From assembly GCA_947361615.1 (NCBI GenBank), contig CANAJP010000011.1, positions 1 to 39,966 on the forward strand: a DNA stretch of 39,966 nucleotides, given 5' to 3'. The notes under the pieces are model-generated. The model was not told where the DNA came from, searched no databases, and saw only the letters and a program-made list of their open reading frames with translations. This document shows, piece by piece, positions 1 through 39,966 of this stretch (position 1 is its first letter; each line of letters starts with the position of its first letter). The translations under genes were made by a program, and so were the position numbers. Source of the DNA: an uncultured Candidatus Melainabacteria bacterium (GTDB lineage Bacteria; Cyanobacteriota; Vampirovibrionia; Gastranaerophilales; Gastranaerophilaceae).

Positions 1-135
1 TATTCATTTAACATTAATTTTTAGTCTGTTTATCTTCACGACATCTCTAATTGGGACATTTTTTTTTTATTTTTCATTTTTTAATATTCCTTTCTTTTGA
101 ATTTATTTTAAACTATTTTCAGATTTATGTCAATA

Positions 136-148
136 TTTGTGTTAAAAT
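136..148 (+). promoter_or_regulatory. Extended -10 promoter of proB
   Basis: TTTGTGTTAAAAT reads as an extended -10 element (TGT followed by TAAAAT at 143-148). The start codon at 155 lies about 7 bases beyond it, so the transcript is probably leaderless or nearly so, and no Shine-Dalgarno is seen. No good -35 hexamer is visible. The rest of bases 1-135 is T-rich and holds no gene I can support. Confidence 0.5.
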
Positions 149-154
149 CAAACT

Positions 155-1300
155 ATGGACAGAATTGATTTTATAAACGCAAAAAGAATTGTAATTAAAG
201 TTGGTACAAATGTTTTAAGGGGCGACGACGGTCAGGTTTCACTGCCGCGCGTTTATTCGTTTATCGAAGACATTTCAAAACTTGTTAAAACCGGCAAAGA
301 AGTAATTTTCATTACCTCGGGCGCTGTAGGTTTAGGTAAGAAAAAACTCGGGCTTGAAAGCACCGAGGGCATGGCGTTAAAACAAGCCTGCGCAGCTATC
401 GGTCAAAGCAAATTGATGTCGATTTACGAAAACGGGTTCGACTCATACGGAATCATAGCGGCACAAATTCTTCTCACTGAAGACGATTTTTCCATCCGCA
501 GCCGCTATTTGAGCCTCAGAATTACACTCAATAAACTCCTAGAAATGAAAGCCGTTCCTGTAATCAACCAGAACGACACCGTTTCGACAATTGAACTTCT
601 TGAAACCCGTAGTGAAAAAAAAGAAATCGCGTGTTTCTCTGATAACGACAAACTTTCAGCGCTTGTTGCGAGTGAACTCGACGCGGATTTATTGATAATT
701 CTCTCCGATATTGAGGGGCTTTATGACAGCAATCCTAAAACGAACCCGAATGCAAAATTAATACGCGAAGTCGATGAAGTCACAGAGGAAATCCTGACGC
801 TTGCAAGCGGCTCATCTGATGGCGGACGCGGCGGAATGATTACAAAGCTAGAAGCCGCAAAACTCGTTACACGTTTCGGCGGAAAAGTTCTAATCGCAAA
901 CGGCAAAATTCCGTTCATTATCAACAAAATTTTTGCAGGTGCGGATGAAGGCACAATGTTTCTTCCATCTGCGGAAACCCTTTCAGGCAAAAAACGCTGG
1001 ATTGGTTATGCGACAAACATTATCGGCAAAATTGTTGTTAATGACGGGGCAAAAGAAGCTCTTTTGCAAGAAAAAAGTTTATTGCCGGTCGGAGTTGTTG
1101 AGGTTCTTGAAGAATTCAAAAAAGGTGATGTAATCTCGATTTTGGACGAACAAAACCGTGAAATCGCACGCGGAATAGTTAATTATGACAGCAACGCCTG
1201 CCAAAAACTCAAAGGCTGCCACTCAAACAACATCGCAGAAGTTCTGGGCTTCAAAAACTACGACGAAATAATAACACGCGACAATATCACACTATTATGA
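155..1300 (+). CDS. proB: Glutamate 5-kinase with PUA domain
   Basis: Phosphorylates L-glutamate to gamma-glutamyl phosphate with ATP, the first step of cytosolic proline synthesis. The amino-acid kinase fold is visible: IVIKVGTNVL near residues 12-21, FITSGAVGLG at 52-61, VPVINQND at 134-141, FSDNDKLSAL at 161-170 and the GGRGGMITKLEAA loop at about 223-235. A C-terminal PUA-type domain follows from about residue 285, the usual layout of long bacterial ProB, and 381 residues is a normal length. The ATG at 155 fits the kinase N-terminus. proA starts 8 bases after the stop, so the two form a proline operon that continues into tyrA. PUA-containing ProB is usually feedback-inhibited by proline; this is known of the family, not seen here. 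Confidence 0.96.
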   Translation: MDRIDFINAKRIVIKVGTNVLRGDDGQVSLPRVYSFIEDISKLVKTGKEVIFITSGAVGLGKKKLGLESTEGMALKQACAAIGQSKLMSIYENGFDSYGIIAAQILLTEDDFSIRSRYLSLRITLNKLLEMKAVPVINQNDTVSTIELLETRSEKKEIACFSDNDKLSALVASELDADLLIILSDIEGLYDSNPKTNPNAKLIREVDEVTEEILTLASGSSDGGRGGMITKLEAAKLVTRFGGKVLIANGKIPFIINKIFAGADEGTMFLPSAETLSGKKRWIGYATNIIGKIVVNDGAKEALLQEKSLLPVGVVEVLEEFKKGDVISILDEQNREIARGIVNYDSNACQKLKGCHSNNIAEVLGFKNYDEIITRDNITLL

Positions 1301-1308
1301 GGTAAAAT

Positions 1309-2559
1309 ATGGATTTTGAACATATCGCAAAACTTGCAAAAGAGGCTTCACTAAAGATTGCGGCGCTCTCGACAGAAATTAAAAATTCAGCATTAAACGC
1401 GGTCGCAGACGCGCTTGAAGCCAACACTGAGAAAATTTTCGCAGCAAACCGCGCAGACCTCACAGACGCTGAAAAACTTGTCGAAAACGGCGAAATCACA
1501 AAATCCACATTCAACCGTCTAAAACTCGACGAAAATAAAATGCGCGATATGATTCAAGGAGTTCGCGACATCGCAAAACTTCCAGACCCTGTCAATAAAA
1601 CATTACTTAAACGCGAACTTGACAGCGGCCTTGTTTTAGAAAAAATAACCTGTCCTATCGGCGTTTTAGGCATAATTTTTGAGGCGCGTCCTGATGTAAT
1701 TTCACAAATTTCATCACTTGCAATAAAATCCTCCAACGCCGTAATTCTTAAAGGCGGAAAAGAAGCTGTAAACACGAATAAAACAATTTTAGAAATAATC
1801 AACGACGCACTGGATAAAGTTTCAGGCTTTCCGAAAAACGTTGTATCACAAGTTTTTAGCCGCGACGACGTTGCCGAAATGCTCAAATGCGACAAATACA
1901 TTAACCTGATAATCCCGCGCGGCGGCAACAATCTGGTTAAATTCATCAAAGAAAACACAAAAATTCCTGTTCTTGGCCACGCTGACGGGATTTGCCATAT
2001 TTTCACAGACGAAACCGCTGACCTTGAACTTGCAACACGGGTAATTATTGACGCTAAAACCCAGTACCCTAGCGCATGCAACGCTGTTGAAACACTTTTA
2101 ATACATAAAAATTTCCCATACCGCGAAGAATTATTGCAACGGATTGCCGCAGCAGAAATAGAATTAATCCATACACCTGATAGTTGGGCATTCGAGTATG
2201 GCGAAAAGAAACTTGCAGTAAAAGTGGTTGAAAACATTGACGAAGCGATATCGCACATAAACACTTACGGTTCAGGCCACACGGATTGCATTTTAACAAA
2301 CGACACCGCGAATGCAGAAAAATTTATGAATGAAGTGGACTCCGCAGGCGTCTATCATAATGTTTCAACCCGTTTTGCAGACGGTTTCCGCTATGGTTTT
2401 GGCGCAGAAGTCGGAATTTCCACCAACAAAACCCATGCCCGCGGCCCTGTAGGCCTTGAGGGACTTGTAATTTACAAATACAAACTCCGCGGCAACGGTC
2501 AGATTGTTGACGAGTATTCAAAAGGCGTAAAACACTTTAACCACAAGGATTTAATTTAA
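1309..2559 (+). CDS. proA: Gamma-glutamyl phosphate reductase
   Basis: NADPH-dependent reduction of gamma-glutamyl phosphate to glutamate-5-semialdehyde, the second step of proline synthesis, often in a complex with ProB. It is an aldehyde dehydrogenase-fold protein of 416 residues, the usual ProA length. Visible marks are IFEARPDVISQIS in the N-terminal half, VILKGGKEA, the catalytic cysteine in QYPSACNAVETLL (about residue 258), and the C-terminal block GPVGLEGLVIYKY. The ATG at 1309 is preceded by a GAGG-like ribosome site in TATGAGGTAAAAT that overlaps the proB stop. The stop overlaps the tyrA start by one base (TAATG), so translation of the three genes is probably coupled. Confidence 0.96.
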   Translation: MDFEHIAKLAKEASLKIAALSTEIKNSALNAVADALEANTEKIFAANRADLTDAEKLVENGEITKSTFNRLKLDENKMRDMIQGVRDIAKLPDPVNKTLLKRELDSGLVLEKITCPIGVLGIIFEARPDVISQISSLAIKSSNAVILKGGKEAVNTNKTILEIINDALDKVSGFPKNVVSQVFSRDDVAEMLKCDKYINLIIPRGGNNLVKFIKENTKIPVLGHADGICHIFTDETADLELATRVIIDAKTQYPSACNAVETLLIHKNFPYREELLQRIAAAEIELIHTPDSWAFEYGEKKLAVKVVENIDEAISHINTYGSGHTDCILTNDTANAEKFMNEVDSAGVYHNVSTRFADGFRYGFGAEVGISTNKTHARGPVGLEGLVIYKYKLRGNGQIVDEYSKGVKHFNHKDLI

Positions 2560-3320
2560 TGAAAATAGGCGTTTTGGGACTTGGCCTTATCGGCGGTTCA
2601 ATTTTCAAAAAACTTCACGAACTCGGGTTTGATGTAATCGGCATATCAAAATCCCAGCAAGGTGAGGGCATATTTGCGGACATCGAACGGCTAAACGACC
2701 GCGACCTTGTTTTCGTTTGCACAGCGATGAACAAATGCCTCGAAACCCTCGACGCACTTGAAACCATCATGCCTGCAACCGCTGTAGTAACAGATGTTTG
2801 CAGCCTAAAAAGCTTTGTATGTAATAAAAAACGGCCTTACCGTTTTATCCCGTCACACCCGATGGCAGGCACGGAACATAAGGGATTTGAACACTCTTTT
2901 CCTGAACTTTTTAACGGTGCGAAATGGGTTTTAACGCCTGTTTTTGGAAATGAGGGGCTAGAACTTCTACGCGGAGTAATTGAACAACTCGGCGCAAAAG
3001 TAATAATCACCACGCCCGAAAAACACGACGAAGCCGCGGCGTTAATTTCACACATGCCACTTCTTGTTGCACAGGGGCTTTTTATGTGCGCAGAAGATAA
3101 TCCTCTAGCGCTTGAGATGGCTGCCAGTGGTTTCCGTGACATGACACGGCTTGCGCTTTCAAACGAAGAAATGGCAAACGACATGTTCACAATGAACAGT
3201 GCGAACATTCAAAACGGGATTTTGAAACTTTACAAATCGCTGGGCGAACTCACAAATGGCAACTACCCTGAAAAGGTGAAAGAGATTAAGGCCAAACGAA
3301 AAACTATGTTCATCAATTAA
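2559..3320 (+). CDS. tyrA: Prephenate/arogenate dehydrogenase (TyrA family)
   Basis: Oxidative decarboxylation in tyrosine synthesis, from prephenate or arogenate with NAD(P). The N-terminal dinucleotide-binding loop is GLGLIGGS (residues 7-14). VTDVCSLK (about 78-85), SHPMAGTEHKG with the catalytic histidine near 100, and SHMPLLVAQGL further on follow the family order. At 253 residues it is short and lacks ACT and chorismate-mutase domains, like the compact cyanobacterial arogenate dehydrogenases, which it resembles by eye. Substrate choice cannot be read from the sequence. It overlaps proA by one base, an unusual partnership of proline and tyrosine genes in one transcript. The repeat element at 3335 begins just after its stop. 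Confidence 0.9.
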   Translation: MKIGVLGLGLIGGSIFKKLHELGFDVIGISKSQQGEGIFADIERLNDRDLVFVCTAMNKCLETLDALETIMPATAVVTDVCSLKSFVCNKKRPYRFIPSHPMAGTEHKGFEHSFPELFNGAKWVLTPVFGNEGLELLRGVIEQLGAKVIITTPEKHDEAAALISHMPLLVAQGLFMCAEDNPLALEMAASGFRDMTRLALSNEEMANDMFTMNSANIQNGILKLYKSLGELTNGNYPEKVKEIKAKRKTMFIN

Positions 3321-3334
3321 TGCCGTAACACTTC

Positions 3335-3578
3335 TGTCATGCTGAACTCGGTCGACTGAGTCGACAGCCATAGTGGGGCGGTTGATAAAACTCCATGCTG
3401 TCATCCCGAACTTGTTTCGGGATCTGTCAAACGACACCGACAGAATTCAACGCTGGCCAGATGCTGAAACTGTCTTGGATTATTCGGCCTTGTCCAGAAG
3501 CGTGGTTCTGGACAAGTTACGGGCTGGGGTACTTCGTACCACGGCGCCCTACCGAAAATCCGCAAGTTCAGCATGACA
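3335..3578. repeat. Dispersed intergenic element, copy 1 (MITE-like, structured)
   Basis: A 244-base element bounded by perfect 14-base terminal inverted repeats, TGTCATGCTGAACT at 3335-3348 and its complement at 3565-3578. Inside are a palindrome GTCGACTGAGTCGAC (3351-3365), a nested TCATCCCGAAC...TTTCGGGAT hairpin near 3402-3422, and a 23-base block (3455-3477) identical to 36003-36025 in copy 2. A stem pairs 3474-3487 with 3552-3566. It encloses an 11-bp hairpin (3489-3516) with loop GCGTGG and a second hairpin (3521-3549) with inner stem GGTAC-TTC-GTACC. Short ORFs across it are not credible genes. Confidence 0.85.
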
Positions 3579-3587
3579 ATATTAAAG

Positions 3588-3926
3588 TCACTTTTTAGCC
3601 GAAAGGTCTATGATATTGCCTATAAGGTCATAAATCAAGCGAAGTTGCAAGTCATCTGCGCATTTAAGAAGTTCATTTATTGCCGCACGAATATCTGTAT
3701 CAGAAGAAATATCCTTTTTAATCAACAATTGAAATGGCTCAATATTCAAACATTCAGCAATACGCGGAATTCTTGATAACGATGGTAAATTTTTGCCTAT
3801 TTCAATATGCGAAAGTGTATCAGGTTCTATTCCCAACTTTTCCGCGAGGTATTCCTGCGTAAATCCATTTAATTTTCTAAAATATCTAATTCTAGAACCA
3901 ATCAATTTGCCAAATTCTGTAGCCAT
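3588..3926 (-). CDS. XRE-family HTH transcriptional regulator
   Basis: A 112-residue DNA-binding protein. The Cro/C1-type helix-turn-helix spans about residues 9-65: IGSRIRYFRKLNGFTQEYLA, then EKLGIEPDTLSHIEIGKNLP and SLSRIPRIAECLNIEP. The 45-residue tail is helical and probably serves dimerisation. No enzymatic or sensor domain is visible. The gene is a single unit, with repeat copy 1 just downstream and a perfect 23-base palindrome 19 bases upstream of its start codon, the arrangement expected of an autoregulated repressor. Its targets are unknown; the divergent side has no gene, only a terminator. Confidence 0.85.
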   Translation of the reverse strand: MATEFGKLIGSRIRYFRKLNGFTQEYLAEKLGIEPDTLSHIEIGKNLPSLSRIPRIAECLNIEPFQLLIKKDISSDTDIRAAINELLKCADDLQLRLIYDLIGNIIDLSAKK

Positions 3927-3944
3927 ATATAAATTATGACGTTA

Positions 3945-3967
3945 ATCACATTATAATATAATGTGAT
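3945..3967. promoter_or_regulatory. Perfect palindrome, candidate operator of the XRE gene
   Basis: ATCACATTATA-A-TATAATGTGAT: two perfect 11-base arms around one base, upstream of the regulator at 3588-3926. TATAAT-like hexamers lie inside it on both strands, so a bound dimer would cover the -10 region. The operator role is inferred from position and symmetry. Confidence 0.6.
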
Positions 3968-4083
3968 ATAGTTCCTATTTTTAGGAAAATATTACCCAAT
4001 TGACTAATATTCTTTCCGACATAATTATGTACAATAGAATTATGACTTAACTAGGACTTAGCATTTACCTCAAGATTCATATA

Positions 4084-4114
4084 GCAAACAAAAACCAGAC
4101 CTGACGGTCTGGTT
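4084..4114 (-). terminator. Rho-independent terminator of the GH13 operon
   Basis: Stem AACCAGACC (4093-4101) and GGTCTGGTT (4106-4114) with loop TGAC. On the minus strand it is followed by a T-rich run (complement of 4084-4092). It lies just past the stop of the gene at 4121. Confidence 0.85.
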
Positions 4115-4120
4115 CTCCTT

Positions 4121-6004
4121 TTATATATTTTGCTTATAAACCTTATTTGAATACTTTTCGATTTCCGGAGTGTCGATTTCAAACACGTGGACACGGGCAG
4201 GCCCCAAGTCTACACGCAATTCATTGTCAAACGCCTGAAATATACTTTCGCCACCGTATGACGGAAGCAAATTATTCATTGGTTGTCCAGCTTTCAATGT
4301 CGGAACCTCTATGACGCCTGCTGTATTTCGGTTTACGTTTTTATTCGCGACAACAAGAAGAGTCTTGCCATCTTTATGTCTTGCATAAGTCACGATTTGA
4401 TCGTTTTTATCACCCCATTTATTGAGTTCAATAAACGAACCGTCAACAATCAAATCCTTATAATTTTCGCGCAGGTTGAAAGTTTGTTTCAGGAAGTTTG
4501 CAATCTCAGGGTGGTTTCCTCCAGGGCGTTTTGACTTGTTAAAAATATCAAGTCTGCCACGGTGAACGGTCATCTCAGCGCTGTCCGTATCAGTAACAAG
4601 CGGGTTAAACATATCTTCATAACGATATAGGAAATAATCACCCGTTTGATATCCGTCAATATAATACGGGTTTGTCATCGGCAAAGTCGCCTGCAAACCG
4701 CTGACAAGGTTGCAATAAAGCGAACCGCCGTTAAACATTGCGGAAATATCGTCGTGCGAAGCAAATGAGCCAATCAAAGATTTACGCTCAGGCATTTCGT
4801 ATGACATATTTAGGTTTTCTTTGACATAATCAAGCAATTCCCCTGCGGTTTCCCATTCAGAGAAAAGATGATACTGACCATAGTATGAATCAAAACCGGC
4901 TCTGAGCAAATCTCTCGGACGGTCATGCATCATATTAGCCTGCGGAGAAGCGTCTTCATACGTATAAGTTTCGGCAAGCCAGCCGAAATTCGGGTCTTTT
5001 TCGTGTGAATAAGGAATAATTATATCCCAGAACTCAACGGGTTTCGCACGTGCAACGTCAGCACGGATACCATCAATACCGAGTTCTACACACATATCAA
5101 CGTATTTTTTATGCAGGTCAACAAGCGCAGGGTTTAGAATTCTGCGGCCCTCGTCCTCCCAAGGTTGAAACATTCTGATATCGTTCCATCCCTGAGGAGT
5201 TTTCGCTAGTCCATCCTCTTCTATAGCCATCAACTCAGGACGGTTCATAAACAACTCATAAGACGCACAGCTTGGCAAATCAAGCATTACACGAATTCCA
5301 CGTTCATGCGCGGCGTCAATGAAAGCTTTGAATTGTTCTTTATCACTGCGTGGATCATTCGGCTCAATCAATGTCGGGTCAATCGCAAGCATATCTTTCG
5401 GCGCATAGACAGAACCCGCAGTTCCCATAGCTTTTAACTTTCCAGGTGGATGAATAGGCAGAATGTGAAGAGTGTTGAACCCTTGTTCTTTTATTTCATC
5501 AAGACGATTAATTCCTTTGAGGAACGTTCCTATTTCTTCGCCCTCTTCGATGTAATCGTTTCCGTTATAATCTTCAGCCGAAAAACTTCTCGGAACTATC
5601 GCAAGAATTTTTGCTTCACCGCGTTGAAGTTCATGCTTGAAATCGTTTTTATAATTCGCAAGTTTTTCGCTATTTTTGTCTGCTTCAAGACGGTGAACCC
5701 CTTGTAAATCTTCCCTGCCGGTTTCTTTAAGCCCGAAAGAGTTAATCAAAGCAAGAGAGTCCAAATATTTATTTAAAACATTTGCGTTTTCTACTGAAAC
5801 GGGTTTTATTGCAGGTTTAGGCTGTTCAGTTTTGTTCAGACCGATTCGGGAAAAGCAGTTCTCCGCCACCTGCTTGCCCTGCTCTCGCAGGTCAACCCGT
5901 TGCTGCGCTGTCTGATACGCCGCTCCAAAATCTCGCGAAACTGACGCATCGCGAGATTTTCTCGGACAGGTAGATATTAAATTTGTTGAAACGCTATTTA
6001 TCAT
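4121..6004 (-). CDS. GH13 (alpha-amylase family) glycoside hydrolase or transglycosylase
   Basis: A 627-residue enzyme expected to act on alpha-glucans. The (beta/alpha)8 barrel starts near residue 130. All three catalytic carboxylates of GH13 are visible: the nucleophile D316 in GIDGIRADVARA, the acid/base E345 in FGWLAETYTY and the transition-state aspartate D418 in FASHDD. Conserved region I is unusual: LDLPSCAS (residues 241-248) replaces the common DxxxNH form and recalls the GlgE-like branch, as does KPVEFW after the nucleophile. A C-terminal beta domain covers about 525-615. There is no clear signal peptide, and the first 120 residues are polar and unmatched. The start overlaps the upstream gene by four bases (ATGA). 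As last gene of the unit at 4121-9578, it is co-expressed with two unknown membrane proteins. The exact substrate is unknown. Confidence 0.85.
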   Translation of the reverse strand: MINSVSTNLISTCPRKSRDASVSRDFGAAYQTAQQRVDLREQGKQVAENCFSRIGLNKTEQPKPAIKPVSVENANVLNKYLDSLALINSFGLKETGREDLQGVHRLEADKNSEKLANYKNDFKHELQRGEAKILAIVPRSFSAEDYNGNDYIEEGEEIGTFLKGINRLDEIKEQGFNTLHILPIHPPGKLKAMGTAGSVYAPKDMLAIDPTLIEPNDPRSDKEQFKAFIDAAHERGIRVMLDLPSCASYELFMNRPELMAIEEDGLAKTPQGWNDIRMFQPWEDEGRRILNPALVDLHKKYVDMCVELGIDGIRADVARAKPVEFWDIIIPYSHEKDPNFGWLAETYTYEDASPQANMMHDRPRDLLRAGFDSYYGQYHLFSEWETAGELLDYVKENLNMSYEMPERKSLIGSFASHDDISAMFNGGSLYCNLVSGLQATLPMTNPYYIDGYQTGDYFLYRYEDMFNPLVTDTDSAEMTVHRGRLDIFNKSKRPGGNHPEIANFLKQTFNLRENYKDLIVDGSFIELNKWGDKNDQIVTYARHKDGKTLLVVANKNVNRNTAGVIEVPTLKAGQPMNNLLPSYGGESIFQAFDNELRVDLGPARVHVFEIDTPEIEKYSNKVYKQNI

Positions 6005-8550
6005 GATTTCACCTGCTCTTTAGGTTTTGGAGTTTTGCCAAAGAAGAATTGAGCCGCAACGGTTGCGGTAAAGAGTCCGATTCCAAGACCGCCGAATAAC
6101 TTCATCCACGCTCTTGAGTTATGTTTTTGTTTCGCAAACTTCATCGCCATATCGTCCATTGAAAGACCCGTCAATGTATACTTAAATTTGTTCGTTGATG
6201 GTCTGAACTTAGGTTTGATGTAGTTAACTTTACCATCCGGACACATTTCTTTCGGAATTTCTGACACAAATGATTCCGGCTTAATGAAATACCATTCATC
6301 ACCGAAGAATTGCAGACAATTTTTACGGTATTCGGCAATTTCACCCACAAGCTTATCGCCTAAAATTTCTTTTGAACGAGGATGCATTTCGCCATCAAAC
6401 ATTAATCTCATTGAACCTTTGTACAACGTAGGGTCAGCGGATACATCGCGGTAGTTCGCACGACCGGCTTTGTAGTATTTATTGACCACTTTGCCATCTT
6501 TAATCTCGATATCAGACATATCCGTGTAGTCCGGGTGCGGATTGCCGTTAAAGAAGAACTTAACTGCGTAATCAGAACGGTGCGCTGAAACCATATTATA
6601 TTTTGAAAGTTCAACGATTTCTTCTTTAACTTCACGTGCAATTGTGTCATCGCTAATCGCGTTGATGTTCGTCATTGTCGCAATTCTACGGTGCATATCA
6701 AGGTTATTGATAAGCCTGTAAATTGTACTCTTAAGGCTCATTAACCTGTTTGCGGCAAATGATTTCAGTATAGATTTTTCAGAATTAGCCTTACCGCCTG
6801 CAAGCGCCTGAGCTGTATCAGTAAATCCTAATTTCTCAAGTGCCTCTGCCGCAGGGTTCAGAACTTTACCGATTGTTTGTTCAAAGAATGTTGAATTTCC
6901 GTCCTTTGAAACAACTTTATCAAACTGCTCCATAGAATGCGCGATATCCGCAAGTTGTTTCATAACGTTTTCATATTGAGTTTTATCAGCAGCAATTCTA
7001 TCCATATTAGAGCGCAAAAGCTCATTCATCATATCACGGTTTGAACGCGCGGCATCCATATTTTTCCAAGGAATATTCAAAGCTTCAAAAATCTTCTTCG
7101 TCATACGGTTAGAAACATTCGCAAGCGTAGTTTCTTCCGCCGCTGAAAGCTCTTTGAATATATAATCTTTCACTAGAGATGATTTATAATCAACTAAAGC
7201 AAGTTCTTTCGCAAGACTTCTGAGCATTCCCTGTGTCTGTTCGTTCAAGACCATCGCAGGACGTATAGTGCGGAACTTATGAACAGCATTTTTCGCAGTA
7301 ATTCTATTGTTCAAAGCCCCGAGAACTTTTTCTGCCGGAATTGACTCACCCTGTGCCACTCCGGAATTATAAACCGCAAGTTTTTCAAGGATTTTTTGAG
7401 AGAACATAGAGTTCAGTTTTACAAAATCCGCTTTGCCGAGTTCCTTGTCAATAAATCCACCCTCTTGAAGCCAGCCTGAAAGTTCATTAGCATTAGGAAC
7501 TAACGCCGCTACAGCTTCCTTATTCTTGATTTTTTTAGAAATATTTTGTTCAAGAACTTTTAAAATCTTTTGACCATCTTCAGGGTTCAAAACCGAATGA
7601 TTGCTTGTCAATTTTGAAAGCAATTCGGTTCTCAATTTCTGGTTTACAACAGTGTTTGAGTCATACCCGACAATATCCAGAACTTCAGTGACAAGCCCCT
7701 CCGTCAAAGGTTTTCCGTTGTTCAAGGCAAGCAGGCTGTCCAAACGGCGGTACATTTCAGAACCCTCTGCATCGTATGTTGCATTAAGCGCTTTATTTAA
7801 AAGTTTTTTATTTTCTTCTGTTTTAAAATATGCACAAAGATTTTTCACCGGCTGTTCCGCAACGTTACACATCAAAGCGCTCATCACAGGCACCGCAAAT
7901 CCGGCAGACAGCATCCATAAAGTATTATCCTGCGTTGCGACTTTTTTCATTTTTTCTTGAATATAATCGCGGCGGTTGTTCATGTCTTTTGGAACATTCA
8001 TATGATCGCCTACTTTATTAATCTGTTCGTCAGAATACAAATCCCAAGGGAGATACTGCGGGTCATTAAAGAATAATTTTTCTCTATCCATGCTGTCTTT
8101 GTAGTGTTGACGTACATTGAACCCGTGGATTAATTTTGTAGGAATTTGAATTGCAACAACCGGCCATAACGCCATTGAAGCTAGGAAAGAAGAAATTCCG
8201 ACAAACTCCATTGCCTTAGACGACGCAACTTGTCTTCTGGTTGCAAGATAAGTTGCCAGCGCCGCACCACCTGTTACAAGCCCGATATTATTAAGTTTAC
8301 CGAGTTCATGGTCGTTTGCAGTTCCGTTTGCGCCTTTTTTCAACGCCTGCATATCATACGCAATGCCTTCAACAAGATGTTTTGGTGCGTTAAATATATT
8401 CGTATGAACCAGATGTCCCTCAGGCGGAAGCGGTTTGATTAAATCGTCACGAAGCGCATACGGATTTTCACGCTCCTGCTTCTGTTCACGAAGCGTCGGG
8501 AAAAATCCCTTATATGTTAATGTGCTGTTTTTAATATTATATATCTTCAC
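6001..8550 (-). CDS. Large multi-helix membrane protein of unknown function
   Basis: About 849 residues, family not recognised. Hydrophobic helices lie in the first third (LVTGGAALATYLATR, ISSFLASMALWPVVAIQIP, MLSAGFAVPVMSALM), followed by a long mostly helical soluble region of some 500 residues. One C-terminal membrane helix (FGGLGIGLFTATVAAQFFFG) has a short basic tail after it. I prefer the GTG at 8550 over the GTG six bases upstream: GAGG sits at the right distance from it, and it overlaps the upstream stop as TAGTG. The 3' end overlaps the GH13 gene. The ALW...IP.K.L pattern and the single C-terminal helix recur in the proteins at 8550-9578 and 36708-38096. The function cannot be stated. 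Confidence 0.8.
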   Translation of the reverse strand: MKIYNIKNSTLTYKGFFPTLREQKQERENPYALRDDLIKPLPPEGHLVHTNIFNAPKHLVEGIAYDMQALKKGANGTANDHELGKLNNIGLVTGGAALATYLATRRQVASSKAMEFVGISSFLASMALWPVVAIQIPTKLIHGFNVRQHYKDSMDREKLFFNDPQYLPWDLYSDEQINKVGDHMNVPKDMNNRRDYIQEKMKKVATQDNTLWMLSAGFAVPVMSALMCNVAEQPVKNLCAYFKTEENKKLLNKALNATYDAEGSEMYRRLDSLLALNNGKPLTEGLVTEVLDIVGYDSNTVVNQKLRTELLSKLTSNHSVLNPEDGQKILKVLEQNISKKIKNKEAVAALVPNANELSGWLQEGGFIDKELGKADFVKLNSMFSQKILEKLAVYNSGVAQGESIPAEKVLGALNNRITAKNAVHKFRTIRPAMVLNEQTQGMLRSLAKELALVDYKSSLVKDYIFKELSAAEETTLANVSNRMTKKIFEALNIPWKNMDAARSNRDMMNELLRSNMDRIAADKTQYENVMKQLADIAHSMEQFDKVVSKDGNSTFFEQTIGKVLNPAAEALEKLGFTDTAQALAGGKANSEKSILKSFAANRLMSLKSTIYRLINNLDMHRRIATMTNINAISDDTIAREVKEEIVELSKYNMVSAHRSDYAVKFFFNGNPHPDYTDMSDIEIKDGKVVNKYYKAGRANYRDVSADPTLYKGSMRLMFDGEMHPRSKEILGDKLVGEIAEYRKNCLQFFGDEWYFIKPESFVSEIPKEMCPDGKVNYIKPKFRPSTNKFKYTLTGLSMDDMAMKFAKQKHNSRAWMKLFGGLGIGLFTATVAAQFFFGKTPKPKEQVKS

Positions 8551-9578
8551 TAGCACACCTCATATTTTTCTGTTGGAATAATAACATCTGACGCGTTCAA
8601 TTTATCAGGTTTTTTCGTATAATTCACCGCGTTAAGCACGCCGGCAACGGTCGAAAATGCTGCAAGGCCCAGCATGATTTTACCGCCGTGTTTTTTTAAT
8701 CCTTTGCCCTCACCGTTATAGAAGAGTTTTGCGCTATCTTTTGCCGCGCGAACAAAAGAAGTACAGGTTTTATCAAGCACGCCTTTTTTCCAGAACGTCA
8801 AAGACGCACCATCCATAAACCCTTCCCACGGTTTCTGCATTGCAAAACCGACTGCAGTCGCAGCCCAGAGATACGAAGACATTGTTTTGGCCATATTAGT
8901 CTTAACAACAATTTCTCTAATCAAAGGCTTAACCTCCTGATCAGAGTCGTTCAGATCCTCACCAAGTCCAAGTTTTTTGGCAATTTTGTCATAATATTTA
9001 TTTCGCGCTTCCCCTTTTGTATCATCGCCGTAAAGCAAATCAAAACGCGGGAACTCAATACTTTCGTAAACCTTGTGATACTCAATACTTACGACATCAG
9101 TATCGTCCACGCTGTCAGGAAGTTCGTAATTAACTTTTGCATAAGGGAGTTCGGTATCAACACCCGTCAGGTGTTTAACCGGAGTGGTTATAAAACTCTT
9201 AGAAATATTTTTAGCAAGTCCGTAAAATAATACGCCCAATGCCATTTTCTTACCGAGGACATCAGCTTTCTTCTTATCAAAGTGTGAGAAATGTTTATTT
9301 GCGAGATTGAAAACACCCATCAACATCGCACTTCCGGCGATATAAGGGATTGTTCCCATCGTCAAAAATTCATAAAAATTGGAGTTTTTATTGCCTGTAA
9401 TCCCTTTTGCAGGGTAAATTGTCAAAGCATTTGTAAATTTGTCAAAGCCTATACGGCTGCGGGTCATAAAATTGTTTTTCAAGAGTGTGTCGTGCGAATA
9501 ATCGAGTTTTTTATCCTGCTGACTCGACGCACAAAATGATATTTTATTCTCTAAATTATTCCCTATAGGTGATATCAT
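8550..9578 (-). CDS. Multi-helix membrane protein of unknown function
   Basis: 342 residues, no recognised family. The N-terminus MISPIGNNLENKISFCASS resembles short Asn-rich, phenylalanine-containing starts of other unknowns in the window. Hydrophobic segments are TMGTIPYIAGSAMLMGVFN, LGKKMALGVLFYGLAK, MSSYLWAATAVGFAM and, near the end, IMLGLAAFSTVAGVLNAV. Between them is a charged acidic stretch (about residues 140-215). It is the first gene of the overlapping unit 9578 to 4121, so its role is probably tied to the next membrane protein and the GH13 enzyme. The ribosome site is weak (GGGGAAA about 8 bases before the ATG). Confidence 0.78.
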   Translation of the reverse strand: MISPIGNNLENKISFCASSQQDKKLDYSHDTLLKNNFMTRSRIGFDKFTNALTIYPAKGITGNKNSNFYEFLTMGTIPYIAGSAMLMGVFNLANKHFSHFDKKKADVLGKKMALGVLFYGLAKNISKSFITTPVKHLTGVDTELPYAKVNYELPDSVDDTDVVSIEYHKVYESIEFPRFDLLYGDDTKGEARNKYYDKIAKKLGLGEDLNDSDQEVKPLIREIVVKTNMAKTMSSYLWAATAVGFAMQKPWEGFMDGASLTFWKKGVLDKTCTSFVRAAKDSAKLFYNGEGKGLKKHGGKIMLGLAAFSTVAGVLNAVNYTKKPDKLNASDVIIPTEKYEVC

Positions 9579-9680
9579 TTAAAAATTTCCCCACACTCAC
9601 AAATGACATGGTTCTAACACTCATAAATATAAAATTTTGTTAGTATGCAGTTTTTTATTTTACATTTTTTTACAAAGGAA

Positions 9681-10523
9681 TTAACGATTAAAATAGAAGA
9701 AAACGCTCGTAAATATCCCTGTTAATATACAGTAAACACCAAAAATATTTAATGAAAAATTAGAAACAAATTTCAAGAAATATTTTATACATACATATCC
9801 GACCAGACCGGAAACGACAGTTCCGACGATAATCTCAAGCCAATTGTAAGTCAAAAGTTCTGACAAATCAAGTTTTATTATCGGATAAACCATAGACGCC
9901 CCAAGAATAATAGGAATACTAAGTAAAAACGAAAATCTTGCCGCAGTGGTTCTATCTAACCCGCAGAAAAGACCGGTTGCAATCGTAAGTCCTGAACGTG
10001 AGAACCCCGGTAACGCCGCCAAACCCTGCGCAATTGACATTAAAACTGAAGTTTTCAAATCAACTTCACTCTTCTGTGGCGCACGTTTTGACAAGTATTC
10101 ACTCAAGAACAAAACGCCCCCTGTAATTATCAGCAACAAACCGACAACAAACGGCAAATAAACAAGCTGCTCTGCAACTTCATGCAGCGGATATGCAATC
10201 AAAACGGTCACAAATGTACCAAGCAAAATAAAGAAACCTACACGTGCGTTCAAATCAGAAAAATCACGGGTTTTGAGTGCGTTAAACATTGCTTTCAAAA
10301 TAACCCGGATATCTTTTCTGAAGAAAATCAAAACTGCAATAAGCGTGCCGAGGTGAAGCATTATGTCAAAGAAAACCTCTTGCGAAGACTGTTCGACGAT
10401 TTCAATACCCTTAAACACCTTATAAAAATTAGAAGTAAAAACAAGGTGTGCAGAACTTGAGATTGGCAAAAATTCGCTCAACCCCTGAACTATTCCCATC
10501 AAAATCGCCTGTATTAAATTCAT
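9681..10523 (-). CDS. uppP: Undecaprenyl-diphosphatase (BacA/UppP)
   Basis: Integral membrane phosphatase that recycles undecaprenyl diphosphate to the monophosphate carrier used for peptidoglycan and surface glycans. Both signature motifs are present: GLSEFLPISSSAHL (residues 14-27), with the catalytic glutamate and serines, and ALPGFSRSGLTIATG in the second half, with the conserved arginine. There are about eight hydrophobic helices, and 280 residues is typical. It is the last gene of kdsC-queD-uppP, 47 bases after queD. The pairing with kdsC makes sense for envelope synthesis, while queD is metabolically unrelated. WecA at 32638 uses the same carrier lipid. Confidence 0.95.
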   Translation of the reverse strand: MNLIQAILMGIVQGLSEFLPISSSAHLVFTSNFYKVFKGIEIVEQSSQEVFFDIMLHLGTLIAVLIFFRKDIRVILKAMFNALKTRDFSDLNARVGFFILLGTFVTVLIAYPLHEVAEQLVYLPFVVGLLLIITGGVLFLSEYLSKRAPQKSEVDLKTSVLMSIAQGLAALPGFSRSGLTIATGLFCGLDRTTAARFSFLLSIPIILGASMVYPIIKLDLSELLTYNWLEIIVGTVVSGLVGYVCIKYFLKFVSNFSLNIFGVYCILTGIFTSVFFYFNR

Positions 10524-10570
10524 ATTGCTCCCCTAATAAATCGTTACAGTATGCCAATGTCGAAATACAT

Positions 10571-10930
10571 TTACCCTTCGAAATAACTAGCGCAGGAAGA
10601 CTGGGTTTCCCACACTGAAACCTTACTGATTAAAACAATTTTTTCTTTTAATTTGTAATAAATAAATCTTGCAATCATTTCGCTGGACGGGCTTTCGCCT
10701 TGAAACTCAGGAAGCTCATTGATATCAACGTGATCAAGATATTCCAAAACCGCGTTGAGTTCCTTTTTCAAAACTTTATAATCAATTAAGATATTACTTT
10801 TATCCAAATCTTCGCCCGTAACGTAAGCTTCAACCATCCAGTTGTGCCCGTGCTGGTTTTCGCAAGCGCCTGAGTAATTCAAAAGATGGTGCGCCGCTGA
10901 GAAAAACGCCTGTGTCTTAATTTCAAACAT
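10571..10930 (-). CDS. queD: 6-carboxytetrahydropterin synthase (QueD)
   Basis: Converts 7,8-dihydroneopterin triphosphate to 6-carboxytetrahydropterin on the way to queuosine. In 119 residues it shows the zinc ligands in FSAAHHL (10-16) and QHGHN (26-30), the catalytic cysteine in GACEN (C23), the LDHVDINE block at about 70 and the C-terminal glutamate in VWETQSS. The ribosome site AAAGGAG lies in the last codons of kdsC, five bases upstream, so the two are co-translated. No queC, queE or queF is nearby in the window. Confidence 0.92.
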   Translation of the reverse strand: MFEIKTQAFFSAAHHLLNYSGACENQHGHNWMVEAYVTGEDLDKSNILIDYKVLKKELNAVLEYLDHVDINELPEFQGESPSSEMIARFIYYKLKEKIVLISKVSVWETQSSCASYFEG

Positions 10931-10935
10931 ATTAT

Positions 10936-11475
10936 CTAACTCCTTTTACCTTCTGAAACAGTTCTTTCCTTAACAATCCCCTGCGCGTCAAGAATGAAGT
11001 CGCAGAGTTCTCTAACCGCACCGCGACCGCCATTTTTTGATGAAACAAAGTCACAAACTTCTACAACTTCATCCACAGCATCAGCCGGACAGCAGGAAAG
11101 TCCCGCTTTTTCCAAAATGCACAAATCAGGGAGATCATCGCCCATATAAGATACATTTTCAAAACCTAAATTATATTTTTTCAAAATCTCTTCAAGCGCC
11201 GGAAGCTTAAACTTCTGACCTTGATAAAGCTCTGTAATATTAAGATTTTCTGCACGATGTTTAACGGTTCCGTTGTTTCTTGCTGTAATTATTGCAGTAA
11301 TAAACCCTGATTTTTCAGCACGAACAAGCCCGTGACCGTCTTTGACGTTAAAAGTTTTATACTCAATACCGTTCTGGTCATAAGTAACGCTTCCGTCGGT
11401 CATAACACCATCTACATCAAACGCCATTATTTTTATCTTTTTAGCTTTTTCAACCAATTCTTCTCTCGAAAGCAT
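10936..11475 (-). CDS. kdsC: Kdo-8-phosphate phosphatase (KdsC-type HAD)
   Basis: HAD-family phosphatase that releases Kdo for lipopolysaccharide. Visible motifs are FDVDGVMTDG (nucleophile and general acid aspartates), IITARN (motif II serine/threonine position), the lysine in KLPALEEIL and MGDDLPD (motif IV). At about 179 residues it is the small C0-type HAD length of KdsC. I choose the ATG at 11475 because AAGGAG stands six bases before it; an in-frame ATG at 11496 lacks such a site. Kdo synthesis implies an outer membrane with LPS. It is the first gene of kdsC-queD-uppP. Close relatives acting on other nonulosonates cannot be excluded. Confidence 0.85.
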   Translation of the reverse strand: MLSREELVEKAKKIKIMAFDVDGVMTDGSVTYDQNGIEYKTFNVKDGHGLVRAEKSGFITAIITARNNGTVKHRAENLNITELYQGQKFKLPALEEILKKYNLGFENVSYMGDDLPDLCILEKAGLSCCPADAVDEVVEVCDFVSSKNGGRGAVRELCDFILDAQGIVKERTVSEGKRS

Positions 11476-11575
11476 TCCTCGCTCCTTTTTCTCCATTATA
11501 TTACAAATATCCTATAAATATACTATTTTATTTGAATTTTTTAAATTTATATTGACGCAGACCGAAAAAAGAAAT

Positions 11576-11824
11576 ATGAAACAAACAGAAGCCCAAAAAT
11601 TTGTAAATAGAATTAAGCGTAAAATACAAATGTCAGACTGCCCGAAGCTGGATTTGAACCTTTGTAATTTTTCGCTTATGGACGCCGCTAAAGTACTTAC
11701 AATGACATCGACATATCATTTTAACAAATACCCTAAAGGCAAACTAAAATGTCAGGTTCGCGACGCTTCAACCAAAATTGTTCTATCAAACTTTAATCTT
11801 AAAAACTTAGAATTAATATATTAA
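11576..11824 (+). CDS. Small basic protein of unknown function
   Basis: About 82 residues from the ATG at 11576; an in-frame TTG at 11552 would add eight. The protein is basic, with an N-terminal helix rich in Lys/Arg/Gln and a segment DAAKVLTMTSTYHFNKYPKG. No family is recognised. It stands alone between divergent kdsC and a convergent gene, and a strong hairpin begins right after its stop. This terminator and the AT-rich upstream region support a real gene, but the ribosome site is weak. Confidence 0.6.
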   Translation: MKQTEAQKFVNRIKRKIQMSDCPKLDLNLCNFSLMDAAKVLTMTSTYHFNKYPKGKLKCQVRDASTKIVLSNFNLKNLELIY

Positions 11825-11848
11825 AAAAGCTCCCTTTCGGGAGCTTTT
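11825..11848. terminator. Bidirectional terminator
   Basis: AAAAGCTCCC-TTTC-GGGAGCTTTT, a perfect 10-bp stem with T runs on both strands. It lies between the convergent genes ending at 11824 (+) and 11850 (-). Confidence 0.9.
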
Positions 11849-11849
11849 A

Positions 11850-12785
11850 TTAATTTGCTCTAGTGCGAAGCTTTTCAGCCATTGCAACCTTTGCTTTTTC
11901 GTTATTAATTCGTCGCTGATTGACGATATCCATTTGCAAATCTTTAATCTCTTTATAATTTTCGACAGTTGCTTTTTTCAATTTTGCGCTGTGGTCAAAT
12001 GCGTGGGCCAGCGTTCCAACAACAACCGCAAGCGGTGCCGCTGCCAGTGCAAATTTACCGACACTCTTCACTGAAGAAGGTGTATTTTGCGCTAAGGTCT
12101 TACAACCTGATGCTAAAGAATCTACAATTGAATTTTTATTAAATTTTTCACCTTGTTTAGTAACATTTTTCATTGCTGTAGCAACATTTTTAGTCGGAAT
12201 TTTGTCTGCCAGCGCTGAAAGACCTTTCGGAATATAATGCATTGCGGTGAATGCCCCGATAAGTGTTGCCATCATTGTTGTTCCCGGGTGTTTTCTTTCA
12301 AAGTTTCTAACGCCCTCAGAATGTTCTGCGGCTTTTTTCTTTGCTAAAACAGTTCCGTCAACAATAGCAAAAAGACCTACAATACCAAGAGCGCCAGCTA
12401 CACCGGCTGCAACTCTTGCCGCAGGACCTTTAAGATTTTTACCTATTGTATTAAAGAATTTTGTTGTTAAGCTATTATCTTTGCGGCCAAATTTTGCAGC
12501 TTCTTCAATCGCGTCTTGAGCCATTTGTTTTCCGCTCATTCCACGGGTTCCTACTGCATATTGAAGTCCGATTATAGCCGGAAGAGATGCGATTAAGCCA
12601 TTAGTAATATTCTGGTGCTTTTTATCATTAGTCTGAATTTTTGCGGCTTCTCTAGAAAGTAAACGAACATTATTGTCAGAAAGACTTAAAACCATGTCTT
12701 CCTGTTGTCTGATTGCCGCTTCGCGAGCCTTGCGTGCCTTTGATTTACCAAACTCCAAATTATTATTAATTGCTTGAATTTGCAT
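11850..12785 (-). CDS. Membrane protein of unknown function, four hydrophobic segments
   Basis: About 311 residues, family not recognised. The start at 12785 is chosen because GGAAGG lies seven bases upstream of that ATG; an upstream ATG at 12800 overlaps the ribosome site. The N-terminus is MQIQAINNNLEFGKSKARKA, then a basic helical region. Hydrophobic stretches follow: GLIASLPAIIGLQYAVG, AAGVAGALGIVGLFAIVDG, MMATLIGAFTAMHYIP and FALAAAPLAVVVGTLAHAF. The C-terminus is a charged helix. The short Asn-rich start resembles those at 8550-9578 and 30671-31186. It is monocistronic with a good extended -10 promoter. Confidence 0.75.
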   Translation of the reverse strand: MQIQAINNNLEFGKSKARKAREAAIRQQEDMVLSLSDNNVRLLSREAAKIQTNDKKHQNITNGLIASLPAIIGLQYAVGTRGMSGKQMAQDAIEEAAKFGRKDNSLTTKFFNTIGKNLKGPAARVAAGVAGALGIVGLFAIVDGTVLAKKKAAEHSEGVRNFERKHPGTTMMATLIGAFTAMHYIPKGLSALADKIPTKNVATAMKNVTKQGEKFNKNSIVDSLASGCKTLAQNTPSSVKSVGKFALAAAPLAVVVGTLAHAFDHSAKLKKATVENYKEIKDLQMDIVNQRRINNEKAKVAMAEKLRTRAN

Positions 12786-12810
12786 ACACACACCTTCCAT
12801 TAGTTTCTAT

Positions 12811-12819
12811 ATTATATCA
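12811..12819 (-). promoter_or_regulatory. Extended -10 promoter
   Basis: On the minus strand TGATATAAT matches the extended -10 consensus (TGnTATAAT). It is 26 bases upstream of the start codon at 12785, leaving room for the GGAAGG ribosome site. Confidence 0.6.
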
Positions 12820-12877
12820 AGATAAAACCGGTGAGTAAAATTTTTTGCCAACATGATAAAACTTTCTTCACAAAATG

Positions 12878-12905
12878 TTACAAACCTCGCTTTTCATGTT
12901 ATTAT
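12878..12905 (+). promoter_or_regulatory. Promoter of mtaB, leaderless transcript likely
   Basis: TTACAA (12878-12883), 16-base spacer, TATTAT (12900-12905). The ATG at 12913 is about 8 bases from the -10, so transcription would begin at or next to the start codon. No Shine-Dalgarno is present. Confidence 0.5.
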
Positions 12906-12912
12906 ACACGCT

Positions 12913-14199
12913 ATGAAAAAGTTTTACATTCACACAATGGGCTGTAAGTCTAACCAATTTGAAACATCAATAATCATAGAAAACCTGACGACTCACGGTA
13001 TGGAACAGGTCAAAAGCGTTGAAGAAGCAGATTATTTTATTCTGAACTCCTGCACAGTAACGCACAAAAGCGACAACGAAGCGTTTTATCTTTTGCGCAA
13101 CGCTAAACATAAAAATGCCAACATTATAAATATTCTAACCGGCTGTATCGCTCAGGTGGAAAAAGAAGAACTTTTAAAAAAAGATTATATTGATTTTGTT
13201 ATCGGAAACGATGAAAAATTAAAACTTTACGAATGCCTCACAAGCGGAGAAAAAATGGTTGCCGGTGATATTATGCACCAGACGGAGTTTAACAGAGTCG
13301 TTCTGAGCGACATGTCCAAAACCCGCGCAAGCTTGAAAATTCAGGACGGTTGCGACAACCGATGCACATATTGCATTATCCCGTTCGCCCGCGGCAAAAG
13401 CAGAAGCGCAGACAGCAAATTCATCATTGAACAAATCAACAATTTTGCCGACCATGGGTTCAAAGAAGTTGTATTCACAGGCATTCACATCGGCCAGTGG
13501 GGAAAAGATTTCGGGCTGGAACTCCTAGACCTTTTAAAAGAAGTTGAAGAAAAAACACATATTCACCGTTATCGACTGGGTTCACTAAACCCACTTGAAA
13601 TAACCGACGAAATGCTGGATTTTCTCTCTAAATCCGAAAAATTTGCTCCGCATTTTCATCTTTCACTGCAATCAGCCTGCAACAAGACTTTACGCGCCAT
13701 GAACCGCTTCTACACTGTTGAATTTTATTTGGAACAAATCGAGCGCATAAATGAAATGTTCGACCTGCCGTTTCTGGGAAGCGATATCATTGCAGGGTTT
13801 GCGGGCGAAACAGAGGAAGACTTTGAAATAACTCGCCAGAACCTTGAAAAATCCGGATTAACTCAAATTCATACATTCCCGTACTCAATCCGTCAGGGAA
13901 CAGTCGGTGCCGGACGCGACGGACATCTTCCGGACAGTGTAAAAGAAGAGCGCGCAAACATAATCAAAGCGATTTCAAAACGAAAATACGATGAATTTGT
14001 ACAAAAAAATATCGGAACAGTGCGTGAAATCCACATAGAAAAACGCCCTCAAAAAGCCACAGGGCTTCTCAAAGGCGTTAGTGAAAATTATTTAACTGTT
14101 GTGACCGACAGCAAGGACTTAAGCCTTACGAACACTCTGCAAAAAGTTCGCCTGACAGAAGTCCGCGACGGTAAAATTTTTGGTAAAATCATCGTTTGA
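12913..14199 (+). CDS. mtaB: tRNA t6A37 methylthiotransferase (MtaB)
   Basis: Radical SAM enzyme that adds a methylthio group to t6A37 of ANN-decoding tRNAs. The N-terminal UPF0004 domain has its three cluster cysteines (C11 in MGCKSNQFE, one in LNSCTVTH, one in TGCIAQ). The radical SAM cluster CDNRCTYC is at 147-154, and a TRAM-like C-terminus follows. FARGKSRS after the cluster and LGSLNPLEI fit MtaB better than MiaB or RimO. I start at 12913, not at the ATG 60 bases upstream, because the conserved KKFYIHTMGCKSNQFE begins here. Its last 11 bases overlap the convergent prepilin gene. Confidence 0.92.
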   Translation: MKKFYIHTMGCKSNQFETSIIIENLTTHGMEQVKSVEEADYFILNSCTVTHKSDNEAFYLLRNAKHKNANIINILTGCIAQVEKEELLKKDYIDFVIGNDEKLKLYECLTSGEKMVAGDIMHQTEFNRVVLSDMSKTRASLKIQDGCDNRCTYCIIPFARGKSRSADSKFIIEQINNFADHGFKEVVFTGIHIGQWGKDFGLELLDLLKEVEEKTHIHRYRLGSLNPLEITDEMLDFLSKSEKFAPHFHLSLQSACNKTLRAMNRFYTVEFYLEQIERINEMFDLPFLGSDIIAGFAGETEEDFEITRQNLEKSGLTQIHTFPYSIRQGTVGAGRDGHLPDSVKEERANIIKAISKRKYDEFVQKNIGTVREIHIEKRPQKATGLLKGVSENYLTVVTDSKDLSLTNTLQKVRLTEVRDGKIFGKIIV

Positions 14200-15215
14200 T
14201 ACATCTGACAAGAGCAGACCCCGTCCTAGGCGTAACTGAAATATGCCCGTTCCCGAAAGAGAAGTACGTACCATACAATGCACCATTATCCACTGAAAGC
14301 TTTGACGTCCAATAAACCTTTGTCGTTTCCATATTACCAACTAGATCTCGGTTAACAAATAAAGTTATAGCCTCATACAAATTTGGCAACCTACTTTCAC
14401 TATCATAAGAACTACAAGCTTTAGGTGCTGCATTACCAACAATAGTTCCCTGTAGATTTGACGCCAGTGGTACAGCGGTCGACACAACTGAATCTACAGA
14501 ATTAACTGCAGTTATAAAACCGATATCTTTTCCAACAGTATTCGGCCCTTTTGTTCCATTCAAGTCATACACAAAATTCACACAAACATACGGCTGTGAT
14601 TGCATTGTAGTTCGAGACTCAAAATCTGCCGAACAATTAGGATTGTAAAACACGGCTATACTTTCCCCGTTTGCTGTTTCAAATGCGGCAGCCTTAGTAT
14701 CCAATTGTGAATAACTGTATGGATTGCCATTATAAGCCAGCCACGAAACATTTACCATATCAGAATTTAATTCAGACATTTTTAAAGGAAATGGAGTTAT
14801 TATATCACCTTTCATTGTTGTAAGTTTATTGGGAATTCCACAATCCTGCAGGTGCTCACTGTCACAAATATTATTAATTTTTAAGACTTTTGAAAGTCCA
14901 CTGGCGACAAAAGTTTCTGCGGCTGTATCTTCTGCATCGCTTGCACCTGCTGAACTTTCTTCTTTTAGGGTTCCATAACCATTTAATGCCGGCATTAACG
15001 CTATCGCCTGCGAAAATCTTGCATAAAGCGCTTTGCGCTGAGTATTCCAGGTGCGCTCGTTAATATTACCTGTCAAACTCGGTAACGTAATTGCTGCTAC
15101 CACGCCGATGATTGTTAGGGATAATAAGATTTCAGCCATCGTAAAACCACGGCTAGTGGTCTTCCTTAGAGGCCCCCCCCCCCCCTGCTGGGATTAATAG
15201 AGTTCTATGTTTCAT
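14189..15215 (-). CDS. Type IV prepilin-like protein 1, out of frame at a G tract
   Basis: Secreted, pilin-like surface or pseudopilin protein. The ATG at 15215 follows AAAGGA by 8 bases and encodes MKHRTLLIPA, then 13 G. As read the frame runs into a stop a few codons later. With 12 or 15 G it continues through PLRKTTSRG and the prepilin cleavage site G/FTMAE (phenylalanine +1, glutamate +5), then the hydrophobic helix ILLSLTIIGVVAAITLP and a roughly 300-residue globular part with paired cysteines. The in-frame ATG at 15139 lies inside the cleavage site and could not give a processable prepilin. KGPNTVGKDIG and SRLPNLYEA blocks recur in prepilin 2. It overlaps mtaB by 11 bases at the 3' ends. 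A sequencing error in the tract is the main alternative to phase-off. Confidence 0.82.
15173..15185 (-). repeat. 13-G homopolymer in prepilin 1
   Basis: Thirteen C on the plus strand, that is G on the coding strand, starting directly after codon 10 (GCA) of the prepilin gene. The downstream pilin frame requires a multiple of three. Confidence 0.95.
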
Positions 15216-15254
15216 ATTGTCCATCCTTTCTATAGTTAGTTTAAACCATGTTTC

Positions 15255-15290
15255 TAAAAAAAGCAAGAGGGGTTTCCGCCCCCCTTTGCT
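15255..15290 (-). terminator. Terminator of the DnaJ-type gene
   Basis: On the minus strand AGCAA(A)GGGG pairs with CCCC(T)CTTGCT around a GCGGAAA-type loop and ends in seven T. The first arm overlaps the TAG stop. The TTGC of the second arm may also serve as a -35 for the prepilin gene. Confidence 0.8.
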
Positions 15291-16314
15291 ATTTCTCTAA
15301 CTCTGCAAGCTTTTTATATAATTCAACTTGTTCATCAGAAAGATTTTTCGGAACTACAATTCTTATTTTTGCGCTCAAATACCCGAATCCACCGTCTTTT
15401 TTGGGCAAACCAAGCTCTTTTAAACGCAAAGATTGACCGCAGGATGTGCGCGGCGGAATCGTAATCGTGATTTTACCGTGCGGGGTCGTAATCTCTTTTT
15501 TACAGCCCAAAACCGCATCACTAGGTGAAACATCGATTTCTTTTGTTAAATTAAACCCGTCAACTGTATATTCCGGATCCTTTATGCTGACGATAAAGAA
15601 CAAATCACCTTTATTACCGTATTCATCGGCTTTTCCTTCGCCACGAACACGAATTTTCTGCCCTTCCTTAACATCTTTAGGTAATTTAACCTTAATGGTC
15701 TTCGGTTCACTAACGATTCCTGTACCGCCACAGTTAGGACAGTAAGCGCCGCCATTACAATGCTTGCATTTTGACATCTCCGTATAAGTGACAGAAATAG
15801 ATTTACCGTCAAGAATATCTTTAACCGTTACATTCAAATTCTTTGTGACATCAAGGTCTTCTTTTTTAGCCTGTTGAGCGCGTCTGCGTGAAGTTCCACG
15901 CTCAAAACCGCCCATTCCGCCCATATTAGAATAAGCGCCTGCGCCCCCCATCATATCACCAAACAAGGAGCTAAAGAAATCAGAGAAGCCACCCTGACCG
16001 CCCATAGAACCGAAATCAAATTGTTGAAATCCGCCCTGTCCGCCGCCAAAATTAAAGTTCTCAAACCCCGGAGGCGGAGTGTAATCCGCACCGCCCTGCC
16101 AGTTTGAACCTAAGCTGTCATAACGTTGACGTTTTTGTTTATCGCCTAAAACCTCATAAGCCTCGTTAATATCTTTGAACTTAGCTTCTGCCTCTTTTGT
16201 TTTATTAACATCAGGGTGGTATTTGCGCGCAAGTTTTCTATATGCAGATTTAATTTCCGAGTCGCTCGCCTCGCGTTTAACACCCAGTATTTCATAGTAG
16301 TCTTTATATTTCAT
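15289..16314 (-). CDS. dnaJ: DnaJ-type co-chaperone with reduced zinc finger
   Basis: Stimulates Hsp70 ATPase and delivers unfolded clients. The J domain (residues 1-70) has HPD at 33-35. A Gly/Phe-rich linker (about 75-135) is followed by only two CxxCxG-type motifs (CKHCNGG and CPNCGG, about 181-196) where classical DnaJ has four. The C-terminal peptide-binding domains (from about 200) include [18 protein letters not shown]. At 341 residues it is between DnaJ (about 375) and CbpA (about 310). The ribosome site AGGAG precedes the ATG at 16314. dnaK and grpE are not adjacent. Confidence 0.9.
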
Positions 16315-16384
16315 AGATAATCTCCTACATTAATGATAATACAAAAAACGCGCCAATCATTAAAAATTAATCTTTTATTAATGC

Positions 16385-16413
16385 TTGCCAGAATTCAAAA
16401 AATATACTAGAAT
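16385..16413 (+). promoter_or_regulatory. Promoter of the 121-residue gene
   Basis: TTGCCA (16385-16390), spacer of 17, TAGAAT (16408-16413). Transcription would start near 16420, before the TAGGAG ribosome site and the ATG at 16439. Confidence 0.7.
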
Positions 16414-16438
16414 AATTCCATAAGATAGGAGTTTAAAT

Positions 16439-16804
16439 ATGAAAGAAGTTTACAGCAACGAACAACGCCGCTGGTACGACAAAGACCCGATTTTGTCAAA
16501 CGCGGTTAAAACATTAGAAAATTCAGACGACGAAACTCAAATTCGCATTGCGTTAAATCTGATTAAAATCATCATTGAACACAACATCGAAGACGGCGAA
16601 TGTGAAACAGTTGAAGACATCATCAATGCAGTTGGTTCAGGACTTGAAGACACCAGAAAAGGTCGCTGGTACGATATAGATTCAACACTCCGAACAGCTA
16701 TGAACATGCTTCAAAACTGCCCAGCAAGCACCCAGAGAGTAATTGCGCAAGAGATGGCACAAATGGTCGTGAAGTCTATCAAATCAGATGAGGCTGATGA
16801 ATAA
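16439..16804 (+). CDS. Small acidic protein with an internal duplication
   Basis: 121 residues, acidic, no recognised family. Two halves repeat: RWYDKDPILSNAVKTLENS (residues 11-29) followed by a helix ending IIIEH, and RWYDIDSTLRTAMNMLQNC (76-94) followed by a helix ending VVKS. Each unit is an RWYD box, a helix, a polar turn and a second helix. The linker is acidic. It contains no signal peptide, so it is probably cytosolic. It has its own promoter, a TAGGAG ribosome site seven bases from the ATG, and a clear terminator, so expression seems well defined. It lies divergent from the DnaJ-type gene. Confidence 0.8.
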   Translation: MKEVYSNEQRRWYDKDPILSNAVKTLENSDDETQIRIALNLIKIIIEHNIEDGECETVEDIINAVGSGLEDTRKGRWYDIDSTLRTAMNMLQNCPASTQRVIAQEMAQMVVKSIKSDEADE

Positions 16805-16834
16805 TCGTTCCTTACACACTTAAAAATTTGCACA

Positions 16835-16856
16835 CCGCCATTCTTGGCGGTTTTTT
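16835..16856 (+). terminator. Rho-independent terminator
   Basis: CCGCCA-TTCT-TGGCGG followed by six T, 30 bases after the stop of the 121-residue gene. Confidence 0.9.
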
Positions 16857-16870
16857 AATGCGAAAAAGCA

Positions 16871-16966
16871 TTAGTGTTCAGTAGTAAGTTCTTCCCAGAT
16901 GCTTGGAACAACGACAAGCGCAGTGTAAACAATAAAACCGAACAGAATTAAGTTAATAGCCTCCAT
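16871..16966 (-). CDS. 31-residue single-helix membrane peptide
   Basis: MEAINLILFGFIVYTALVVV is followed by PSIWEELTTEH and a TAA stop. AAGGAGG stands five bases before the ATG, one of the best ribosome sites in the window, and this is why I accept so short a gene. One hydrophobic helix of about 18 residues spans almost the whole N-terminal part, with an acidic C-terminus. Size and topology recall the small subunits of large membrane complexes, but I see no homology. It is divergent from mnmE, and its 3' end lies beside the terminator at 16835-16856. Confidence 0.65.
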   Translation of the reverse strand: MEAINLILFGFIVYTALVVVPSIWEELTTEH

Positions 16967-17051
16967 AATAACCTCCTTATGTAGTCTACACTATTATTAT
17001 TCCCAGTTTTAAAAATTTAATAACAATATGAAACAAAACCTCCATCAAAAG

Positions 17052-17080
17052 TTGTAGTCCGTTTTCGTTTGTGTAATAAT
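17052..17080 (+). promoter_or_regulatory. Promoter of mnmE
   Basis: TTGTAG (17052-17057), then TTTGTGTAATAAT (17068-17080), whose TGT-AATAAT forms an extended -10. The ATG at 17087 is about seven bases beyond, so a leaderless message is likely. Confidence 0.5.
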
Positions 17081-17086
17081 TTGCGT

Positions 17087-18421
17087 ATGAATATTTTACA
17101 GGAATTTGATACAATAACAGCTATAGCAACCCCTTTAGGTACAGGCGGAGTAGGTGTAATAAGGATTTCCGGCGACAAAACTTATGAAATTTTGAGTTCC
17201 ATTTACAACAAAAAAACTGAAATAGGGAAGATTTCGCACGGTTGGATTCTTGATGACGACAAAAAAATTGATGAAGTAATTGTGCTTCCGTTCAAAAAAC
17301 CACACAGCTATACGGGAGAAGATGTTGTTGAGATTCACTGCCACGGCGGGATTAACGTAGTTAAAAATATTCTTGACTTAATAATCAAAAACGGAGCGAG
17401 AATTGCGGAAAAAGGCGAATTTACCAAACGCGCATTTTTGAATAAAAAGATGGATTTATCACAGGCTGAAGCCGTTGCTGATCTTATTCATGCTAAAACG
17501 AAAAATTTTGCAAAACATTCAGCCAAAAACCTTTCAGGGGTTTTGGCCGAAAAAATAAAAGAAATTCGCGCTGATATTTTCAAAGTTTTATCACGAATTA
17601 TCGCCGGAATTGATTTTCCCGAGGATGTGGCCGAGCCTGAATATTCATATTTAACAGAAAATTTTGAACGCATAATCGCTGAAATTGACCGTATTCTTGA
17701 AAGTGCAAAAAGTTCAAACATAATGCGACAAGGTTTAAAAATCGCGATTGTGGGCCGCCCTAATGTAGGTAAATCCTCGCTTTTCAACACATTACTAAAC
17801 CTTGAGCGAGCAATCGTTACCGATATTGCAGGCACAACACGGGATATTTTGCGCGAAAATCTTGACTGGGATGTTCCGATTACTCTAATCGACACCGCCG
17901 GAATTCGCGACACTCAAGATGTTGACAAAGTCGAAGAAATTGGAATTGAATTCTCCAAACAAGCCGTTGAAGAAGCCGATTTTGTAATCTTCCTCTATGA
18001 TGCCCATGCCGGTTATACCAGAGAAGATGACCAGATTTTCAAACTTCTTGAGGGAAAAGAACATTTAATTGCAGCAAACAAAACTGATTTAGGCGTCAAA
18101 GAACTTATTGAATGCGCTTTGCCAATCTCAACTTACACAAAAGATGGTTTGGACGAATTAAAAGAACAAATAAAAAAATATAGTTATAATTTTTCAAACG
18201 AGGATATGGAGTTTACAACGAACACCCGTCAGCAAAATTGCCTTGAAAACTGCCGAGAATCACTGATGAATGCGTTAGTATCTGCAAGAAACCAAGAATT
18301 ACAGGACTTAATATCCATAGATCTCAAGTCATCACTGCTTTTCCTCGATGAAATCACCGGTGAAGTGATTACCGATGAAATTCTTAATAATATATTTGAA
18401 CACTTTTGTATAGGAAAGTAA
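17087..18421 (+). CDS. mnmE: tRNA modification GTPase MnmE (TrmE)
   Basis: With MnmG it installs the (carboxymethyl)aminomethyl group on U34 of certain tRNAs. The N-terminal tetrahydrofolate-binding domain begins TAIATPLGTGGVGVIRISG. The inserted G domain has G1 GRPNVGKSS (about 223-231), AGTTRD, DTAG and NKTD. The C-terminus ends with the family's CIGK, whose cysteine is diagnostic. At 444 residues it has normal length. I start at the ATG at 17087; an upstream in-frame TTG at 17069 overlaps the -10 element and lacks a ribosome site. It is monocistronic, and the palindrome at 18424-18451 starts three bases after the stop and may end transcription. Confidence 0.96.
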   Translation: MNILQEFDTITAIATPLGTGGVGVIRISGDKTYEILSSIYNKKTEIGKISHGWILDDDKKIDEVIVLPFKKPHSYTGEDVVEIHCHGGINVVKNILDLIIKNGARIAEKGEFTKRAFLNKKMDLSQAEAVADLIHAKTKNFAKHSAKNLSGVLAEKIKEIRADIFKVLSRIIAGIDFPEDVAEPEYSYLTENFERIIAEIDRILESAKSSNIMRQGLKIAIVGRPNVGKSSLFNTLLNLERAIVTDIAGTTRDILRENLDWDVPITLIDTAGIRDTQDVDKVEEIGIEFSKQAVEEADFVIFLYDAHAGYTREDDQIFKLLEGKEHLIAANKTDLGVKELIECALPISTYTKDGLDELKEQIKKYSYNFSNEDMEFTTNTRQQNCLENCRESLMNALVSARNQELQDLISIDLKSSLLFLDEITGEVITDEILNNIFEHFCIGK

Positions 18422-18423
18422 AA

Positions 18424-18594
18424 ACACAACACAATAGGTATTGTGTTGTGTCATTATACGACTAATTTCGGCATTATTATTGAAAAACTTTAACAACCTC
18501 TATAAAGTCTGTTACAAATCGTAACAGACTTTAACTGCGTTTCCTTGCGCGTCTTTCGCAAGTTCCGTACAACACAATACCTATTGTGTTGTAC
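18424..18594. repeat. Array of four palindromes between mnmE and the 1081-residue gene
   Basis: Palindrome A (18424-18451) has perfect 13-base arms around GG. Palindrome B (18503-18533) is a 13-bp stem, TAAAGTCTGTTAC and its complement, with loop AAATC. A 6-bp hairpin CTTGCG...CGCAAG follows at 18544-18562. Palindrome C (18567-18594) has perfect 13-base arms around CC. The central 22 bases of C are the exact reverse complement of those of A, so the array is bracketed by long inverted repeats. No T run follows A, so it is not a textbook terminator. This fills the 207-base gap between the two genes. Confidence 0.85.
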
Positions 18595-18628
18595 ACGGTG
18601 AAAGCAACAAGTGTAAAGGAGCGCAGAA

Positions 18629-21600
18629 ATGGTACAAATTAACACCACCACAGTGGCACAAAGAATTCAGGAGGCTGAACAAAAACTCGGACGCAAGTTA
18701 AACCAAAAAGAAATTGCGGCCATATATAATCCTCCACCACAAAAATCAGGCAAAGGCACTTCCGTAGAACAAAAAAACTTCACTCCCCTTGCCATCGCAC
18801 AAAAATTTAAAGCAAGTGCCGAAAAACACTGGGGCGCAGTTAACACTGATGAATTCCAGAACTTACTCAGCGCGGTCAACAAAGACAATGTCATCGACAT
18901 GCTAAAAGAATACAATTCAATCTCACCGAAAGAAAGTTTTATTGAAATGATTTGTGATGAAAAAGGCAACAGTTCGGCAGATAGAAAATCCGCTATTTCA
19001 AATGTTTTCAATAAGCTTCTCAAAAAAGCAAAAGAAGAAGGTGTGGACGTTACGCATTTTAAAAACAGTTTTAACACAGAGTTAAATCACCAGTTTAGCA
19101 AAATCGGTCTTACCAATACCGAAAAACTTGATGAAATAGTTAACGCATTAATTCAGGCAACAGAAAACAAGGAACAATTAACAGATTCCGAGATTGCCGA
19201 GATCGCCAAAACCCCAGCGTCCAAGCAGCATACAGCTGCAGACAAGCTTCTTGCAACCAGAATAAATTCTGCGCAGAAAAGTTTCAACAATCAGCTTAAA
19301 CAAGACGGTTGGGCAGGTGATGTCGCAGATTTTGTCGGAAAACTTTACGGTTCAAAAAATACGGCAGACAATATCCGCAAAGACCTCAAACTTGCCAAAA
19401 ACCAGTTTGCACAACTGGAAGCCGCAAAGAAAGAAGGACGTGAAGCTTATGAAGCCAAATTTCAGGAGATATTCGGCACAAAATTCGACCCGCAAAATAT
19501 AAAAGTTTACGAAAAGAAAGAAGCCACCTACGCAAAAGCCAGTGCACATCATAGTATTGAAGAATTTTTCAAAGACCAGTCAGGCTATTTCTTAAACAGA
19601 AAAGGACTATCTGATGAATACACGACAATGCCAGGCACAGTTCCAACAACAATACTTGCAGCAACAAAAGAGGACGTTTTCAAGCGTGAAGCCAAAAAAT
19701 TCGCTAATTTCTTAGGCGAAAACGGTCAAGAAGCACTAGCAACAGCATTAAAAAATGCAGGTCTTGAAAACGCCAGTGTAGATGAAAAATTCGAATTTGT
19801 ACAAAAAATGGCAAAAGATGTAGCAACCCAGCTTCATAAAAACACATTAGAAGCCGGTGATGGTAAAGAGTTCGCTAAGGTTCAGCACGAATACGAATAC
19901 TCGTATAAAGCGGCGTTTGGTGTAAAAAACGACATCATGAAACGCGTAACCGATTACAATCTTTCTCAACAAGCTGGTGCAGGTGCAGTAAAAGCGGGTG
20001 TGGTAATAGGAGCTTCCCTTACAGCAGCATTCACAGGCGGTACATCACTCGCAGCAGTGGCAGGAATAACAGCCGGAGCTACCGTCGCAACCGAGGTCAC
20101 AGATAAATTCACATCAGGCGAGGTCATGGACACTCTAAAAGAAGACGGCATAATCGCGGCGATAAAAAAAGGCAACGAAAACACTAATTATACTGAAATT
20201 TTTAAACAAGCAGTAATCAGCGGCGGTATGGTACTTGTTGGCGGAGGAGCAGCAAAAGGCATACAGTTTGTATCGAAAGGTCTGACCACAACTCAACAAG
20301 CAGCAGCAATGTTCGGAACCGACGTTGCGGTTGGCATGGGCGCAGAAAAACTTATGACCGGTGAAATCACTGTAGAGGGAACTGTTTTCAACGTATTACT
20401 CTCCGGTGCAGGTAATATTGTGGCAGTAAAAATGGCCGCAAAAGCCGCAGCTTCTGGCAAAGCCGCAAACACTGACGCTGCAAAATCTGATATTGCACAG
20501 CTAAAAACCGCACATACGGAAGTTGTAGAAAAATTAGCTGCATACAAAGGTTCTGATGGCAAACCATTATTCAAACCATCCGAAATTGACGACATTTTCC
20601 GCAATTGCTCAAAAACAATCAAAGATTCCCCTGAAAAAATGTTTGCGATTTTAGACAATCCGGAAGAAATTGCGTCTATAATGAGTTGGAAAAACCGTGG
20701 TGCAGGTTTATGGAGAGCAATAGGTGAGCCTTTCCAATCAACAATCGACGCGAACCCTGCACTTTTCGGTGTAAAACCAAAGGCGGTTGCAAGCCCTGAC
20801 TTTAAGGCACAATTCAATAACGCTCGTTCCATCAACGAACTTGAAGATTTAGTACGAAATTCAACTAACTCTGCAGAACTGGATTTTCTCGTCAACCAAC
20901 TTAAAAGCAGACCAGCAGTTATTAATGCACCTATGATTGATGATATAATGACTAATGCAAAAAACAAAATAAAAATATTAAATGGAGAACAAAAACCAGG
21001 GGTCATTACAAGTAGACATGGTCATTTCATTGAAGAACTGCATTATGATAATAATGGCAATTTGCAACGAAAAGTCTTTAGGGACCAAAACAAAATCTTG
21101 AGTGATTTTACATATGATGCCGCAGGAAATATAAGCGAAACACCGCTGGCAAAACAAACGGTTAAAGCTGTCAGCGATAATAAAAAAGCAACACTACCTG
21201 ATCCGGAATTACTTGCGCAAGCAGGTTTTACTGACGATGTTATCAAGGATTTAAAAAACAACTCAGGTTTCTACGGCCCGGAACTTGTTGACGAAGCTTT
21301 AGACATGATTGCCTTTTTAGAAAAAGAAGCCGCAGCCGGAAAACCTATCACAAAAGAACTTATTGAAAGCGCAATTGACAAATTTTCACCTGGCGCCTCT
21401 GGCAGTTCTGCCACCGTACAACGAAGTATGATTGCTAACAATTGGCGTCACGGCAACAAGGTTTATGAAGCTTATGGGCAAACCCCGCCAACCAGAACAT
21501 CAGCACCATCCCACAACTTACCAAAAGTTATCACAGATGAGGTTAATCGAAATCTTACAGATGTACAGCGTGCTAACCTCTGGCGTTACGGAAACGCTCA

Positions 21601-21874
21601 AACGACAGAAGTATCTCCAGCCATACGACAAAAAGTAACCAATCACATAGAAAATATGTTAGGCAAACCAATAAAGCCTGAAAATTTGATAGCAGGTAAA
21701 ACCGATAAAGGTACCTATCTTTCATATTTTGATGAAACAACCAACCTAACAACAACATTCACATTTGACGGACAACCAAACGGTCAATGGATAATACATT
21801 TCGACGCAGCTGGAAAGCCTATGGAAGTTGATCTTTACTCAATATATAGTGACGGCAAATTCCGGTTAAGATAA
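18629..21874 (+). CDS. Large protein of unknown function with hydrophobic core and YD-like motifs
   Basis: 1081 residues, no recognised family and no signal peptide. Residues 1-440 are charged and helical. A Gly/Ala-rich hydrophobic region spans about 445-610 (for example AGVVIGASLTAAFTGGTSLA, then GGMVLVGGGAAKGI and VLLSGAGNIVAVKMAAKAAA), suggesting membrane insertion or a glycine-zipper hairpin. Near residues 805-835 stand HYDNNGNLQRK and FTYDAAGNI, two YDxxGN motifs of RHS/YD-repeat type about 20 residues apart. NNWRHGN and NLWRYGN are another pair near 935 and 990. The C-terminus (about 1035-1081) is beta-like. AAGGAG stands seven bases before the ATG. It is preceded by the palindrome array and followed by a terminator, hence transcribed alone. 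An exported effector or toxin-like surface protein is possible but unproven. Confidence 0.8.
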   Translation: MVQINTTTVAQRIQEAEQKLGRKLNQKEIAAIYNPPPQKSGKGTSVEQKNFTPLAIAQKFKASAEKHWGAVNTDEFQNLLSAVNKDNVIDMLKEYNSISPKESFIEMICDEKGNSSADRKSAISNVFNKLLKKAKEEGVDVTHFKNSFNTELNHQFSKIGLTNTEKLDEIVNALIQATENKEQLTDSEIAEIAKTPASKQHTAADKLLATRINSAQKSFNNQLKQDGWAGDVADFVGKLYGSKNTADNIRKDLKLAKNQFAQLEAAKKEGREAYEAKFQEIFGTKFDPQNIKVYEKKEATYAKASAHHSIEEFFKDQSGYFLNRKGLSDEYTTMPGTVPTTILAATKEDVFKREAKKFANFLGENGQEALATALKNAGLENASVDEKFEFVQKMAKDVATQLHKNTLEAGDGKEFAKVQHEYEYSYKAAFGVKNDIMKRVTDYNLSQQAGAGAVKAGVVIGASLTAAFTGGTSLAAVAGITAGATVATEVTDKFTSGEVMDTLKEDGIIAAIKKGNENTNYTEIFKQAVISGGMVLVGGGAAKGIQFVSKGLTTTQQAAAMFGTDVAVGMGAEKLMTGEITVEGTVFNVLLSGAGNIVAVKMAAKAAASGKAANTDAAKSDIAQLKTAHTEVVEKLAAYKGSDGKPLFKPSEIDDIFRNCSKTIKDSPEKMFAILDNPEEIASIMSWKNRGAGLWRAIGEPFQSTIDANPALFGVKPKAVASPDFKAQFNNARSINELEDLVRNSTNSAELDFLVNQLKSRPAVINAPMIDDIMTNAKNKIKILNGEQKPGVITSRHGHFIEELHYDNNGNLQRKVFRDQNKILSDFTYDAAGNISETPLAKQTVKAVSDNKKATLPDPELLAQAGFTDDVIKDLKNNSGFYGPELVDEALDMIAFLEKEAAAGKPITKELIESAIDKFSPGASGSSATVQRSMIANNWRHGNKVYEAYGQTPPTRTSAPSHNLPKVITDEVNRNLTDVQRANLWRYGNAQTTEVSPAIRQKVTNHIENMLGKPIKPENLIAGKTDKGTYLSYFDETTNLTTTFTFDGQPNGQWIIHFDAAGKPMEVDLYSIYSDGKFRLR

Positions 21875-21885
21875 CACAAACTCAG

Positions 21886-21918
21886 GCGGAAAAAGTCCTA
21901 GACTTTTTCCGCTTATTT
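21886..21918 (+). terminator. Terminator of the 1081-residue gene
   Basis: GCGGAAAAAGTC-CTA-GACTTTTTCCGC, a perfect 12-bp stem, followed by TTATTTT. It overlaps the 3' end of the convergent acyltransferase gene. Confidence 0.85.
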
Positions 21919-22611
21919 TATTGGTTTTGGCATGATTTCTGAATACTCTGCGTGTTCTGATATAGCCTTGCTCCATTGATACAAAATTTCTTCCGCCGGA
22001 AGTTCATAGGAAATTGGTTTACAGATATGTATCGAAACATTCTTTTTAGGTTCCGGATTTTTCTTATCAGGATACCCATCCCATTTTCCGATTGCAACAG
22101 GAACTATATCAGCTTTTGCTTTCTTTGCAATAACTACAAACCCGCGTTTTAAATCATCGAGTTTTCCGTATGGTCTAGTGCCGCCTTGTGGAAAAACACC
22201 TAATGACCAGCTTGTATTCAATATATCTTTAACAGTTTTAAAAGTAGCGATTTCTGGTTTTTCACGGTCAACAGCAAATGCCCCGAGGCGTTTAATCAAC
22301 CAGCCGCGCTGCCCCTCTTCTGAAAAAAGTTCTTTTTTAGCCATATAAGCTATAGGACGCATAACAGCCATTGACACAAATGGCGGGTCTAATTCTGAAA
22401 CATGGTTTGCAGCATAAAGAAGTTTGTTGGCTTTTTTATGTTTAGGAAGATTTTCACGTCCTGTAACAGTAAAATTATAATACTTTTTCATAAAAGGAAT
22501 CACCATAAAAAGTATAACGCCATAATAAAAAATCGTTCTAAAAATATTATATTCGCGCGCATATCTTCTATTAAAATTTCTAGGCTGCTTGTTCACTGTT
22601 TTATTCCTCAT
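21913..22611 (-). CDS. plsC: 1-acyl-glycerol-3-phosphate acyltransferase family protein (PlsC-like) A
   Basis: Membrane-associated acyltransferase that acylates lysophosphatidic acid or a related lipid. The catalytic NHxxxxD box is NHVSELD (H70, D75). The usual FPEGTRS is replaced by FPQGGTRPYG (near 139), with Gln for Glu and one extra glycine. A basic N-terminal segment and one hydrophobic helix (about 28-42) anchor it. It is 232 residues, typical length. Its start overlaps the 3' end of the next acyltransferase gene by 11 bases, so the pair forms one transcript and is probably a tandem duplication with diverged specificity. An ether-lipid or lysolipid substrate is equally possible. Confidence 0.85.
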   Translation of the reverse strand: MRNKTVNKQPRNFNRRYAREYNIFRTIFYYGVILFMVIPFMKKYYNFTVTGRENLPKHKKANKLLYAANHVSELDPPFVSMAVMRPIAYMAKKELFSEEGQRGWLIKRLGAFAVDREKPEIATFKTVKDILNTSWSLGVFPQGGTRPYGKLDDLKRGFVVIAKKAKADIVPVAIGKWDGYPDKKNPEPKKNVSIHICKPISYELPAEEILYQWSKAISEHAEYSEIMPKPIK

Positions 22612-23248
22612 ACTTAAAACCGGTCAATTTTTCCATTGATGCAATCCAACTTTGAACCATTTCATCAACGTTATCAGTATATGGTATTAATTCGCCAATT
22701 CTGACAATAATTTTACCTGTGAACGGAATATTTTTCTTTTCTTGAGTACCGACAACTCCAACAGGTAAAATCCCGCATTTAGTAACTTTTGCAAGGTTAG
22801 CAAAACCTTTATTAACGCCTTTTATAACACCGAATTCACCACGTGTTCCCTGCGGGAAAAGGCCTAAAACCCATTCTGTTTTCTTGATAGACATTGCGGT
22901 TTTAATAGTAGAAGCCCCGGGTTTTTCACGGTTTACAGCAAAAGCACCAAGCCAGTCCATCCACCAGCGGCAAAATGGTTTTTCAAAAAGTTCTTTTTTA
23001 GCCATAAAGCTTACACGTCGTGGCATAATACCGCAAATAAGGAGCGGATCGATATTAGACAGGTGGTTAGGACAAACAATATACCCGTTGTCTTGTGGAA
23101 CATTCTCGCGTCCATAAACTTCGAGCCTATATATAATTTTATACCATATCATATACAGCCAACCGCACACAAAAATTTGCCAGAAGGTTCGGAACCAGTT
23201 GAATTCTGATGCATCACGTTTAGAATAATTTCTTTTTTCTTTTGCCAT
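22601..23248 (-). CDS. plsC: 1-acyl-glycerol-3-phosphate acyltransferase family protein (PlsC-like) B
   Basis: Paralogue of the gene it overlaps, 215 residues. Catalytic box NHLSNID (H62, D67), phosphate-binding motif FPQGTRGEFG (near 133) and the shared stretches FMAKKELFEKP and LGAFAVNREKPG. It has a basic N-terminus and one hydrophobic helix (about 22-40). It is first in the two-gene unit and its motif III is closer to the classical form, so of the two it is the more likely standard PlsC for phosphatidic acid. The assignment between the two copies is an inference. The upstream region is shared with the divergent phosphohexomutase gene. Confidence 0.88.
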   Translation of the reverse strand: MAKEKRNYSKRDASEFNWFRTFWQIFVCGWLYMIWYKIIYRLEVYGRENVPQDNGYIVCPNHLSNIDPLLICGIMPRRVSFMAKKELFEKPFCRWWMDWLGAFAVNREKPGASTIKTAMSIKKTEWVLGLFPQGTRGEFGVIKGVNKGFANLAKVTKCGILPVGVVGTQEKKNIPFTGKIIVRIGELIPYTDNVDEMVQSWIASMEKLTGFKYEE

Positions 23249-23270
23249 AATAATATTATACTACAAAACT

Positions 23271-23298
23271 TTGTTTTTGACATAATTTGTGTTACAAT
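23271..23298 (+). promoter_or_regulatory. Promoter of the phosphohexomutase operon
   Basis: TTGTTT (23271-23276), 16-base spacer, and TACAAT (23293-23298) inside TTTGTGTTACAAT, the same extended -10 form as at proB. An AAAGGGAG ribosome site follows at about 23317. Confidence 0.55.
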
Positions 23299-23330
23299 TT
23301 CAAAAGCTAGAGAAAAAAGGGAGATGTGTA

Positions 23331-25601
23331 ATGAACGTAGCAAGCTGTCCATTAGAGAACGAATTATTTAAAAATGTCTACTCTAAAACGCCTGATTATA
23401 TCAGAGAGTTGAATCTTATTGATTTTAACGAGAAAGGTGAATTTACTTTTCTACTAAAAAAAGAACACCTTGAAGCTTATGATGAAGAAAAAAATCCACA
23501 CGGTTTAGGATTAAAAGAATGGTTTGCGAACTACGCGAAAGAAGCAAAAGTTTCAACAGCCGGAATCAGAGGCCCTCAAAACATTTTGTTCCCTCAGGAC
23601 ACAAGATTTCCGATCAACCTTGTTGGGATTGTTCTTGCAACGCTTGCAAAAGCACTTGTTGCGAACGAAAAATACGGCGATAAAAAAATCGTTAAAATTG
23701 CAGGCCGTGAGGTAAGATACAACTCAGCGATGTATTTGGAAGCAATCGCAAGAATTCAGGCTGCAAACAACATTATCACACTTCTTCCTGAGGGTAAAAA
23801 ATCTATTCCTATCTGGCTTGCGTCATTCTTAGCGTTCAAACTGGATTTGCTCGGCGGTGAATATATTACATCAAGCCACGGAATTTCTGTTAAAAATGCA
23901 ACAAAAGACTTAAATTCGCAAGGCAGCCAGTATCTTCCTGAAGAATCGCTTGAATTTGTAAATAAAATTCAGGAAATTTTTGATAAAACAGAAGAAGTCG
24001 GATATTATGCAATAAATTTTGCAGCGGCGCACGATGACAATATTGACCAGAACGTTATGAAAAAACTCAATGACGGTATTGATTTATACGTTGAATACCT
24101 GAAATCTGGTGTAGCAAAAGATAGCAATCTTGATTTAATAAAAAATCTTAAAGGCAAACTCGTAATCGATAACGTTGGCGGCTCTGCATATAGAACTTTA
24201 AGCCGCGTACTTGAAAAGCTCGGACTTTCTGAAAAATTCGACTGGTTAAATATTGAAGAAGATCCGTTCTTCCATTCAATCGGTAAATACAACAAAACTC
24301 CAAAAGGCGAAAACGCGTTCTATGATTACTCGGTAGATGCAACGGTTATAGCGACAAAACCCGACGGTAAGAAATTCTTCCCTGTAATCGACACTCTCGA
24401 TTATGAAAACAACATCAGAAACTACCCGATGGGAACAGTTGTATTAATTACAGACCCTGACCACGACAGACTGACTATCGTTCAAAAAGACCGCGTTAAA
24501 AACATAGAATTCTTTGAAAAACACGGTATTGACTACGTTCAGGTTGACCCGAGAACAGTAATTTCCATTTTCACCGCGAACCAATCATTCTTGATGTTAA
24601 TGGACTTCTGGGCAAAACAATTAAAGGCTCAAAAACTCTGGGATAAACACCCGCGCTTTATGATTAAAACCACAGCATCAGCAAAATCATGGGATGAATG
24701 GGCTGAAAACAATGGCGTTAAAGTTGTCAATGTTCCTGTAGGGTTCAAAGAAATCGCAAACATAATGAAAAAAGTAGAACTCAAACTCAAAACCGCGCCT
24801 AAAAAAGAAGTGATTATCGACGATGTTCTCGGGAATTCAATAAACCTCGGCGTCAATCCTCGCGTACTTTTTGGCGGCGAAGAATCCGGCGGAATGATTA
24901 TGGGTACCGAAGACTTAATCAAATCTATGCACGGCAGAGAAGCTATTGCAATGCGTGAAAAAAGTGCAACAGAAGCGATTATTGTTGCAGCAGCACTGGT
25001 TGCAGAGCTCAACGGCAAAAAGACGCTTGCAGAACACTTTGTAAAACTTCTGGAAGAAAATAACATCGTTGCGAAATACGATACCCGCGTGGACATCGCT
25101 TACTATAACGAATCCGAACCGGATATCGAAAAACTCAAAGCTGATAAGCTTCTTGGTGAAGACAAACGTACTAAAAACGATTTATTCTACCTGTCAATGG
25201 CAATTGCTGTTAAAAAAGGTATCATGACACTTGAGGATGTAAAAGAAGTTCTGGCAGATACATTCAAAGAACTTGATTTTTCAAACCTCACAGCAATAAA
25301 ATTTGTGGGCGACGGAACCTATTTAGACTTCACCGACAAATACATAGAAATCCGTCCATCAGGCACCGACGCTAAAACAAAAGCTTACGGCGGCGGCTCT
25401 GACCGTGAAAACATCGAAACTTTTGCAGGAGTTTTAGGTTACTATTCAGGCGAAAGAACAGAACTTCATCAAAAATTCATTTCTGACGAATTCTACGCGA
25501 ATGCAAAAGACACAGCAATGGAATATTACCTTGACTTCGTAAATAAAGATGCGAACAACGAAGCTTTCGAAGTGCCGGATTACACTGAATTATTCAACTA
25601 A
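23331..25601 (+). CDS. Alpha-D-phosphohexomutase (phosphoglucomutase/phosphomannomutase family)
   Basis: Interconverts sugar-1- and sugar-6-phosphates, feeding glycan and glycogen synthesis. All four family sites are visible: the phosphoserine loop TSSHG (about 180-184), the magnesium loop DPDHDR (375-380), the sugar-binding EESGGM in the third domain, and RPSGT (about 675) in the C-terminal phosphate-binding domain. At 756 residues it is much longer than the 450-580 usual for the family, with extra length spread between domains. The ATG at 23331 is preceded by AAAGGGAG; the upstream in-frame ATG at 23289 overlaps the -10. It is the first gene of a run of four that continues into the transporter, radical SAM and VTT genes. 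The preferred sugar is not readable. Confidence 0.88.
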   Translation: MNVASCPLENELFKNVYSKTPDYIRELNLIDFNEKGEFTFLLKKEHLEAYDEEKNPHGLGLKEWFANYAKEAKVSTAGIRGPQNILFPQDTRFPINLVGIVLATLAKALVANEKYGDKKIVKIAGREVRYNSAMYLEAIARIQAANNIITLLPEGKKSIPIWLASFLAFKLDLLGGEYITSSHGISVKNATKDLNSQGSQYLPEESLEFVNKIQEIFDKTEEVGYYAINFAAAHDDNIDQNVMKKLNDGIDLYVEYLKSGVAKDSNLDLIKNLKGKLVIDNVGGSAYRTLSRVLEKLGLSEKFDWLNIEEDPFFHSIGKYNKTPKGENAFYDYSVDATVIATKPDGKKFFPVIDTLDYENNIRNYPMGTVVLITDPDHDRLTIVQKDRVKNIEFFEKHGIDYVQVDPRTVISIFTANQSFLMLMDFWAKQLKAQKLWDKHPRFMIKTTASAKSWDEWAENNGVKVVNVPVGFKEIANIMKKVELKLKTAPKKEVIIDDVLGNSINLGVNPRVLFGGEESGGMIMGTEDLIKSMHGREAIAMREKSATEAIIVAAALVAELNGKKTLAEHFVKLLEENNIVAKYDTRVDIAYYNESEPDIEKLKADKLLGEDKRTKNDLFYLSMAIAVKKGIMTLEDVKEVLADTFKELDFSNLTAIKFVGDGTYLDFTDKYIEIRPSGTDAKTKAYGGGSDRENIETFAGVLGYYSGERTELHQKFISDEFYANAKDTAMEYYLDFVNKDANNEAFEVPDYTELFN

Positions 25602-25610
25602 GGAGAACCT

Positions 25611-26657
25611 ATGAACTTTAAATGGCTAACCATAAAAAATGTTGTGTGCGTATTATTACTATTATTAATAGTAATGTTTTTACCGCAGGTTATGGGAATT
25701 TTTCTATTATTCTATTCGGCTTTTGTTGTAACCTCATCACTTGAACCGTTCATTGAACGACTGCAAAAATATATGGGGCGCAAACCTGCTGCAACTATCG
25801 CGGTATTAGCATTTATGGTTCTAACCTTTATAACATTCATTCCAATTCTGGTTGCGTCTGTTAATGAAATAATTTCTTTTGGCGAATCATTGCCAAATAA
25901 CATCAACGCGGCGACAAATTTTATCGCAACGAAATCGGTATTCGGCTACAAACTTGCAGACCTGATTGATCTGCAGGACATAATGGCTTCTATGGGCGGA
26001 ATTGCACAAAACATTGTTAACAAATCAATTGATTTAACAATGAATCTCGCGCAAATTTGCGTATTTTTAGTTGTATTTACGATGATTGTTTTCTATTTTG
26101 CAATCGACAAAGAATATTTAGAAAAGAAATTTGTTGAATTCTTCCCGCCTGATATGAAAACAACAGCCAAAAATATTCTTGACACTATCGCGTTAAAAGT
26201 CGGTGCTTATGTCAGAACTCAGGTTTTATCAATGATTTCTGTGGGCGTAATGGTTATGATAGGCCTTGCTATATTGAACATCAAATATTCTTTCTTGCTT
26301 GGTTTAATCTCAGGGGTTCTGGATATAGTCCCTATTGTAGGGCCGACAATCGCACTCGTTGCAATAATTCTTGTGGCATATTCTGCAGGCTGGCTCAAAG
26401 TAATACTTGCAGTGGCAGTATTTTTAATTGTTCAACAGCTTTCAAACTACGTCGTAAGACCGTTTTTATTCGGAAGATTTATGTCACTTCACCCGTTGAC
26501 ATTGTTTCTGGCGTTATTCATCGCACAACAGTTCTTCGGAGTTGTAGGCGTAATCCTTTCACCAGCAATCGCCTCTACAATCTGCGTGCTTGTTGATGAG
26601 TTATATTTGAAAAAAATCAACGATGAAGAACCGGAGTTAATTGAGAATGGAAACTAA
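25611..26657 (+). CDS. AI-2E family transporter (PerM/TqsA type)
   Basis: 348-residue inner-membrane protein. The family's architecture is seen: two N-terminal helices (VVCVLLLLLIVMFLPQ, then a second before residue 70), a soluble helical stretch, and a C-terminal bundle with GLISGVLDIVPIVGPTIAL, the signature region. Members export autoinducer-2 or act as ion antiporters; which applies is not known. AAGGAG lies before the ATG, nine bases after the previous stop. The 3' end overlaps the next gene by 11 bases. Confidence 0.88.
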   Translation: MNFKWLTIKNVVCVLLLLLIVMFLPQVMGIFLLFYSAFVVTSSLEPFIERLQKYMGRKPAATIAVLAFMVLTFITFIPILVASVNEIISFGESLPNNINAATNFIATKSVFGYKLADLIDLQDIMASMGGIAQNIVNKSIDLTMNLAQICVFLVVFTMIVFYFAIDKEYLEKKFVEFFPPDMKTTAKNILDTIALKVGAYVRTQVLSMISVGVMVMIGLAILNIKYSFLLGLISGVLDIVPIVGPTIALVAIILVAYSAGWLKVILAVAVFLIVQQLSNYVVRPFLFGRFMSLHPLTLFLALFIAQQFFGVVGVILSPAIASTICVLVDELYLKKINDEEPELIENGN

Positions 26658-28170
26658 ACTTTACACACCGCCGCAAAATAAAACCTGCGGCCTTGTTTTC
26701 TGGTTTTGCTATCCTGCGATAAACTCGTTTGCGCTCTCATCACTCGGATATTTATGGCTATTGAAAGAGGCCGAAATGCTTGAGGATGTTTGCGTGGAAA
26801 AAATCACGACAGACACACAAACGACAAGATTTATGCCGTCGGAAGTAGATTTGATGGCATTCTCGTTCTCATTTGATTTAGATTTTCTGAATATTCTTCA
26901 AATGCTTGAGAAATATAATATTCCGCTTCGCGCATCCGAACGCGATGAAAATCATCCGCTTGTTTTTGCAGGCGGACCGGTTGTAAGCGCTAACCCCGAA
27001 CCATACCGCGACTTTTTTGATTTTGTCGTAATCGGCGATGGAGAAAAGGTAAATGTTCAGGTTGTCAATCTTATCAAAGAGAACAGAGGGCGTTCGCGCG
27101 CTGAACTTCTGAAACTCCTCTCGCAGGTTGAAGGTGTTTATGTTCCATCATTGCCGGCTACTGTCAAAAAATCAACAAAAAAGCTTTCACAATGTATCTA
27201 TTCAACGATTTTAAGTGATGAATCATTTTTCAAAGACACATTTATTATTGAAGTTGAGCGCGGCTGCGCAAATTGCTGCCGATTTTGCCTCGCAAGTTTT
27301 CTAAATCTTCCGATAAGATTTGTGCCTCTTGATGAGTTAAAACGGGTTATTGATTTAGGACTTTCGCACACCAACAAAATCGCGCTTCTGGGCGCACAAA
27401 TCAGCGCACACCCGCAATTCAACGAACTTTGCCGCTATATCTACGACAAAGCACTTGAAAATTCTGAAATCGAAATGAATTTTTCGTCTCTGCGCGTTGA
27501 CGCGATAACGCCTGACGTTATCAAAACGCTTGTTTTAACAGGTCAAAAACACTCAACACTCGCTGTTGAAGCAGGAAGTGAACGTCTTAGAAAAGTTATT
27601 AACAAAAATATAACCGAAGAACAAATCTTTTCAGCAGTGAAAATCGCACAAAAAAACGGGCTTAAAGGGTTAAAGTTTTACGCAATGATAGGGCTTCCAA
27701 CCGAAACACAGGAAGATATAGACGAACTAATTTCGCTTGCAAAACGTTTAAAATCAACCTTCAAAGGATTCGATATTTCATTTGGAATTTCTACGTTCGT
27801 TCCAAAAGCCCATACACCATTCCAATGGTGTGGCCGCGAAAACATAAAATCCCTGGAGAAAAAAACAGCTTATTTAACAAAAGAATTCCACAAACTCGGC
27901 ATAAACGTAGGTATTTCAAGCGCGAAATGGGATTACTGGCAGGCTGTTCTTTCACGTGGCGATGGAACTTTTACACAATTTCTGATTGATGTATACAATC
28001 TCGGCGGAAAAACAGGAGCATTCAAACAAGCAGCGAAACAAAACAACATAGACACAGATTATTTTGCCGAAAAAACATGGGATGTCGACGCACCGCTCCC
28101 ATGGGATTTCATCGAACTTTCCGCCCCGCCAAAAAGTTTCTTAAAATCTGAATATTCTAAAATTTTGTAG
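26647..28170 (+). CDS. Radical SAM protein with B12-binding-like N-terminal domain
   Basis: About 507 residues. The N-terminal part (VDLMAFSFSFDLDFLNIL, HPLVFAGGPVVSANPEP, FDFVVIGDGE) looks like the B12-binding-type domain of TIGR03960/YgiQ-like proteins, though without an obvious DxHxxG cobalamin motif. The radical SAM cluster is CANCCRFC, giving Cx3Cx2C with C207, C211 and C214. Downstream come GAQISAHP, VEAGSERLRKVINKN and GLKFYAMIGLPTET, all typical of the barrel. The substrate is unknown; relatives act in RNA or cofactor modification. I start at 26647 (MET...) because the alternative six bases earlier has no better ribosome site. It overlaps the transporter by 11 bases. Confidence 0.82.
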   Translation: METKLYTPPQNKTCGLVFWFCYPAINSFALSSLGYLWLLKEAEMLEDVCVEKITTDTQTTRFMPSEVDLMAFSFSFDLDFLNILQMLEKYNIPLRASERDENHPLVFAGGPVVSANPEPYRDFFDFVVIGDGEKVNVQVVNLIKENRGRSRAELLKLLSQVEGVYVPSLPATVKKSTKKLSQCIYSTILSDESFFKDTFIIEVERGCANCCRFCLASFLNLPIRFVPLDELKRVIDLGLSHTNKIALLGAQISAHPQFNELCRYIYDKALENSEIEMNFSSLRVDAITPDVIKTLVLTGQKHSTLAVEAGSERLRKVINKNITEEQIFSAVKIAQKNGLKGLKFYAMIGLPTETQEDIDELISLAKRLKSTFKGFDISFGISTFVPKAHTPFQWCGRENIKSLEKKTAYLTKEFHKLGINVGISSAKWDYWQAVLSRGDGTFTQFLIDVYNLGGKTGAFKQAAKQNNIDTDYFAEKTWDVDAPLPWDFIELSAPPKSFLKSEYSKIL

Positions 28171-28192
28171 TATAATACTCGCAGGAGAGCAA

Positions 28193-28765
28193 ATGCACGA
28201 AATTTTTGCAACAATGAATGGCTGGTTTGAAGAATGGGGACTTTTAGGTCTTGCCATTAACTCTTGTGTTGAAAGTTTTTTCTTGCTTCCGCCGCCTGAC
28301 ATTTTGCTTATCACAATGGATTTGAAAGCGCCCAACTCTGCACTCTGGTACGCACTTATCTGCACACTGGCGTCCGCCGTCGGAGGCGTAATCGGATATG
28401 CAATAGGAAGATTCGGCGGACGCCCTGCATTCAATCTTCTATTCAAAAAATATCAAAAACAGTTTGACAACGTTGAAAAACTTTACAATCAATATGGAAT
28501 GCTTGCAGTTTTCTTCTCCGCCTTCACACCGATTCCATACAAAATTTTCACAATAGCAAGCGGGATTCTCCGCATGAACTTCTGGCAATTCTTTCTCGCA
28601 AGCTTCGTCGGAAGAGGTGCACGATTCTTTCTCGTAAGCCTCGTTTTGATGTTTTTCGGTGAAACTATCAAACAATATATAGAACTTGTAATTCTTGCCG
28701 TCACCCTAATAATTATAATATTCTTTGTAATACTCTACAAAAACAGAAAATTTTTCAATAAATAA
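28193..28765 (+). CDS. VTT/DedA-superfamily membrane protein (YqaA-like)
   Basis: 190 residues, about five membrane helices. Family marks are ESFFLLPPPDILLI, GYAIGRFGGRPAF and the conserved FTPIPYKIFTIASGI with the charged GRGARF loop. Members of the DedA/VTT superfamily help move polyprenyl phosphate or phospholipids across the inner membrane, which would suit the envelope genes nearby. A TATAAT at 28171-28176 and AGGAG eight bases before the ATG suggest it can also be transcribed alone. It is the last gene of the run starting at 23331. Confidence 0.85.
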   Translation: MHEIFATMNGWFEEWGLLGLAINSCVESFFLLPPPDILLITMDLKAPNSALWYALICTLASAVGGVIGYAIGRFGGRPAFNLLFKKYQKQFDNVEKLYNQYGMLAVFFSAFTPIPYKIFTIASGILRMNFWQFFLASFVGRGARFFLVSLVLMFFGETIKQYIELVILAVTLIIIIFFVILYKNRKFFNK

Positions 28766-28867
28766 TCATACGTTTACACTAGTCACAAACTTGAAAAGTA
28801 TTGTATAATATGATTAAATTGATTTATAAAAAAATTTTATTAAATATATTCTCAAGAGGTTGTTAAA

Positions 28868-29866
28868 ATGAAAAATATGAAAAAGATATTGTTATTAGCT
28901 ATGTGTACAGTAATCGGCGGGTTTTCAAATGCCGCATACTCAGCCCAAGACTTTTCTTTTGATCTTGATGCAGCAATAAATGATGCGGACAACGCAGCAG
29001 GAACAACTGATGATCAAGCTGTTGCCCCAACCGGTTCTAGCGCAAAAGCTATCTACCCTACAGTAGATGCTCAAAGCTATTTGACAGCTTCACCAAATAC
29101 ATTCTATGACCCTGCGCTTATCGAAAGCCTCATCACAAAATATAAAGAAAAAAATTACGTCGGATGTATTCAAGAAGCACAGGCTAAAATGCAACAAGAC
29201 AATCCAAACCCCGTTGCGATGTACTACATGGCGCTTTCATATACACAAATCGGAGATGTTAAAGCTGCACTTGATCTTTATGATGCAATCCTGAAGCTTA
29301 AACCGAGTGAAACTCTTACAGAATGCGCTACTCGTGGACGTGATTGCCTCATTGGCGGCCCTTCCTGCCCGAATGCCGGCGTTGAAGGAGCAGACATCGA
29401 TGCAGGTGTTCAAGAATATCGGGATAACATACTTAACGACAGCACAACAGATTTAAAAGAACTGCCAGATATGCTCGTGGACAGCTCAAAAAAAAAATCT
29501 GCTGATGAACCTATCGTAGAAACTCAAGAAATTATTTCACAGCAAACTACACAACCCGTACAAACGCCTGACAACTCAGATGTTGCGCAAGCAATAAAAA
29601 CGCTTCAAAACGCAGGAATTACCGTAACACTCCAACCTGCTGGAATGCCGCTTGCAACACAGAACTACAATTCTGAAATGGCTCAAATGAGTATGCTTCT
29701 TGGCAACAACAACGGTTATCAAAACCGTTCACTTGATATGCTTCCTTATATGATGATGCAGTCAAAAAACAATCCTAACCAGTACAATCCACAAATGGTT
29801 CAAGCTATGATGATGAACTATATGATGCCATCATTCGATTTTAATTCTAACAACAATAACAATTAA
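28868..29866 (+). CDS. Secreted TPR-containing protein with Met/Asn-rich tail
   Basis: 332 residues. A signal peptide (residues 1-26: basic MKNMKK, hydrophobic ILLLAMCTVIGG, small residues before AQDF) points to export. One or two TPR units lie at about 85-145 (NPVAMYYMALSYTQIGDVKA and LDLYDAILKLKPSE). A cluster of cysteines (CATRGRDCLIGGPSC) at about 155-170 could form disulfides. The C-terminal 80 residues are rich in Met, Gln and Asn and end in a run of Asn, so they are probably disordered or adhesive. AAGAGG is placed before the ATG. The next gene follows three bases later. Function unknown. Confidence 0.82.
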   Translation: MKNMKKILLLAMCTVIGGFSNAAYSAQDFSFDLDAAINDADNAAGTTDDQAVAPTGSSAKAIYPTVDAQSYLTASPNTFYDPALIESLITKYKEKNYVGCIQEAQAKMQQDNPNPVAMYYMALSYTQIGDVKAALDLYDAILKLKPSETLTECATRGRDCLIGGPSCPNAGVEGADIDAGVQEYRDNILNDSTTDLKELPDMLVDSSKKKSADEPIVETQEIISQQTTQPVQTPDNSDVAQAIKTLQNAGITVTLQPAGMPLATQNYNSEMAQMSMLLGNNNGYQNRSLDMLPYMMMQSKNNPNQYNPQMVQAMMMNYMMPSFDFNSNNNNN

Positions 29867-29869
29867 TAT

Positions 29870-30493
29870 ATGCAATCTGATAAATATCTGCAAAACAAAG
29901 AAAGACTTCTAAACGGCAACCTCAAACAGGCGAAAGCTTTCTTTGCGAAAAATGGCTACACAATAGAATACGCATATTGCAAACTTCTTGAAGATGACCT
30001 CAAAGGCGCAAAACAGCTTTTTCTTAAAACAAAAGACTTCGATAACCGCGCATTATGGGGCTACAAACTAGTTACAATTCTGCAGAAAAAATTCACAACC
30101 GAAGAAATTAACTACGACGAAATGCCAACTTTTTTCCAACTTCGTAACTTTCTAGAAGTTGATTTAAGTCTTTTTATAACTTATAAAAAGGGGCTTTATG
30201 TAGAAATTCTCTGCGCATACGGTGATGTTTTCGCGAGTATTAACGCTGAAAGTTACAAATTTTTCTCACGCGCATTCCATTTTAATCACTTTGACGAATT
30301 TGCTAATTTCTATGCAGAGAAAGCCAAAGACTTTTTCTACAACGATCCTGAACTCCATTATCACATTGCACTAATGAATTACTCATCAGGAAACAAAGAC
30401 GGAGCGAAAAAGTACTGTCTTTCCTGCCTGCATATTTTAGACGAATATTTTCCTGCAATAAAAATGTTAAATCAACTGACATTTGCGGGATAA
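29870..30493 (+). CDS. TPR-like helical repeat protein
   Basis: 207 residues, all-helical, without a signal peptide. TPR-like helix pairs are recognisable at the N-terminus (LLNGNLKQAKAFFAKNGYTI) and C-terminus (ELHYHIALMNYSSGNKDGAK, YCLSCLHILDEYFPAIK). It starts three bases after the stop of the secreted TPR gene and has no ribosome site of its own, so it is probably translated by coupling. The pair likely works together, one exported and one cytosolic. No family is recognised. Confidence 0.78.
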   Translation: MQSDKYLQNKERLLNGNLKQAKAFFAKNGYTIEYAYCKLLEDDLKGAKQLFLKTKDFDNRALWGYKLVTILQKKFTTEEINYDEMPTFFQLRNFLEVDLSLFITYKKGLYVEILCAYGDVFASINAESYKFFSRAFHFNHFDEFANFYAEKAKDFFYNDPELHYHIALMNYSSGNKDGAKKYCLSCLHILDEYFPAIKMLNQLTFAG

Positions 30494-30521
30494 TTCGCGT
30501 CGCGCTTTCCAAAATCCGCTT

Positions 30522-30611
30522 CTTGGATTATTGGCAACTCGCAAAAGCGTGGTTTTGCTCGTTAGGACGTGCTGGGTCACTTCGTGACACGGCGCACTTG
30601 CCAAAATCCGC
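30522..30611. repeat. Dispersed structured element, partial copy 3
   Basis: Aligns with 3474-3566 of copy 1 but lacks the terminal inverted repeats. Outer stem GGATT.TTGGCAA (30525-30537) pairs with TTGCCAA.AATCC (30598-30609). Hairpin one is GCAAAA-GCGTGG-TTTTGC (30541-30558). Hairpin two has GTGC/GCAC and an inner GTCAC-TTC-GTGAC (30569-30597). The loops match copy 1 while the stems differ but stay complementary. Confidence 0.85.
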
Positions 30612-30635
30612 AAAAAAAAGACCAATCACTTGGTC
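30612..30635 (-). terminator. Terminator of the 171-residue gene
   Basis: GACCAA-TCAC-TTGGTC, followed on the minus strand by eight T (complement of 30612-30619). It directly abuts repeat copy 3. Confidence 0.85.
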
Positions 30636-30670
30636 ATTTAACTCGATATTCAAATACAAAATAAAACTTT

Positions 30671-31186
30671 TTATGCTTTGTTAGCGCCGACGGCATTATA
30701 AATCACACCGCCAATAACACCTATAGCCGCACCGATACCAACATATTTCGCATTCGGACGCATACATTTCAAGAACTTGTGATAAGCTCCGGCATATTGT
30801 CTTGCGATCATATCGGCATCTTTATCTGCGATTTTAATAATTTTTTTGAATTCTTTTGCGACTTCAGGTTTATTAGATTCCAATCCTTTTACAATTTCAT
30901 TACTATTTTTAAAATCTTTATCTTTAATCATTTTCACAAAAGTATCCTGCGCTTCTGTTCTCTTATTTAACGCAGAAAAATTTGCGACCATTTTTTTGTT
31001 AGTTTCTTTGCGAGCAACATTAATGATAGAACGGTAAGGTACATTTTTACGTTCAGCAGCATCTAAAGGTGCAAGATGTTTCGCGGCATAACCACCGGCA
31101 ACACCTAACACTCCGCCAGTAATAACGTTTCTGAGCGTTCCATCTCTTTTAGTTATATTGTAGTTTTGTACGCCATCTATCGGCAT
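30671..31186 (-). CDS. Small membrane protein of unknown function
   Basis: 171 residues, family not recognised. A glycine-rich hydrophobic segment near the N-terminus (VITGGVLGVAGGYAAKHLAP, about 21-40) and one at the C-terminus (VGIGAAIGVIGGVIYNAVGA, about 148-167) flank a basic helical middle region of about 100 residues, so the protein may form a hairpin anchored at both ends. AGGAC precedes the ATG. It is unusual in having a good promoter 184 bases upstream and therefore a leader of about 177 bases. A terminator follows. Confidence 0.78.
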   Translation of the reverse strand: MPIDGVQNYNITKRDGTLRNVITGGVLGVAGGYAAKHLAPLDAAERKNVPYRSIINVARKETNKKMVANFSALNKRTEAQDTFVKMIKDKDFKNSNEIVKGLESNKPEVAKEFKKIIKIADKDADMIARQYAGAYHKFLKCMRPNAKYVGIGAAIGVIGGVIYNAVGANKA

Positions 31187-31363
31187 AGTCCTAACCTCGT
31201 CTTAACTAACACACGTGATTTTTGGTTCGTCTTGAACCAAGTTTTTTATGAGCAGAATTTGCACTTAAATATTCATGCTAGCCTACTGACCGAACAGGTA
31301 AATCCTTAAACTTATACCCTTATTGCCTTTTAGGCACCCAGAACTGAGTAATCAAATTCATTT
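31187..31363 (-). promoter_or_regulatory. Long 5' leader, candidate regulatory RNA
   Basis: Between the predicted start of transcription and the ATG at 31186. It contains TTGGTTC-AAGAC-GAACCAA (complement of about 31216-31234), a TGCC-TAAAA-GGCA hairpin and a possible 13-codon ORF with no ribosome site. I do not recognise a known riboswitch. No other gene is visible in 31187-31405. Confidence 0.4.
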
Positions 31364-31369
31364 TTTTAC

Positions 31370-31398
31370 ATACTAACACAGTCATAACCATTTGTCAA
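31370..31398 (-). promoter_or_regulatory. Promoter of the 171-residue gene
   Basis: On the minus strand TTGACA (31393-31398), 17-base spacer, TAGTAT (31370-31375) preceded by TGTGT. This is the best -35 match in the window. Confidence 0.75.
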
Positions 31399-31439
31399 GT
31401 ATATAAAAAGCTCTGTCCAAAAAACTTAACAGAGCTTTT
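31399..31439 (-). terminator. Terminator of prepilin 2
   Basis: AAAAGCTCTGT (31406-31416) and ACAGAGCTTTT (31429-31439), an 11-bp stem, followed by a T-rich tail on the minus strand. It is about 60 bases past the prepilin stop. Confidence 0.85.
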
Positions 31440-31501
31440 CATATTAGCTTAACACACCGGCTGTAAGCAAGCGGCTGGTTAACCGGAATACGGATTTGTT
31501 A

Positions 31502-32579
31502 TTATCGTTTAACACACCATGTAGGATATGGTTCACGAGCATTCCAGTCATCAATTTCACCGGTGGCCATATTCGCTGAAATCGACACAGTTGCATTATT
31601 ATCAGGACGCACCGCCAGCCGTGATGACCAATAAACTGTTTCGGTAAAACCAACATGCTTAAATAAATCTTTATTTACAAACATAGAATAAGACTCCTCC
31701 AAAGTTGGAAGTCTGTATTCAGAATCATAATTTGTACAAAGTTTTGAAGCATTTTTATAACTTCCACTCGGTAAGGTTTTTGTTGCAGGATATGGAGCAA
31801 CAACCACAGGATCACTAGGATACATAACCGTCATAACCCCAATATCCTTACCAACAGTATTCGGCCCTTTGCTTCCATTCAAATCAAAAATAAAATTAGC
31901 GCAAACTGTTCGTTGATATAAATCCCCCTCAGCGCGTCCGCCATAAGCACCCCAGTGAAGAGATTGAATATCACCAACACAATACGGGTTTACATAAACA
32001 ATAACACTTTCACCGTTAGCGGTTTCAAACGCTGCGGCTTTAGTATTCATTATGTAAAACGATTGCAATCCATTATGTAGTGAGCCAGCCATCAAAGAAT
32101 TAAGCTCTTTTAAAGTTTTAGGAGTACTTATTGTTCCGCTTAATGTCGTAATTTTTGACACAATACCGCAATCTTGCAGATTTTCTGAACAAATATTATT
32201 AATTTTAAGAACCTTAGAAAGCCCAGCCGTTATAAAAGTTTCGGCCGCAGTATCAGTGATAGTGCTTCCACTTGCGTCCTCGGTCACGGTTCCAAACCCG
32301 TTGACTGCCGGCATCAATGATATCGCTTGTGAAAACCTTGCATAAATCGCTTTTCGCTGTGTATTCCAAGTACGTTCGTTAATATTACCGGTCAATGACG
32401 GTAAGGTTATCGCCGCAACTACGCCAATAATTGTGAGAGATAAGAGGATTTCCGCCATAGTAAATGCACGATTCGTCGTCCAAGCGTTCGGGAGGCAATG
32501 GATTGCTCCCGACTCAGTCGGGCGGTTAAGAAAACTCCCCCCCCCCCCCTGCAAATGTTAAGACATTGTTGTTTTCCAT
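31502..32579 (-). CDS. Type IV prepilin-like protein 2, out of frame at a G tract
   Basis: Paralogue of the gene at 14189-15215. The ATG at 32579, preceded by AAAGGA, encodes MENNNVLTFA, then 13 G. As read the frame meets TAA within four codons. With 12 or 15 G it continues through a 24-residue leader segment to A/FTMAE and the helix ILLSLTIIGVVAAITLP. The -1 residue is Ala instead of the usual Gly. The globular part keeps blocks of prepilin 1 (KGPNTVGKDIG, YDSEYRLPTLEES, a final C-V-K-R) separated by very different segments. Part of the leader is coded by repeat-like palindromes. It has its own promoter and terminator. A reading from a TTG at 32554 would bypass the tract but has no ribosome site. 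Confidence 0.82.
32537..32549 (-). repeat. 13-G homopolymer in prepilin 2
   Basis: Thirteen C on the plus strand. As in prepilin 1 the tract begins directly after codon 10 (GCA), and the pilin frame needs a multiple of three. Confidence 0.95.
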
Positions 32580-32604
32580 AATAATCCTTTCTTTTTATAT
32601 GATT

Positions 32605-32633
32605 ATTATGTAACATGTTTTTTATTTAGTCAA
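32605..32633 (-). promoter_or_regulatory. Promoter of prepilin 2
   Basis: On the minus strand TTGACT (32628-32633), 17-base spacer, CATAAT (32605-32610). The start of transcription would be near 32598, about 20 bases before the ATG. Confidence 0.65.
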
Positions 32634-32637
32634 GGGG

Positions 32638-33669
32638 CTATTTTTTAGCCCCCAGGTAATATTTCAACAAATTCATCAAAATCATAATGGAAACGATTAT
32701 AACAATTGCAATGATAAAATATCTTATAGTTTGATTTCCTAAAATTAGAGCCGCAACAGAGCTGAATACAATTGCAACAGAGGCAAGAATTCCAACAGTA
32801 GATTTTTGAGAAAATCCCGCGTGAATAAGCTTGTGGTGAATATGCTCAGAGTCCGCGACAAACGGGGATTTTCCTTTTGCAATACGTCTTAGGCTGGAAA
32901 AAGTTATATCCAAAATAGGCACCGCGAGAACCAGCGGAGCGATTACAAAAATTGTAAGCGTCGCGGTTTTCATAATTCCAACGATTGAAATTGCCGCGAG
33001 TAGAAATCCCGAAAATAACGCGCCCGAATCTCCCATAAAAATTCGCGCAGGGTTATAGTTATAAGTCAAAAACGCAAGCATAGAACCCGCGAGAATAAAG
33101 CCGACAAGCGCAATAATAGGGTTTGCTGGCGGAACAGTAATTGCGATTACTGACAGCGTAATAGCCGCAAGCGTGGTAATCGTTCCTGCCAATCCGTCGA
33201 CGCCATCGATAAAATTCAACGCGTTACTTATGCCCACAATCCACAAAATCGTCACAGGATATGAAAATACGCCGATTTCGCCCACAAACGGAAGCGTGTG
33301 GATACTTATTCCCAAAAGATATGCAAGCGTTGCAATTGCAATTTGCAAGAAAAGCTTTGTTTTAGCGTCAAGATTATAAATATCATCCACAAGCCCGAGC
33401 AAAAACATCAGCGAACTTCCTAGCAAAACCCCTGACAACAAGCTTCCATAAGGATAATAGCTTAACAAAATTAAGCTTAAAAACGTAAGCATTACGCTTG
33501 AGAAAATGGCGACCCCGCCTATTCGCGATATGGGTTTAGTGTGAATTTTGCGCTCATTCGGAACATCAACAAGCCCCTCTTTGCGCGAAAAATCAATAAC
33601 CATCGGAACCAGAAACATTCCGAAGATATACGCTATCACTGAACCTAATATATGTGCGCTCATTTTCAT
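32638..33669 (-). CDS. wecA: Undecaprenyl-phosphate sugar-1-phosphate transferase (WecA/TagO family)
   Basis: Transfers a sugar-1-phosphate, usually GlcNAc-1-P from UDP-GlcNAc, to undecaprenyl phosphate to begin O-antigen or other surface glycan synthesis. It is a polytopic protein of 343 residues with the family motifs in order: LVDDIYNL (D95, D96), NFIDGVDGLAG (152-162), FMGDSGALF (211-219) and HIHH (276-279). The HIHH form and lack of MraY-specific blocks favour WecA/TagO over MraY. The ATG at 33669 follows glyA by six bases, so it is the second gene of glyA-wecA. The stop codon lies inside a GGGGCTA/TAGCCCC hairpin (32634-32652) that may help end transcription. Confidence 0.9.
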   Translation of the reverse strand: MKMSAHILGSVIAYIFGMFLVPMVIDFSRKEGLVDVPNERKIHTKPISRIGGVAIFSSVMLTFLSLILLSYYPYGSLLSGVLLGSSLMFLLGLVDDIYNLDAKTKLFLQIAIATLAYLLGISIHTLPFVGEIGVFSYPVTILWIVGISNALNFIDGVDGLAGTITTLAAITLSVIAITVPPANPIIALVGFILAGSMLAFLTYNYNPARIFMGDSGALFSGFLLAAISIVGIMKTATLTIFVIAPLVLAVPILDITFSSLRRIAKGKSPFVADSEHIHHKLIHAGFSQKSTVGILASVAIVFSSVAALILGNQTIRYFIIAIVIIVSIMILMNLLKYYLGAKK

Positions 33670-33675
33670 AATAAA

Positions 33676-34917
33676 TTAACCTTCGTATAATGGATATTTT
33701 TTACATAATGCCAGAGATTTTTCTCTAATTTTTGCGAGTTCCGCGTCGTTATCAGAATTTTTAATTGCATCGGCGATAATCTCAGCCACAACGCGCAAAT
33801 CCTCTTCCTTAAAACCGCGTGTTGTAACCGCAGGGGTACCAAGTCTGATACCGCTGGTAACAAACGGGCTTTGCGGATCGTTAGGAACGGTGTTTTTGTT
33901 CGCTGTAATTCCAACACGCTCGAGAACATTTGCCATATCCTTGCCTGTTTTGCCGGTTTTGCGCAAATCAAGCGTCATAAGATGGTTTTCAGTCATTCCG
34001 CCGACGATATCCATGCCATTATCGAGAAGTCCTTGTGCCAAAGCCTTTGCGTTTTTGACGATTTGCTCAGCGTAAGTTTTAAACTCAGGTTCGCCTGCTT
34101 CTTTAAGTGCAACAGCTTTTGCCGCAACGATATGTTCAAGCGGGCCGCCTTGAATTCCAGGGAAAACCGCCTTATCAATACCCGCTGCATGCTCTTCTTT
34201 GCACATAATTATGCCACCGCGAGGGCCACGAAGAGATTTGTGGGTTGTTGTCGTTACAAAATCCGCATAAGGCGCAGGGGATGGGTGAATTCCCGCAACA
34301 ACAAGCCCCGCGATGTGAGCAATGTCAGCAAGCAACAACGCGCCGACTTCGTCCGCGATTTCTTTAAACTTTTTAAAATCAATAACTTTTGAATAGTTGC
34401 TTGCGCCGCAAATGATTAATTTCGGCTTATGTTCAAGCGCTAATTGACGAACATTTTCGTAATCAATATTGCCATTTTCGTCAACGCCGTAGCTTTTAAC
34501 GTTAAAATACAGTCCTGAAAAGTTAACAGGAGAGCCGTGAGAAAGGTGTCCGCCGTTAGACAAATCCATACCTAAAATAGTATCGCCGATTTTAAGCGCA
34601 TAAACAAAAACGGCCATATTAGCTTGTGCGCCGGAATGCGGTTGAACATTTGCGTGATCCATATGAAAAAGTTCACACGCGCGTTTTTGCGCCAATTCTT
34701 CTATAACGTCAACATGCTCACATCCGTTGTAAAAACGTTTGTGCGGCTTACCCTCAGCGTACTTGTTGGTCAAAACGCTTCCAGCAGCTTCCATCACAGC
34801 CAGAGATGTAATATTTTCACTCGCTATAAGCTCAATAGTTTCTTGTTGTCTTTTGAGTTCCAACTCAATTTGTTCAGCGACCATCGGGTCTACTTTTTTA
34901 ATATGCTCAATATTCAT
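33676..34917 (-). CDS. glyA: Serine hydroxymethyltransferase
   Basis: PLP enzyme converting serine and tetrahydrofolate to glycine and methylene-tetrahydrofolate, central to one-carbon supply. Visible are [20 protein letters not shown] (residues 51-70), ADIAHIAGL (198-206) and the PLP lysine K227 in [14 protein letters not shown]. At 413 residues it has standard length. GGGAGAGG precedes the ATG at 34917, and a strong promoter lies 28 bases further. It is co-transcribed with wecA, with no obvious functional tie. Confidence 0.97.
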
Positions 34918-34944
34918 AATACACCTCTCCCTATTTCTTTTCAG

Positions 34945-34973
34945 ATTATAAGTTAAAGTAGAACATAAAGCAA
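34945..34973 (-). promoter_or_regulatory. Promoter of glyA-wecA
   Basis: On the minus strand TTGCTT (34968-34973), 17-base spacer, TATAAT (34945-34950). Confidence 0.75.
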
Positions 34974-34992
34974 GAAATTTAACAATAGTAAT

Positions 34993-35045
34993 TTGTTCTC
35001 TTTAAGACTACATACATTTAGGCATAAATATTACAAAATATATTT
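34993..35045 (+). repeat. Upstream region of XRE gene 1, duplicated at 35579-35632
   Basis: TTGTTCTC, GACTACA and GGCATA occur in the same order with similar spacing here and at 35579-35632, followed by CAAAATATA and ATGACA. Each copy stands directly before an XRE gene, so promoter and gene were duplicated as a unit. Confidence 0.7.
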
Positions 35046-35279
35046 ATGACAGATAGGGCTACAAAACTAAAACTCCTAGGCAAAAATATCAGTAAACACA
35101 GAAAACAAAAAGGCTATACCCAAAATAGTCTTTGCGACTTATTAAATATTTCAAGAGAACATTTGGCAAAAATAGAAACAGCCAAAAGAAATCCTAGTTT
35201 AGACTTAATTTTTGAAATTGCGGAAAAACTTGATATAAAAGAAAGCGATTTATTTAATTTTGGCAGTGGGACGAAGTAA
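35046..35279 (+). CDS. Small XRE-family HTH regulator 1
   Basis: 77 residues, nearly all of it a Cro/C1-type helix-turn-helix: LLGKNISKHRKQKGYTQNSL, LLNISREHLAKIETAKRNPS, then LIFEIAEKLDIKESDL. There is no extra domain. It is a clear paralogue of the gene at 35633-35863 (same LLG.NI, QKGYTQ, AKIETA/AKLETA, NPSL/KPSL pattern). There is no Shine-Dalgarno, so the message may be leaderless. A bidirectional hairpin overlaps its stop. Such single-domain XRE proteins are common in phage remnants and toxin-antitoxin loci, and a toxin-antitoxin pair lies 900 bases downstream. The targets are unknown. Confidence 0.85.
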   Translation: MTDRATKLKLLGKNISKHRKQKGYTQNSLCDLLNISREHLAKIETAKRNPSLDLIFEIAEKLDIKESDLFNFGSGTK

Positions 35280-35290
35280 TACTTCGTCCC
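35268..35290. terminator. Bidirectional hairpin between XRE gene 1 and the 80-residue gene
   Basis: GGGACGAAGTA-A-TACTTCGTCCC, perfect 11-base arms. It includes the TAA stop of the XRE gene and lies just past the stop of the convergent gene. The T run is poor on both sides. Confidence 0.6.
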
Positions 35291-35299
35291 ATCTGTTAA

Positions 35300-35542
35300 T
35301 TACTCACATTGAGGTATTTTGGCCTGAAATTTATCCATAATCAAATCAAATAATGTTGTATTTTCTTCCATTCGCTCAAAAAGAATTTCAATCATATCTT
35401 CAACTTGCTCGATTGTAATTTCATTCATATCATTTGACAAAGCGTCACGCAAAATGCCAAACGAATTAAAAACCTCTTTGTAACGCCATTTAAATTCTGC
35501 TAACCTGTCCTCTAAGCTTGGTGCATGTTCAGTTTTTTCCAT
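35300..35542 (-). CDS. Small acidic helical protein of unknown function
   Basis: 80 residues, acidic and helical, with ITIEQVEDMIEILFERMEEN as an amphipathic helix. A strong AAAGGAGGG ribosome site precedes the ATG at 35542, which supports it as a real gene. It is wedged between the two XRE genes in opposite orientation. No family is recognised; an inhibitor or partner of the neighbouring regulators is only a guess. Confidence 0.7.
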   Translation of the reverse strand: MEKTEHAPSLEDRLAEFKWRYKEVFNSFGILRDALSNDMNEITIEQVEDMIEILFERMEENTTLFDLIMDKFQAKIPQCE

Positions 35543-35578
35543 TTTTACCCTCCTTTATTAGTTTAACATCATAGCCTT

Positions 35579-35632
35579 TTGTTCTCACTATGACTACAGA
35601 CAACAGGCATATTATATAGCAAAATATAAAAT
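35579..35632 (+). repeat. Upstream region of XRE gene 2, duplicated from or to 34993-35045
   Basis: Second copy of the shared upstream block (TTGTTCTC, GACTACA, GGCATA, AAAATATA, ATGACA). Confidence 0.7.
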
Positions 35633-35863
35633 ATGACAAGTGAGGCTACAAAAATCATCCTTTTGGGTAGAAATATCAAAAAATTCAGAGAACAAAAGGG
35701 CTATACACAAGATAAACTTGCTGAAGTGATGAACAGCAGCAGGGATTATATTGCCAAACTTGAAACAGCAATCCGCAAACCGTCGCTTAATTACATATTT
35801 AGACTTGCAACCGCACTAGAGGTGACGGAAAGCCAATTACTCAATTTTAAAGAAGATATATAA
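35633..35863 (+). CDS. Small XRE-family HTH regulator 2
   Basis: 76 residues, paralogue of the gene at 35046-35279. The helix-turn-helix runs LLGRNIKKFREQKGYTQDKL, AEVMNSSRDYIAKLETAIRK, then PSLNYIFRLATALEVTESQL. Its recognition helix (SSRDYIAKLETA) differs from copy 1 (ISREHLAKIETA) at several positions, so the two may bind different but related sites. The promoter region is shared with copy 1, which suggests cross-regulation. Repeat copy 2 follows 15 bases after the stop. Confidence 0.85.
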   Translation: MTSEATKIILLGRNIKKFREQKGYTQDKLAEVMNSSRDYIAKLETAIRKPSLNYIFRLATALEVTESQLLNFKEDI

Positions 35864-35877
35864 AACACCTTCATAAC

Positions 35878-36105
35878 TGTCATGCTGAACTCGTTTCAGG
35901 ATCTATCCAGTATTCCGAGGGCATGTTGAAGATTAAAAATTCAACAAAAGCTTAGCGTCGCGTAAGAAAATTATTCCTTTGTTATATTTTAAAAGCAGCA
36001 TCGGCCAGATGCTGAAACTGTCTTGCTCGACTCGCATAAAACGGCACCGCGAAAAACGTGGTTTTCGCTTAGTGCCTCTGCTCGCTCGCGCAGTTCAGCA
36101 TGACA
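35878..36105. repeat. Dispersed intergenic element, copy 2 (MITE-like, structured)
   Basis: 228 bases bounded by TGTCATGCTGAACT (35878-35891) and its perfect complement (36092-36105), the same termini as copy 1. It shares the 23-base block at 36003-36025 with copy 1. A hairpin GCGAAAA-ACGTGG-TTTTCGC (36049-36068) sits inside GGCAC/GTGCC (36043-36047, 36072-36076). The left half differs from copy 1 and has a GTTGAA...TTCAAC hairpin near 35924-35944. It fills most of the gap 35864-36178, in which I see no gene. Confidence 0.85.
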
Positions 36106-36146
36106 GCAAGAACGACCTTGCAAACAATAACAAACTTTGCTATAAT

Positions 36147-36161
36147 ACAAATATAATTTGT
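36147..36161. promoter_or_regulatory. Candidate operator of the toxin-antitoxin pair
   Basis: ACAAAT-ATA-ATTTGT, flanked on both sides by TATAAT (36141-36146 and 36162-36167). ParD-type antitoxins usually repress from such symmetric sites over their own -10. Confidence 0.5.
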
Positions 36162-36178
36162 TATAATTTGAGGTTTTT

Positions 36179-36415
36179 ATGAACATATCTTTAACACCAG
36201 CTCTAGAAAAATTTGTACAAGACAAAGTCGCGACAGGATTATACAACTCCGTAAGCGAGGTTATTCGTGAAGCGCTTAGATTATTTATTGCGCAGGAAAA
36301 TATCTCACAGGAGCGCTTAATGCAACTTACAAAAGATATTGAAATAGGTTTAAACGATACTAAAGTTTATGATGGACACACTGCAATGAAAGAATTGATT
36401 AATAAATATGAGTAA
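36179..36415 (+). CDS. Ribbon-helix-helix antitoxin (ParD family)
   Basis: 78 residues. The N-terminal ribbon MNISLTPALEKFVQDKV and the helix pair around SVSEVIREALRLF form an RHH DNA-binding fold, and the C-terminal tail (NDTKVYDGHTAMKELINKYE) would wrap the toxin. It neutralises the ParE/RelE-like toxin coded immediately downstream and represses the operon as a complex. GAGG stands five bases before the ATG. The gene overlaps the toxin by eight bases, the usual antitoxin-first layout. Confidence 0.9.
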   Translation: MNISLTPALEKFVQDKVATGLYNSVSEVIREALRLFIAQENISQERLMQLTKDIEIGLNDTKVYDGHTAMKELINKYE

Positions 36416-36707
36416 TCTTGAACTTGAAATCACAAATGTTGCATATTGTGACCTTGACAGAATAGCTGAATACATTGCATTAGATAACAAAAAAGCCGCA
36501 AATAGTTTACTAAAACATTTCTACAAAACATTTAATACTCTATGCGCACACCCGCAAATCGGGTTTAAAAGAGCTGATTTCACGTACAAAGACGTTATAT
36601 TCTACGTTGTTAAAAAGAATTATGTTGTTGCGTATCAAATACTTGATACGCGCCTGAGAATTTTAAGAGTTTTGGCTACGTATCAAGATATTTGCAGTTT
36701 ATTATAA
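36408..36707 (+). CDS. ParE/RelE-superfamily toxin
   Basis: 99 residues with the ParE fold marks: an N-terminal strand LELEITNVAYCDLDRIAEYI, helices with AANSLLKHFYKTFNTLCAHP, then QIGFKRAD, VIFYVVKKNYVVAYQI and RILRVLATYQD. The ParD-type partner suggests ParE-like gyrase poisoning rather than RelE mRNA cleavage, but the residues do not decide. The end is almost flush with the convergent membrane gene (one base apart), without a separate terminator. Confidence 0.9.
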   Translation: MSNLELEITNVAYCDLDRIAEYIALDNKKAANSLLKHFYKTFNTLCAHPQIGFKRADFTYKDVIFYVVKKNYVVAYQILDTRLRILRVLATYQDICSLL

Positions 36708-38096
36708 CTATATTTCGCCCTCGAATGCTAATTGCTTTTTGATTTCTTCTTTTGTTTGGAATTCTTTATCTTCTCTGAGAATTCTCGTTGCAACCATAAT
36801 CGCCGGCGCGAGGACTCCGAGCGCAAAGATACAAGCTCCCATGTTTTTCCAAACGGACGCTCTTTTCAATTTCTTTACGCCACCAAGGAATTTATCCAAA
36901 CTTTCACCCGATTGTTCGTATTGTCCGTGAAGTTTTTCAAGCTTTTTCGCTACACCCTTGAATTCATCAATATCAATATACGCCCTTGTATCAACAACAT
37001 CAGCGTTATCAAGTTTGCCCATCATGCCGGTTCTTCTTGCAAGCTTCACAAACAAGTTTTCGTTTGAACCTTTTGTTTTCACGATGTCTGATTTCTTAGC
37101 CATTTTTACGATAAAGTTGTCAGGATTTTTGTTGATAAATTCGTAAATTTCAACGTCAGTTTTGCAGTTAGCAAACTCGTCGATACTTTTCTTCAATGAA
37201 TTATCGTGGAAAGCTTTTTTCAATTCATCGCTTTCAATTACACGTGCGTCCAAATCAATTGATTTGTTGTGCTTGGTTTCAGAAGATTTTTCGAGGTAGT
37301 CTTGAATTTTCTGGCCTGCGTAATACATAAATACCCAGAAACTTCCCTCTTTAATGCCATAGCCGAGAAAATCCTGCATATTTCTGGATGTCGCGAGTCT
37401 TTCACCCGAAATCGCGCCGTCCAAAATCATAAGGTTTTTTACAGGGCTGAACATAAATTCTGAAATTCCACCCTCAAATGCGACTTGCTCTTTGTCTTTC
37501 TCACTTTTGACGGAAACATTTTTAAACGCCTCAGGTTTTGGGACTATAGGTGTGAAGGTAGTAATGTCTTTATTTTTATTTTTTTTCGCCTGTTTTTCCT
37601 TGTGTTCTGCGATAATTTTTTTCTTTATGCTCTCTTCCGTAAATTTATGTCTGTAATGCGTTAATGCGCCGTACGTTCCGATAGTCATAAGCGTTGAAAC
37701 AGCGAATTTGGCAAACGTCAAACCTTTAAATGTCTTTTGATTTTTGCCAACTTTTTCAAACGCAGCTTTTACATTATCGTTATGCGCAAATTCTTTTGCT
37801 TTCTCAAAAATATCTTTATTTTTCAACACTCTTACGTCGATTTTCGAGTCGTAACCCATAGTTTTAAACATCGCAAAATCGAGTAATTTTTTGTAACCCG
37901 GAATACCAAAGAGCCATAGGGCCTGTGTTCCGAATTCATCAATAAATCTGTCTTGTCCTTCCTCTTCTTTACCTACAATATAAGAGCCTGCGGTCAAACC
38001 AACGCTGTTAGCGACGTCCTTAATGGCGAGCGGTACGAGAGAATTATTATTTCCTAGTATAGAGTAAACTTTACTTGCTGTTATTACGGGTATCAT
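36708..38096 (-). CDS. Membrane-associated protein of unknown function
   Basis: About 462 residues. I start at the ATG at 38096, which has AGGAC seven bases upstream; a TTG 36 bases earlier is weaker. Hydrophobic segments are FGTQALWLFGIPGYKKLLDF (about 57-76), AKFAVSTLMTIGTYGALTH (about 140) and ACIFALGVLAPAIMVATRIL (about 424-443), with one more possible in the middle. A long helical soluble part lies between. The ALW...P..K.L....G.D pattern and a single membrane helix near the C-terminus are shared with the proteins at 6001-8550 and 8550-9578, so I see one loose family. Function unknown. Confidence 0.75.
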   Translation of the reverse strand: MIPVITASKVYSILGNNNSLVPLAIKDVANSVGLTAGSYIVGKEEEGQDRFIDEFGTQALWLFGIPGYKKLLDFAMFKTMGYDSKIDVRVLKNKDIFEKAKEFAHNDNVKAAFEKVGKNQKTFKGLTFAKFAVSTLMTIGTYGALTHYRHKFTEESIKKKIIAEHKEKQAKKNKNKDITTFTPIVPKPEAFKNVSVKSEKDKEQVAFEGGISEFMFSPVKNLMILDGAISGERLATSRNMQDFLGYGIKEGSFWVFMYYAGQKIQDYLEKSSETKHNKSIDLDARVIESDELKKAFHDNSLKKSIDEFANCKTDVEIYEFINKNPDNFIVKMAKKSDIVKTKGSNENLFVKLARRTGMMGKLDNADVVDTRAYIDIDEFKGVAKKLEKLHGQYEQSGESLDKFLGGVKKLKRASVWKNMGACIFALGVLAPAIMVATRILREDKEFQTKEEIKKQLAFEGEI

Positions 38097-38140
38097 TTCT
38101 TGTCCTAACACAGCCTTATGGCTGCAATTCAATCATAGTA

Positions 38141-38242
38141 TTACAAGCCCCAGATTAAGTTCATCAATCTCACGCGAGGGGCATTCGCTTTGGTGAAACT
38201 GACTTCTGTGATTGAATTGTTTCGTCGTTCTTTATATTGCAT
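38141..38242 (-). CDS. 33-residue upstream ORF
   Basis: The ATG at 38242 is preceded by AGAAGG at good distance. The peptide begins MQYKERRNNSITEVSFTKA and ends in MNLIWGL and TAA. It is basic with a hydrophobic end. It stops 44 bases before the next start codon, with a CAGCC-ATAA-GGCTG hairpin (38111-38124) in between. It may be a leader peptide or a small gene. The same DNA contains inverted repeats (38128-38137 with 38209-38218), so an RNA structure is an alternative reading. Confidence 0.45.
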   Translation of the reverse strand: MQYKERRNNSITEVSFTKANAPRVRLMNLIWGL

Positions 38243-38284
38243 TACTTACCTTCTTCCTTTTTAAGTGATGTAAAAATTAAAATT

Positions 38285-38298
38285 GCTAAAATTTTAGC
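38285..38298. promoter_or_regulatory. Perfect palindrome between divergent genes
   Basis: GCTAAAATTTTAGC, 14 bases, in the 191-base AT-rich gap between the 33-residue ORF (-) and the partial gene (+). It is placed where a shared operator could sit. No other support. Confidence 0.35.
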
Positions 38299-38433
38299 CA
38301 TTATTAACGTTTTTTAACATAAAAAGAATATTATGTAAAATCATATCTGTAACATTTCGTAATAAAAAAGGCAATTTTTAATCCAAAAAATTCTTTATAT
38401 AAATAACACGGGAAAACTAATCGGGGTATTAGA

Positions 38434-39966
38434 ATGGGAATTGACAAAGTTGGTTTAAAATATGATGCTATTAAGGCTGGGAATTTAAGTGTTGGAAACA
38501 ACGCGGACGGTAGCATGGATACAGCACCAATATTCTCTTGGGGCAACGCTGGTGAAGTCGGGATGTATGCTGGCTTACCACTTCTTATGAACGGTAGTCA
38601 GTTGAAAGGTTCTAAAGCTACAGGAGGAATTCAATATACAAAAGGAATTTTAAAAGCAAATACAACTTGGACAGGTTTTAATAATATTGAATGGCTTACC
38701 GAAAGAACACACCAAATGGAAACTCTTATGAAAGAGGCAACTCCTGAATGGCCGAAAAAACTTAACGGTGCATTTGATGCATATTCAGCCGAAGGTAAGG
38801 TGGCTTTAAAAGATGTCTTTAAAGAAATTTGTGAAGCTCCAGACAGAAAAGCACTTAATCAAATTTTAAACGAAACTGTAACTGTAAATGGTCAACAAAT
38901 ACCAAAACGCAGAGTTTATAATCACCTTATAAAACACTTGCCTACAGAAGTTTCTAATAAATTACAAAATATAACAAGATATAGAGAAATGTATGGGAAA
39001 ACCTTACAAAACTTCCAACAAGCACAAACACGTCTAATGTCAGGAAAATCTATAGGTCCTAAGGGTTCAATTGATGTATTGCACAGACAATTTGCACGTG
39101 CTAGAGCGGAAGAACATAAGTTTATCACAGCAAAAAAAGGCGAACTCGGCGTTGAAAGAAAAGTTGGAGTGGGCAAGAAAACAGCAAGATTTGAAAAACT
39201 CAACTCAAAAACAAAAAACTGGTTAGCAGGTTCTAAAAAATTACGAACCTTTACACGTTTTAGCAGCAAAGCATTCGGAGCTGCTGCTGTCATTATGAGT
39301 TTAGGCGCTGCAACCATGGAAGTTGCAGGTGCCGTTTCTTCAGCTAAACCTGGTGAAAAATGGAAAGACGGTTCAAGACAGGCCCTTAAATCAGGTGCAA
39401 GATTCGCGCTTGAATCAGGCGGTGCTTGGGCTGGTATGAAACTTGGCGCTATTGTTGGTTCATTTGCAGGCCCTATTGGTACATTTATCGGTGGTGCTGT
39501 TGGTGCCGGTTTAGGTTATTTAGCTGGTAAATTAATCTCTGACAACACAGAATTTATCAACAAATCTGTTCCGCAAGAACATGCAGAAGAAGAACAAAAA
39601 GTAATCACTCAAAAAATTTGCGACGCAATTGAAAACGATGATTTAGAAACAGTTTACAACTACACAAGCAACTTCAAAGAACAGGTTGTAGACGAACAGG
39701 GTAACGCCGTCTTGGACGAAAATGGCAACCCTACTTTCCAAATCGCAAAAATTTATGATGACGAAACAAAACAAAAAGAATTTGAACAACGTGTTGCAAG
39801 TTTAGACAACTATGTTGAGACAGAAGTTGTAAAACAAAAACGCGCAGAAGAACTCAAACAAGAAAAAGCGCAACAAGAACAACTTCGTCAACAACAACTT
39901 CAACAACAGCAATTCTATGCCGGAACACCATCTTACAATACATCATTCGGAACTTCATACGGAACA
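38434..39966 (+). CDS. Large protein of unknown function, 3' end beyond the window
   Basis: Open for 511 codons from the ATG at 38434 to the last base. The N-terminal 280 residues are soluble, with basic helices. From about 285 come MSLGAATMEVAGAV and then a long Gly/Ala-rich segment (WAGMKLGAIVGSFAGPIGTF, then IGGAVGAGLGYLAGKLIS, about 330-368) with the GxxxG spacing of glycine-zipper membrane hairpins. After an acidic region, a Gln/Glu/Lys coiled coil (about 455-495) turns into a Gln-rich and then Ser/Thr/Tyr/Gly tail. There is no signal peptide. GGGG at eight bases is a weak ribosome site. No family is recognised. The layout resembles the 1081-residue protein. Confidence 0.78.
   Translation, partial: MGIDKVGLKYDAIKAGNLSVGNNADGSMDTAPIFSWGNAGEVGMYAGLPLLMNGSQLKGSKATGGIQYTKGILKANTTWTGFNNIEWLTERTHQMETLMKEATPEWPKKLNGAFDAYSAEGKVALKDVFKEICEAPDRKALNQILNETVTVNGQQIPKRRVYNHLIKHLPTEVSNKLQNITRYREMYGKTLQNFQQAQTRLMSGKSIGPKGSIDVLHRQFARARAEEHKFITAKKGELGVERKVGVGKKTARFEKLNSKTKNWLAGSKKLRTFTRFSSKAFGAAAVIMSLGAATMEVAGAVSSAKPGEKWKDGSRQALKSGARFALESGGAWAGMKLGAIVGSFAGPIGTFIGGAVGAGLGYLAGKLISDNTEFINKSVPQEHAEEEQKVITQKICDAIENDDLETVYNYTSNFKEQVVDEQGNAVLDENGNPTFQIAKIYDDETKQKEFEQRVASLDNYVETEVVKQKRAEELKQEKAQQEQLRQQQLQQQQFYAGTPSYNTSFGTSYGT

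Follow-up and report, generated by a model that had tools for sequence, protein, structure and literature searches.

Two prepilin genes with poly-G tracts in the wrong register

Why would a prepilin gene carry a run of 13 G between its start codon and its pilin, in a register that leaves the two out of frame? The question is raised by two minus-strand genes in the window, by which we mean the whole 39,966-nucleotide stretch of DNA analysed (contig C11 of a 1.83-Mb assembly). The host is a Gastranaerophilus-like, non-photosynthetic cyanobacterium. The tracts of these two genes are the only G/C runs of at least 8 in the whole window.

The head of prepilin 2 (32550–32579, minus strand; L012) comprises 30 nt, ATG GAA AAC AAC AAT GTC TTA ACA TTT GCA, and encodes MENNNVLTFA. 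It is preceded by the ribosome-binding-site (RBS)-like motif GAAAGG (32586–32591, minus strand), which stands before nearly all heads of the family. The head runs directly into the G13 tract (32537–32549, minus strand; C13 on the plus strand); next comes AGTTTTCTTAACCGC. A linker of 72 nt (SFLNRPTESGAIHCLPNAWTTNRA; 32465–32536, minus strand), with homologues in L007 and in L114 and L145 of another species, separates the tract from TTTACTATGGCGGAA (FTMAE) at 32464. The mature pilin (31502–32464, minus strand) starts with FTMAE, spans 320 amino acids and has a predicted C-type-lectin-like C-terminus. The initial annotation had described ten codons ending in GCA, then G13, one base off the FTMAE frame; the sequence bears this out, and the ATG-to-FTMAE frame indeed requires a tract of n = 0 mod 3, with 12 or 15 G as the ON length.

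Prepilin 1 repeats this geometry on the same strand, as had been claimed: its G13 tract (15173–15185), for which sequence and frame test likewise give an ON length of 12 or 15, lies at the same codon and with the same one-base offset from FTMAE. The GAAAGG motif (15225–15230), the 30-nt head from ATG to GCA (15186–15215; MKHRTLLIPA), a 27-nt linker (15146–15172; PLRKTTSRG, L011) and a mature pilin of 318 amino acids (14189–15145, FTMAE at 15145) complete the gene, and the two mature pilins are 55% identical. The two heads had been taken as unrelated. This part of the initial annotation does not hold: both belong to one degenerate 30-nt head cassette, with a consensus like MKNRNVNIYA and a GAAAGGATGG-type RBS, which was met dozens of times.

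A large family of tract-bearing prepilins

The host genome contains 92 FTMAE sites, from which 88 distinct, related type IV prepilins can be read, 86 of them with a full-length mature ORF. At least 55 of these prepilins carry a tract of 9–14 G in the leader peptide, mostly right behind codon 10. Most of the pilins that lack a tract are truncated by contig ends, and about seven have an ordinary short leader. The pattern GCA+G10 occurs 40 times, compared to 0 for the reversed-pattern control; in six other genomes of the genus it occurs 17–34 times in five and not at all in one, and in about 40 other genera of the family 0–1 times. These counts exclude chance as the source of the paired tracts in the window, as the initial annotation had suspected, and the genome-wide search that it called for returned 55 loci here and further copies in five more species of the genus. 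Named tract-bearing relatives include Candidatus Gastranaerophilus phascolarctosicola Zag_221 and other Gastranaerophilales.

The common unit consists of a GAAAGGATGG-type RBS, ATG, nine codons, the G tract, a linker of 12–462 nt and FTMAEILLSLTIIGVVAAI. A second head class has the form ATG...CCTTGTCATATGGCCCTGTTAAGTA-Gn-CAAG, with the tract 46–50 nt past the ATG. The first 55 residues of the mature pilins are near-invariant and the later blocks hypervariable, giving a median pairwise identity of 54%. Linkers are near-identical in the paralog pairs L022/L242, L049/L069 and L068/L244, the mature pilins of which are only about 60% identical; on sequence comparison, this suggests that leader cassettes have been shuffled between pilins.

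Outside the genus, one genome alone (G009, L269–L298), from another genus of the family, is tract-rich and shows the same tract design. It contains 91 tracts of at least G9, with a different prepilin head (MKNLFTRA, FTLAE) and no bAvd match. A parallel and an ancient origin of its tract system are both possible.

A dispersed palindrome, GTCATNCNGAACTNGNTTCNGNATCT, occurs at 3400–3425 and 35879–35904 of the window, and often forms inverted pairs. It has 134 exact matches in the host genome, including translated, in-frame copies in many prepilin linkers, and none in G003, G006 or G008. Loci of the JAMPIJ01 assembly (L100, L102, L121 and others) encode Gastranaerophilus pilins under the title Fusobacterium sp. 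NALB_7963_5, and one of its pilin loci is identical to a locus of G003; the assembly looks mislabelled. Poly-G/C tracts also lie within nine non-pilin ORFs: L039 (CDP-glycerol glycerophosphotransferase-like), L058 (ABC1 kinase-like), L062 (PRTase-CE), L051 (RHS-repeat) and the unnamed L014, L046, L059, L063 and L066.

The reading frame is conserved through variable linkers

The frame analysis covered six genomes of the genus and 92 class-1 loci, which as paralogs are not fully independent. The distance from tract to FTMAE is divisible by 3 in 89 of the 92, a rule kept by about 40 different linker lengths (12–462 nt). At the required tract length, which is 12 or 15 in nearly all cases, the frame from ATG to FTMAE is open in 87/92. 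Where the distance is at least 100 nt, the ON frame is open in 40/43 loci, compared to 0/43 in either other frame. A stop or frame break was found at five tract loci of the host genome (L004, L005, L016, L054 and L067). Because the frame is kept open through such variable linkers, the tract is translated and its frame under selection: the long homopolymer falls within the translated part of the ORF, where a change of one or two G breaks the frame.

Only 30 of the 92 class-1 loci are at ON length. A conserved frame combined with mostly out-of-frame tracts is, as far as sequence can tell, the mark that ON/OFF phase variation by slipped-strand mispairing leaves. A different start codon, already in the FTMAE frame at the tract lengths observed, was considered and rejected as a general explanation, given the TAG (class-2 heads) or TGA (TTGACA heads) directly before the tract. 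Prepilin 2 of the window has TTG CAG before its tract, which is not conserved.

A candidate contingency switch

The G tract very probably serves as a contingency (phase-variation) switch. A run of G11–13 in the translated prepilin leader, just past the conserved head, would change in length by single bases through slipped-strand mispairing. When n = 0 mod 3 (class 1), ribosomes starting at the ATG would read through about four glycines and the variable linker into the FTMAE prepilin; with any other length, early termination or an out-of-frame run would turn the pilin OFF. Prepilin peptidase would cut away the segment with the glycine run, so the mature pilin would be independent of tract length. 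With such a switch on most of the ~88 paralogs, which differ in their lectin-like domains, combinatorial variation of the pilus surface could result. We infer slippage in cells, cleavage of the leader and, for the pilins, a surface or antigenic function. The earlier suggestion of a designed switch module shared by this pilin family gains support from the 55 loci of the host genome, the five further species and the frame kept through hypervariable inserts. A switch also fits the tract lengths, which range from 9 to 15 between loci and include both ON and OFF states; near-identical paralog heads in Zag_221 (L123) carry 13 and 12 G. The tracts inside non-pilin ORFs of the host genome and the matching design in a second genus point the same way.

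Loss of MutS as a cause was ruled out, as MutS1 and MutS2 are both encoded in the genome; with MutS present, the slippage rate may be modest. Unusually uniform tract lengths (mostly 13 in the host genome) also speak against simple free slippage, as does their register: among the 47 host-genome loci with checked start sites, 39 exceed the ON length by one G, 5 match it and 3 are at +2. An IMG/VR scan for other strains gave four matches, all unrelated.

Why most tracts sit one base above the ON length

The +1 excess is present in head classes with differing ON lengths (12, 11 and 10), and is seen also in the second genus (22/29 loci in G009); of three pilins targeted by the retroelement, two show it as well. 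Poised-OFF populations and recoding could both account for this bias. Under recoding, +1 would be the working state: slippage of RNA polymerase or ribosomal frameshifting would drop the extra base in some products, G13 genes would be held at a set low expression and the DNA tract would seldom change. The excess across head classes and genera fits this proposal, as do ORFs that stay intact though most are OFF by sequence. However, a shift that gains a base offers no rescue, leaving base skipping as the requirement, and ON, +1 and +2 loci are all present. In two genomes, JAMPIJ and Zag_221, 12 G (ON) is the commonest length. We regard a +1 working state as unlikely.

It is also conceivable, and in our view quite improbable, that the tract-bearing copies form a silent archive serving recombination, in the manner of pilS and pilE, with the G run acting as a hinge rather than as an expression switch. 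Most assembled copies are OFF, a few canonical short-leader pilins have no tract, and the L022/L242 and L068/L244 pairs described above, with near-identical linkers on diverged pilins, would fit such recombination. Yet the copies possess their own start codon, RBS and full ORF, and conservation of frame over linkers of up to 462 nt would be needless in an archive.

The initial annotation had cautioned that a systematic homopolymer miscall could produce the same error twice. In this case the real tracts would be in frame and the extra G a miscall; alternatively, the runs would be dark-cycle G. Runs of 20–54 G at contig ends of the host assembly (L034, L040, L043, L050 and L070) are most likely such artefacts and were left out. 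However, embedded tracts recur across six assemblies of this genus and turn up in another genus as well; one of these assemblies was sequenced by HiSeq 2000, a four-colour platform that has no dark-cycle G. This is the platform of Zag_221 (PMC4040986), where Ns lie inside the tract at 11 of the loci fetched; Illumina assemblies, those of meningococci among them, often break at poly-G tracts (PMC4235727). Within the host assembly, six of the nine non-pilin tracts (10–14 in length) are ON, taking as ON the length that gives the longest spanning ORF, compared to 5/47 for the pilins (P = 0.0009). This contrast makes it unlikely that a +1 miscall affects all tracts alike. The concern is thus largely answered by independent assemblies and in-frame non-pilin tracts; we retain an artefact only as a very slim possibility, and the tract itself would be real even if its length were miscalled. 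A contingency switch remains our preferred reading.

The mature pilins are predicted to carry a C-type-lectin-like domain

The mature pilins begin with a near-invariant FTMAEILLSLTIIGVVAAI, which supplies F(+1) and E(+5) of a type IV pilin, and have a hydrophobic N-terminal helix that spans residues 3–50 in the structural model. NCBIfam pilin models gave weak matches below cut-off. The residue preceding FTMAE, for which the prepilin criterion is G at −1, is always A or G across 89 loci, and often A. Structure prediction of the mature pilin (pLDDT 90.2) yielded an N-terminal helix and a C-terminal domain whose predicted fold is C-type-lectin-like. The best Foldseek match was the C-terminal domain of Legionella Lcl (probability 1.00, E = 1.5e-3), followed by C-type lectins; probabilities are near 1, yet E-values begin at 1.5e-3. 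No match to PF07603 (Lcl_C, Lcl/DUF1566) exceeded the cut-off, the best scoring 23.1 bits against 34.9.

A diversity-generating retroelement targets a member of the family

Contig C32 (5000–17900; L300) harbours a complete diversity-generating retroelement with reverse transcriptase (RT), Avd, template repeat and variable repeat. The RT is the only one found with RVT_1, and bAvd scored above cut-off. Another gene of the FTMAE pilin family ends in the variable repeat, which differs from the template repeat at 11 of 158 nt, all at template adenines. In the host genome, the target gene is cut by a contig end ahead of its leader. The target leaders of three sister species carry an open-frame tract, with G11 in G005, G15 in G004 and G12 in G002, such that retroelement target and poly-G leader coincide on one gene; no poly-G tract was found in the target leaders of G003 and G006.

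The two window pilins do not contain the variable repeat, both template matches of the genome being on C32; they are paralogs of the target, not targets themselves. Overall, the paralog tips do not show the retroelement signature, with 35% mismatch at template A compared to 42% elsewhere. One paralog (C1:90468) has a template-adenine bias (Fisher P = 0.002, nominal as the best of 87); the other paralogs show no such bias. Avd is present in all seven genomes of the genus and missing from tract-rich G009, so retroelement and poly-G are separable. The retroelement was rejected as the driver of poly-G: G006 has bAvd without GCA+poly-G, and tract-rich G009 has no bAvd. Tentatively, three layers could be at work, in which the retroelement makes the tips, duplication archives them over about 90 paralogs and poly-G selects which are displayed, each held one above ON such that a single contraction would activate it. 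The bias in C1:90468 would hint at the archiving step.

Comparison with known systems

We found no literature linking Gastranaerophilales to phase variation, or a diversity-generating retroelement to a prepilin, within a search of incomplete coverage. Homopolymer phase variation is classically a feature of host-adapted Proteobacteria. The mechanism proposed here is a known one, in a new lineage and at unusual scale; in sister species it is stacked on a retroelement-hypermutated gene, and the presumptive switching would offer a testable system for surface diversification by a commensal. Standard gene callers will give these tract-bearing prepilins a wrong start or omit them.

The neisserial opa and pilC repeats lie in signal-peptide coding sequence. 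The opa family, with 11–12 gene copies in gonococcus, carries CTTCT repeats and pilC carries poly-G (PMC5953494). As in those genes, a repeat within the reading frame would switch a multigene surface family or pilus protein ON and OFF; unlike there, the leader of a type IV prepilin holds the repeat, a poly-G tract followed by a variable linker, on at least 55 paralogs of one genome in a different phylum. Neisseria phasomes reach maxima of 47–54 loci in meningococci and gonococci and up to 82 in N. lactamica (PMC5953494). The system described here, concentrated on one pilin family, equals or exceeds most of these in scale, and its host lineage is an uncultured one from the gut that descends from cyanobacteria. 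Campylobacter jejuni, with 29 poly-G/C tracts of at least 7 (PMC4965091) and no mismatch repair (PMC4235727), is similar in having many coding poly-G tracts in a small, AT-rich gut-bacterial genome. Its tracts lie mainly in glycan-modification genes, whereas the host genome analysed here encodes MutS and has its tracts predominantly in a single pilin family.

Neisseria pilE and pilS offer a similar repertoire, in which the N-terminus of the variant pilins is conserved and the C-terminal part hypervariable. The pilS copies are silent and promoterless; in contrast, each copy here has its own start codon, RBS and full ORF. Rickettsia palindromic elements are dispersed palindromes tolerated in frame in coding sequence. 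The palindromes of the prepilin linkers are alike in their general features, but are inserted between tract and cleavage site, where leader processing is predicted to take them off the protein. Finally, the retroelement resembles those that diversify C-type lectins (DUF1566/Lcl; PMC6642488) in its RT, Avd, template repeat and a variable repeat that ends a lectin-fold gene and changes at adenines only, and DUF1566 targets with putative pilin structures have been mentioned (PMC6642488). It differs from them in that its target is an FTMAE pilin, which three sister species combine with a poly-G leader.
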